Below, piece by piece: positions 1 through 64,000 of a stretch of 64,000 bases of DNA; the first letter of the stretch is position 1; every line of letters begins with the position of its first letter. Under the pieces are notes generated by a model, which saw only the letters and a program-made list of their open reading frames with translations, was not told the origin of the DNA and did not search any database. The stretch is from the NCBI GenBank assembly GCA_009746045.1, contig RPFO01001358.1, forward strand, positions 19,643 through 83,642, given 5' to 3'. The stretch comes from Mesostigma viride (Eukaryota; Streptophyta; Mesostigmatophyceae; Mesostigmatales; Mesostigmataceae). A program made the position numbers and the translations under genes.

Positions 1-37
1 GCCAGCTGCACAAGGTACAACTAACTACGTCACAAAA

Positions 38-1762
38 CTACGACACGCAGCCACATCGCTGCCGGCCCACCATGCAGGCCTGGGAGGGATCTAGACCGGC
101 CGCATGGGTCGCGACAAAGTCGGCCCGGGTGCGGCGGAATAACACATCAGCCACGGTGCGAGTGAGAGCGAGTGACAGGCGCTGCCGCCAATGGCGAGGA
201 CCACATGCGGGCAGACCACGGGGCGGTCTGACCCTCGAGGTCGAGGCGGTCTCCACGGCGCTAGCTGGCAGCACTCGTGGAAAAACTCCGCTGTCTTGGG
301 GCCCATGGCCCCGAACTCCTCAAGGACAAAGGGGATGACCCGGTGGGGCCCCACATTGCCGTAGGAGGCAAACTTGTCGCGCTCAGCCACAGCGGCAGCA
401 GCGCCGGCATCCACAGCCGCCCGGAGGATGTGGCGACCGGAGAGCAGCCGAGCCACGGAGACATCGATGAGCAGGTGGCAACCCTGCCCGTCGTAGTCAA
501 GCACGGTAATGTCGGGGCGGTGGTTGGGTGAGTAGAGGGCGGCCCCATCCGCGTCCTCGCACTTGATGGTGGAGCTAGTGGGGAAAGACCGACCGAACCA
601 TGGCACACACCACCCAGAGGAGAGCGGTATGAAGATAGAGGAACGGCAGTTCTGGTTCTGCTGGCCACCCATTCACGCGATGTAGTGCGTCCCAGTTGAG
701 TATCCAGAGCAATTAAGCCCGCAGCTGCCGCAGGACGCACCCGCCGTGATGAGAGGTTGCGGGGCAAACAGCTGGTGGCGGAGAGCGATGGCGTAAAGGG
801 CCGGAACCAGCGTGAACAAAGGGCTCATGGGGAGGGCGCGCAGGAATGCGGACCCCACACTCCCCTCAAGGGAAACGGAGTGAAGCCAAGCCTTCCCCTG
901 ATCGTTCAAGCTCGCATGCAGACCCATCCAGTCGGCACAGTGTAGTATACCCGCGTAGGTCTTTTGTTGTTTTTCATGAACGCAGGCAGGGAAGACACTC
1001 GGGCTGACGACAGTGGACACGCCGGGCGTGCCCCGGGGCAGGCGACGTTGGACGGCCTGAGCGGGGTGGACGAGGTCGCAAGCTAGCCTGCTGGATCCCG
1101 AGGTAAGAATCCTGCACAGCCTGCACAAAGGGGAAGGGGGATGGGGTGACCAAGTCGGGAAGGGCGCTGACGGCGCTGGGGACCAACCGGCGGATCTCCG
1201 CCCAGGCCTGAGCAACAGAGCCAAGGAAGGCGGCGAAGGCGAGGCGGGCGGCGTGGGTGAGCCCACACCCGCCCATGCGGCAGGGGAGGGTGGCCAAGCG
1301 CATGGAGTGAGCAGGCAGGCTAGGGCCGGGGAGGAGCACCTGCAAGGCGGCCTGAATGCGCTCGTCATGGCCTTCCGCGGCAAGCCGCACCAAGTGGGGG
1401 GGAGCGCCACGGAGCCAGCCTGAACCGGCCACTCGCGGGTGGGCGCAAAACCACAGGAGGAGCCCTTTGGTCTGGGGGTCCTTGAGGCGCGCCCAAGTCT
1501 TGAGGACATGGGTGCGCTGTTCCACGGTGGCCCGCAGCTCCTCTTCGACGTAGTCAGGGTCACCCACAGGGACGCCCAGGCAAGAGAAAACACGCGCCCG
1601 CGCCAATGCCCCCGGGATAGCCGCGGGGAAGCCAGAGCAGTCCCCCTGGGGCGAAAAGACTGCACATTTGGGGAGGGTGAGCCGAAGGTTGATGGCCGCC
1701 ATGGCCACTTCAAGGGCCGGCAGCCAGGGCGGCAACCACAGCGTCGGCTGGGCCAAGGGCAT
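38..1762 (-). pseudogene. Decayed LINE ORF2: reverse transcriptase C-terminal part plus restriction-like endonuclease domain
   Basis: Read on the minus strand this is the C-terminal half of a non-LTR retrotransposon ORF2. The 974-1762 stretch has the post-RT region typical of LINEs, including an LPCRMGGCGL motif. The frame then shifts to one containing QKTYAGILHCADWMGL and a Cys cluster CGSCG, followed by an in-frame TGA at about 673-675 where the related copy at 4391-5263 has Cys. Beyond it, EDADGAALYSPNHRPDI and HLLIDVSVAR match the PD-(D/E)XK-like endonuclease domain of RLE-type LINEs, which nicks target DNA for target-primed reverse transcription. At least three frameshifts (near 980, within 590-650, near 270) and the nonsense codon show it is dead. 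The N-terminal RT palm is absent and the 3' end may lie outside the window. Family assignment is by motif recognition, not alignment. Confidence 0.72.
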
Positions 1763-2032
1763 GGATATCGTCCATCAATATATATTAAAAAATTATAATT
1801 ACTTACAGCAGAGTGAAATCACTCAAACCAAAGCAAACGCCCAGCTATAAACCTATATACAGAGCCATGTCAAAGCTGCCGCCACGAGCCACGAGCCACG
1901 AGGTAGCCATGGCTGTCGGAGCTCATAACTTTCACGTTTGAGCGCCGAATTCAGCTGTGAATATCACAATCGCTTCGTCTTTCTAAGACGCACATGCTGA
2001 TATAATTTTCCGACGCTATTACGCAATATACG

Positions 2033-3402
2033 ATGAGCAAACGCCTCTCGACGCAACGCAGCCTGGCGGCTGCGCTTAGCAATGAAAATACGTCTGCAGC
2101 CTCGGCTGCAGCTTCGCCAACCGGCCCAGATGGCAACGGTGACACTAGTAGTGCACTGGTGCTCGCCCAGCCTTCCGGGCTCGCCTCGCCATCAGCATCG
2201 CCTGAACCTAAGCGCAGTCGCTCTGCTGAGCCGCCCTGGGAAGAGCGCTCCTTTGACATCAACAGCCCCGGCTTCTGGCAACGCAGCGCCGGTTGGTTCA
2301 TGGAAGACTTGTTTTTCGGCAATCACGCCTCGCTTCTAGCCCTGTGCGTGCACCTCACGTCCCACAACCGTGGACGCTGGCCTGGTGATGGCCGGCTTGT
2401 CGACCCCGCCGAGGCTCTCCCAATCATCCACCGCATGAGTCGCCCCAAGCTCCAACGCTTCGCCCTCTGCTCCCTTGTTGGACGCTCCGAATCCGAGATC
2501 TGGACTCCCAAACCGCCCCCCTTCCCCTCCGAAGCCTCCATCCGCACCCTCCTCAAGGAAGCTTTCGAGCAGCACGTGACCCCTCTTGCAGCAGATGTGG
2601 CGGCAATTGGCGGCACGCTGGCTGCTGAGCTTCCCACCATCCCCACCGCCACCGCCACCCTCCTCGCCTCCACCCCCCCCCCTCCACCGACTCCATCACC
2701 GCCCAGCTCCGTGACATCGACCAGCGCCTCAAGGATAATGCAATCGCTATCGAGGTCTTGCAGAACACAGCAGGCCTCACCGCCCAGGCAGTGAAGGACA
2801 TTGCCGCCAAGCCAGCCCCGGCGGGCCTGGCCGGCGATGCTCCTCCCATCACGACCTGGGCGGACATGCTTAAGCAACATACCACCTCCACCACCTCCGC
2901 CGTCGCAGCCCAGCTCCAGCGGCAGACGCTTGACCTCCGCGAGGAGGCCGAGCTCGACAAGCGCAGCCTCAACGCCATACTCAAGAACTTGGACATGGAA
3001 GAAGGTGAGAATTCCGAGAAGCTTGCACGTGCGTTTGAGAGCAAAATCCTTGCACGCATGGGCCTTCTTGGTGAGATCAAGCTGACCGCCCACCGCCTCC
3101 CCCGCGCGCGGGGTAAGGCAGGGGCGCCTCCGCTTCTTCTCATCTTTGATAGCCCAGCGGACAAGATTTCGTTTCTCAGACGCCGCAAGCGGCTCGCGAA
3201 TACTCCCTTCACCGTGGACGACGACTTGACCCTGGCACAGCAACAACGGCGACGGGAGCTATGGCCGACCTACACCCAGCTCCGGCAGACCAAGGCGGGC
3301 CAGCCGGTGTACTGGAAGGGGGCGGCCATCTACGTCGGCCACAAGCCCTGGCAAGCGACCCCCTCGACCACCGCGGCCCCAGCAACTCCAGCCCCAGCCT
3401 AG
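2033..3402 (+). pseudogene. LINE-type ORF1 protein, one frameshift in a poly-C run
   Basis: The ATG at 2033 opens a frame rich in Ala/Ser/Pro that runs through the C10 tract at 2673-2682. There the meaningful reading shifts by one base into the frame that ends at 3402. After the shift the sequence reads DSITAQLRDIDQRLKDNA and on through a likely coiled coil (about 2690-3020). A basic C-terminal domain follows, with KISFLRRRKRL, DDDLTLAQQQRRRELWPTY and GAAIYVGHKPW. That layout of coiled coil plus C-terminal RNA-binding domain is characteristic of LINE ORF1 proteins, which act as RNA chaperones coating the element RNA. The homologous C-terminal half at 24577-25100 lets the correct frame be recognised. 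The shift could be a real inactivating mutation, programmed slippage or a base-calling error in the homopolymer. Confidence 0.7.
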
Positions 3403-3799
3403 GGGAATACAGCAGTAGTGTAGAATAGTTAGACAGTGGCCTTGTACATGCCCGCCTACTACAGGCACTATACCAGCTGAGGCCTAGCCTTTTTAGTCAT
3501 GTACATGTGTGCCTATGATGAGCCACACTCCAGACGATGCCTAGCCTTATTTAGTAATGTTGTGCCCATGCAGGGAGTCACTCTCTGCTGAGAAGCCATG
3601 CCATAGCTCCTGTATAGCCATGATGATCTTCCCCCACATGCCACGCTCCCCCTTAACTGGGCATAGCGCGATACATCATGAGGGTGCAGGTGCCTTGGTG
3701 CACCTAGAGCAGGGGTAGCTTACATTCCCACCCTTGCATGAAGTAGCCTAGAATGTATTAAAAGCCATATGCCCCTTCTCAGGGCTATGTGCTACATCT

Positions 3800-3839
3800 A
3801 CTCCCAACGGAGTGATGTTGATAATTAATTAATTAATTA
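3800..3839 (+). other. 3'-terminal stem-loop and (TAAT)n tail of the ORF1 retroposon
   Basis: ACTCCCAACGGAGT at 3800-3813 forms a 5-bp stem closed by a CAAC tetraloop, followed by GATGTTGA and a run of TAAT units up to the target duplication. The same hairpin recurs at the 3' ends of the elements ending near 5646, 23746 and (minus strand) 24146. In stringent-type LINEs a 3' hairpin is the recognition site for the reverse transcriptase; that role here is inference. Confidence 0.7.
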
Positions 3840-4241
3840 ATGTCAAAGCTCTATACTACGATAAGACCAATGGAAACGCCTAACGGGAGGAACCTAATAG
3901 CCCTGCTGCACCGCAAAATCAGCCCGCGTACGGCGGAGCATGATGTCAGCCATGGCCCGAGTCAGCGCCACCGACAAGCGCTGACGCCAATATGACGTCC
4001 AGGTCCGCGCCGACCATGGGGCCCGCTGGCCCTCCAGGTCCAGCCGGTCCTCCCGGAGCCGGCAACACTCCTTGAAGAAGGCGGAGGTCAGGGGCCCCAT
4101 GGCCCCAAACTCCTCCAGGACAAAGGGCACCACACGATGGTGCCCGACGTCGCCGTAGGCCAGGAGCTTGGCCCGCTCCGCCCGGTCCGCCGTGTAACCT
4201 GCCGTGAGGGAGGCCCCAGCCACGTGGCTAAATATATACGT

Positions 4242-5278
4242 GGCTCAATATATATTAAAAAATTATAATTACTTACAGCAGAGTGAAATCACTCAAACCA
4301 AAGCAAACGCCCAGCTATAAACCTATATACAGAGCCATGTCAAAGCTCTATACTACGATAAGACCAATGGAAACGCCTAACGGGAGGAACCTAATAGCCC
4401 TGCTGCACCGCAAAATCAGCCCGCGTACGGCGGAGCATGATGTCAGCCATGGCCCGAGTCAGCGCCACCGACAAGCGCTGACGCCAATATGACGTCCAGG
4501 TCCGCGCCGACCATGGGGCCCGCTGGCCCTCCAGGTCCAGCCGGTCCTCCCGGAGCCGGCAACACTCCTTGAAGAAGGCGGAGGTCAGGGGCCCCATGGC
4601 CCCAAACTCCTCCAGGACAAAGGGCACCACACGATGGTGCCCGACGTCGCCGTAGGCCAGGAGCTTGGCCCGCTCCGCCCGGTCCGCCGTGTAACCTGCC
4701 GTGAGGGAGGCCCCAGCCACGTGGCTAAGAGCCAAGGGCCGCGCCACCGAAACGTCGATAAGCAGATGCCGGCCACCCCCCTCAAAGTCCAGCACCACGA
4801 TGTCAGGCCGGTGGTTGGGGGAATAGAAGGCAGCGCCATCCGCATCCTCGGACCAGATGTTCGCGTGGGGGAAAACCGACCGAATCATGGCGAGCACCAC
4901 CGTCAGGAGGACAGTGTGCAAATACAAATACCAATTCTGATTCTGTTGGCCCCCCATGCAGGCAAGGTAGTGAGTCCCCGTGGGATCCAGCGGCTGCCCA
5001 CAGCTACCGCAAGGCCGCCCGGCCGGAACAAGAGGCTGCGGGGCAAATAGCTGGTGCCGGAGCGCCACGGAGTAGTGGCTGGGAGCTAAGGCGAATGGGG
5101 GGGCCATGGGAAGAGCACGAAGGTACGCCGAGCCCACACTCCGCAAGGAAAGCGAGAACAGCCACGCACGTCCCTGGGCGTTGAGGTCCGCGAAAAGAGC
5201 CATCCAATCAGCCGTGTGCAGAATACCCGCGTAGGTTTTCTGGTGTTTATCGATGACGCGAGCAGGCTCAATATATAT
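4242..5278 (-). mobile_element. 5'-truncated LINE copy B with 14-bp target-site duplications
   Basis: GGCTCAATATATAT occurs at 4242-4255 and 5265-5278 and bounds a 1,009-bp LINE fragment (4256-5264). Minus-strand order is the ORF2 C-terminus (5263-4391), a ~130-bp 3' untranslated region, and an A/T-rich 3' end at about 4256. Truncation at the 5' side with perfect flanking duplications is the signature of target-primed reverse transcription. Copy A has the same 3' untranslated region, so the two belong to one family. Confidence 0.85.
4391..5263 (-). pseudogene. C-terminal ~290 residues of LINE ORF2: zinc-type motif and restriction-like endonuclease
   Basis: This is an open reading frame without internal stops, entered from the truncated 5' side (first internal Met corresponds to 5203). 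In order it shows QKTYAGILHTADWM; a Cys/His cluster CGSCGQPLDPTGTHYLAC; then SEDADGAAFYSPNHRPDIVV and HLLIDVSVARPL, which fit the PD...D core of a restriction-like endonuclease; and a C-terminal region rich in Arg ending in VQQGY. The Cys/His motif immediately before the endonuclease is the usual order in RLE-type LINEs. The upstream reverse transcriptase is missing, so the piece cannot work by itself. It is the best-preserved copy here and the reference for reading the broken copy at 38-1762. Confidence 0.75.
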
Positions 5279-5310
5279 AGTAGTATGTAGATATGGTTGT
5301 CTCCTTGATA

Positions 5311-5680
5311 TAAACCTGCCATGAACTATACACAGCAGTTGCTGGCCGACCTAGTGGTCCCAGGCTACCAGCCAAGTTTGAACACCGCATTTCCTCCCTC
5401 TCTCTTGCTTGGACTGCGCTATGCACAGAAGAAGAGGAGGTTGCAGACCATTGTCCAGGCTCACACCCCAGCCCCTGCATGTGGGCAAGCCCCCTTCCCC
5501 CCTAGCGGAAGGGGCGCTTTGCTGAGTAGCGTAGTTAGGATTTTTCTAAATTAGCTTACAGTTAGCTTAGTTAGGTTTTGTGGCTTCGCCCACCTCCATC
5601 CATCAAGCAAGGGAATACGTGAGCACTACATAATCTCCCAACGGAGTCATGTTATAATTTAGTTTAATTTTTAATTATAA
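5311..5680 (+). mobile_element. Retroposon 3' fragment carrying the shared terminal hairpin
   Basis: This stretch is clearly homologous to 22896-23270 (same order of CTGCCAT, CAGTTGCTGGCCGACC, a T/C-rich segment and GGCTTCGCYCACC). It ends with CTCCCAACGGAG at 5635-5646 followed by TCATGTTATAATTTAGTTTAA. The hairpin and A/T-rich tail mark the 3' end, so this is the last ~350 bp of a 5'-truncated element on the plus strand. A degraded C-terminal coding remnant may be present before 5500, but the reading frame is not conserved between the two copies. No target duplication was found. Confidence 0.6.
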
Positions 5681-5852
5681 TGATACATGCAGAAATACAT
5701 GCGCACTTGGCGCATGCTACAGACTGCCAGCTTGAGCATCTACCATGACCCAGGCTGGGCATGCCTCACATGCAATCCAAGAAAGGTACCTAACAGGGTC
5801 CGGGGCACCTAAATTCCGACCTGCCAATAAGTCACTCATTCAGACCTGCTAT

Positions 5853-7403
5853 TCAATAGCAATGAAACACTACGGGGACTTCAGCAACACTCGAAATGGC
5901 AGCCTTGACTTCTGCATAATCCCACCCCTGCCGCAGACTCAGCGTGTGTAGGAACGTGCCTCGCTCTACCACCGCGCATACGCCCGCCACGGTCACCCTC
6001 TCACACGCGTGCACGCTCAGCGTGTCCAGATACCGGCAACCATCCCCCACCGCCTCGATGCCTCGATCCGTGATCGAGCATGCGTGCAAGGCTAGCTTAC
6101 GCAACCGCCGGCAACGCCCCGCCACCACTAGAACGCCACCATCCGTGACGCCAGGCCCAGAGACCTCGAGCGTCTCCAGACTGTGCCCACAGCTGTCGGC
6201 CAAAACCAGCAGGCTGATATCACTTAGCCCCGTGCGCAGTGCCCTCAAGTGCTTGAGCCGGGTCAGTATGCATGCCGTTAAGACAACGCTGTCGTCTGTA
6301 ACCAGCGGGCAGCCCTCGACGACCAGGGACTCGAGCAGGGGGAGCCCCACGCCGACGAACTGTATGCTGCCGTCAGTCACGCCGGCGCACCCCTCGAGGT
6401 CAAGCCGCTGGAGGGCCGGGCAGTTCTCTGCGACCGCGGTAATGCTGTCGTCGCTCACGGCTGCGCACCCGGCGAGGTTGAGGGAGAGGAGGAGCGGGCA
6501 TCGGGTCGCTATTTCCCTCACGCTGGCATCTGTCACGTCGCGGCAGTGTTTTACCTTCAGGTGGCGCAAGTCGGGGTTCTCTTGGGCGAGGATCTTCATG
6601 CTGGTGTCTGTCACGCCGGCGCATCCCCGCAGGTTCAAGTGCCGGAGCTGCTTGCACTGGGCGGCGATCTTGCTGATGCTGGCGTCTGTGACACCGGGGC
6701 ATTCCTTGAGGGACAGCTTCTCTAACAGGGGGCAGTTGTCGGCGAGCAGGGCTATGCTGGTGTCCGAGATGCCCCTGGTGACATCTGCCAGCATGCCCGA
6801 GCTGGCGCTGAAGCAGCCCATGACGAGGGGGACGCTGTTTCCGGCCATAAGGGAGGTGAGCCGAGGGCAGTGGAGTGCCAGCGAAGTGATTCCGATATCT
6901 GACACACGGGTGCCTTGGATATTGATGTGTGTTAAATCGTGGCATGCTGATGCGATCGCCTGGATGCTGACGTCGTCGACGCTGGCACAGCGCCCGAGGT
7001 CGAGGGAGCGCAGGCGTGTGCACGTGGCAGCCATCCGGAGCAAGGTGTCGGATACCGTGGGATTTGTGGGGAGAGCAAAGTCGGACCTGGCTGACTCGTG
7101 TGACTCCAGCTCAGGGGGAAATTCGAATGCTAGCAGGTTGGGGCATTTGCCGACCAACCACCGCGCGGTGTCCCAGAAGCGACCGTCCCGCAGGCCGTCC
7201 ATGTCGCACCTCAGGAATTGCTTATGCGAGAGGAATGAGTCGTCGACGCAGGAACGGAACGCGGAGCCTAGACGCCGAAGACGAATGCGATCTATAACCG
7301 GCAAATCCATTACAACGAGGGCGCCTAAGCCAGGTGTGCCCAGGATGGTTTGCAAGGTGGGCGGAGACGAGGATGGCTCCATTTGAAAACGGCGTATGCT
7401 CAA
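5853..7403 (-). CDS. Leucine-rich-repeat protein of the cysteine-containing (AMN1/F-box-LRR) type
   Basis: This is an intact, intronless 516-residue frame. From about residue 115 to 500 it consists of roughly a dozen ~26-residue repeats of the cysteine-containing LRR class, for example CPLLEKLSLKECPGVTD, with a recurring pattern of (V/I)(T/S)DxS(I/V)xxIAxxCPxLxxLxLxGC. In eukaryotes such repeats are usual in substrate-binding subunits of SCF ubiquitin ligases and in AMN1-like regulators. The N-terminal 60 residues (DLPVIDRIRLRRLGSAFRSC) resemble a weak F-box-like helical segment, but I cannot confirm an F-box. Two Met codons (residues 1 and 8) are possible starts; the first is chosen only because it is longest. 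Codon use is GC-rich, like the CTPA exons and unlike the surrounding repeats. The partner and substrate are unknown. Confidence 0.8.
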   Translation of the reverse strand: MSIRRFQMEPSSSPPTLQTILGTPGLGALVVMDLPVIDRIRLRRLGSAFRSCVDDSFLSHKQFLRCDMDGLRDGRFWDTARWLVGKCPNLLAFEFPPELESHESARSDFALPTNPTVSDTLLRMAATCTRLRSLDLGRCASVDDVSIQAIASACHDLTHINIQGTRVSDIGITSLALHCPRLTSLMAGNSVPLVMGCFSASSGMLADVTRGISDTSIALLADNCPLLEKLSLKECPGVTDASISKIAAQCKQLRHLNLRGCAGVTDTSMKILAQENPDLRHLKVKHCRDVTDASVREIATRCPLLLSLNLAGCAAVSDDSITAVAENCPALQRLDLEGCAGVTDGSIQFVGVGLPLLESLVVEGCPLVTDDSVVLTACILTRLKHLRALRTGLSDISLLVLADSCGHSLETLEVSGPGVTDGGVLVVAGRCRRLRKLALHACSITDRGIEAVGDGCRYLDTLSVHACERVTVAGVCAVVERGTFLHTLSLRQGWDYAEVKAAISSVAEVPVVFHCY

Positions 7404-7676
7404 TTGCCAGTTGGGCCAAGTCGAGAAATGTACATCATTCCGAAACCTGGCGGCCGTCTAAGAAAAGGACATTTTCATCATATTAACAGGGTTCCAGAAG
7501 GCAGCAAGTCAAGCTGTAGATGACTGCATGTCTCATTGTTGTCAAATAATCTATAAAAGGGTATCTGGCGCAAATGCCCCAAGAACTGTGAAAGGAACCA
7601 CCTGTAGCCACGTTAGAACTTGACACGGTCGGATCCTTTTCACTCGATCAGGGAATCGCATTTCTCCTCTTTTTCA
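7404..7676. other. Short intergenic stretch between the LRR gene and a MITE
   Basis: About 270 bp without a recognisable gene. It should contain the promoter of the minus-strand LRR gene, but no convincing TATA box is seen on that strand. A TATAAAAG at 7552-7559 is on the plus strand, facing the MITE, and no coding region follows it. Confidence 0.4.
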
Positions 7677-8212
7677 TGACAGGGTTTTCACACTCGGGTT
7701 TTTTTCGGTCGAATTGTTTGGACGCTCCGGCGAAATTCGGCGGACTTTCGGCCAAAAGTGGTATGCGCCGGAACAGGGCCGTGCACGCGCCGGGCTGGAC
7801 ACGCTGTACGGGATGCGAAAAAATGGCAAGTTTTTTACGGCTGTTTCCGTGGGCTGGTCAGACATGTTCAGAATTGGGCATGCGACCCTGATGCGAAGGG
7901 AATTTCGACCGTCCAGGTGGACGCATCCTATTGGGTCGGACAAGTAAAAATTTGTGGCGCGGCGCCCCCCCGGCCACAATTGGGGTGGAATTCCAGTGGT
8001 ATTGGGTGGTAGACCCATTTGGGGGTCTACCACCCAATACCACTGAATTCCACCTGATTTTGCCAAATTCAGTGGTATTACGGTGGATCAACGGAAATGA
8101 CCCGTTTTTCCGTTTCGGACCGGAAAAACCCAGTGTGAAAAAGTTTCGTCGAATTTTTTCCGGCCAAAACGGAAATTCGACCGAAAAAAACCCGAGTGTG
8201 AAAACCCAGTGA
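7677..8212. mobile_element. MITE-like element with 34-bp perfect terminal inverted repeats
   Basis: The 34 bases at 7682-7715, beginning GGGTTTTCACACTCGGG, are repeated exactly in inverted orientation at 8174-8207. Extending outward one base gives ends CAGGG and CCCAG, flanked by TGA at 7677-7679 and 8210-8212, a possible 3-bp target duplication. The element (7680-8209, 530 bp) has no coding capacity, as expected of a non-autonomous DNA transposon. A 3-bp duplication would fit PIF/Harbinger- or CACTA-like superfamilies, but three bases is weak evidence. Confidence 0.7.
7984..8054. repeat. Near-perfect internal hairpin in the MITE
   Basis: Arms of about 32 bp (left from 7984, right ending 8054) pair with one unpaired C and a 4-6 base loop around 8017-8021. 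They contain AGTGGTATTGGGTGGTAGAC and its complement. It lies near the middle of the TIR element, giving a nested inverted-repeat structure. Confidence 0.8.
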
Positions 8213-8228
8213 GTCCTCGGGGTTAATC

Positions 8229-8342
8229 ATCAGGCGGAGCCAATTTTCGGAAGAACCGTTAGGTTCGCCAGAATTGGCGAAGCTTATCAGGCGGAGCCAA
8301 TTTTCGGAAGAACCGTTAGGTTCGCCAGAATTGGCGAAGCTT
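8229..8342. repeat. Two tandem copies of a 57-bp repeat
   Basis: The unit starting ATCAGGCGGAGCC at 8229 recurs identically at 8286. Part of it (8233-8257) is also present inverted at 8453-8477 and again near 8655, linking this repeat to the next tandem array. Confidence 0.85.
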
Positions 8343-8721
8343 ATAAGGCCGTACACGTGAGAAAACATAGGAATAGGGGATGAAAATCCGACAATCCATC
8401 CATCCATCCATCCATCCACCGAATTTGTCCCGAATTTGCAAGCAAAGGGTGAGGTTCTTCCGAAAATTGGCTCCGCCGTAGAGTTTCAACGGGCAAGTTG
8501 CAAACACGCACGTTACTTGATAAGGCCGTACACGTGAGAAAACATAGGAATAGGGGATGAAAATCCGTCAATCCATCCATCCATCCATCCATCCATCCAT
8601 CCATCCATCCATCCACCGAATTTGTCCCGAATTTGCAAGCATAAGGGTGAGGGTCTTCCGAAAATTGGCTCCGCCGTAGAGTTTCAACGGGCAAGTTGCA
8701 AACACGCACGTTACTTGATAA
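8343..8721. repeat. Tandem duplication of a ~177-bp unit with an expanding (CCAT)n tract
   Basis: ATAAGGCCGTACACGTGAG begins at 8343 and again at 8520. The units differ mainly in the length of the internal CCAT run (about 8397-8417 versus 8571-8616). No coding function is seen. Confidence 0.85.
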
Positions 8722-8911
8722 TTATGGGGTTTTTTGGGGGGGTATGCATTCTGGCATGGTATTATTGAGGATGGTCATTGGTCGCACCTCCACTGGCAAT
8801 ACAGTTGTTGTTGTTGTGTCCCACGTGGCAATACAGTAATGCCAAGATAATGCTGCCATAAAACAAACATGGCCGAGTTCAAATGCAAGAAAATTGAAAA
8901 TGCATAAGTAT

Positions 8912-8998
8912 GTTCAGTGCACCGCTTTGTTACAAACTTACAATGTTTGTAAGTTTTTAAGCGTTCAGTGCACCGCTTTGTTACAAACTTACAATGTT
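8912..8998. repeat. Two copies of a 51-bp repeat
   Basis: GTTCAGTGCACCGCTTTG starts at 8912 and 8963 and is followed both times by TTACAAACTTACAATGTT. The sequence between 8722 and 8911 shows no gene. Confidence 0.8.
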
Positions 8999-9045
8999 CC
9001 CAAATGTGCGGTGCGCGATGGGTGCCGGCCAGGCCAGCGTCGTCA

Positions 9046-10771
9046 CAAAGCGTCGTACGTCAAAACTCAGTCCTAAAAATAGGACTGAGTATGCCAACTT
9101 TGAGATCATGTAGCGGTAAGGGTAGGGGGGTACCCCATATGTTTGATATGCATCAGAGCACTCAATATCATGCTAATGCTTGGGCATATGCCTAAAAAAT
9201 CATATGTTGACCAAATCATGTAAAATTTTACAAGGGTGTCAACCCATGCTCGCGATTTGGCAATTTTCTGTGGAAGGACGAGTTGGGAAAATTCAATAAA
9301 ATCCATATGCATGTTGAAAAAATATAGGCGTGTAAACAATATAGTTCTTGAAACATGGCAAAAAACTGGGCTCAATTTGGCCACAGCCTCTACCTGAAAC
9401 TCACCAAAAACCACCAGCCCTAAGAATGGGTTTCGAGGTTGCTAGCAATGTGCAAGCATGTAAGTGCGGTCATACTACACACCACCGTGGCAACCAACCG
9501 TGCCAATCAACTCATTTCCCTTCTAGCATAACAGGAAAACATACTTGCATCATCATATTGCAGTTATATTATACCTTAGTATATGTGTGAGAGCCTATGC
9601 ACGCACGTAGGGAATGGGCATTGATACCTACCTACAAAGGGTTTTATTATGAGCCTTAACCACCAATATAATGGGTAGGTTAAGCATATTTCAATTGTTT
9701 TTAACAAGAATAGAGATGGCTAACACTGTTTTGCCTTGCCATGGCATGGCCAACATACTTGCTGGCACATGATGACAGTGGTTTATCACCAAGATTCTTC
9801 ACTCACCCGTATAAGCTTGAAAGCACGCTGGATGCAGCCCATGGCCATACAATCACGCAGTATGAACGTAGCAAAAGAATAACTAACATCTATGAAGGTA
9901 TTTAAACCCATACAGCGCCTAAAAAACTGCAAAAGTACACTAGGGTAAGGCAAATGCCTGGTAACATCATAAAAAATGGGGGGTTTAGAGAGGGGCAGGC
10001 AACGGTCAAGAAAGCGCATCAAGATTCGAAACTGACAGCGCCTTGCAAGCTCAAACTCATGTAAGAACATAACAAAACGATGAGGTGACGATATTTCAGC
10101 TTTACCGTGCACGGATGGCGTTATCTTGGCCCAGGCGGTGCCCGCAAAAGTGACACTTGCGGCACACAAACCATGACATGACAGAGTGGTCGAAATAATC
10201 AAATCTTTACTGCCACTGACTTAATTCTACACACATGCATGATAATAAGTAGAAAGAAGCATATAAACCCTTCGAACTGCACCGTAAAGTAAATTTAGTC
10301 ATCAATTCCGTCAACCTGCCTGGTCGCAGTTTTTTCCAGCAAGAGCAGTGCCGACACCTGGCAAATCGCATCCCCGGGAGCTAAAAATTGGTTTGTGTCA
10401 TCTTTAGGACATATAAAATCTATTTCCTGGGTTTTACCAGCTAAATCGTCCGCAAACGTAAACTGCATGCATGGGCGCAAGCCGCCATGGCTAGGTCGTG
10501 CATTTCCGGAACTCGCGTTTCACGTAAAAAAGTACCCTTACCACCTGTACTTTGACCGTACATTTAGCCGCCCAAACAAAATCCAAAAAAATCGCAAAAA
10601 TATGTCTAAGAAAGGTCATTTCACGTAGTATTTGAATAAATTTTGAGGGAATTTTTTTTACAAACATTCCGACTTGGGCGAATTTTCTACGAAACCCAAA
10701 AACTCAGTCCTAAGAATAGGACTGAGTTGAACTCAGTCCTAAGAATAGGTGCAGTGACGAACGACGCTTTG
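9046..10771. mobile_element. Candidate 1.7-kb terminal-inverted-repeat element
   Basis: CAAAGCGTCGTACGTCA at 9046-9062 has an inverted counterpart, TGACGAACGACGCTTTG, at 10755-10771 (16 of 17 match). Just inside each end lie palindromes built from ACTCAGTCCTA and TAGGACTGAGT (about 9066-9091 and 10702-10747). The interior is A/T-rich with no recognised transposase. A 138-codon minus-strand frame at 9786-10202 is the longest open stretch and resembles nothing I know. No target duplication was identified. A non-autonomous DNA element is the simplest reading; two chance-related repeats cannot be excluded. Confidence 0.5.
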
Positions 10772-11128
10772 GTCAAGTATCTAGAGTCTGCAAAGTCGAC
10801 TGTGAAGTGCCAAACGGAGGTCGCCACGTGGATATCTCGAATGTTCGTGGCAGGCCGTGTCCGTCTCACCCGAATCGGCCGGATTGAAGGACGATGCAGC
10901 ATAACTACGAGGCTGAACTCTATTGGCACGGACTGATCAGAGATCCAGAGGATTCGCTGATCCGCTACAGTTTATCCAGTACGAGCCAGCACGAAGGCCG
11001 AAGGGGTGACGTACGACAGCCAGCTGCCCCAACCACGAGCACTGTCTCCAGCAATGGTAGTACTGTAGACCCCCGGAAGATTGCTGGCAATTTTGAGCAG
11101 CCCCGTGCACTTGCCGCAAACTCGCTGC

Positions 11129-11134
11129 TATAAA
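11129..11134 (+). promoter_or_regulatory. TATA box candidate for CTPA
   Basis: TATAAA lies 95 bases upstream of the CTPA start codon, in the context GCTATAAAGG, with the expected orientation and no intervening ATG other than one near 11161. Assignment rests on position and match only. Confidence 0.5.
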
Positions 11135-11229
11135 GGTTTCTCCACGCACAAGACAAGGGCATGGAGTGAAGTTCCGAGCAGTTTCTAACTCTCGGTGACT
11201 TCATCGCAAGAGGCCGGGCTGGGGCGGCG

Positions 11230-14200
11230 ATGGCTCTGCAATTGGCAGTTGGCTTTCGCACGCATTTCTCGCCTCGGCCTTCTCCATCCCTTAAACCGTG
11301 GCGGGGTGAGGAGACCCGGCGCCTGCCTCCCGGGACATCGCGCAAACCTGTGCAGTGTGCACTAGGCGGTGGCAACTTGCCTAAATTGGGGGCTGAGGGT
11401 GGTAGGGCATGGCACGCTGTTGTAAGGGCTCATGCTTTAGAGAAATGCGGGGGCGAGACGCGGGTCGTCGGTCCCTTGTGCCTGCCTGCCATTAGCTCTA
11501 GTAGTATAAGATGCCTGCTGCACGACTTTATCGGGGTAGCCGGGCGTGCTGTGCTGTGCAGCATCCTGCTGCTAAATGCCGTCTGTGGTGAATCGCTCGC
11601 TGTCGCTGTTAGACCTGAATTCGACGCTGTCACGCTAAGTCACCAGTCCGCCGCAAGCAGCAGTATGCCGGCACCCCTCTGGGAGGTGGCCGCGGATGCC
11701 TCCAACTCAGGAAAGTTTGCAGAGATCGCCGTGGGGGAGAGCGTCGTGCGTGAAGCGTGGCAAGTGGTTGACGAGAATTTTTTGGACGCGAGGGGCAAAG
11801 GGTTTACCAGAGAGAAGTGGAAGGTTGGTGCCGCCTACACCTGGATGTCAGACGTGCTCACCATAAATCTACGGCGTTCCATATATGTTCACGCCCGGCA
11901 TATCCTTACCCTATGTCTCAACTGCAGCATGCCCCATCCGTGTTGATTTATATTTTAATGGATTTGTCCTGTACGTGATGGATAAACAGACTTGTCACGT
12001 TGACTCTCAGCACGCCTAGATAAAGAGGCCCAGGCAACACGCATGTTTTCCCCTCACGTCAGAAAACAGGGACGCAAAGCTTACGCTATACATGTCTATT
12101 CCCTTTTTGGCAAGAGTCACTTTGGGCAGATTCCCTATCTTGCGTTGTCTTCCTCTGCAACGGAGTTCTTGCACCACGCCAAAGCACAACGTTGAGTACT
12201 AGAAAATGGTCCCTGCAGGTATAACATAGCCAGTACAGGTGTGCATGTTGCGCTTGCATCTGTCCCGGAGGATCATGCTGTATGGGAGAGCGCCGTCCGG
12301 CTAATGTCGTGGATATACTTTATCATTCAAAAGGAACTAAATATTATGTACTACTGTATAGAAAAGCCTTAAGACAGAGTTAAAAAAATGGATCTCCACT
12401 AGACTTGTGTATTTTATTACTTTTAATTTTTGTATATGTGCGTACTTTTGTCTGTCTATTTTTGTGCGTTGAGGATACTGAGCGTTTGTCTTCAGACATC
12501 ATGGCCCTCTGTACACTTGATGACCATTGCTTCAAGTGGCCCTCAATGCAACTGCTGACACAGGGCCCCAGCCGCCCCTGACACCACCTGCCCGCCTTGC
12601 TCTCTGCCAGCATCAAAGAATGGGTCACGCAAGGGTTAAGACCCTTTTTCAGCCTGGTGTGACTATGCTAATTATAGCGTGCTCCGATAGACCATCCGTC
12701 TTTCGTTTGTTTAGCTGTTTGTCTGACGCCTCCGCAAGGGGGGCCTTGTAAACTATTTTAGGCTGGTGTCATTGTGGTTGAAGAGTTACAGGAGCCACTA
12801 CACAGTGCAGAGGGAAATGCAGTTGCTTGGTGCTTTTCTTCCAGGGACATGGGGAAAGGCAAAACAAAATTGTTATTCCAACCATCTCATGGTCAAGAAA
12901 CCAATGAGCCAACGAGTTTGCGCAATGCCCCGGAATTCCCTTCCCACCCTCCCCTTCCCCGGCCATCCAATCACCCTCTCCTGCGTGCCAACCTGGCAGG
13001 CTCGCCTGAACGAGGTGCTGGCGCAGCCTGTGACGTCGTCCACGGCGGCCTACAACCAGATCCGTGCCATGCTGCGGGACCTGCAGGACCCTTACACGCG
13101 GTTCCTGACGCCGGCCGAGTTCAGCCGGCTGGCCAAGTACGACCTCACGGGGGTGGGCCTCAACTTGGGTGATGACGTCACCGCGGCGGGCGAGCGCGTG
13201 CCCCGCGTGCTGGGTCTGGTGATCGGATCCCCCGCGCAGCAGGCGGGCATCCAGCAGGTGTGTGTGGGGGGGGGAGGTACATAGGATTGTTCTCTAGTAA
13301 AGGGGGATTGTGCCTTATTATGGGGATTGTCCTTAAGCAAAATATGATTGCTCTGTTTTAGGGGGATGGTTCTGTAGTAAAGGAGGATTGTACTGTATCA
13401 GGGGGGCTGTTATCTAGTACAGGAGGATTGTTTTGTAGTAGGGGGGTTGTTCTCCGGTAAAGGAGGATTTAAATGGTCTGTTGACTAGGTTCACAGGCCG
13501 GGGTAAAGTGGGGCACGCGTACAATCTGGGCTGGCCACGCCCATCCCCTTGAGCACATCCTGAGTGTTGCGTTTTATGATCATCTAGAACTTGGGAGACC
13601 GATCCTTCAAAAAGCGTCGAGCGCTTGCCCTTGGGAAACCTGGGTCTTAAATAATTGTTTTTTGTGTTTTTTGTGGTGGTCCTAAATCATGGCCTTGGTC
13701 CTAAACCTTTGGTTTTTGTGGTGGTCCTAAATGATGGCCTGGGTCCTAAATCGTTGGTTTGTGGTGGTCCTACATCTTGGCCTGGGTCCTTAATAATTGG
13801 TTTTTGTGGTGGTCCTTAATCATGGCCTGGTTGCTAAATCGTTGGTTTTTGTGGTGGTCCTAAATGACGGCCTGGTTGCTAAATCATCGGTTTTTGTGGT
13901 GGTCCTTAATCATGGCCTGGGTCCTTAATAGTTGGTTTTTGTGTTGGTTCCACATCATGGCCTGGGTCTTCAATCATTGGTTTTTGTGGTGGTACTTGGG
14001 CGGTGCCCCACAGGAGTTGATGGCAATGCTCGCGCTCTGCGAGGGTGGCCCCCAGGGTTGTGGTCGTCCCAGTATTGTGTCCTGGTTGGGTAGCATCCGT
14101 GTACAGGAGGAGCTTGTGGTGGTGGTGGTGGTGGTGGTGGTGGTGGTGGTGGTGGTGGTGGTGGTGGCGGTTGGTGGGATTATACCCTGTTCATGCGGTT

Positions 14201-17200
14201 GATGTGCATGCCTGACCGCATAAGAAGCTGCCTGATGACGTCAGCCGTCAGCCAGTGACGTTTGACGCGCACTGTGTTGTGGGTATTTATGTGCGACGGC
14301 GAGGCTGGCATTTGTCATGTGGGCTGGGCGCACCCGATGCGGCATCGAGCCTCAAATTTCAAGCATATGAACCTGACCCTTTCTTCCCTCTAGGAAAAAC
14401 CCACACCCAGCATCCCCAGACCCATCACCCGCACATTCCTATCCCCACAGCCTGCAGCTTAACACCGAAATCCCCGCGCATGCGCACCTCCAAACCTGAC
14501 ACCCCTAGGTTTAATAGCAGAACATAAACGCTCCAGAAAATGCACCCCACGCGTAATTCTTTCTGTACAGAAAATGCACAATCGTCAAAGTCACTACTCA
14601 AAAAGGCCATCCGAAACCAAACCTAACCTGACAACCCCGACACCTGTCGTCACTACTCTTCAGAATCCACACCACATTGAGTTTTACACCCCAGAATCCT
14701 ACACCAGATTGGGTATTAACGCTCCTCACCCTACCTCCACGCACATATCTACCCCCACCCTGCGCTGGCACCTTTTGCGTTCTGGACAACCGACACGCTG
14801 CTCCACCAAGCCCAACTTCCAACCCCTGTTATCAACATACCCCAAACTCTGTGCCCTCTAACCTGACGCTCGGCACCTGTCGTCATCGCACCTAAACCCC
14901 CTCACACATCCAACTCCAGAATGACGACGTGTTGGCGGTCAATGACACGTCGACAAGTGGCATGTCGGCGTTTGAGGTGTCGACGCTGCTGCAGAGCCTG
15001 GGCGGGTCCGAGGTGCAGGTCAAGGTGGGTATTGGTCACTGTAGATGCTGTGGCCTCTTTGGTTGCGTGCTTTGCGGCTAGGAGTTCCAGCTTGTGCACA
15101 TACTGCTAAAGATAAAGAGAAACTATGTGAATTCTGGTATATTTCCCACCATTGGAATGCAATCACGCCGCTGAAGGTAGAGGGTGTGATTCGCAAATCA
15201 GTCGCATTTTTTGAACCATCAGGGAATGCAAAGTACCTTTCGACTATAGTTGACAATGACCGCTCCTGGCTCTCATCAGACTCCTCCCCCCTCCCCCCTC
15301 CCCCCTCGTCGCTTCTACCCCTCTACATGTTTTCCCCTTCTTCCCCCTTCCCGCGTCTGCCTTCCCACTCTTTCCCCCTCCATATCCCTCTTCCCCCTTC
15401 CCCCTGTCTTTGTTGTCCCCTCTTCCGCCGTCTGCCTCCCCCTTCCTCCCCCTTTCTCCCCCTGCCTCTCCCCCTCCAACTTTCTATCCCTATCTCCCCT
15501 TCACCCACACACAGGTCCGGCACTCGGACGGCCGCGTCGCGACGGTGCGCATGGTGGGCAAAACGGACCTACGCAGCCCCGTGGTGGTCAAGGTGCAGCA
15601 GTCGGCCGATCGCGAGGGCGAGCGCGTGGGGTACCTCAAGGTCAAGGAGTTCAACGCGCTCACGCAGAAGGAGGTGCTGCGCGGTGAGGGTGCAGACACA
15701 CCTAGCAGTATACAAAACATATATAGTACATTTTGCATGCCCATCTCACCTCCGTAATCTATCATTCTCAATGAATATATATAGTACATAGTATAGTAGT
15801 ATACAAATAGATTCTTGTGTGTGTAGGAAGGTTCCTTATGTGAGAGAGAATCCTATTGACGTGTCCGCGTGGTGCTCATGCAGAAGGAGGTTCTGTGCGG
15901 CGAGGGGCCAAGCACGCGCACGTGCGTGTGCACACACACATAAGATGGTTCCTACATGTACAATAAGGAAGCTATCCGAGGCATGGTGGTGTTGTGCTCA
16001 CCCAGGAGGCGCAGCACGCGGGGTGAGCTGGCAGGGTGCATACTGGGCGTGGCATTTCAAAGTGGGGTGGGGGTGGCATGGGGGCTTTGTATGGTTGGGT
16101 GTTGAAATGGGATGGGGTGAGGCGAATCGTGTGATCTAGGCAATGTCATCCCAATCATCACCTAAATGGGTTCTTTATTTTGTTTCCTCCCGTCAGCAGG
16201 TCAAGGAGCGGGGGCATGGTCGGGCCAAACACGGTTAGGCCTCCGGCATAGCATATCGCAGGGTCAAAGCATGTCTGGGTGTTGCTATGGTTGGGCTGCT
16301 TGTCTGCTTCTTGGTTAATGACTTCTTTTTCCCCACGTTTACCTCTTGCCGCTGCCGACGCCCCTTGGTCTGTTTACGCAGGCCTGGAGCTTCTAAAGGA
16401 GCAGAAGGTGACGTCGCTTGTGCTGGACCTGCAGGACAACCCTGGGGGGCTCGTCCAGGTGAGCACTCAGCACACCCTGTGCTGTCGCCGCCTCTCGCAA
16501 CATCGTTTGTCCGGGCTAATATGAATGCTATGCCATGACCGTGGTGAAATATCATGCGTGTGTTACCGTGCAGGTATGTTAGTTGCTGTTGGTATTGCAC
16601 CAACTTCTTAAACTGCACAAGCTCCTTGCCTCAGCTTCCTGAGCGAGTTCCTGTGCTCACGTCGCAAGACAATTTGTGGCTGATGGGCTTCCAGTGAGAC
16701 TTGGGCTATAGTTCGTGAGTCGTGAAAGCCCCTGTCTACATGCCGTGTTGGTGGCCACTAGGCAGCTGGCAAATGACCGTAGACCAGCCTGTAACTAGGC
16801 ATGGGTGAGTCGCCTGTCGGTAGCTTGGTACCCTGTTAAAACTAAGATAAGTTTTATGTATAAGATGAGAAATTTTATTTAAAAGATTGCCCATGGATGA
16901 GGATACTCGTATGAGGTGGGGCTGTTGAAACAGTTTACTAGCACCGCAGATGCCTTATTTTTCTATTCCATGACTAATGATTCTCATACAAAATAAACTA
17001 ACTGTGTGGCTTTTGCTGGCTCTGTCACTTCCACACTGCCTGGAACACCCATTTTTTTTTTCGTTCCTTTTTCCCCTCGTCTCCAGTCGGGTGTCGAGGT
17101 GGCACGTCTTTTCTTGGATGGCGACTCCACGGTAAGCGCACCTATATCCCAAACCGCTCACCCTAATGCTATCACCGCTGAACCCTTCACGCTTCACCCT

Positions 17201-20200
17201 TCACTCTTCACTCTTCACTCTTCACCCTTCACTCTTAACCCTTTGCCCTTACCTGTAACCTGCACCGCTACCCATGCGTGCTGCCCGCTGAGATTATCAC
17301 ACACGCCATGTAGTGATGTTTTGACAGTTGTTGTGTTGCGTGTGGACACCAATATTCCCTTTCGTTCTGTTCCCCTGAGCTACGCCATGGAACCTTCCTG
17401 TGTGATCTATTGCCGGCCCTTTGCCATTAACATTGGCCCTGGGCCTCGTCGCAAGAGGATAGTTCCTGTGCACATGCCTGTTCGTTTGCTTGCAACGGCC
17501 GACCACTGCCGTTTCGTCCGTATACTTCCATATGCCAACGGCATGTGCCATGTGCATGCCTTTGGCTATGATTGCTCCCCTGTTCCATCCGCGACAGGTT
17601 CTCTATCAACAAGGGCGGGCGGATAACCCCAAGGCATCCAAGAAGATGGTGGCGCAGGGGCCAGCCAAGGCAACCGAGCCTATTGTGGTGTGTGCTATGG
17701 AAAACATACTTTCAACTTGAGGTGCTGTCTTGGAGAAACTTAACTGTTCTCATCTAGAGAGTAAAATCAGAAATTCCCTGATCGCCCCTGCGTGGGGCCA
17801 GGCATGTACCATTTGAGACCGATTGATTGCCGCTGTAGGGTGGTCTCCAAACGAATACCGCAACCAGCCGTGTCTGGAGGCCGGATCTCATCGTAACGGT
17901 ACGACTGTTTGGAAAAGAAATGGACACATCTTTGCCCCTTGGCCTGGCTTTATCCTTATTTGAGGCAAGAGGCATGGCCCTGAGCTATGAATGGATGAGG
18001 TGGGCAATAGCCCACTCTCTCATACTGGCGGTTTGTTCACTCACTCATTTCGGTCGTTTTCCTGTTCACCCATACTGGCCATTTGCCGACCTGTCCCACC
18101 TGGCCATTTGGCGGCATGCCCATTGTCGCCGCGCCCATTACCCGGCATAGGCATTCCAATCCCATTATTGTTAGTTTTTCTCCTTTAAATAGCACCTTCA
18201 GAAGTTGTTGTCTACTACAGGTTGCAGATAGCGTCTGTTGCGTGGAAGGCCTGCAGCTGTCAAACATGGTCTTAACATGGTGTTACTCCAGAGGTGGTGC
18301 TACTTCCTTCCTCAACAACAACACCATCACCATCACCATTACCCATCACCATCACCACCACCATCGCCATTGCCATGATGCTGTTTTGCGAGCCGAGGTT
18401 TCGCTTCCGGTACCATGCACCATTATTCCAGCGGAGGTCTCTACTGTACTCATATACTAACGAAGGTGTACTATTCAGCGTACTGTGATGCCAGTGGAGG
18501 TCGCTACTGTACTAACGAAGGTGTACTATTCAGCATACTGTGATGCCAGTGGAGGTCTCTACTGTACTAATGAAGGTGTACTATTCAGCATACTGTGATG
18601 CCAGCGGAGGTCTCTACTGTCCTATGCCCCACTTCCGCTCACCCTCCGCTGCTCTCCTCTGGCGTCTGTCTGTGTGTATCCGTGTGTGGGCAGGTCCTCG
18701 TGAACAGCCGAACAGCCAGCGCCAGTGAGCTGGTAAGTGTCTGCGGGAGGTGCCAATATGTGCTTTGCCCCCCTTATCCATGGCCTTCCCCATGTGCTTA
18801 TCTCCTTTTCCCATGGACTCACTTTTCTCGTTCCTATATCTTTTCTCCGCAGCTTGGCACGCCCATATCTCTAGTGCCTTCATCCCCATGGCTTTGGGGG
18901 GGGGGTCTCAATTTCTTGCAAGATCCTATGATGCATCCTGCCTTCACGCCTTTTCAGCAGTCTGCTTAGAAGTATTTTCAGCAGTCTTTTTAGCAGTCTT
19001 TGTCAGCCGTCTTTTTTGCATGCGCGCATTGCGTGTCGACAGCTACACAACTGGCCGGCTGCACGATCATTTCACCCACGGAAAACACCCGACGCCGTGT
19101 GCGGTTGGTTGACATCGTCCATCGTCATCCTGTGCCACGACTGCGCCGCGGCACTTAGCCTTCTCCTTAATCTCCTTATTATGCTGTGGACAGCATGATC
19201 ATTGCATTAAATCTCCTTAATTGCCATGGCATGAACCAGATCTTATTTTGTTTTCTTTCTTCTTGCGTGGTATGGCGGTGGCCATGGTGTGTGTGGGGGG
19301 TTGAATCTGCATGTTGGGGCAACACATCATGAACATTTCAACAGGTGGCGGCGGCGCTGCAGGACAACTGCCGTGCGGTGCTGGTGGGAGGGCGCACGTT
19401 TGGGAAGGTACGCCCAAGAGCAGGTTGCCGCATCCAGTTGCGTACGGGCCCCTACTGGGATGCCTGCTTGACTCCCCGTGCCCCTTGCAACCCCTATCGC
19501 AACCTCACCTCCATCCAACCTAACCCCGTGGTGCTTAGCATTGCTTGGTGCCTATTCTGCCATGCAGTTTGGTGTCGTCCATGCCTCTTAATGGCTCTGG
19601 TGGCTTTGTTGCGGATGTCAGAATGCATAGTCCAGTTGGGCGGCTCCTGTCCCTTGCTCGCGTTATCTGGTACAAGCCGTCGGCTGTGGACACGCCGTCT
19701 ATGCAGTCCTGCGTATGTTTCTGATTGCGCATGCTTGAGTGGTAAGAAAGAGGCAGGCCTTTGTTTTTTGGTAACAAAAGAGGCGCCGCCTGTCGGTTTA
19801 ACGAACAATCCATCCAAATCAGGCGTGGGGCGGCTGCTAGTATGAAGATACCCGGCCATGTTACACATGATCCATTTCCTCATGCTTATCGCACAACTCA
19901 TTTTCCTGCGGTCAACCACCTGCGACGAGGCTGGGAGGCATTTCACTAATTACTAGTATCATGCGTATGTCACTATCATGCGTTTGTCACCTCCCAATGG
20001 TCGCGTAATGATTGCCCGGTCGCTGAGTTGATCAAGGGAAACAAAAAGGCAAAAATTCCCGGGATGCGCGCTCTGCATCCTGTGCTCGCCGTGCTTGTCA
20101 CAGTCTTGTGCATTCGTTGAATTGCTTCAATATTTCATCGAATTGCTTCAATCCTGTGCTCGTGACGTTGTTCGTGCCCTGCACGCCTGCATACACCCTG

Positions 20201-20821
20201 CCAGGGTCTCATCCAGTCGGTCTACGAGCTGAGCGATGGCTCGGGGCTGGTGCTCACGGTCGGCCGCTACGTGACCCCCGCGCTGCACTACATCGAGGGC
20301 AAGGGGTTGGACCCAGACTTCTCTCGGACACCAGGTGAGCGAATAGGGCAAGCAAGGGCTTACCCGTAGAGCCTGCTTTTTTTTCCTGACTCTACAGGGA
20401 AGCAAAGAGAGCAAACAAGGGTGTGCCGTCCCCTTTGTTTACCAATGTAGGAGTTCGTTTATCTCACCAACTCCTTAGTAATCTTGCCACCTCCATCAAA
20501 TGAAATCATAATTGTTCTTTTACATGTCAGGACCAAGGGGTTGATTGGTTTCAACATATCTTTCGAGTTCCTGTTTCTAGTTGTATATCTCTGTGTGTCC
20601 ATGAGACAATTGTGCTATCTATGTTGAAGATCCATTGGACAATTTGGAGCTCATGCTCACCCTCTTAGACTGTATTGTATGGTAGGTAGTGTGGGAGTTG
20701 TTGTTCATCCCGTGAGCCTACGTAACTCCATTCCTTTTTTGCTGCACCTTCTCCAGTGGCCCTCTTTTGGTGCTTTGTTCGAGGGGCTGCATGCTCGCAG
20801 TTGTGTGGGTACTATGAATGA
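11230..20821 (+). CDS. CTPA: C-terminal processing peptidase CtpA, thylakoid-lumen type, 11 inferred exons
   Basis: S41A serine protease that in chloroplasts trims the C-terminus of the photosystem II D1 precursor in the thylakoid lumen. Exons inferred from frame and GT-AG borders: 11230-11823, 13000-13257, 14920-15024, 15515-15683, 16382-16458, 17087-17131, 17598-17687, 18694-18732, 19345-19407, 20205-20334, 20757-20821; about 544 residues. Residues 1-99 look like a plastid transit peptide; 100-119 are hydrophobic and followed by AVA at 124-126, a lumen-type cleavage site. Then come an N-terminal helical segment (REAWQVVDENFLDAR), a PDZ domain (about 240-345) and the catalytic core with LVLDLQDNPGGL, RTASASE and VGGRTFGK. 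By spacing, Ser455 and Lys480 form the catalytic dyad, with Asp466 in the third conserved position. All introns are phase 0 except 4 and 10. The C-terminus is uncertain: if intron 10 is retained, translation stops at 20367-20369 instead. Confidence 0.9.
13258..13470. repeat. Degenerate G-rich minisatellite at the start of CTPA intron 2
   Basis: Irregular repeats of about 27 bp built on GGATTGTTCTGTAGTAAAGG. It begins directly after the exon 2 donor at 13258. Confidence 0.6.
13650..14000. repeat. ~45-bp minisatellite in CTPA intron 2
   Basis: About eight diverged copies of a unit containing GGTTTTTGTGGTGGTCC and ATGGCCTGGGTCC. It lies wholly within intron 2, so copy-number change would not alter the protein. 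Confidence 0.8.
14115..14167. repeat. (GTG)n microsatellite in CTPA intron 2
   Basis: About 17-18 uninterrupted GTG triplets. Read in frame it would give a poly-Val artefact; it is intronic. Confidence 0.9.
15283..15510. repeat. Long polypyrimidine tract upstream of CTPA exon 4
   Basis: More than 200 bp consisting almost only of C and T (CCCCTTCC-like repeats), ending at the acceptor ACACAG before 15515. It is an oversized version of the pyrimidine tract used for 3' splice-site recognition and could also form triplex DNA. Confidence 0.8.
17190..17240. repeat. Short TTCAC(C/T)C(T)-type tandem repeat in CTPA intron 6
   Basis: Several copies of TTCACTCTTCACCC-like units of 7-10 bp. Intronic low-complexity sequence with no other signal. 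Confidence 0.6.
18300..18615. repeat. CAT/CAC repeat followed by a ~57-bp tandem repeat in CTPA intron 7
   Basis: A (CAC/CAT)n stretch at about 18315-18372 is followed by roughly three and a half copies of a unit containing GGAGGTCTCTACTGTACTAA and GGTGTACTATTCAGC, period about 57 bp. All of it is spliced out in the inferred gene model. Confidence 0.75.
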
Positions 20822-22895
20822 GACAACCAGCATACTGTAGGTATCATGGTTGAACCAAATATGCCTGTATGAAAGGGGCAGGGGAGGGGCGGTTTACTGG
20901 TGGCTGTGTGGATGCCTCGTGAAGCCAGTTAGGAAGGGTGATGTTGGGAACTTGCTGCGTCCTTGACAAGCATGTTCTCCTTTGCCAGCTGGCACTACTC
21001 GTGAGATGCCACCTTGAATGGAGGCACGCCCTTGTATGAAGTGAGACAACTATGCCTGGACACATGGTGATCCAACGCCGTGGAAGGACTAGGGTAGTTG
21101 TCTGAGAGGAAAGACGTGAAGGCCGCGGGAGCCGCGTGGCTATCTCCAGGTAGACCTGCCTGGAGGGAGACAGAGGGTAACAAGAAATGTTGATAGGGAA
21201 AACACACATACACGTACACACACACACCACCACTACCAACACAAACAACCAAAACTAAGAAGGAAAAGAGGGAATGCATACACACATACACGAAGGGGCT
21301 GAAAGAATAAGTAAGGAGTATATATTACAAAGGGAAAAAGAAAAAAGAAAAGGAAAAGGAAAAAAAGAAAAATGAGAAAAGAAAATGTAAATGGTAATAA
21401 TACGAACAATAATAAATAATTACAAAGTAAAGAGTAATAATAATAACAAAAACAAAAATGGAATAAAGGGAAGGTCATTGCTGGGATGTGGTGAGGCACA
21501 GGCGATGTTGGAGTGTGGGTCAGGAGCTCGATTTTTCAGCGCCCATGGTGCCCGGCCGGGGTCTCCTATCCAACAGGGTCTAAAGCCTCGTGCCCAGATC
21601 ACTCCAATGACAAAGTGGAAGGTGAAAAGGGGTAGGCAGTGAAAAATAGACAGGATGAACAAACATAACAGTGAGAGTAATAAAGAGGAGTTTTAAGGCA
21701 CAAAGAGAAGTGGTAAAGGAGAGAAAAAAAAGAAAGCAAGAAAGAAGTAAAAACAATCAAAAATAAAGAATACAGTAATAAAATAATGATAACAATCAAA
21801 TGAGAAGAAGAACAAAGTATGACATATAAAAAAAATTGTTGAATAGGCATGCATAGGAAAGACAAGAAGAACAAGTAAAGTAAAAAAAAAAAAAGAAAAT
21901 GAGTAGCTAACCTCTTCTTCATATTTTTATTAGTAAGAACATACTTGCATGCATGCACCAGCGCATGCATTTAGTAGTATCAAAGAGACAACCAAAGAAG
22001 GCCAGAAATCTGGTATTAAAGAGAAAACCAGATCTGGTATACCTGGTCTTATATCATTATACACCACAAATCACGATAGGGAGGCCATTCTACTTTAGTG
22101 CTCGTCCGTTTGAGATCAAATGAGAGATCTTGGTCTTGCTGTTCACGTATAAACATTGCGAATCCATTACTGACCATGCCACTGGCTGTTGCATTTCGAC
22201 ATGTACTTTGGGTGTGATGGCCAGGCATGAGCACGGTCAGGCAAAAGCTACAGAAATGCGAACTGCCTCCCAAGGATGCCGTACCCAACGCCATGCCAGT
22301 CCCGGTATAATACGGATCGCAGCGTCACTTACACATGAAGTGAGACAACTATGCCTGGACGCATGGCGATCCAACAATAGGCTGTCAAACCCGGCATAGC
22401 CCTGGCAATCGGATGCGTGGGTTGATGGAGCTCGAAGCAATGGCGGCATTGCCATCATGAAACCTTTCTCGCCGGAATACCAAGTGCCGGCCATGCAGCC
22501 CGCTTTTGCTTCTTAGTAACAACTGGTGACGATTTTATGTAGTCGGCACATGCAGGTCTGCATGGTCTTTCATTGTATGCAAGTTGCAACCAGACTGTCC
22601 GGAATGTGTTGCGATCTGGTAAGTGTCGTTGGCTTGCCTCACGTTTACACATTCCTTTTGCTCTTCCAAGGTTGCTGCATGCAATTAACTTTCACCATGC
22701 AACTGATCGTATGTAGATCAGTTTATTTATTGCCATTTTTACAAACCATAAGTTCAACATGTATTTCCTTGTAATTATTATTAAGTGAGACAACTATATG
22801 ATCAGAATATGAGCTAGACAACCAGTGGCTTGGCCAGCCAGGGCGGCATATCCTGACCTGGCCTGGCCCCAAGGACAAATCCAGACGAGTTGGTA
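20822..22895. other. Gene-poor stretch downstream of CTPA with A-rich low complexity
   Basis: No convincing coding region. About 21300-21960 is strongly A-rich on the plus strand (GAAAA and AATAA runs). A 41-bp motif containing GTGAGACAACTATGCCTGGA is repeated directly at 21036-21076 and 22335-22375, with the shorter GTGAGACAACTAT again near 22785, which suggests remnants of an interspersed repeat. Confidence 0.45.
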
Positions 22896-23270
22896 GACCT
22901 GCCATAAACTGTACCGATCAGTTGCTGGCCGACCTATAGAGGTCCCAGCCCAGTTTGAACACCACATTTCCTCCCTCTCTTTTGCTTGGACTGCTACTCA
23001 GGACAATAAGAGGTGGCAGACCATATTGTACAGGCCCACACGCCAGCCCTTGTGTGCAAGCCCCGCCCCCCTCCCCCCAAGGAGGAAGCCGCTTTGCTGC
23101 AACTCGTAGAGTAGCTATAGGATTTTTTTATTTTTTTTTGTATATTAGCTTAGAGTTAGCTTAGCTCGGTTTCACGGCTTCGCTCACCCCCACCCATCAG
23201 CAAGGGAATACGCGCTAAATTATCGATCTCCCAACAGATGGCCATGGATCGAGTCATGTTATTCTGATTT
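22896..23270 (+). mobile_element. Retroposon 3' fragment related to 5311-5680
   Basis: Homologous along its length to the fragment at 5311-5680, with substitutions and small indels. Its 3' hairpin is broken: CTCCCAAC near 23229 is separated from GAGTCATGTTAT near 23252 by inserted bases. This copy therefore looks older than the other. Confidence 0.55.
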
Positions 23271-23329
23271 GGCACGCCGCAAAGGTGAAAACCATTTGCG
23301 TTTAGTGCCGGTCCGCGGAAAACGCGATC

Positions 23330-23412
23330 TGCAAATGAATCCAGGCCGGAATCGAACTGGGGACCTCTCGCACCAACTTTTGCTGACTATAGGACGGACG
23401 TCTCCGGATCCT
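23330..23412 (-). other. tRNA-derived (SINE-like) sequence
   Basis: On the minus strand the sequence reads TAGTCAGC, then GCGAGAGGTC, then GTTCGATTCC, similar to the A-box side, variable region and B box of a tRNA gene. Stems do not pair well enough for a functional tRNA. It abuts the 23424-23770 element, whose target duplication begins at 23412. A tRNA-headed SINE or tRNA pseudogene is the likely origin. Confidence 0.35.
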
Positions 23413-23782
23413 AGGGCATCGCCTTCAAGGAACAGCTAGTAGAGGACATGGGGGGCCTCGGCCTCTCCGTGATTTGGAAGAAGATGATGGACAAGGCCAA
23501 GTGGGCCCAGGTCATAGAGGACAATGAGCCCCCCCCAGTGGGGAAGCGCCCGCGTGTGCAATCCCGCGGGAGGCACGCCAGATAGCTCCCCCTCGGGCAG
23601 CGTGCGGCTGCCTAGATAGATGTTGTAGTTAGAATGCTGTTAGATAGATGTAGTATGTAGCCAATGTAGATAGATTAGACCGGTAGGAATGTTGCACCCA
23701 TCCATCCATCCATCGGGGTTAATGCTCCGTGACTCCCCAACGGGAGCACGAGTCTAATTAATTAATTAATTAGGGCATCGCC
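23412..23782 (+). mobile_element. Short 5'-truncated retroposon with 12-bp target-site duplications
   Basis: TAGGGCATCGCC occurs at 23412-23423 and 23771-23782, bounding a 347-bp insert (23424-23770). It begins inside a coding frame that reads KEQLVEDMGGLGLSVIWKKM and ends at a TAG near 23584. An untranslated region, the hairpin CTCCCCAACGGGAG (23733-23746) and a (TAAT)n tail follow. The retained ORF tail is not recognised and differs from the ORF2 of the 0-5 kb LINEs, so it represents another family using the same 3' hairpin. Confidence 0.85.
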
Positions 23783-24105
23783 AACTGACACCTACAGTCA
23801 TCCGCTACAGATGGAGTCATGTTATAATTTAAAATCATAACCAGCGCAGGCCAGAAATCTGGACCATTCGGATTAGCTGGGTACCTCCAGCCTGCTATCT
23901 TTTAGTCGTCTCCACGCGCATTTATCGAGTTGTCAACGCGCATTTATCGAGTTGTCTCCACACGCATTTATCGAGTTCATGCAGGATATGGTGAAATTCA
24001 GCGATAAACGCATGCACACGATATGGAGGTGCATGTGTTGCACCAATTGTGTGTATCGAATTCCCGCTCTGGCCACATTTAATGCAGTCTGATCGACGCC
24101 TTGCA

Positions 24106-25111
24106 TGCCGCAGTATTGAATTGAATTGAATTGAATTGTAACATAACTCCGTTGGGAGTATATGTAGCACATAGCCCTTGAGAGGGGGCGTATGGCCTAT
24201 CATACATCCTAAGCTACTTCCTGCAAGGGTGGGGATGTAAAGGACCCTTGCTCTAGGTGCACCAGGGCACTGGCATCCCCATGATCTTCAAGCTATGCCC
24301 AGCGAAGGGGGAGCCTGTCATGGGGGGGAAGATCAGCATAGCTATACAAAGAAGCTAGGGCATGGCGTCTCAGCAGAGAGTTATTCCCTGCATAGGCACA
24401 ACAGAACTAAATAAAGCTAGGCATCATCTGGGGTGTGGCTCATAATAGGCACACATGTACATGATTAAGTAAAGCGCGTGGCTTAGCTGAGATAGTGCCT
24501 CTAGGAGGCGTACATTCTGATCAGACACAGGCGTACATGTACATGGCCACGGTCTATCTATTCTACACTACTACTGCTATATTCCCCTAAGCTGGGGCGT
24601 CTGGAGTCGCTGGGGCCGCGGGGGGGGGGGGGTCGCCTGCCAGGGCTTATGGCCGACGTAGATGGCCGCCCCCTTCCAGTACACCGGCTGTCCCGCCTTG
24701 GTCTGCCGGAGCTGGAGGTAGGTCGGCCATAGCTCCCGTCGCCGTTGTTGCTGCGCCAGGGTCAAGTCGTCATCAAGGGTGAAGAGAGTCTTCTCGAGCC
24801 GCTTGCGGCGTCTGAGAAAAGAAATCTTGTCCGCCGGGGTCTTAAAGGTGAGAAGGAGCGGGGGCGGCCCTGCCTTACCCCGCGCGCGGGGAAGGCGGTG
24901 GGCGGCCAGCTCGATCTCACCGTTAAGGCCCATGCGACCAAGGATTTCTCTCTCAAACGCACGCAAAAGCTTCTCGGAATTCTCACCTTCCTCCATCTTG
25001 AAGTTCTTGACAATGACGTTGAGGCTGCGCTTGGCGAGCTCGGCCTCCTCGCGGAGGTCAAGCGTCTGCTGTTGAAGCTGGGCTGCGACGGCGGAGGTGG
25101 TGCCGCAGTAT
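24106..25111 (-). mobile_element. 5'-truncated ORF1 retroposon with 11-bp target-site duplications
   Basis: TGCCGCAGTAT at 24106-24116 and 25101-25111 bounds a 984-bp minus-strand copy of the 1878-3839 element. It retains the C-terminal half of ORF1 (24577-25100), the whole 3' region, the hairpin (24146-24159 in plus coordinates) and a tail of AATTC units, in contrast to the TAAT units of the full-length copy. Confidence 0.85.
24577..25100 (-). pseudogene. C-terminal half of the LINE-type ORF1 protein
   Basis: An open frame of about 175 residues aligning over its length with the C-terminal part of the ORF1 at 2033-3402. It has EEGENSEKLLRAFE, KISFLRRRKRLEKT, DDDLTLAQQQRRRELWPTY and GAAIYVGHKPW. 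The start codon and coiled-coil N-terminus were lost by 5' truncation, and the upstream codons apparent beyond 25100 belong to flanking DNA. Because conserved residues match despite nucleotide divergence, it supports the reading frame chosen for the longer copy. Confidence 0.75.
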
Positions 25112-26223
25112 CCGCTGGTATAGGGGAGGCCCACACTAAATCACTAATCGAAAATTACTTGGGAAATGTTGTCTCGGGCTGATGGACATGTGTGCCCCTC
25201 AATTGCGGAGTTAAATTGGATGTATAATTGAATGAAATACATTATTACATTCCATGCATCGATGCTCGAGTCATCGCGATATCTGAATATCTTACATAAT
25301 TACAGACCCATCAATTGGAAGATCAGAAAGCTCCAGTGCATCTGCTCTACGACCGGACGTCTCAATCGTACGTAGTGCTTTCGAGTTATAATTACCCTCA
25401 ATGTATGTCTGGAAAATCCACGTGCAGGCAGTGTCAAATGCATGGTATATGAACTAGTTATGTACATGTCAAGATGATGACAGTCAAGCGAGGCCATACA
25501 TGTTGACGGACAAGTGAGCCTGTAGACCTACGTCGATCCCCAGTTCCTCGATGTCGTGCGCAGCCCCGATATCATCAGATTTCCAATCCCCAACGGCCGT
25601 CGGCTCCGCAAAATCCACGTTCGCGATTAAACAGTGCAACCGCGAGGGCCGTTCTAACTTGTAATCCACCTATATAATGGGCTCCGTCTCGTCACCGTGC
25701 GTTCGCATCAACAGGACAGCCACGGGTGTCGCGACGTCTCGGACGCTGTGCACTACACGCATCATCTCGGTCATCGCAGCCGTCGAGCACGTCACAAGCA
25801 TCAATTATTCTCTGGACGAATTCTCGTGACCGTGTTGATATTAATGTCTGCCAACTTCACGACTGTGAACAGCAGCCTCACGCACGTCCGGTCCATCCGA
25901 CTCCGTCAGGCGGTGTTGCGAATGGCGTCCTGCGTGCAAAAACCAGTACATGAAGGACAATAATGTTAGCCCGTTAGACAGATTTGTCTGTGGTTCCGCT
26001 TACAGCAGTACTAATCACCCGTTACGCGGATTTCGGGCAAGTGGGTATCCTCCTACATTACATGTATCCAATTATGGACGGGAGATTTAAAATGGGAAAC
26101 AAGTATCAGCGAACCCAGAATCAAGGTATCCACGCAACGGTTTTGAAGAAACGGCTATGTACATATAGACACAATGAACTGAACAAAACTTTAGTAGCTC
26201 ACTCGTCGTTCACTTGTTAGTCG

Positions 26224-26340
26224 TAACGGAGGCAGTCATTCAGTCAGTTTGCAAGTTCAGTTGGCAAGTACGGAAACACACGCAAGTGCGTAACGGAGGC
26301 AGTCAGTCAGTCAGTTTGCAAGTGCAGTTGGCAAGTACGG
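26224..26340. repeat. Two copies of a 67-bp-period repeat
   Basis: TAACGGAGGCAGTCA starts at 26224 and 26291; both copies end in GTTGGCAAGTACGG. A small AGTC slippage tract lies inside. Confidence 0.8.
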
Positions 26341-27140
26341 ACCACCAACCGCGTGTGTACGTCCATGATATCGCAATATAATCAAGAATAACAGGGAACG
26401 GTTAATGTATCCTTTACGCAGCTTTTTCGTTCAGGGCATGTTGAAATAACGAAAGTGGGGTCAGGTGTTCGAACCTTCCAAGTGCCGAATTTTTTACGAA
26501 CCAGCGCATTCACGAACCTTGCACTGGGGACGCGGTGGACGTGTACCATTACCCCGGCCTAATTCTAGCATTGTACACAAGGGGCGGTGGCTAGCAGTAA
26601 AGAAGGGCATCCTAGTCATAACGCTGGGCAAGTTTAAAAGCACCAACGGCCGTTGAGTAGGAAAAAAAAAGAGCAGGAGAAGAGCACGTCGACGTTTCAA
26701 CAGCAAGACAAAAATATTGAACCCCGAGTACCAATGAAAATGCTTTCATGCATGTCCACCCCGACGAGGCACAAATTCATGCATGCCCACCCCGACGAGG
26801 CACAAATTAATGAACGACAGATTTCTCACCCCCCCCCGGCACATGGAACAAGTGCCATCGCACGCACACACTTTGTAGACAGGAGAGTTTCGAGAGTCCA
26901 ACGGCCGTTGGCTCGGAGAAATTGACAGTACACCAGTAAAGACATTAAAATTATCACTTTGTTGTCTTATGTGTGCCGTGTCATTTCCCAAGGTCAAAAG
27001 CCGTCAACTTCTGCACCTCTTGTCCCTCCCACCCGTACGCACTAAGCATGCCCACCTTACACTACCACATGTGGCTCTTGAGAAAACTCCCCCCGACGAT
27101 GCACATGTGCCATTCACGCACACACCTTCAGACAAGGCTA

Positions 27141-27465
27141 TCAGTTTTTCGAAGTCCAACGGCCGTTGGCTCCGAGAAATGCTGTTACAACTCAAAATTA
27201 CAATGGTGACATCCACGAGCTAGTGGTACGCCGAACAAGTGCTTGTATGACATATGGCGACTGCCCGTGAGGAAAAGTCCACCACCACACACGGTCAGTT
27301 TTTTGAGTCCAACGGCCGTTGGCTCCGAGAAATGCTGTTACAACGCAAAATTACAATGGTGACATACATGAGCTAGTGGTACGCCGAACAAGTGCTTGTA
27401 TGACATATGGCGACTGCCCGTGAGGAAAAGTCCACCACCACACACGGACAGTTTTTTGACTCCAA
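27141..27465. repeat. Tandem duplication of a ~153-bp unit containing the MSA-like palindrome
   Basis: Units at 27141-27294 and 27295-27447 are nearly identical. Each contains CCAACGGCCGTTGG, ATGCTGTTACAAC and GACATATGGCGACTGCCC. A third copy starts at 27448 but breaks off after about 18 bases. Confidence 0.85.
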
Positions 27466-27803
27466 CGCAAGAACAGACGTAATGCACACCAAGTGACCAA
27501 GTGGCAAGATAAAGACACCCTTGCCAATCTCTACCCACAAAAACTTAGCCCCGAAATCCGTAGCCCCGAAATCCGTGATTGATTTGTACATTGTAGATGA
27601 CAATGCAGCGATCACATGTATTCTGAAACCAACACGTTTTTACCTAGTTATCATGGTAACCAATTTATGGTTACCTAGTTATCCATGGCTAGAAAGTTGT
27701 AAATACACGATGTGGCCACACACGCCATAGATGAAAATCATAACCAGATCACGCACATGATCATGGAAGGGGACTCTATTGATCTCAAAAAAGAAAGCTC
27801 AAG

Positions 27804-27859
27804 ACACCCTACACCCTACACCCTACACCCTACACCATACATCCTACAACCTACACCCT
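27804..27859. repeat. Degenerate CCCTACA (telomere-like) repeat
   Basis: About eight 7-bp units, four perfect CCCTACA copies followed by altered ones (CCATACA, TCCTACA, ACCTACA). It differs by one base from the plant-type CCCTAAA telomere repeat. It lies 0.4 kb before the satellite array. Confidence 0.6.
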
Positions 27860-27895
27860 TAACTCTCCACCCTTAGCTTACGTGACCTTTTTTTC

Positions 27896-27963
27896 GGAGA
27901 AATGTCCGAGTGGAATGCTATGTATGGGGTAACTTTCCCAAGGGTTCGAATCCCTCTTTCTCC
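27896..27963 (+). tRNA. tRNA-like sequence (serine/leucine-like ends), lacking a normal anticodon arm
   Basis: GGAGAAA at 27896-27902 pairs perfectly with TTTCTCC at 27957-27963. A D-arm-like TCCGAGTGGA and a perfect T-loop sequence GGGTTCGAATCCC are correctly ordered, and the discriminator is A27964. Acceptor, D and T sequences resemble plastid tRNA-Ser. The total is only 68 nt, while tRNA-Ser needs about 87, and the interior offers no 5-bp anticodon stem with a proper loop. It is most likely a deleted tRNA pseudogene, possibly a nuclear piece of plastid DNA. Confidence 0.4.
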
Positions 27964-28071
27964 ATTAGAGTTTTGTTTAGCTTCTATTCTCGTCTACACA
28001 TAATTCACACGAAGTACGCTTGCAAATACTTTATTACTATTTTGTTTGATATACTACACTAATATTATAAT

Positions 28072-28202
28072 TGTTGTGTGTGTGTGTTGTTCACGTGTGC
28101 GTGTGTGTGTTGTGTGTGTTGTGTGTGTTGTGCGTGTGCGTGTGCGTGTGCGTGTGCGTGTGCGTGTGCGTGTGCGTGTGCGTGTGCGTGTGTGTGTGTA
28201 TA
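28072..28202. repeat. TG-rich and (GTGCGT)n microsatellite bordering the satellite
   Basis: Runs of TG interspersed with TTG, then about ten GTGCGT units (roughly 28128-28190). The composition resembles the TG-rich half of the 40-bp satellite unit that follows, so the satellite may have grown from this sequence. Confidence 0.85.
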
Positions 28203-28234
28203 TAATTTTTTGTTGTGTGTGTGTGTTGTGTGTT

Positions 28235-31200
28235 GTACGTGCAAGGTGTATGTACATGTGTGTGCAGCCGGCCCTTGCGTGCGCGGTGTGTGTACGTTTC
28301 TGTGCAGCCGCCCCTTGCGTGCGCGGTGTATGTACGTGTGTGTGCATGCCGGCCCTTGCGTGCATGGTGTGTGTACGTGTGTGTGCAGCCGCCCCTTGCG
28401 TGCGCGGTGTATGTACATGTGTTTGCACTCGCCCATTGCGTGCGCGGTGTATGTACGTGTGTGTGCAGCCGCCCCTTGCGTGCGCGGTGGATGTACGTGT
28501 GTGCGCACTCGCCCCTTGCGTGCGCGGTGTATGTACGTGTGTGTGCAGCCGCCCCTTGCGTGCGCGGTGTATGTACATGTGTGTGCATCCTTGTCCTTGC
28601 GTGCATGGTGTATGTACATGTGAGTGCCGTCGCCCCAACCGTGCATTGTGTATGTACGTGTGTGTGCAGCCGCCCCTTGCGTGCATGGTGTGTGTACATG
28701 TGTGTGCATCCTTGTCCTTGCGTGCATGGTGTATGTACATGTGTTTGCACTCGCCCCTTGCGTGCGCGGTGTGTGTACGTGTGTGTGCAGCCGCCCCTTG
28801 CGTGCATGGTGTGTGTACATGTGTGTGCATCCTTGTCCTTGCGTGCATGGTGTGTGTACATGTGTGTGCAGCCGCCCCTTGCGTGCGCGGTGGATGTACA
28901 TGTGCGGGCAGTTGCCCCTTGCGTGCGCGGTGTATGTACATGTGTTTGCACTCGCCCCTTGCGTGCGCGGTGTATGTACATGTGTGTGCAGCCGCCCCTT
29001 GCGTGCATGGTGTATGTACATGTGCTTGCACTGGCCCCGTGCGTGCGCGGTGTATGTACGTGTGTGTGCAGCCGCCCCTTGCGTGCGCGGTGTATGTACG
29101 TGCGTGTGCAGCCGCCCCTTGCGTGCGCGGTGTATGTACATGTGTGTGCATCCTTGTCCTTGCGTGCGCGGTGTATGTACATGTGTTTGCACTCGCCCCT
29201 TGCGTGCGCGGTGGATGTACATGTGTGTGCAGCCGCCCCTTGCGTGCATGGTTTATGTACATGTGTGTGCAGTCGCCGGCCCCGTGCGTGCGCAGTGGAT
29301 GTACGTGTGTGTGCAGCCGCCCCGTGCGTGCATGGTGTGTGTACGTGTGTGTGCAGCAGCCCCTTGCGTGCGCGGTGTATGTACGTTTCTGTGCATGCCG
29401 GCCCTTGCGTGCATGGTGTATGTACATGTGCTTGCACTGGCCCCTTGCGTGCGCGGTGTATGTACGTGTGTGTGCAGCCCCCCTTGCGTGCGCGGTGTAT
29501 GTACGTGTGTGCGCACTCGCCCCTTGCGTGCGCGGTGTATGTACGTGTGTGTGCAGCCGCCCCTTGCGTGCGCGGTGTATGTACATGTGTGTGCAGCCGC
29601 CCCTTGCGTGTGCGGTGGATGTACATGTGCGGGCAGTTGCCCCTTGCGTGCGCGGTGTATGTACATGTGTTTGCACTCGCCCCTTGCGTGCGCGGTGTAT
29701 GTACATGTGTGTGCAGCCGCCCCTTGCGTGCATGGTGTATGTACATGTGCTTGCACTGGCCCCGTGCGTGCGCGGTGTATGTACGTGTGTGTGCAGCCGC
29801 CCCTTGCGTGCGCGGTGTATGTACGTGTGTGCGCACTCGCCCCTTGCGTGCGCGGTGTATGTACGTGTGTGTGCAGCCGCCCCTTGCGTGCGCGGTGTAT
29901 GTACATGTGTGTGCATCCTTGTCCTTGCGTGCGCGGTGTATGTACATGTGTTTGCACTCGCCCCTTGCGTGCGCGGTGTATGTACATGTGTGTGCAGCCG
30001 CCCCTTGCGTGCATGGTTTATGTACATGTGTGTGCAGTCGCCCCGTGCGTGCGCAGTGTATGTACGTGTGTGTGCAGCCGCCCCTTGCGTGCGTGGTGTG
30101 TGTACATGTGAGTGCAGCCGCCCCTTGCGTGCGCGGTGTATGTACGTGTGTGTGCAGCAGCCCCTTGCGTGCTTTGTGTGTGTACATGTGTGTGAATCCT
30201 TGTCCTTGCGTGCATGGTGTGTGTACGTGTGTGTGCAGCCGCCCCTTGCGTGCATGGTGGATGTACATGTGAGTGCCGTTGCCCCTTGCGTGCGCGGTGT
30301 ATGTACGTGTGTGTGCAGCCGTCCCTTAATTGCGTGCGCGGTGTGTGTACGTGTGTGTGCACTCGCCCCTTGCGTGCGCGGTGTATGTACGTGTGTGCAG
30401 CCGCCCCTTGCGTGCGCGGTGTATGCCAGTGTGTGTGCATGCCGGCCCTTGCGTGCAAGGTGGTGTGTAAGTGTGTGTGCAGCCCCTTGCGTGCATGGTG
30501 TATGTACGTGTGTGTGCAGCCGGCCCTTGCGTGCATGGTGTGTGTACATGTGAGTGCAGCCGTCCCTTCCGTGCATGGTGTGTGTACGTGTGTGTGCAGT
30601 TGCCCCTTGCGTGCGCAGTGTATGTACGTGTGTGTGCATGCCGGCCCTTGCGTGCATGGTGTGTGTACGTGTGTGTGCAGTTGCCCCTTGCATGCGCGGT
30701 GTATGTACATGTGAGTGCAGCCGCCCCTTGCGTGCGCGGTGTATGTACGTGTGTGTGCAGCCGCCCCAAGCGTGCGCGGTGTAGTGTACGTGTGTGTGCA
30801 GTTGCCCCTTGCGTGCGCGGTGTATGTACATGTGTGTGCAGTTGCCCCTTGCGTGCGCGGTGTGTGTACATGTGTGTGCAGTTGCCCCTTGCGTGCGCGG
30901 TGGATGTACGTGTGTGTGCAGCCGCCCCTTGCGTGCGCGGTGTATGTACGTGTGTGTGCAGCCGCCCCAAGCGTGCGCGGTGTGTGTACGTGTGTGTGCA
31001 GTTGCCCCTTGCGTGCGCGGTGTGTGTACATGTGTGTGCAGTTGCCCCTTGCGTGCGCGGTGTATGTACGTGTGTGTGCAGCCGGCCCTTGCGTGCGCGG
31101 TGGATGTACGTGTGTGTGCAGCCGGCCCTTGCGTGCATGGTGTGTGTACGTGTGTGTGCAGCCGGCCCTTGCGTGCGCGGTGGATGTACATGTGTGTGCA

Positions 31201-31672
31201 GTCGCCCCTTGCGTGCGCGGTGTGTGTACGTGTGTGTGCAGCCGCCCCTTGCGTGCGCGGTGGATGTACGTGTGTGTGCAGTTGCCCCTTGCGTGCGCGG
31301 TGGATGTACGTGTGTGTGCAGCCGCCCCTTGCGTGCGCGGTGTGTGTACATGTGAGTGCAGCTGCCCCAAGCGTGCGCGGTGTGTGTACATGTGTGTGCA
31401 GTTGCCCCTTGCGTGCGCGGTGGATGTACGTGTGTGTGCAGCCGCCCCTTGCGTGCGCGGTGTAGGTACGTGTGTGTGCAGCCGCCCCAAGCGTGCGCGG
31501 GGGTACGTGTGTGTGCAGCCGGCCCTTGCGTGCATGGTGTGTGTACGTGTGTGTGCAGCCGCCCCTTGCGTGCGCGGTGTAGGTACGTGTGTGTGCAGCC
31601 GCCCCAAGCGTGCGCGGTGTAGGTACGTGTGTGTGCAGTTGCCCCTTGCGTGCGCGGTGTAGGTACATGTGT
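28235..31672. repeat. 40-bp satellite array, first segment (about 85 units)
   Basis: Tandem 40-bp units; 28545-28584 is a representative. Each unit has a C-rich core (GCAGCCGCCCCTT), a GCGTGCGCGG or GCGTGCATGG segment, and a TGTAC-centred TG-rich part. Units vary at a few positions (TTGCG/AAGCG, GCGCGG/GCATGG, TATGTAC/GGATGTAC/TAGGTAC, GTGTGTG/ATGTGAG). Because 40 is not a multiple of 3 and the consensus contains no stop, all frames read through; the open frames here are not genes. Confidence 0.95.
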
Positions 31673-33791
31673 ATCCAATCATTGCTTTATCCCATTGGAG
31701 TGAGGGGCTGCCAGAAGAACCAGATTTATTACATATAAGTGATAAGCCCACGTCAAGGCCGTAGCCAATCTGAGACTCTAGACTAACTAGGCCACCCGAC
31801 AGGTGGCTAGGACATCACATTACCAGGGCCAACTCACCTGGGCCAGTCATGAGGACCTGGACTTGTAATACCCTCAAGCAGCGAGGGAGGGCGGGTGGGA
31901 GCTGCAAAGAGGCCTAATTGTGGCAGTACCACAACCCTAAGTAGTCGGACCGCCCTGGGGTGGCGCGTGCCAGCCCACTGACCAAAAGGCCAGTGGCACC
32001 GTGACGCGCGCCAGCCCACTGACCAAAAAGGCCAGTGGTGCCGTGGCGCGCGCCAGCCCACTGACCAACAGGCCAGTGGCGCCGCGCCACCCCCGGTCCA
32101 CACTACCCCCCCCTCACTTCTAGTCGGACTGACTACTGCGGCCGCCCCTCCCCCTTTGAGTATGCCGCAAGTCATAGATAATACGAGCGTGAGCTCACAA
32201 AATCCAATCATTGCTTTATCCCATTGGAGTGAGGGGCTGCCAGAAGAACCAGATTTATTACATATAAGTGATAAGCCCACGTCAAGGCCGTAGCCAATCT
32301 GAGACTCTAGACTAACTAGGCCACCCGACAGGTGGCTAGGACATCACATTACCAGGGCCAACTCACCTGGGCCAGTCATGAGGACCTGGACTTGTAATAC
32401 CCCACACCCCCAACCTGGCCCTCGGCCGCAGGCTGTCGCGTGACCCCGCCTCCCGTTGCCCCCCGTGTCCCCTGCCGCTACCAGCGGCTCCATCAGCCTA
32501 GCCAGGCGGCAATACAACGGGGGGAGCTAATAGTCTTCCTGAGCAGGATGATTCATCCCCAGGCCCAGCACACATCCCCTCACCCCAAAAGGTGCAGCTC
32601 GTCGAGGGTAAAGACACGCCGGATAAAACACAACCCCACGGGCCCGCCACACAGGTGGGTCCTTACACGTCCCCCCCTCGTGGGGGGCGGGGAAAACGCA
32701 AAGGCAGAGCGGAGCCCGCAGCCTTACCGCGGGCGAAGCGGAGCCTTCGCGTTTTCCACGCACCCCGCGAGGGGAAAAATTTTTTGGAAACCTGCCAACC
32801 CGTGAGGGGTTTTCCACGCACCCTCCCCCGCACCCAAGCTGCGTCCTTGGATTCCCCCTCCGCCTGTACGCCATGCCCCGTCATCCCGTTTTTATGTTTT
32901 TGCACCATGGAAGCAGACCAACGATGTAACATAGCAGTAGCCGGGTGCCCGTTAAGGCACCGGACCCTACCCTCTCGTCTGCAGCACGAGGCTCCTCCTC
33001 CTCCATGCGTTGGGTAAAATTCTGCCCTTATATACTGCATGGACACTTCCCCCAACAATTCGTCACCTCGCCATCCCCCGCACCTCCCCATCTGGCTCAC
33101 GCCGGCCGGAGGGAATACGCCAGGCGAACTGAATTTCAGGTTTCGGCAGCTTGGCCCACGCAATACTGTTTTACAGTGATTCCTGCACCATCTCACGATT
33201 TTTACCACCCGCCTGCACTATTCCACAGCTCCCGTCGACTGTGGCCTGGCCTGCCCAAATCATCTCGTGGCAGGAGATGATGTTCCATAGTGTCGGTCGG
33301 CGCCCAAATAATGCAGTGGAAATCGAGTCCTGTACTTCGAAAAACAGGGGCCCCGCCACCTTCCCCCTCGGCGGCCAAAAATTTAAATCACTCTGGGCCC
33401 TCCCGAATAAACGGGAAGGCTGGTAGCCATCGACTAATTTGGGCTTGTGCCGCCATGGCCAGCCGCCACCGAATTTCGATGGTCGCGAGAGCTGCAAAGA
33501 GGCCTAATTGTGGCAGTACCACAACCCTAAGTAGTCGGACCGCCCTGGGGTGGCGCGTGCCAGCCCACTGACCAAAAGGCCAGTGGCACCGTGACGCGCG
33601 CCAGCCCACTGACCAAAAAGGCCAGTGGTGCCGTGGCGCGCGCCAGCCCACTGACCAACAGGCCAGTGGCGCCGCGCCACCCCCGGTCCACACTACCCCC
33701 CCCTCACTTCTAGTCGGACTGACTACTGCGGCCGCCCCTCCCCCTTTGAGTATGCCGCAAGTCATAGATAATACGAGCGTGAGCTCACAAA
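31673..33791. mobile_element. 2,119-bp composite insert in the satellite (two related units in tandem)
   Basis: Satellite sequence stops at 31672 and resumes exactly in phase at 33792. The uninterrupted version is present at 46440/46441, so the insert boundaries are firm apart from a 2-base GT ambiguity, and no target duplication is seen. Inside, unit 1 (31673-32201) and unit 2 (32202-33791) share the same start (ATCCAATCATTGC, ~195 bp) and the same end (~304 bp ending GAGCTCACAAA). Unit 2 has an extra ~1.09 kb in the middle (32401-33487). The shared end contains three ~38-bp repeats with CCACTGACC/GGCCAGTGG hairpins. No coding region is recognised. The superfamily is unknown. Confidence 0.7.
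32640..32830. repeat. Inverted repeat inside the composite insert
   Basis: GGAAAACGC near 32691 pairs with GCGTTTTCC near 32749, with further GC-rich complementarity between them, giving a strong potential hairpin in the part unique to unit 2. Confidence 0.5.
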
Positions 33792-36700
33792 GTGCAGTTG
33801 CCCCTTGCGTGCGCGGTGGATGTACGTGTGTGTGCAGCCGCCCCTTGCGTGCGCGGTGTGTGTACATGTGAGTGCAGCTGCCCCAAGCGTGCGCGGTGTG
33901 TGTACATGTGTGTGCAGTTGCCCCTTGCGTGCGCGGTGGATGTACGTGTGTGTGCAGCCGCCCCTTGCGTGCGCGGTGTAGGTACGTGTGTGTGCAGCCG
34001 CCCCAAGCGTGCGCGGGGGATGTACGTGTGTGTGCAGCCGGCCCTTGCGTGCATGGTGTGTGTACGTGTGTGTGCAGCCGCCCCTTGCGTGCGCGGTGTA
34101 GGTACGTGTGTGTGCAGCCGCCCCAAGCGTGCGCGGTGTAGGTACGTGTGTGTGCAGTTGCCCCTTGCGTGCGCGGTGTAGGTACATGTGTGTGCAGTTG
34201 CCCCTTGCGTGCGCGGTGTATGTACATGTGTGTGCAGTTGCCCCTTGCGTGCGCGGTGTATGTACGTGTGTGTGCAGCCGCCCCTTGCGTGCGCGGTGTA
34301 GGTACGTGTGTGTGCAGCCGCCCCAAGCGTGCGCGGTGTGTGTACATGTGTGTGCAGTTGCCCCTTGCGTGCGCGGTGTGTGTACGTGTGTGTGCAGCCG
34401 CCCCTTGCGTGCGCGGTGGATGTACGTGTGTGTGCAGTTGCCCCTTGCGTGCGCGGTGGATGTACGTGTGTGTGCAGCCGGCCCTTGCGTGCATGGTGTG
34501 TGTACGTGTGTGTGCAGCCGCCCCTTGCGTGCGCGGTGTAGGTACGTGTGTGTGCAGCCGCCCCAAGCGTGCGCGGTGTAGGTACGTGTGTGTGCAGTTG
34601 CCCCTTGCGTGCGCGGTGTAGGTACATGTGTGTGCAGTTGCCCCTTGCGTGCGCGGTGTATGTACATGTGTGTGCAGTTGCCCCTTGCGTGCGCGGTGTA
34701 TGTACGTGTGTGTGCAGCCGCCCCTTGCGTGCGCGGTGTGTGTACGTGTGTGTGCAGCCGCCCCTTGCGTGCGCGGTGTATGTACGTGTGTGTGCAGCTG
34801 CCCCAAGCGTGCGCGGTGTGTGTACATGTGTGTGCAGTTGCCCCTTGCGTGCGCGGTGGACGTACGTGTGTGTGCATGCCGGCAATTGCGTGCATGGTGT
34901 GTGTACGTGTGTGTGCAGCCGCCCCTTGCGTGCGCGGTGTGTGTACGTGTGTGTGCATGCCGGCAATTGCGTGCATGGTGTGTGTACGTGTGTGTGCAGC
35001 CGGCCCTTGCGTGCGCGGTGTGTGTACATGTGAGTGCAGCTGCCCCAAGCGTGCGCGGTGTGTGTACATGTGTGTGCAGTTGCCCCTTGCGTGCGCGGTG
35101 GATGTACGTGTGTGTGCATGCCGGCAATTGCGTGCATGGTGTGTGTACGTGTGTGTGCAGCCGCCCCTTGCGTGCGCGGTGTGTGTACGTGTGTGTGCAC
35201 TCGCCCCTTGCGTGCGCGGTGGATGTACATGTGTGTGCAGCCGCCCCTTGCGTGCATGGTGTATGTACATGTGTTTGCACTCGCCCCTTGCGTGCGCGGT
35301 GGATGTACATGTGTGTGCAGCCGAACCTTGCGTGCATGGTGTGTGTACCTGTGCGTGAAGTCGCTCCTTGCGTGCATGGTGTGTGTACGTGTGTGTGCAG
35401 CCGCCCCTTGCGTGCATGGTGTATGTACATGTGAGTGCTGTTGCCCCTTGCGTGCGCGGTGTATGTACGTGTGTGTGCAGCCGTCCCTTAATTGCGTGCG
35501 CGGTGTGTGTACGTGTGTGTGCAGCCGCCCCTTGCGTGCATGGTGAGTGTACCTGTGCGTGAAGTCGCTCCTTGCGTGCATGGTGTGTGTACGTGTGTGT
35601 GCAGCCGCCCCTTGCGTGCATGGTGTATGTACATGTGAGTGCCGTTGCCCCAAGCGTGCATTGTGTGTGTAAGTGTGTGTGCAGCCGGCCCTTGCGTGCA
35701 TGGTGTGTGTACATGTGAGTGCAGCCGGCCCTTGCGTGCATGGTGTGTGTACGTGTGTGTGCAGTTGCCCCTTGCGTGCGCGGTGGATGTACGTGTGTGT
35801 GCAGCCGGCCCTTGCGTGCGCGGTGTGTGTACATGTGAGTGCAGCCGCCCCAAGCGTGTGTACATGTGTGTGCAGTTGCCCCTTGCGTGCGCAGTGGATG
35901 TACGTGCGTGTGCATGCCGGCAATTGCGTGCATGGTGTGTGTACGTGTGTGTGCAGCCGCCCCTTGCGTGCGCGGTGTGTGTACGTGTGTGTGCACTCGC
36001 CCCTTGCGTGCGCGGTGTATGTACGTGTGTGCAGCCGCCCCTTGCGTGCGCGGTGTATGCCAGTGTGTGTGCATGCCGGCCCTTGCGTGCAAGGTGTGTG
36101 TAAGTGTGTGTGCAGCCCCTTGCGTGCATGGTGTATGTACGTGTGTGTGCAGCTGCCCCTTGCGTGCGCGGTGTGTGTACGTGTGTGTGCAGCCGCCCCA
36201 AGCGTGCGCGGTGTATGTACGTGTGTGTGCAGCCGGCCCTTGCGTGCATGGTGTGTGTACGTGTGTGTGCAGCCGGCCCTTGCGTGCGCGGTGGATGTAC
36301 ATGTGTGTGCAGTCGCCCCTTGCGTGCGCGGTGTAGGTATACGTATGTGTGCAGCCGCCCCTTGCGTGCGCGGTGTAGGTACGTGTGTGTGCAGCCGCCC
36401 CAAGCGTGCGCGGTGTATGTACGTGTGTGTGCAGCCGCCCCTTGCGTGCGCGGTGGATGTACGTGTGTGTGCAGCCACCCCTTGCGTGCGCGGTGTATTT
36501 ACGTGTGTGTGCAGCCGCCCCAAGCGTGCGCGGTGTGTGTACGTGTGTGTGCAGTTGCCCCTTGCGTGCGCGGTGTGTGTACATGTGTGTGCAGTTGCCC
36601 CTTGCGTGCGCGGTGGATGTACGTGTGTGTGCAGCCGCCCCTTGCGTGCGCGGTGTATTTACGTGTGTGTGCAGCCGCCCCAAGCGTGCGCGGTGTGTGT

Positions 36701-39700
36701 ACGTGTGTGTGCAGTTGCCCCTTGCGTGCGCGGTGTGTGTACATGTGTGTGCAGTTGCCCCTTGCGTGCGCGGTGTATGTACATGTGTGTGCAGTTGCCC
36801 CTTGCGTGCGCGGTGTATGTACGTGTGTGTGCAGCCGCCCCTTGCGTGCGCGGTGTAGGTACGTGTGTGTGCAGCCGCCCCAAGCGTGCGCGGTGTGTGT
36901 ACATGTGTGTGCAGTTGCCCCTTGCGTGCGCGGTGTGTGTACGTGTGTGTGCAGCCGCCCCTTGCGTGCGCGGTGGATGTACGTGTGTGTGCAGTTGCCC
37001 CTTGCGTGCGCGGTGGATGTACGTGTGTGTGCAGCCGCCCCTTGCGTGCGCGGTGTGTGTACATGTGAGTGCAGCTGCCCAAGCGTGCGCGGTGTGTGTA
37101 CATGTGTGTGCAGTTGCCCCTTGCGTGCGCGGTGGATGTACGTGTGTGTGCAGCCGCCCCTTGCGTGCGCGGTGTATGTACGTGCGTGTGCAGCCGCCCC
37201 TTGCGTGCGCGGTGTATGTACATGTGTGTGCATCCTTGCCTTGCGTGCGCGGTGTATGTACATGTGTTTGCACTCGCCCCTTGCGTGCGCGGTGGATGTA
37301 CATGTGTGTGCAGCCGCCCCTTGCGTGCATGGTTTATGTACATGTGTGTGCAGTCGCCGCCCCGTGCGTGCGCAGTGGATGTACGTGTGTGTGCAGCCGC
37401 CCCGTGCGTGCATGGTGTGTGTACGTGTGTGTGCAGCAGCCCCTTGCGTGCGCGGTGTATGTACGTTTCTGTGCATGCCGGCCCTTGCGTGCATGGTGTA
37501 TGTACATGTGCTTGCACTGGCCCCTTGCGTGCGCGGTGTATGTACGTGTGTGTGCAGCCCCCCTTGCGTGCGCGGTGTATGTACGTGTGTGCGCACTCGC
37601 CCCTTGCGTGCGCGGTGTATGTACGTGTGTGTGCAGCCGCCCCAAGCGTGCGCGGTGTGTGTACATGTGAGTGCAGCTGCCCCAAGCGTGCGCGGTGTGT
37701 GTACATGTGTGTGCAGTTGCCCCTTGCGTGCGCGGTGGATGTACGTGTGTGTGCATGCCGGCAATTGCGTGCATGGTGTGTGTACGTGTGTGTGCAGCCG
37801 CCCCTTGCGTGCGCGGTGTGTGTACGTGTGTGTGCACTCGCCCCTTGCGTGCGCGGTGTGTGTACAGGTGTGTGCAGCCGCCCCTTGCGTGCATGGTGTA
37901 TGTACATGTGTGTGCAGCCGCCCCTTGCGTGCGCGGTGGATGTACATGTGTGTGCAGCCGAACCTTGCGTGCATGGTGTGTGTACCTGTGCGTGAAGTCG
38001 CTCCTTGCGTGCATGGTGTGTGTACGTGTGTGTGCAGCCACCCCTTTCGTGCGCGGTGTATGTACATGTGAGTGCCGTCGCCCCAAGCGTGCATTTTGTG
38101 TGTAAGTGTGTGTGCAGCAGCCCCTTGCGTGCGCGGTGTATGTACGTGTGTGTGCAGCCGCCCCGTGGTTGCGCGGTGGATGTACATGTGAGTGGAGCCG
38201 GTCCTTGCGTGCGCGGTGTATTTACGTGTGTGTGCAGCCGCCCCAAGCGTGCGCGGTGTGTGTACGTGTGTGTGCAGTTGCCCCTTGCGTGCGCGGTGTG
38301 TGTACATGTGTGTGCAGTTGCCCCTTGCGTGCGCGGTGGATGTACGTGTGTGTGCAGCCGCCCCTTGCGTGCGCGGTGTATTTACGTGTGTGTGCAGCCG
38401 CCCCAAGCGTGCGCGGTGTGTGTACGTGTGTGTGCAGTTGCCCCTTGCGTGCGCGGTGTGTGTACATGTGTGTGCAGTTGCCCCTTGCGTGCGCGGTGTA
38501 TGTACATGTGTGTGCAGTTGCCCCTTGCGTGCGCGGTGTATGTACGTGTGTGTGCAGCCGCCCCTTGCGTGCGCGGTGTAGGTACGTGTGTGTGCAGCCG
38601 CCCCAAGCGTGCGCGGTGTGTGTACATGTGTGTGCAGTTGCCCCTTGCGTGCGCGGTGTGTGTACGTGTGTGTGCAGCCGCCCCTTGCGTGCGCGGTGGA
38701 TGTACGTGTGTGTGCAGTTGCCCCTTGCGTGCGCGGTGGATGTACGTGTGTGTGCAGCCGCCCCTTGCGTGCGCGGTGTGTGTACATGTGAGTGCAGCTG
38801 CCCCAAGCGTGCGCGGTGTGTGTACATGTGTGTGCAGTTGCCCCTTGCGTGCGCGGTGGATGTACGTGTGTGTGCAGCCGCCCCTTGCGTGCGCGGTGTA
38901 TGTACGTGCGTGTGCAGCCGCCCCTTGCGTGCGCGGTGTATGTACATGTGTGTGCATCCTTGTCCTTGCGTGCGCGGTGTATGTACATGTGTTTGCACTC
39001 GCCCCTTGCGTGCGCGGTGGATGTACATGTGTGTGCAGCCGCCCCTTGCGTGCATGGTTTATGTACATGTGTGTGCAGTCGCCGGCCCCGTGCGTGCGCA
39101 GTGGATGTACGTGTGTGTGCAGCCGCCCCGTGCGTGCATGGTGTGTGTACGTGTGTGTGCAGCAGCCCCTTGCGTGCGCGGTGTATGTACGTTTCTGTGC
39201 ATGCCGGCCCTTGCGTGCATGGTGTATGTACATGTGCTTGCACTGGCCCCTTGCGTGCGCGGTGTATGTACGTGTGTGTGCAGCCCCCCCTTGCGTGCGC
39301 GGTGTATGTACGTGTGTGCGCACTCGCCCCTTGCGTGCGCGGTGTATGTACGTGTGTGTGCATGCCGGCAATTGCGTGCATGGTGTGTGTACGTGTGTGT
39401 GCAGCCGCCCCTTGCGTGCGCGGTGTGTGTACGTGTGTGTGCACTCGCCCCTTGCGTGCGCGGTGGATGTACATGTGTGTGCAGCCGCCCCTTGCGTGCA
39501 TGGTGTATGTCCATGTGTGGGCAGTTGCCCCTTGCGTGCGCGGCGTATGTACATGTTTTTGCACTCGCCCCTTGCGTGCATGGTGTATGTATGTGTGTGT
39601 GCAGCCGCCCCTTGCGTGCGCGGTGGATGTACGTGTGTGTGCAGCCACCCCTTTCGTGCGCGGTGTATGTACATGTGAGTGCCGTCGCCCCAAGCGTGCA

Positions 39701-42700
39701 TTTTGTGTGTAAGTGTGTGTGCAGCAGCCCCTTGCGTGCGCGGTGTATGTACGTGTGTGTGCAGCCGCCCCGTGGTTGCGCGGTGGATGTACATGTGAGT
39801 GGAGCCGGTCCTTGCGTGCGCGGTGTATGTACGTGTGTGTGCAGCCGCCCCTTGCGTGCGCGGTGTAGGTACGTATGTGTGCAGCCGCCCCTTGCGTGCG
39901 CGGTGTATGTACGTGTGTGTGCAGCCGCTCCAAGCGTGCGCGGTGTGTGTACATGTGAGTGCAGCTGCCCCAAGCGTGCGCGGTGTGTGTACATGTGTGT
40001 GCAGTTGCCCCTTGCGTGCGCGGTGGATGTACGTGTGTGTGCATGCCGGCAATTGCGTGCATGGTGTGTGTACGTGTGTGTGCAGCCGCCCCTTGCGTGC
40101 GCGGTGTGTGTACATGTGAGTGCCGTCGCCCCAAGCGTGCATTTTGTGTGTAAGTGTGTGTGCAGCCGCCCCTTGCGTGCGCGGTGTAGGTACGTGTGTG
40201 TGCAGCAGCCCCAAGCGTGCGCGGTGTATGTACGTGTGTGTGCAGCCGCCCCAAGCGTGCGCGGTGTGTGTACATGTGAGTGCAGCTGCCCCAAGCGTGC
40301 GCGGTGTGTGTACATGTGTGTGCAGTTGCCCCTTGCGTGCGCGGTGGATGTACGTGTGTGTGCATGCCGGCAATTGCGTGCATGGTGTGTGTACGTGTGT
40401 GTGCAGCCGCCCCTTGCGTGCGCGGTGTGTGTACGTGTGTGTGCAGCCGCCCCTTGCGTGCATGGTGTATGTCCATGTGAGTGCCGTTGCCCCTTGCGTG
40501 CGCGGTGGATGTACGTGTGTGTGCAGCCACCCCTTTCGTGCGCGGTGTATGTACATGTGAGTGCCGTCGCCCCAAGCGTGCATTTTGTGTGTAAGTGTGT
40601 GTGCAGCCGCCCCTTGCGTGCGCGGTGTAGGTACGTGTGTGTGCAGCCGCCCCAAGCGTGCGCGGTGTATGTACGTGTGTGTGCAGCCGCCCCAAGCGTG
40701 CGCGGTGTGTGTACATGTGAGTGCAGCTGCCCCAAGCGTGCGCGGTGTGTGTACATGTGTGTGCAGTTGCCCCTTGCGTGCGCGGTGGATGTACGTGTGT
40801 GTGCATGCCGGCAATTGCGTGCATGGTGTGTGTACGTGTGTGTGCAGCCGCCCCTTGCGTGCGCGGTGTGTGTACGTGTGTGTGCAGCCGCCCCTTGCGT
40901 GCATGGTGTATGTCCATGTGAGTGCCGTTGCCCCTTGCGTGCGCGGTGTATGTACGTGTGTGTGCAGCCGTCCCTTAATTGCGTGCGCGGTGGATGTACA
41001 TGTGCGGGCAGTTGCCCCTTGCGTGCGCGGTGTATGTACGTGTGTGTGCAGCCGTCCCTTGCGTGCGCGGTGTATGTACGTGTGTGTGCAGCCGCCCCTT
41101 GCGTGCATGGTGAGTGTAAGTGTGTGTGCAGCAGCCCCTTGCGTGCGCAGTGTATGTACGTGTGTGTGCAGCCGCCCCTTGCGTGCGCGGTGTGTGTATA
41201 CTGTGTGTGCATGCCGGCCCTTGCGTGCATGGTGTGTGTACGTGTGTGTGCAGCCGCCCAAGAGTATGTACATGTGAGTGCCGTCGCCCCTAATTGCGTG
41301 CATTGTGTGTGTAAGTGTGTGTGCAGCAGCCCCTTGCGTGCGCGGTGTATGTACGTGTGTGTGCAGCCGGCAATTGCGTGCATGGTGTGTGTACGTGTGT
41401 GTGCAGCCGCCCCTTGCGTGCGCGGTGTGTGTACGTGTGTGTGCAGCCGCCCCTTGCGTGCATGGTGTATGTCCATGTGAGTGCCGTTGCCCCTTGCGTG
41501 CGCGGTGTATGTACGTGTGTGTGCAGCCGTCCCTTAATTGCGTGCGCGGTGGATGTACATGTGCGGGCAGTTGCCCCTTGCGTGCGCGGTGTATGTACGT
41601 GTGTGTGCAGCCGTCCCTTGCGTGCGCGGTGTATGTACGTGTGTGTGCAGCCGCCCCAAGCGTGCGCGGTGTGTGTACATGTGAGTGCAGCTGCCCCAAG
41701 CGTGCGCGGTGTGTGTACATGTGTGTGCAGTTGCCCCTTGCGTGCGCGGTGGATGTACGTGTGTGTGCATGCCGGCAATTGCGTGCATGGTGTGTGTACG
41801 TGTGTGTGCAGCCGCCCCTTGCGTGCGCGGTGTGTGTACGTGTGTGTGCACTCGCCCCTTGCGTGCGCGGTGTGTGTACAGGTGTGTGCAGCCGCCCCTT
41901 GCGTGCATGGTGTATGTACATGTGTGTGCAGCCGCCCCTTGCGTGCGCGGTGGATGTACATGTGTGTGCAGCCGAACCTTGCGTGCATGGTGTGTGTACC
42001 TGTGCGTGAAGTCGCTCCTTGCGTGCATGGTGTGTGTACGTGTGTGTGCAGCCACCCCTTTCGTGCGCGGTGTATGTACATGTGAGTGCCGTCGCCCCAA
42101 GCGTGCATTTTGTGTGTAAGTGTGTGTGCAGCAGCCCCTTGCGTGCGCGGTGTATGTACGTGTGTGTGCAGCCGCCCCGTGGTTGCGCGGTGGATGTACA
42201 TGTGAGTGGAGCCGGTCCTTGCGTGCGCGGTGTATTTACGTGTGTGTGCAGCCGCCCCAAGCGTGCGCGGTGTGTGTACGTGTGTGTGCAGTTGCCCCTT
42301 GCGTGCGCGGTGTGTGTACATGTGTGTGCAGTTGCCCCTTGCGTGCGCGGTGGATGTACGTGTGTGTGCAGCCGCCCCTTGCGTGCGCGGTGTATTTACG
42401 TGTGTGTGCAGCCGCCCCAAGCGTGCGCGGTGTGTGTACGTGTGTGTGCAGTTGCCCCTTGCGTGCGCGGTGTGTGTACATGTGTGTGCAGTTGCCCCTT
42501 GCGTGCGCGGTGTATGTACATGTGTGTGCAGTTGCCCCTTGCGTGCGCGGTGTATGTACGTGTGTGTGCAGCCGCCCCTTGCGTGCGCGGTGTAGGTACG
42601 TGTGTGTGCAGCCGCCCCAAGCGTGCGCGGTGTGTGTACATGTGTGTGCAGTTGCCCCTTGCGTGCGCGGTGTGTGTACGTGTGTGTGCAGCCGCCCCTT

Positions 42701-44706
42701 GCGTGCGCGGTGGATGTACGTGTGTGTGCAGTTGCCCCTTGCGTGCGCGGTGGATGTACGTGTGTGTGCAGCCGCCCCTTGCGTGCGCGGTGTGTGTACA
42801 TGTGAGTGCAGCTGCCCCAAGCGTGCGCGGTGTGTGTACATGTGTGTGCAGTTGCCCCTTGCGTGCGCGGTGGATGTACGTGTGTGTGCAGCCGCCCCTT
42901 GCGTGCGCGGTGTATGTACGTGCGTGTGCAGCCGCCCCTTGCGTGCGCGGTGTATGTACATGTGTGTGCATCCTTGTCCTTGCGTGCGCGGTGTATGTAC
43001 ATGTGTTTGCACTCGCCCCTTGCGTGCGCGGTGGATGTACATGTGTGTGCAGCCGCCCCTTGCGTGCATGGTTTATGTACATGTGTGTGCAGTCGCCGGC
43101 CCCGTGCGTGCGCAGTGGATGTACGTGTGTGTGCAGCCGCCCCGTGCGTGCATGGTGTGTGTACGTGTGTGTGCAGCAGCCCCTTGCGTGCGCGGTGTAT
43201 GTACGTTTCTGTGCATGCCGGCCCTTGCGTGCATGGTGTATGTACATGTGCTTGCACTGGCCCCTTGCGTGCGCGGTGTATGTACGTGTGTGTGCAGCCC
43301 CCCTTGCGTGCGCGGTGTATGTACGTGTGTGCGCACTCGCCCCTTGCGTGCGCGGTGTATGTACGTGTGTGTGCATGCCGGCAATTGCGTGCATGGTGTG
43401 TGTACGTGTGTGTGCAGCCGCCCCTTGCGTGCGCGGTGTGTGTACGTGTGTGTGCACTCGCCCCTTGCGTGCGCGGTGGATGTACATGTGTGTGCAGCCG
43501 CCCCTTGCGTGCATGGTGTATGTCCATGTGTGGGCAGTTGCCCCTTGCGTGCGCGGCGTATGTACATGTTTTTGCACTCGCCCCTTGCGTGCATGGTGTA
43601 TGTATGTGTGTGTGCAGCCGCCCCTTGCGTGCGCGGTGGATGTACGTGTGTGTGCAGCCACCCCTTTCGTGCGCGGTGTATGTACATGTGAGTGCCGTCG
43701 CCCCAAGCGTGCATTTTGTGTGTAAGTGTGTGTGCAGCAGCCCCTTGCGTGCGCGGTGTATGTACGTGTGTGTGCAGCCGCCCCGTGGTTGCGCGGTGGA
43801 TGTACATGTGAGTGGAGCCGGTCCTTGCGTGCGCGGTGTATGTACGTGTGTGTGCAGCCGCCCCTTGCGTGCGCGGTGTAGGTACGTATGTGTGCAGCCG
43901 CCCCTTGCGTGCGCGGTGTATGTACGTGTGTGTGCAGCCGCTCCAAGCGTGCGCGGTGTGTGTACATGTGAGTGCAGCTGCCCCAAGCGTGCGCGGTGTG
44001 TGTACATGTGTGTGCAGTTGCCCCTTGCGTGCGCGGTGGATGTACGTGTGTGTGCATGCCGGCAATTGCGTGCATGGTGTGTGTACGTGTGTGTGCAGCC
44101 GCCCCTTGCGTGCGCGGTGTGTGTACATGTGAGTGCCGTCGCCCCAAGCGTGCATTTTGTGTGTAAGTGTGTGTGCAGCCGCCCCTTGCGTGCGCGGTGT
44201 AGGTACGTGTGTGTGCAGCCGCCCCAAGCGTGCGCGGTGTATGTACGTGTGTGTGCAGCCGCCCCAAGCGTGCGCGGTGTGTGTACATGTGAGTGCAGCT
44301 GCCCCAAGCGTGCGCGGTGTGTGTACATGTGTGTGCAGTTGCCCCTTGCGTGCGCGGTGGATGTACGTGTGTGTGCATGCCGGCAATTGCGTGCATGGTG
44401 TGTGTACGTGTGTGTGCAGCCGCCCCTTGCGTGCGCGGTGTGTGTACGTGTGTGTGCACTCGCCCCTTGCGTGCGCGGTGTGTGTACAGGTGTGTGCAGC
44501 CGCCCCTTGCGTGCATGGTGTATGTACATGTGTGTGCAGCTGCCCCTTGCGTGCGCGGTGGATGTACATGTGTGTGCAGCCGAACCTTGCGTGCATGGTG
44601 TGTGTACCTGTGCGTGAAGTCGCTCCTTGCGTGCATGGTGTGTGTACGTGTGTGTGCAGCCACCCCTTTCGTGCGCGGTGTATGTACATGTGAGTGCCGT
44701 CGCCCC
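33792..44706. repeat. Higher-order satellite block I
   Basis: This ~10.9-kb block matches block II (46441-58989) variant unit by variant unit. Offset is 12,649 from 33792 to about 37.07 kb, 13,055 from about 37.67 to 40.63 kb, and 14,283 from 40.63 to 44.706 kb. The two increments correspond to about 0.4 kb of extra units near 50.27-50.68 and to the 1,228 bp of the foldback element with its target duplication. Confidence 0.85.
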
Positions 44707-47700
44707 TTGCGTGCGCGGTGTGTGTACATGTGTGTGCAGTTGCCCCTTGCGTGCGCGGTGTATGTACGTGTGTGTGCAGCCGCCCTTGCGTGCGCGGTGG
44801 ATGTACGTGTGTGTGCAGCCGGCCCTTGCGTGCGGTGTGTGTACGTGTGTGTGCAGCCGCCCTTGCGTGCGCGGTGGATGTACATGTGTGTGCAGTCGCC
44901 CCTTGCGTGCGCGGTGTGTGTACGTGTGTGTGCAGCCGCCCCTTGCGTGCGCGGTGTAGTACGTATGTGTGCAGCCGCCCCTTGCGTGCGCGGTGTATGT
45001 ACGTGTGTGTGCAGCCGCCCAAGCGTGCGCGGTGTGTGTACATGTGAGTGCAGCTGCCCCAAGCGTGCGCGGTGTGTGTACATGTGTGTGCAGTTGCCCC
45101 TTGCGTGCGCGGTGGATGTACGTGTGTGTGCATGCCGCAATTGCGTGCATGGTGTGTGTACGTGTGTGTGCAGCCGCCCCTTGCGTGCGCGGTGTGTGTA
45201 CATGTGAGTGCCGTCGCCCCAAGCGTGCATTTTGTGTGTAAGTGTGTGTGCAGCCGCCCCTTGCGTGCGCGGTGTAGGTACGTGTGTGTGCAGCCGCCCC
45301 AAGCGTGCGCGGTGTATGTACGTGTGTGTGCAGCCGCCCCAAGCGTGCGCGGTGTGTGTACATGTGAGTGCAGCTGCCCCAAGCGTGCGCGGTGTGTGTA
45401 CATGTGTGTGCAGTTGCCCCTTGCGTGCGCGGTGGATGTACGTGTGTGTGCATGCCGGCAATTGCGTGCATGGTGTGTGTACGTGTGTGTGCAGCCGCCC
45501 CTTGCGTGCGCGGTGTAGGTACGTGTGTGTGCAGCCGCCCCAAGCGTGCGCGGTGTATGTACGTGTGTGTGCAGTTGCCCCTTGCGTGCGCGGTGTAGGT
45601 ACGTGTGTGTGCAGTTGCCCCTTGCGTGCGCGGTGTGTGTACATGTGTGTGCAGTTGCCCCTTGCGTGCGCGGTGGATGTACGTGTGTGTGCAGCCGCCC
45701 CTTGCGTGCGCGGTGTAGGTACGTGTGTGTGCAGCCGCCCCAAGCGTGCGCGGTGTGTGTACGTGTGTGTGCAGTTGCCCCTTGCGTGCGCGGTGTGTGT
45801 ACATGTGTGTGCAGTTGCCCCTTGCGTGCGCGGTGTATGTACGTGTGTGTGCAGCCGCCCTTGCGTGCGCGGTGGATGTACGTGTGTGTGCAGCCGCCCT
45901 TGCGTGCGGTGTGTGTACGTGTGTGTGCAGCCGCCCCTTGCGTGCGCGGTGGATGTACATGTGTGTGCAGTCGCCCCTTGCGTGCGCGGTGTGTGTACGT
46001 GTGTGTGCAGCCGCCCCTTGCGTGCGCGGTGGATGTACGTGTGTGTGCAGTTGCCCCTTGCGTGCGCGGTGGATGTACGTGTGTGTGCAGCCGCCCCTTG
46101 CGTGCGCGGTGTGTGTACATGTGTGTGCAGCTGCCCAAGCGTGCGCGGTGTGTGTACATGTGTGTGCAGTTGCCCCTTGCGTGCGCGGTGGATGTACGTG
46201 TGTGTGCAGCCGCCCCTTGCGTGCGCGGTGTGTACGTGTGTGTGCAGCCGCCCCTTGCGTGCGCGGGGATGTACGTGTGTGTGCAGCCGGCCCTTGCGTG
46301 CATGGTGTGTGTACGTGTGTGTGCAGCCGCCCCTTGCGTGCGCGGTGTAGGTACGTGTGTGTGCAGCCGCCCCAAGCGTGCGCGGTGTAGGTACGTGTGT
46401 GTGCAGTTGCCCCTTGCGTGCGCGGTGTAGGTACATGTGTGTGCAGTTGCCCCTTGCGTGCGCGGTGGATGTACGTGTGTGTGCAGCCGCCCCTTGCGTG
46501 CGCGGTGTGTGTACATGTGAGTGCAGCTGCCCCAAGCGTGCGCGGTGTGTGTACATGTGTGTGCAGTTGCCCCTTGCGTGCGCGGTGGATGTACGTGTGT
46601 GTGCAGCCGCCCCTTGCGTGCGCGGTGTAGGTACGTGTGTGTGCAGCCGCCCCAAGCGTGCGCGGGGGATGTACGTGTGTGTGCAGCCGGCCCTTGCGTG
46701 CATGGTGTGTGTACGTGTGTGTGCAGCCGCCCCTTGCGTGCGCGGTGTAGGTACGTGTGTGTGCAGCCGCCCCAAGCGTGCGCGGTGTAGGTACGTGTGT
46801 GTGCAGTTGCCCCTTGCGTGCGCGGTGTAGGTACATGTGTGTGCAGTTGCCCCTTGCGTGCGCGGTGTATGTACATGTGTGTGCAGTTGCCCCTTGCGTG
46901 CGCGGTGTATGTACGTGTGTGTGCAGCCGCCCCTTGCGTGCGCGGTGTAGGTACGTGTGTGTGCAGCCGCCCCAAGCGTGCGCGGTGTGTGTACATGTGT
47001 GTGCAGTTGCCCCTTGCGTGCGCGGTGTGTGTACGTGTGTGTGCAGCCGCCCCTTGCGTGCGCGGTGGATGTACGTGTGTGTGCAGTTGCCCCTTGCGTG
47101 CGCGGTGGATGTACGTGTGTGTGCAGCCGGCCCTTGCGTGCATGGTGTGTGTACGTGTGTGTGCAGCCGCCCCTTGCGTGCGCGGTGTAGGTACGTGTGT
47201 GTGCAGCCGCCCCAAGCGTGCGCGGTGTAGGTACGTGTGTGTGCAGTTGCCCCTTGCGTGCGCGGTGTAGGTACATGTGTGTGCAGTTGCCCCTTGCGTG
47301 CGCGGTGTATGTACATGTGTGTGCAGTTGCCCCTTGCGTGCGCGGTGTATGTACGTGTGTGTGCAGCCGCCCCTTGCGTGCGCGGTGTGTGTACGTGTGT
47401 GTGCAGCCGCCCCTTGCGTGCGCGGTGTATGTACGTGTGTGTGCAGCTGCCCCAAGCGTGCGCGGTGTGTGTACATGTGTGTGCAGTTGCCCCTTGCGTG
47501 CGCGGTGGACGTACGTGTGTGTGCATGCCGGCAATTGCGTGCATGGTGTGTGTACGTGTGTGTGCAGCCGCCCCTTGCGTGCGCGGTGTGTGTACGTGTG
47601 TGTGCATGCCGGCAATTGCGTGCATGGTGTGTGTACGTGTGTGTGCAGCCGGCCCTTGCGTGCGCGGTGTGTGTACATGTGAGTGCAGCTGCCCCAAGCG

Positions 47701-50700
47701 TGCGCGGTGTGTGTACATGTGTGTGCAGTTGCCCCTTGCGTGCGCGGTGGATGTACGTGTGTGTGCATGCCGGCAATTGCGTGCATGGTGTGTGTACGTG
47801 TGTGTGCAGCCGCCCCTTGCGTGCGCGGTGTGTGTACGTGTGTGTGCACTCGCCCCTTGCGTGCGCGGTGGATGTACATGTGTGTGCAGCCGCCCCTTGC
47901 GTGCATGGTGTATGTACATGTGTTTGCACTCGCCCCTTGCGTGCGCGGTGGATGTACATGTGTGTGCAGCCGAACCTTGCGTGCATGGTGTGTGTACCTG
48001 TGCGTGAAGTCGCTCCTTGCGTGCATGGTGTGTGTACGTGTGTGTGCAGCCGCCCCTTGCGTGCATGGTGTATGTACATGTGAGTGCTGTTGCCCCTTGC
48101 GTGCGCGGTGTATGTACGTGTGTGTGCAGCCGTCCCTTAATTGCGTGCGCGGTGTGTGTACGTGTGTGTGCAGCCGCCCCTTGCGTGCATGGTGAGTGTA
48201 CCTGTGCGTGAAGTCGCTCCTTGCGTGCATGGTGTGTGTACGTGTGTGTGCAGCCGCCCCTTGCGTGCATGGTGTATGTACATGTGAGTGCCGTTGCCCC
48301 AAGCGTGCATTGTGTGTGTAAGTGTGTGTGCAGCCGGCCCTTGCGTGCATGGTGTGTGTACATGTGAGTGCAGCCGGCCCTTGCGTGCATGGTGTGTGTA
48401 CGTGTGTGTGCAGTTGCCCCTTGCGTGCGCGGTGGATGTACGTGTGTGTGCAGCCGGCCCTTGCGTGCGCGGTGTGTGTACATGTGAGTGCAGCCGCCCC
48501 AAGCGTGTGTACATGTGTGTGCAGTTGCCCCTTGCGTGCGCAGTGGATGTACGTGCGTGTGCATGCCGGCAATTGCGTGCATGGTGTGTGTACGTGTGTG
48601 TGCAGCCGCCCCTTGCGTGCGCGGTGTGTGTACGTGTGTGTGCACTCGCCCCTTGCGTGCGCGGTGTATGTACGTGTGTGCAGCCGCCCCTTGCGTGCGC
48701 GGTGTATGCCAGTGTGTGTGCATGCCGGCCCTTGCGTGCAAGGTGTGTGTAAGTGTGTGTGCAGCCCCTTGCGTGCATGGTGTATGTACGTGTGTGTGCA
48801 GCTGCCCCTTGCGTGCGCGGTGTGTGTACGTGTGTGTGCAGCCGCCCCAAGCGTGCGCGGTGTATGTACGTGTGTGTGCAGCCGGCCCTTGCGTGCATGG
48901 TGTGTGTACGTGTGTGTGCAGCCGGCCCTTGCGTGCGCGGTGGATGTACATGTGTGTGCAGTCGCCCCTTGCGTGCGCGGTGTAGGTATACGTATGTGTG
49001 CAGCCGCCCCTTGCGTGCGCGGTGTAGGTACGTGTGTGTGCAGCCGCCCCAAGCGTGCGCGGTGTATGTACGTGTGTGTGCAGCCGCCCCTTGCGTGCGC
49101 GGTGGATGTACGTGTGTGTGCAGCCACCCCTTGCGTGCGCGGTGTATTTACGTGTGTGTGCAGCCGCCCCAAGCGTGCGCGGTGTGTGTACGTGTGTGTG
49201 CAGTTGCCCCTTGCGTGCGCGGTGTGTGTACATGTGTGTGCAGTTGCCCCTTGCGTGCGCGGTGGATGTACGTGTGTGTGCAGCCGCCCCTTGCGTGCGC
49301 GGTGTATTTACGTGTGTGTGCAGCCGCCCCAAGCGTGCGCGGTGTGTGTACGTGTGTGTGCAGTTGCCCCTTGCGTGCGCGGTGTGTGTACATGTGTGTG
49401 CAGTTGCCCCTTGCGTGCGCGGTGTATGTACATGTGTGTGCAGTTGCCCCTTGCGTGCGCGGTGTATGTACGTGTGTGTGCAGCCGCCCCTTGCGTGCGC
49501 GGTGTAGGTACGTGTGTGTGCAGCCGCCCCAAGCGTGCGCGGTGTGTGTACATGTGTGTGCAGTTGCCCCTTGCGTGCGCGGTGTGTGTACGTGTGTGTG
49601 CAGCCGCCCCTTGCGTGCGCGGTGGATGTACGTGTGTGTGCAGTTGCCCCTTGCGTGCGCGGTGGATGTACGTGTGTGTGCAGCCGCCCCTTGCGTGCGC
49701 GGTGTGTGTACATGTGAGTGCAGCTGCCCCAAGCGTGCGCGGTGTGTGTACATGTGTGTGCAGTTGCCCCTTGCGTGCGCGGTGGATGTACGTGTGTGTG
49801 CAGCCGCCCCTTGCGTGCGCGGTGTATGTACGTGCGTGTGCAGCCGCCCCTTGCGTGCGCGGTGTATGTACATGTGTGTGCATCCTTGTCCTTGCGTGCG
49901 CGGTGTATGTACATGTGTTTGCACTCGCCCCTTGCGTGCGCGGTGGATGTACATGTGTGTGCAGCCGCCCCTTGCGTGCATGGTTTATGTACATGTGTGT
50001 GCAGTCGCCGGCCCCGTGCGTGCGCAGTGGATGTACGTGTGTGTGCAGCCGCCCCGTGCGTGCATGGTGTGTGTACGTGTGTGTGCAGCAGCCCCTTGCG
50101 TGCGCGGTGTATGTACGTTTCTGTGCATGCCGGCCCTTGCGTGCATGGTGTATGTACATGTGCTTGCACTGGCCCCTTGCGTGCGCGGTGTATGTACGTG
50201 TGTGTGCAGCCCCCCCTTGCGTGCGCGGTGTATGTACGTGTGTGCGCACTCGCCCCTTGCGTGCGCGGTGTATGTACGTGTGTGTGCATGCCGGCAATTG
50301 CGTGCATGGTGTGTGTACGTGTGTGTGCAGCCGCCCCTTGCGTGCGCGGTGTGTGTACGTGTGTGTGCACTCGCCCCTTGCGTGCGCGGTGGATGTACAT
50401 GTGTGTGCAGCCGCCCCTTGCGTGTGCGGTGGATGTACATGTGTGTGCAGCCGCCCCGTGCGTGCATGGTGTGTGTACGTGTGTGTGCAGCAGCCCCTTG
50501 CGTGCGCGGTGTATGTACGTTTCTGTGCATGCCGGCCCTTGCGTGCATGGTGTATGTACATGTGCTTGCACTGGCCCCTTGCGTGCGCGGTGTATGTACG
50601 TGTGTGTGCAGCCCCCCCTTGCGTGCGCGGTGTATGTACGTGTGTGCGCACTCGCCCCAAGCGTGCGCGGTGTATGTACGTGTGTGTGCAGCCGCCCCAA

Positions 50701-53686
50701 GCGTGCGCGGTGTGTGTACATGTGAGTGCAGCTGCCCCAAGCGTGCGCGGTGTGTGTACATGTGTGTGCAGTTGCCCCTTGCGTGCGCGGTGGATGTACG
50801 TGTGTGTGCATGCCGGCAATTGCGTGCATGGTGTGTGTACGTGTGTGTGCAGCCGCCCCTTGCGTGCGCGGTGTGTGTACGTGTGTGTGCACTCGCCCCT
50901 TGCGTGCGCGGTGTGTGTACAGGTGTGTGCAGCCGCCCCTTGCGTGCATGGTGTATGTACATGTGTGTGCAGCCGCCCCTTGCGTGCGCGGTGGATGTAC
51001 ATGTGTGTGCAGCCGAACCTTGCGTGCATGGTGTGTGTACCTGTGCGTGAAGTCGCTCCTTGCGTGCATGGTGTGTGTACGTGTGTGTGCAGCCACCCCT
51101 TTCGTGCGCGGTGTATGTACATGTGAGTGCCGTCGCCCCAAGCGTGCATTTTGTGTGTAAGTGTGTGTGCAGCAGCCCCTTGCGTGCGCGGTGTATGTAC
51201 GTGTGTGTGCAGCCGCCCCGTGGTTGCGCGGTGGATGTACATGTGAGTGGAGCCGGTCCTTGCGTGCGCGGTGTATTTACGTGTGTGTGCAGCCGCCCCA
51301 AGCGTGCGCGGTGTGTGTACGTGTGTGTGCAGTTGCCCCTTGCGTGCGCGGTGTGTGTACATGTGTGTGCAGTTGCCCCTTGCGTGCGCGGTGGATGTAC
51401 GTGTGTGTGCAGCCGCCCCTTGCGTGCGCGGTGTATTTACGTGTGTGTGCAGCCGCCCCAAGCGTGCGCGGTGTGTGTACGTGTGTGTGCAGTTGCCCCT
51501 TGCGTGCGCGGTGTGTGTACATGTGTGTGCAGTTGCCCCTTGCGTGCGCGGTGTATGTACATGTGTGTGCAGTTGCCCCTTGCGTGCGCGGTGTATGTAC
51601 GTGTGTGTGCAGCCGCCCCTTGCGTGCGCGGTGTAGGTACGTGTGTGTGCAGCCGCCCCAAGCGTGCGCGGTGTGTGTACATGTGTGTGCAGTTGCCCCT
51701 TGCGTGCGCGGTGTGTGTACGTGTGTGTGCAGCCGCCCCTTGCGTGCGCGGTGGATGTACGTGTGTGTGCAGTTGCCCCTTGCGTGCGCGGTGGATGTAC
51801 GTGTGTGTGCAGCCGCCCCTTGCGTGCGCGGTGTGTGTACATGTGAGTGCAGCTGCCCCAAGCGTGCGCGGTGTGTGTACATGTGTGTGCAGTTGCCCCT
51901 TGCGTGCGCGGTGGATGTACGTGTGTGTGCAGCCGCCCCTTGCGTGCGCGGTGTATGTACGTGCGTGTGCAGCCGCCCCTTGCGTGCGCGGTGTATGTAC
52001 ATGTGTGTGCATCCTTGTCCTTGCGTGCGCGGTGTATGTACATGTGTTTGCACTCGCCCCTTGCGTGCGCGGTGGATGTACATGTGTGTGCAGCCGCCCC
52101 TTGCGTGCATGGTTTATGTACATGTGTGTGCAGTCGCCGGCCCCGTGCGTGCGCAGTGGATGTACGTGTGTGTGCAGCCGCCCCGTGCGTGCATGGTGTG
52201 TGTACGTGTGTGTGCAGCAGCCCCTTGCGTGCGCGGTGTATGTACGTTTCTGTGCATGCCGGCCCTTGCGTGCATGGTGTATGTACATGTGCTTGCACTG
52301 GCCCCTTGCGTGCGCGGTGTATGTACGTGTGTGTGCAGCCCCCCCTTGCGTGCGCGGTGTATGTACGTGTGTGCGCACTCGCCCCTTGCGTGCGCGGTGT
52401 ATGTACGTGTGTGTGCATGCCGGCAATTGCGTGCATGGTGTGTGTACGTGTGTGTGCAGCCGCCCCTTGCGTGCGCGGTGTGTGTACGTGTGTGTGCACT
52501 CGCCCCTTGCGTGCGCGGTGGATGTACATGTGTGTGCAGCCGCCCCTTGCGTGCATGGTGTATGTCCATGTGTGGGCAGTTGCCCCTTGCGTGCGCGGCG
52601 TATGTACATGTTTTTGCACTCGCCCCTTGCGTGCATGGTGTATGTATGTGTGTGTGCAGCCGCCCCTTGCGTGCGCGGTGGATGTACGTGTGTGTGCAGC
52701 CACCCCTTTCGTGCGCGGTGTATGTACATGTGAGTGCCGTCGCCCCAAGCGTGCATTTTGTGTGTAAGTGTGTGTGCAGCAGCCCCTTGCGTGCGCGGTG
52801 TATGTACGTGTGTGTGCAGCCGCCCCGTGGTTGCGCGGTGGATGTACATGTGAGTGGAGCCGGTCCTTGCGTGCGCGGTGTATGTACGTGTGTGTGCAGC
52901 CGCCCCTTGCGTGCGCGGTGTAGGTACGTATGTGTGCAGCCGCCCCTTGCGTGCGCGGTGTATGTACGTGTGTGTGCAGCCGCTCCAAGCGTGCGCGGTG
53001 TGTGTACATGTGAGTGCAGCTGCCCCAAGCGTGCGCGGTGTGTGTACATGTGTGTGCAGTTGCCCCTTGCGTGCGCGGTGGATGTACGTGTGTGTGCATG
53101 CCGGCAATTGCGTGCATGGTGTGTGTACGTGTGTGTGCAGCCGCCCCTTGCGTGCGCGGTGTGTGTACATGTGAGTGCCGTCGCCCCAAGCGTGCATTTT
53201 GTGTGTAAGTGTGTGTGCAGCCGCCCCTTGCGTGCGCGGTGTAGGTACGTGTGTGTGCAGCAGCCCCAAGCGTGCGCGGTGTATGTACGTGTGTGTGCAG
53301 CCGCCCCAAGCGTGCGCGGTGTGTGTACATGTGAGTGCAGCTGCCCCAAGCGTGCGCGGTGTGTGTACATGTGTGTGCAGTTGCCCCTTGCGTGCGCGGT
53401 GGATGTACGTGTGTGTGCATGCCGGCAATTGCGTGCATGGTGTGTGTACGTGTGTGTGCAGCCGCCCCTTGCGTGCGCGGTGTGTGTACGTGTGTGTGCA
53501 GCCGCCCCTTGCGTGCATGGTGTATGTCCATGTGAGTGCCGTTGCCCCTTGCGTGCGCGGTGGATGTACGTGTGTGTGCAGCCACCCCTTTCGTGCGCGG
53601 TGTATGTACATGTGAGTGCCGTCGCCCCAAGCGTGCATTTTGTGTGTAAGTGTGTGTGCAGCCGCCCCTTGCGTGCGCGGTGTAGG
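33792..53686. repeat. 40-bp satellite array, second segment (about 497 units)
   Basis: Same unit as 28235-31672. The array has nested higher-order duplication: 37.67-40.4 kb recurs at 41.69-44.4 kb (offset 4,014), and a much larger repeat is described separately. The array is continuous apart from small unit-length indels, which cluster at 44.75-46.3 kb. It ends at the foldback element, where GTAGG (53682-53686) is the left target duplication. Confidence 0.95.
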
Positions 53687-53894
53687 AGTTAGGTTAAACA
53701 GAGCCGGAACCTTTTTGCCGCCTGAGGCAAATCGGGCCGGAACACTATTTTGCCCGGAATAACCACTTCCGAGCACCCAAGTTAATTCGGCCGAATTAAC
53801 TTGGGTGCTCGGAAGTGGTTATTCCGGGCAAAATAGTGTTCCGGCCCGATTTGCCTCAGGCGGCAAAAAGGTTCCGGCACTGTTTAACGTAACT
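53687..53894. repeat. Palindrome P1 of the foldback element
   Basis: Centre at 53790/53791. Arms of 104 bp carry the GGGCCGGAAC variant on both sides and five-T/five-A runs on both sides. Only two mismatches near the outer end separate the arms. Confidence 0.95.
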
Positions 53895-54026
53895 AAAACC
53901 TGTGCACCTTGGAGGTCAGGGGTTCGAATCCTTACTGAGGCAGCTCCGGCGCATTTAGTGGTGCGTGCTCAGCGGCCTAGGCGGATGTCTCGGGCTCTTC
54001 GTCCCCCCTCCACGAGGCCAGGTTTT
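53895..54026 (+). other. Module S1 with tRNA-like B box (identical to S3, inverted in S2)
   Basis: Contains GGAGGTC, then GGTTCGAATCC (a perfect RNA polymerase III B box), then CTGAGGCA, resembling the variable loop, T arm and 3' acceptor end of a tRNA. About 45 bp downstream lies CGGCCTAGGCGG, a 10-of-12 match to the A-box consensus, but in the reverse of normal gene order. A GCCTCAG able to pair with CTGAGGC occurs in the preceding palindrome arm. A tRNA-derived origin is likely; a functional (for example permuted) tRNA is only a possibility because no anticodon stem is evident. Confidence 0.45.
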
Positions 54027-54232
54027 AGTTACGTTAAATAGTGACGGAACCTTTTGCCGCCTGAGGCAAATCGGTCCGTAACACTATTTTGCCCGGAATA
54101 ACCACTTCCGAGCACCCAAGTTAATTCGGCCGAATTAACTTGGGTGCTCGGAAGTGGTTATTCCGGGCAAAATAGTGTTACGGACCGATTTGCCTCAGGC
54201 GGCAAAAGGTTCCGTCACTATTTAACGTAACT
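54027..54232. repeat. Palindrome P2 of the foldback element
   Basis: Centre at 54129/54130, arms 103 bp. Both arms carry the GGTCCGTAAC variant rather than the GGGCCGGAAC of P1 and P4. Together with S1 and S2 it forms a continuous palindrome of about 470 bp. Confidence 0.95.
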
Positions 54233-54364
54233 AAAACCTGGCCTCGTGGAGGGGGGACGAAGAGCCCGAGACATCCGCCTAGGCCGCTGAGCACGCACCA
54301 CTAAATGCGCCGGAGCTGCCTCAGTAAGGATTCGAACCCCTGACCTCCAAGGTGCACAGGTTTT

Positions 54365-54571
54365 AGTTACGTTAAATAGTGACCGGAACCTTTTGCCGCC
54401 TGAGGCAAATCGGTCCGTAACACTATTTTGCCCGGAATAACCACTTCCGGGCACCCAAGTTAATTCGGCCGAATTAACTTGGGTGCTCGGAAGTGGTTAT
54501 TCCGGGCAAAATAGTGTTACGGACCGATTTGCCTCAGGCGGCAAAAGGTTCCGTCACTATTTAACGTAACT
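54365..54571. repeat. Palindrome P3 of the foldback element
   Basis: Centre at 54468/54469. Carries the same GGTCCGTAAC variant as P2 on both arms; the left arm has one extra C (GACCGG) and one substitution (CCGGGC for CCGAGC). Confidence 0.95.
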
Positions 54572-54703
54572 AAAACCTGTGCACCTTGGAGGTCAGGGGT
54601 TCGAATCCTTACTGAGGCAGCTCCGGCGCATTTAGTGGTGCGTGCTCAGCGGCCTAGGCGGATGTCTCGGGCTCTTCGTCCCCCCTCCACGAGGCCAGGT
54701 TTT

Positions 54704-54909
54704 AGTTACGTTAAATAGTGACGGAACCTTTTGCCGCCTGAGGCAAATCGGGCCGGAACACTATTTTGCCCGGAATAACCACTTCCGAGCACCCAAGTTA
54801 ATTCGGCCGAATTAACTTGGGTGCTCGGAAGTGGTTATTCCGGGCAAAATAGTGTTCCGGCCCGATTTGCCTCAGGCGGCAAAAGGTTCCGTCACTATTT
54901 AACGTAACT
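54704..54909. repeat. Palindrome P4 of the foldback element
   Basis: Centre at 54806/54807, arms 103 bp, both of the GGGCCGGAAC type like P1. Its outer end abuts the right GTAGG target duplication. Confidence 0.95.
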
Positions 54910-57900
54910 GTAGGTACGTGTGTGTGCAGCCGCCCCAAGCGTGCGCGGTGTATGTACGTGTGTGTGCAGCCGCCCCAAGCGTGCGCGGTGTGTGTACATG
55001 TGAGTGCAGCTGCCCCAAGCGTGCGCGGTGTGTGTACATGTGTGTGCAGTTGCCCCTTGCGTGCGCGGTGGATGTACGTGTGTGTGCATGCCGGCAATTG
55101 CGTGCATGGTGTGTGTACGTGTGTGTGCAGCCGCCCCTTGCGTGCGCGGTGTGTGTACGTGTGTGTGCAGCCGCCCCTTGCGTGCATGGTGTATGTCCAT
55201 GTGAGTGCCGTTGCCCCTTGCGTGCGCGGTGTATGTACGTGTGTGTGCAGCCGTCCCTTAATTGCGTGCGCGGTGGATGTACATGTGCGGGCAGTTGCCC
55301 CTTGCGTGCGCGGTGTATGTACGTGTGTGTGCAGCCGTCCCTTGCGTGCGCGGTGTATGTACGTGTGTGTGCAGCCGCCCCTTGCGTGCATGGTGAGTGT
55401 AAGTGTGTGTGCAGCAGCCCCTTGCGTGCGCAGTGTATGTACGTGTGTGTGCAGCCGCCCCTTGCGTGCGCGGTGTGTGTATACTGTGTGTGCATGCCGG
55501 CCCTTGCGTGCATGGTGTGTGTACGTGTGTGTGCAGCCGCCCAAGAGTATGTACATGTGAGTGCCGTCGCCCCTAATTGCGTGCATTGTGTGTGTAAGTG
55601 TGTGTGCAGCAGCCCCTTGCGTGCGCGGTGTATGTACGTGTGTGTGCAGCCGGCAATTGCGTGCATGGTGTGTGTACGTGTGTGTGCAGCCGCCCCTTGC
55701 GTGCGCGGTGTGTGTACGTGTGTGTGCAGCCGCCCCTTGCGTGCATGGTGTATGTCCATGTGAGTGCCGTTGCCCCTTGCGTGCGCGGTGTATGTACGTG
55801 TGTGTGCAGCCGTCCCTTAATTGCGTGCGCGGTGGATGTACATGTGCGGGCAGTTGCCCCTTGCGTGCGCGGTGTATGTACGTGTGTGTGCAGCCGTCCC
55901 TTGCGTGCGCGGTGTATGTACGTGTGTGTGCAGCCGCCCCAAGCGTGCGCGGTGTGTGTACATGTGAGTGCAGCTGCCCCAAGCGTGCGCGGTGTGTGTA
56001 CATGTGTGTGCAGTTGCCCCTTGCGTGCGCGGTGGATGTACGTGTGTGTGCATGCCGGCAATTGCGTGCATGGTGTGTGTACGTGTGTGTGCAGCCGCCC
56101 CTTGCGTGCGCGGTGTGTGTACGTGTGTGTGCACTCGCCCCTTGCGTGCGCGGTGTGTGTACAGGTGTGTGCAGCCGCCCCTTGCGTGCATGGTGTATGT
56201 ACATGTGTGTGCAGCCGCCCCTTGCGTGCGCGGTGGATGTACATGTGTGTGCAGCCGAACCTTGCGTGCATGGTGTGTGTACCTGTGCGTGAAGTCGCTC
56301 CTTGCGTGCATGGTGTGTGTACGTGTGTGTGCAGCCACCCCTTTCGTGCGCGGTGTATGTACATGTGAGTGCCGTCGCCCCAAGCGTGCATTTTGTGTGT
56401 AAGTGTGTGTGCAGCAGCCCCTTGCGTGCGCGGTGTATGTACGTGTGTGTGCAGCCGCCCCGTGGTTGCGCGGTGGATGTACATGTGAGTGGAGCCGGTC
56501 CTTGCGTGCGCGGTGTATTTACGTGTGTGTGCAGCCGCCCCAAGCGTGCGCGGTGTGTGTACGTGTGTGTGCAGTTGCCCCTTGCGTGCGCGGTGTGTGT
56601 ACATGTGTGTGCAGTTGCCCCTTGCGTGCGCGGTGGATGTACGTGTGTGTGCAGCCGCCCCTTGCGTGCGCGGTGTATTTACGTGTGTGTGCAGCCGCCC
56701 CAAGCGTGCGCGGTGTGTGTACGTGTGTGTGCAGTTGCCCCTTGCGTGCGCGGTGTGTGTACATGTGTGTGCAGTTGCCCCTTGCGTGCGCGGTGTATGT
56801 ACATGTGTGTGCAGTTGCCCCTTGCGTGCGCGGTGTATGTACGTGTGTGTGCAGCCGCCCCTTGCGTGCGCGGTGTAGGTACGTGTGTGTGCAGCCGCCC
56901 CAAGCGTGCGCGGTGTGTGTACATGTGTGTGCAGTTGCCCCTTGCGTGCGCGGTGTGTGTACGTGTGTGTGCAGCCGCCCCTTGCGTGCGCGGTGGATGT
57001 ACGTGTGTGTGCAGTTGCCCCTTGCGTGCGCGGTGGATGTACGTGTGTGTGCAGCCGCCCCTTGCGTGCGCGGTGTGTGTACATGTGAGTGCAGCTGCCC
57101 CAAGCGTGCGCGGTGTGTGTACATGTGTGTGCAGTTGCCCCTTGCGTGCGCGGTGGATGTACGTGTGTGTGCAGCCGCCCCTTGCGTGCGCGGTGTATGT
57201 ACGTGCGTGTGCAGCCGCCCCTTGCGTGCGCGGTGTATGTACATGTGTGTGCATCCTTGTCCTTGCGTGCGCGGTGTATGTACATGTGTTTGCACTCGCC
57301 CCTTGCGTGCGCGGTGGATGTACATGTGTGTGCAGCCGCCCCTTGCGTGCATGGTTTATGTACATGTGTGTGCAGTCGCCGGCCCCGTGCGTGCGCAGTG
57401 GATGTACGTGTGTGTGCAGCCGCCCCGTGCGTGCATGGTGTGTGTACGTGTGTGTGCAGCAGCCCCTTGCGTGCGCGGTGTATGTACGTTTCTGTGCATG
57501 CCGGCCCTTGCGTGCATGGTGTATGTACATGTGCTTGCACTGGCCCCTTGCGTGCGCGGTGTATGTACGTGTGTGTGCAGCCCCCCTTGCGTGCGCGGTG
57601 TATGTACGTGTGTGCGCACTCGCCCCTTGCGTGCGCGGTGTATGTACGTGTGTGTGCATGCCGGCAATTGCGTGCATGGTGTGTGTACGTGTGTGTGCAG
57701 CCGCCCCTTGCGTGCGCGGTGTGTGTACGTGTGTGTGCACTCGCCCCTTGCGTGCGCGGTGGATGTACATGTGTGTGCAGCCGCCCCTTGCGTGCATGGT
57801 GTATGTCCATGTGTGGGCAGTTGCCCCTTGCGTGCGCGGCGTATGTACATGTTTTTGCACTCGCCCCTTGCGTGCATGGTGTATGTATGTGTGTGTGCAG

Positions 57901-60900
57901 CCGCCCCTTGCGTGCGCGGTGGATGTACGTGTGTGTGCAGCCACCCCTTTCGTGCGCGGTGTATGTACATGTGAGTGCCGTCGCCCCAAGCGTGCATTTT
58001 GTGTGTAAGTGTGTGTGCAGCAGCCCCTTGCGTGCGCGGTGTATGTACGTGTGTGTGCAGCCGCCCCGTGGTTGCGCGGTGGATGTACATGTGAGTGGAG
58101 CCGGTCCTTGCGTGCGCGGTGTATGTACGTGTGTGTGCAGCCGCCCCTTGCGTGCGCGGTGTAGGTACGTATGTGTGCAGCCGCCCCTTGCGTGCGCGGT
58201 GTATGTACGTGTGTGTGCAGCCGCTCCAAGCGTGCGCGGTGTGTGTACATGTGAGTGCAGCTGCCCCAAGCGTGCGCGGTGTGTGTACATGTGTGTGCAG
58301 TTGCCCCTTGCGTGCGCGGTGGATGTACGTGTGTGTGCATGCCGGCAATTGCGTGCATGGTGTGTGTACGTGTGTGTGCAGCCGCCCCTTGCGTGCGCGG
58401 TGTGTGTACATGTGAGTGCCGTCGCCCCAAGCGTGCATTTTGTGTGTAAGTGTGTGTGCAGCCGCCCCTTGCGTGCGCGGTGTAGGTACGTGTGTGTGCA
58501 GCCGCCCCAAGCGTGCGCGGTGTATGTACGTGTGTGTGCAGCCGCCCCAAGCGTGCGCGGTGTGTGTACATGTGAGTGCAGCTGCCCCAAGCGTGCGCGG
58601 TGTGTGTACATGTGTGTGCAGTTGCCCCTTGCGTGCGCGGTGGATGTACGTGTGTGTGCATGCCGGCAATTGCGTGCATGGTGTGTGTACGTGTGTGTGC
58701 AGCCGCCCCTTGCGTGCGCGGTGTGTGTACGTGTGTGTGCACTCGCCCCTTGCGTGCGCGGTGTGTGTACAGGTGTGTGCAGCCGCCCCTTGCGTGCATG
58801 GTGTATGTACATGTGTGTGCAGCTGCCCCTTGCGTGCGCGGTGGATGTACATGTGTGTGCAGCCGAACCTTGCGTGCATGGTGTGTGTACCTGTGCGTGA
58901 AGTCGCTCCTTGCGTGCATGGTGTGTGTACGTGTGTGTGCAGCCACCCCTTTCGTGCGCGGTGTATGTACATGTGAGTGCCGTCGCCCCAAGCGTGCATT
59001 TTGTGTGTAAGTGTGTGTGCAGCAGCCCCTTGCGTGCGCGGTGTATGTACGTGTGTGTGCAGCCGCCCCGTGGTTGCGCGGTGGATGTACATGTGAGTGG
59101 AGCCGGTCCTTGCGTGCGCGGTGTATGTACGTGTGTGTGCAGCCGCCCCTTGCGTGCGCGGTGTAGGTACGTATGTGTGCAGCCGCCCCTTGCGTGCGCG
59201 GTGTATGTACGTGTGTGTGCAGCCGCCCCAAGCGTGCGCGGTGTGTGTACATGTGAGTGCAGCTGCCCCAAGCGTGCGCGGTGTGTGTACATGTGTGTGC
59301 AGTTGCCCCTTGCGTGCGCGGTGGATGTACGTGTGTGTGCATGCCGGCAATTGCGTGCATGGTGTGTGTACGTGTGTGTGCAGCCGCCCCTTGCGTGCGC
59401 GGTGTGTGTACATGTGAGTGCCGTCGCCCCAAGCGTGCATTTTGTGTGTAAGTGTGTGTGCAGCCGCCCCTTGCGTGCGCGGTGTAGGTACGTGTGTGTG
59501 CAGCCGCCCCAAGCGTGCGCGGTGTGTGTACGTGTGTGTGCAGCCGCCCCAAGCGTGCGCGGTGTGTGTACATGTGAGTGCAGCTGCCCCAAGCGTGCGC
59601 GGTGTGTGTACATGTGTGTGCAGTTGCCCCTTGCGTGCGCGGTGGATGTACGGGTGTGTGCATGCCGGCAATTGCGTGCATGGTGTGTGTACGTGTGTGT
59701 GCAGCCGCCCCTTGCGTGCGCGGTGTGTGTACGTGTGTGTGCACTCGCCCCTTGCGTGCGCGGTGTATGTACGTGTGTGTGCAGCCGCCCCTTGCGTGCG
59801 CGGTGTAGGTACGTGTGTGTGCAGCCGCCCCAAGCGTGCGCGGTGTATGTATGTGTGTGTGCAGCCGCCCCTTGCGTGCGCGGTGGATGTACGTGTGTGT
59901 GCAGCCACCCCTTTCGTGCGCGGTGTATGTACATGTGAGTGCCGTCGCCCCAAGCGTGCATTTTGTGTGTAAGTGTGTGTGCAGCAGCCCCTTGCGTGCG
60001 CGGTGTATGTACGTGTGTGTGCAGCCGCCCCGTGGTTGTGCGGTGGATGTACATGTGAGTGGAGCCGGTCCTTGCGTGCGCGGTGTATGTACGTGTGTGT
60101 GCAGCCGCCCCTTGCGTGCGCGGTGTGTGTACGTGTGTGTGCAGCCGCCCCTTGCGTGCGCGGTGTATGTACATGTGAGTGCCGTCGCCGCCATTTTGTG
60201 TGTAAGTGTGTGTGCAGCAGCCCCTTGCGTGCGCGGTGTATGTACGTGTGTGTGCAGCCGCCCCGTGGTTGTGCGGTGGATGTACATGTGAGTGCAGCCG
60301 GCCTTGCGTGCGCGGTGTATGTACGTGTGTGTGCAGCCGCCCCTTGCGTGCGTGGTGTGTGTACATGTGTGCAGCCGCCCCTTGCGTGCGCGGTGTATGT
60401 ACGTGTGTGTGCAGCCGCCCCTTGCGTGCGCGGTGTGTGTACGTGTGAGTGCAGCTGCCCCTTGCGTGCGCGGTGTGTGTACATGTGTGTGCAGTTGCCC
60501 CTTGCGTGCGCGGTGGATGTACGTGTGTGTGCAGCCGGCAATTGCGTGCATGGTGTGTGTACGTGTGTGTGCAGCCGCCCCTTGCGTGCGCGGTGTGTGT
60601 ACGTGTGTGTGCACTCGCCCCTTGCGTGCGCGGTGGATGTACATGTGTGTGCAGCCGCCCCTTGCGTGCATGGTGTATGTCCATGTGTGGGCAGTTGCCC
60701 CTTGCGTGCGCGGCGTATGTACATGTTTGCACTCGCCCCTTGCGTGCATGGTGTATGTATGTGTGTGTGCAGCCGCCCCTTGCGTGCGCGGTGGATGTAC
60801 GTGTGTGTGCAGCCACCCCTTTCGTGCGCGGTGTATGTACATGTGAGTGCCGTCGCCCCAAGCGTGCATTTTGTGTGTAAGTGTGTGTGCAGCAGCCCCT

Positions 60901-63900
60901 TGCGTGCGCGGTGTATGTACGTGTGTGTGCAGCCGCCCCGTGGTTGCGCGGTGGATGTACATGTGAGTGGAGCCGCCCCAAGCGTGTGTACATGTGTGTG
61001 CAGTTGCCCCTTGCGTGCGCGGTGGATGTACGTGTGTGTGCATGCCGGCAATTGCGTGCATGGTGTGTGTACGTTTGTGTGCAGCCGCCCCTTGCGTGCG
61101 CGGTGTGTGTACGTGTGTGTGAATCCTTGTCCTTGCGTGCATGGTGTATGTACATGTGGGTGCAGCCGCCCCTTGCGTGCGCGGTGTATGCCAGTGTGTG
61201 TGCATGCCGGCCCTTGCGTGCATGGTGTGTGTAAGTGTGTGTGCAGCCGCCCCGAGCGTGTGTACATGTGTGTGCAGTTGCCCCTTGCGTGCGCAGTGGA
61301 TGTACGTGTGTGTGCATGCCGGCAATTGCATGCATGGGTGTGTACGTGTGTGTGCAGCCGCCCCTTTCGTGCGCGGTGTGTGTACGTGTGTGTGCACCGC
61401 CCCTTGCGTGCGCGGTGTATGTACGTGTGTGTGCAGCCGCCCCTTGCGTGCGCGGTGTATGCCAGTGTGTGTGCATGCCGGCCCTTGCGTGCATGGTGTG
61501 TGTAAGTGTGTGTGCAGCCCCTTGCGTGCATGGTGTATGTACGTGTGTGTGCAGCCGCCCCTTGCGTGCGCGGTGTGTGTACGTATGTGTGCAGCCGCCC
61601 CTTGCGTGCGCGGTGTATGTACGTGTGTGTGCAGCCGCCCCTTGCGTGCGCGGTGTAGGTACGTGTGTGTGCAGCCGCCCCAAGCGTGCGCGGTGTGTGT
61701 ACATGTGAGTGCAGCTGCCCCAAGCGTGCGCGGTGTGTGTACATGTGTGTGCAGTTGCCCCTTGCGTGCGCGGTGGATGTACGGGTGTGTGCATGCCGGC
61801 AATTGCGTGCATGGTGTGTGTACGTGTGTGTGCAGCCGCCCCTTGCGTGCGCGGTGTGTGTACGTGTGTGTGCACTCGCCCCTTGCGTGCGCGGTGTATG
61901 TACGTGTGTGTGCAGCCGCCCCTTGCGTGCGCGGTGTAGGTACGTGTGTGTGCAGCCGCCCCAAGCGTGCGCGGTGTATGTATGTGTGTGTGCAGCCGCC
62001 CCTTGCGTGCGCGGTGGATGTACGTGTGTGTGCAGCCACCCCTTTCGTGCGCGGTGTATGTACATGTGAGTGCCGTCGCCCCAAGCGTGCATTTTGTGTG
62101 TAAGTGTGTGTGCAGCAGCCCTTGCGTGCGCGGTGTATGTACGTGTGTGTGCAGCCGCCCCGTGGTTGTGCGGTGGATGTACATGTGAGTGGAGCCGGTC
62201 CTTGCGTGCGCGGTGTATGTACGTGTGTGTGCAGCCGCCCCTTGCGTGCGTGGTGTGTGTACATGTAAGTGCAGCCGCCCCTTGCGTGCGCGGTGTATGT
62301 ACGTGTGTGTGCAGCCGTCCCTTGCGTGCGCGGTGTGTGTACGTGTGAGTGCAGCTGCCCCAAGCGTGCGCGGTGTGTGTACATGTGTGTGCAGTTGCCC
62401 CTTGCGTGCGCGGTGGATGTACGTGTGTGTGCATGCCGGCAATTGCGTGCATGGTGTGTGTACGTGTGTGTGCAGCCGCCCCTTGCGTGCGCGGTGTGTG
62501 TACGTGTGTGTGCACTCGCCCCTTGCGTGCGCGGTGGATGTACATGTGTGTGCAGCCGCCCCTTGCGTGCATGGTGTATGTCCATGTGTGGGCAGTTGCC
62601 CCTTGCGTGCGCGGCGTATGTACATGTTTTTGCACTCGCCCCTTGCGTGCATGGTGTATGTATGTGTGTGTGCAGCCGCCCCTTGCGTGCGCGGTGGATG
62701 TACGTGTGTGTGCAGCCACCCCTTTCGTGCGCGGTGTATGTACATGTGAGTGCCGTCGCCCCAAGCGTGCATTTTGTGTGTAAGTGTGTGTGCAGCAGCC
62801 CCTTGCGTGCGCGGTGTATGTACGTGTGTGTGCAGCCGCCCCGTGGTTGCGCGGTGGATGTACATGTGAGTGGAGCCGCCCCAAGCGTGTGTACATGTGT
62901 GTGCAGTTGCCCCTTGCGTGCGCGGTGGATGTACGTGTGTGTGCATGCCGGCAATTGCGTGCATGGTGTGTGTACGTTTGTGTGCAGCCGCCCCTTGCGT
63001 GCGCGGTGTGTGTACGTGTGTGTGAATCCTTGTCCTTGCGTGCATGGTGTATGTACATGTGGGTGCAGCCGCCCCTTGCGTGCGCGGTGTATGCCAGTGT
63101 GTGTGCATGCCGGCCCTTGCGTGCATGGTGTGTGTAAGTGTGTGTGCAGCCGCCCCGAGCGTGTGTACATGTGTGTGCAGTTGCCCCTTGCGTGCGCAGT
63201 GGATGTACGTGTGTGTGCAGCCGGCAATTGCATGCATGGTGTGTGTACGTGTGTGTGCAGCCGCCCCTTGCGTGCGCGGTGTGTGTACGTGTGTGTGCAC
63301 CGCCCCTTGCGTGCGCGGTGTATGTACATGTGTGTGCAGCCCCCAAGCGTGCGCGGTGTGTGCGTGTGTGTGCATGCCCCCTTGCGTGCGCGGTGTGTAA
63401 GTGTGTGTGCAGCCCCTTGCGTGCATGGTGTATGTACGTGTGTGTGCAGCCGCCCCTTGCGTGCGCGGTGTGTGTACATGTGTGCAGCCGCCCCTTGCGT
63501 GCGCGGTGTATGTACGTGTGTGTGCAGCCGCCCCTTGCGTGCGCGGTGTAGGTACGTGTGTGTGCAGCCGCCCCAAGCGTGCGCGGTGTGTGTACATGTG
63601 AGTGCAGCTGCCCAAGCGTGCGGGTGTGTGTACGTGTGTGTGCAGTAGCCCCTTGCGTGCGCGGTGTGTACGTGTGTGTGCATGCCGGCAATTGCGTGCA
63701 TGGTGTGTGTACGTGTGTGTGCAGCCGCCCCTTGCGTGCGCGGTGTGTACATGTGTGTGCAGCCGCCCCTTGCGTGCGCGGTGTAGGTACGTGTGTGTGC
63801 AGCCGCCCCAAGCGTGCGCGGTGTGTGTACATGTGTGTGCAGTTGCCCCTTGCGTGCGCGGTGGATGTACGTGTGTGTGCATGCCGGCAATTGCGTGCAT

Positions 63901-64000
63901 GGTGTGTGTACGTGTGTGTGCAGCAGCCCCTTGCGTGCGCGGTGTGTGTACATGTGAGTGCCGTCGCCCCAAGCGGCATTTTGTGTGTAAGTGTGTTGTG
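54910..64000. repeat. 40-bp satellite array, third segment (about 227 units), running off the window
   Basis: Starts with the right target duplication GTAGG and continues block II to about 58.99 kb. From about 60.1 kb the units show many small length changes (for example truncated C runs at 62120, 63300 and 63340), and a ~1.9-kb segment is repeated (about 60.9-61.2 kb recurring at 62.8-63.1 kb, offset 1,903). No gene is seen. Confidence 0.95.

Follow-up and report, generated by a model that had tools for sequence, protein, structure and literature searches.

Arrays of long palindromes alternating with a 132-bp cassette: a mobile, probably non-autonomous element family of unusual architecture in Mesostigma viride

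The window, a stretch of 64,000 nt of Mesostigma viride DNA, contains a 1,223-bp element (53687-54909) that belongs to a mobile family and is not an assembly artefact. Its layout, P1-S1-P2-S2'-P3-S3-P4, alternates long palindromes (P) with a short cassette (S), and other members of the family carry between none and seven S. We regard it as probable, with considerable reserve, that P and a tRNA-like S together make up a DNA element without coding capacity and without autonomy, in which the outermost P arms would be the transposon ends.

The preliminary description of this DNA had reported four palindromes of about 206 bp, three identical 132-bp modules flipping +, -, + and flanking duplications of GTAGG, and coordinates and identities bear out all three claims. 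The palindromes are 208, 206, 207 and 206 bp long, and the duplications occupy 53682-53686 on the left and 54910-54914 on the right (both + strand). P1 (53687-53894) forms the left end of the element and its left arm contains two asymmetric changes; P2 (54027-54232) is a perfect palindrome with S right ends on both sides (RR). P3 (54365-54571) lies between S left ends (LL), a junction type found in all 13 complete dimers of the family, and again has two asymmetric changes in its left arm, one among the changes of P1 and P3 being an inserted base. P4 (54704-54909), the right end of the element, is also a perfect palindrome. The cassettes S1 (53895-54026, + strand, with a perfect B box at 53921 and a right end of TTTT), S2 (54233-54364, - strand) and S3 (54572-54703, + strand, B box at 54598) are 132 bp apiece and mutually identical. 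The predicted DNA fold of the whole element is -764.9 kcal/mol.

A search of the same genome for the P arm and S returned many copies, solo palindromes among them. In the 440-Mb genome (2,243 contigs), a 25-base pattern from the end of the P arm, with two mismatches allowed, gave 3,588 matches (1,789 + 1,799) and none for the reversed control, and a 36-base pattern from the core of S, with three mismatches allowed, gave 905 (454 + 451; control 0). Halving the arm ends yields about 1,790 P which, with 905 S, would correspond to roughly 890 elements and some 0.1% of the genome, both figures being estimated and not directly counted. Exact patterns for the P centre and for S had no matches in viral contigs, the exact P-centre pattern had none in prokaryote-genome contigs, and the whole element had no match in plasmid and phage collections.

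Individual copies were studied in 48 stretches and two further loci (L020 and L024), with P arms and S annotated by BLAST. L039-L061 were taken from the list of P ends (exact matches, in contig order), L062-L078 and L086 by rank of similarity to the window, and L079-L085, L020 and L024 by rank of similarity to S1, part of the sample thus being chosen by window similarity. A perfect 5-bp duplication flanked 45 of the 47 insertions with both ends (a count that includes both L072 and L073, which are probable alleles, and omits copies lacking an end), with 43 different sequences; the two exceptions were a truncated copy (L060) and a copy inside satellite (L074). Separate insertions with 5-bp duplications were found for P alone (206 bp), P-S-P (544 bp), P-s-P-S-P (882 bp) and longer arrays, and in all these forms the element typically ends in AGTTACG..CGTAACT. 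Inverted terminal sequences and a target duplication of fixed length are therefore both present, as in MITE-like DNA elements. The preliminary description would have been undermined by an arrangement seen only at assembly joins; arrays of this kind instead occur elsewhere, several of them inside contigs of 9 to 14 Mb, with 5-bp duplications of their own.

Several copies were located in other satellites (L056, L063, L054, L049, L057 and L078), with units of ~210 bp at L056 and units of ~150 bp with internal inverted repeats at L063, a placement in which insertion preference is confounded with the sampling of repeat-rich contigs. The flanks of L066, L067, L069 and L086 gave the impression of giant-virus-type coding DNA; if this is true, these copies would be insertions into endogenous viral DNA.

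The number of S units in 35 complete copies (a set that leaves out incomplete copies, one of L072/L073, and L079/L080) was zero in two, one in four, two in 13, three in 13, four in two and six in one; L068, an array of seven S with one damaged P, falls outside this set. The layout of the window element is thus a minority form, and P-s-P-S-P, a near-palindrome of 882 bp, accounts for 13 of the 35. We write s-P-S (sS) where the left ends of both S face the central P. All 13 complete dimers had this form, for which random orientation predicts one quarter; complete trimers comprised nine of sSS type and four alternating ones (window copy included), both complete tetramers were sSsS, and the hexamer was sSsSsS. 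Among the first 100 S places listed there were 19 sS pairs, three same-direction pairs and no Ss pairs, and neighbours within 600 bp formed 29 sS, 11 same-direction and two Ss junctions, these orientation counts coming from the first 100 listed S and the fetched copies, which are overlapping sets. A diverged type of S, 86-87% identical and with a 6-base deletion after the B box, was observed in L051, L067, L070 and L079. It adjoins ordinary S inside the same arrays, which is evidence of mixing between lineages.

Under the reading that we prefer, the outer ends of P (AGTTACGTTAAATAG...) would act as transposon ends, and a transposase or integrase supplied by another element would recognise no P arms but the two outermost; the P-S units between them could then travel along in whatever number, and array length would set no limit to mobility. 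The founder would have been the palindromic dimer P-s-P-S-P, and exchange or template switching between P copies, for instance during gap repair after excision, may reshuffle the cassettes. A single step of exchange at P would convert the sS founder into solo P, P-S-P (s or S), sSS or ssS trimers and sSsS tetramers, and alternating trimers such as the window copy would require a second step. The products expected from this proposed reconstruction match the observed copy spectrum; the two steps needed for the four alternating trimers are counted against it. The arms of one P would be kept alike by copying across the palindrome axis.

The age of the window insertion was assessed from its flanks. 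As claimed before, the sister satellite block has a single, uninterrupted GTAGG at 40627-40631 (+ strand), and the offset between the two blocks changes across the element, from 13,055 on its left to 14,283 on its right. On the left side of the insertion point the sister block and the flank of the window copy agree over 3,026 bp with zero mismatches, and on the right side they do so over 4,080 bp, which supports the further claim that the insertion postdates the satellite duplication, unless satellite homogenisation erased older flank differences. Within the window copy, nine sites differ between its own units, where the flanks allow at most 0.5 expected differences (P 4e-9). Because these nine differences stand against none in 7,106 flanking bp, the analysis shows that the trimer in the window came to this site as a complete array whose units already differed, assuming no post-insertion homogenisation of the satellite flanks, a process that could weaken the dating.

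Uninterrupted counterparts were found for five arrays, namely those of the window, L062, L064, L061 and L068. The site of L062 (4 S) is empty in all 40 scored copies of a repeat, the best three matches having 1 mismatch in 523 bp as judged from bit scores; that of L064 (3 S) is empty in at least 36 listed places, the best with 1 mismatch in 320 bp (also from bit scores); that of L061 (2 S) is empty at four places with 0 mismatches in 320 bp; and the 150 + 150 bp flanks of L068 (7 S) are contiguous and exact in L070. These last four arrays do not date array building, because their flanks are too short to exclude later change; pooled without the window they contain 19 variable sites, not above the bound of 25, so that the proof of arrival as an array comes from the window copy. 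For 18 of the 23 variable arm sites in the five arrays (two of the 23, both in L064, probably reflect one arm trimmed by the aligner), the state is present in at least four arms of other elements, indicating that these are inherited family variants and not new mutations.

The exact B box was present in 122 of 122 full-length S copies, 121 of which end in CAGGTTTT, and an A-box-like 12-mer (TGCCTCAGGCGG or TGCCTCAGTGGG) occurs in 318 of 322 P arms. In the window, a candidate TGCCTCAGGCGG was noted by eye in the right arm of P1 (53852-53863, + strand), upstream of the B box of S1. By comparison with the general consensus of the two boxes, these 12-mers resemble an A box and the S motif is a B box. 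The Rfam tRNA model scored 16.7 bits over the right arm of P3 and S3 (54531-54619, + strand) and 16.2 bits in L043, against a gathering score of 29. The intact B box is itself weak evidence of selection, because all of S is highly conserved (mean 11-mer 0.93). From these motifs, a tRNA origin and Pol III transcription of the P-S unit are plausible. Each unit may be a Pol III gene, with the A box in the P arm, the B box in S and the TTTT that ends S; given the symmetry of P, the central P of a dimer, which has the left end of an S on either side, would be a candidate divergent Pol III promoter. With default settings, ARAGORN called no tRNA either for the window or for the element, and a tRNA gene was rejected as a candidate, the low-threshold hits being scattered and of different types. 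Matches to Rfam microRNA models and to Dictyoglomi-1 were all under their gathering scores, and were taken as long hairpins.

Pol III boxes of this kind also occur in TRIM-type miniature LTR retrotransposons with a Pol III promoter (TRIMp3). Read in this way, P would be an LTR of unusual, palindromic form and S would be the internal region; a P on its own would count as a solo LTR, and the longer forms as LTR-sharing arrays. We hold this explanation to be unlikely, although a good number of observations agree with it: the 5-bp duplications, solo P with a duplication, the tRNA-like boxes, a monomer and a dimer below 1 kb, about two P per S, and a TGG-starting stretch (TGGCCTCGTGGAGG) seen by eye 6 nt inside the right end of S. 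The two P of complete monomers are identical in three of four cases, and the fourth has an identical arm pair. In the published accounts of these elements (PMC10886601; PMC7215508), Helenus makes 5-bp duplications in both fungi and plants, its solo LTRs are likewise flanked by duplications of 5 bp, and it has a primer-binding site, a purine tract and LTRs; Cassandra forms arrays of at least 12 LTR units. Reverse transcription should, however, leave the outermost repeats identical at insertion, and P1 and P4 of the window copy differ at no fewer than 3 of about 103 positions in every arm pair, with flanks identical over 7,106 bases; likewise, in 31 multimers the outer-outer distance (1.77) is not below the outer-central distance (1.51). 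The ends of the element are AG..CT and not the TG..CA expected of TRIMs, the purine tract beside P is absent, by eye, at both ends of S, and the complete dimers are inverted in 13 of 13 cases, where LTR arrays would be expected to run in one direction.

Slightly less probable still is an origin of the arrays in place, with insertions of P or of the dimer growing, shrinking and mixing where they stand, through unequal exchange, replication slippage or gene conversion at the palindromes, and arrays rarely travelling. The P of L065 (6 S) are identical throughout, as expansion in place would give, truncated P exist, and the flanks of four of the five arrays with empty sites are compatible with such growth. 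The window trimer speaks against it, with its nine variable sites and no flank change in 7,106 bp, as does the constancy of array length elsewhere: L072 and L073, the probable alleles, have an identical three-S array, and contig C2106 contains a repeated block with two insertion sites, at both of which the complete copies have two S units. A further search for alleles through the flanks of L084, L052 and L077 found none among 40 scored candidates, which repeats filled. In addition, 18 of the 19 mosaic multimers with strongly different arms kept an intact duplication, which speaks against crossover between different loci as the route to them and for joining before integration or for repair from other copies, and gene conversion from other loci stays compatible with it.

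The arms of the palindromes have changed together. Per ~103 bases, the mean number of differences was 0.82 between arms of one P, 1.43 between arms across one S, 1.64 between other arms of the same element and 2.80 between different elements, so that the two arms of one P resemble each other, on average, more than do the arms on either side of one S. Among 168 P, the variant T51G was found on both arms in 42 and on one arm in 11, against 13 and 68 expected if the arms were independent. Over all sites, 213 non-consensus states were common to both arms and 134 were one-armed, and among states private to one P, 16 were one-armed versus two two-armed. Perfect symmetry was seen in 42 of 64 outermost P and in 20 of 53 central ones (within-element permutation P 0.004). 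Some central P switch state at the axis while the arms flanking one S agree (e.g., L067 and L077). These data fit exchange at P together with copying across the axis, and self-copying hairpin ends would also give them. One P copy (L090:300-320) breaks off at its axis of symmetry, where an S end adjoins it; such a join might result from cutting at the tip of a hairpin or cruciform.

Hairpin ends are the basis of a third alternative, which we consider doubtful and just behind growth in place, namely that the arrays are concatemers of hairpin-ended DNA. The family would move as extrachromosomal DNA whose terminal half-palindromes are copied round, a process that may resemble rolling-hairpin replication; units from different copies would be joined at the palindromes, with full P at the junctions and S alternating, and arrays of any length would then be integrated with 5-bp duplications. 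If true, this would be a mobile array whose movement does not depend on cassette number and whose core is a divergent Pol III promoter. The covarying arms, the greater symmetry of the outermost P (as expected of self-copying ends), the location of some within-P state changes between the arms, and the arrival of the window trimer pre-built all agree with this model, and so does the fact that S alternates in every complete dimer, in both complete tetramers and in the hexamer. Strict alternation nevertheless fails in the trimers, where same-direction copies number nine against four alternating, and same-direction junctions make up 11 of 42, when simple hairpin copying yields none. Finally, an assembly artefact or chance structure is very improbable: palindromes are hard to assemble, but nothing else was found in its favour, and it is contradicted by the perfect duplications of 45 of 47 insertions, several of which lie within contigs 9 to 14 Mb long, and by the zero matches of the pattern controls for P and S.

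For the favoured reading, a non-autonomous element with P arms as its ends, a transposase partner was sought with two end-pattern searches (shared ends, different interior), which returned six places (reversed control 1) and five places (control 0). No partner was found in the four places inspected, two of which were P-S copies and two lay within damaged copies (L082 and L059). With no transposase in hand from these searches, no superfamily is assignable to the element. A lone palindrome at L040:1521-1756 resembles P over its outer 83 bp (80-82% identical) but has a different centre, and ACATG stands on both sides of it. It was also tried as a lead to a partner element and rejected, its arm pattern being restricted to the two arms of L040 itself.

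The satellite that hosts the window copy (28238-63970) consists of about 890 units of 40 bp and contains long internal duplications, with offsets such as 14,283, 12,649 and 13,055. A second insertion in it (31673-33791) has the order B-A-B-internal-A, comprising a pair of 201-bp repeats (31673-31873 and 32202-32402) and a pair of 303-bp repeats (31899-32201 and 33489-33791), each pair 100% identical. Its empty site is contiguous at about 46391-46490 and shows no target duplication; the insertion looks like a DIRS/Ngaro-type element that is non-autonomous and has split direct repeats. A stretch at about 27898-27966, where the satellite begins, appears tRNA-Ser-like by eye and contains a perfect B box (27943), and ARAGORN called no tRNA there; it belongs to a repeat, because the left flank of L076 equals window 27917-28066 at 100%. 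Elsewhere in the window, a frame at 5853-7457 (- strand) encodes a leucine-rich-repeat protein matching plant F-box-associated Pfam models, and nearby frames contain what look by eye like pieces of a LINE and of a CtpA-type plastid protease, with no Pfam match; such content would suit a photosynthetic eukaryote.

Long perfect palindromes are normally unstable, and here hundreds of them are kept in one genome, with their arms changing together. Since the flanks allow an insertion to be dated, and insertions have variants of their own, questions on palindromes and arrays become testable in this family: what keeps the two arms of a palindrome the same, whether a transposon can move an array of variable length as a single unit, and how arrays come to be mixed while their target duplications remain intact. 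There would also be a consequence for annotation, as a repeat finder would probably assign different copies of the family to MITE, solo LTR, SINE and satellite.

The literature covered, with subscription papers and Repbase outside its scope, yielded no account of a eukaryotic element in which palindromes and a cassette alternate. The preliminary description's statement that no family with a P-S-P-S'-P-S-P layout had been described therefore stands for the layout itself, which is only one rung of a ladder from 0 to 7 S. Its term foldback element suits the folding behaviour of the DNA, but not membership in the Foldback-type families compared (Galileo, Tetris and Tm1), which have duplications of 7-10 bp instead of 5 bp, and no transposase was found by the end-pattern searches. 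Galileo, Tetris and Foldback4 have in common with the present family non-coding short forms, long fold-back ends and a modular, variable structure. Galileo of Drosophila has 7-bp duplications, solo-end copies like those seen here, and 12 chimeric copies without matching duplications (PMC3573991), unlike the mosaic multimers of the present family, which keep theirs in 18 of 19 cases. Tetris, also of Drosophila, shares a varying number of units, of ~220 bp in its case, but its duplications are of about 8-10 bp and its repeats are tandem units inside long inverted ends (PMC4079207), whereas here full palindromes separate a tRNA-like cassette. Foldback4, again of Drosophila, combines palindromic ends with varying internal modules (PMC2955051). 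The Mutator/Foldback element Tm1 is similar in its MITE-like members and composite inverted ends of variable length, and it has 9-bp duplications and a predicted Mutator-type transposase (PMC3169594). Its duplications thus differ from the 5-bp ones of the present family.

Two further systems are similar in arrangement. Parvovirus-type DNA has palindromic ends around a body, head-to-head junctions at the palindrome, and concatemers; the present family differs in having no coding body and in its 5-bp duplications and same-direction arrays. The REP palindromes of BIMEs are much smaller than P, and BIMEs are bacterial. What these share with our arrays is regular spacing and alternating orientation (PMC2817692).

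The closest rival class is that of the Pol III-promoted TRIMs. Helenus, Ajax and Cassandra are likewise small and non-coding, with a small-RNA-like Pol III promoter (PMC10886601; PMC7215508), and TRIMp3 elements show 5-bp duplications in several groups, solo repeats and repeat-sharing arrays. The present family is unlike Helenus in that its repeats are palindromes, its ends are AG..CT and no purine tract adjoins them, and it is unlike TRIMs in that the outer P of the window copy, a young insertion, differ from each other, although the four monomers remain compatible. Because the TRIM features fail on ends, purine tract and outer identity, and the Foldback-type duplications compared are of 7 bp or more, we file the element under no named family; it represents an unusual architecture of a non-autonomous mobile element, with a mechanism that is partly established.
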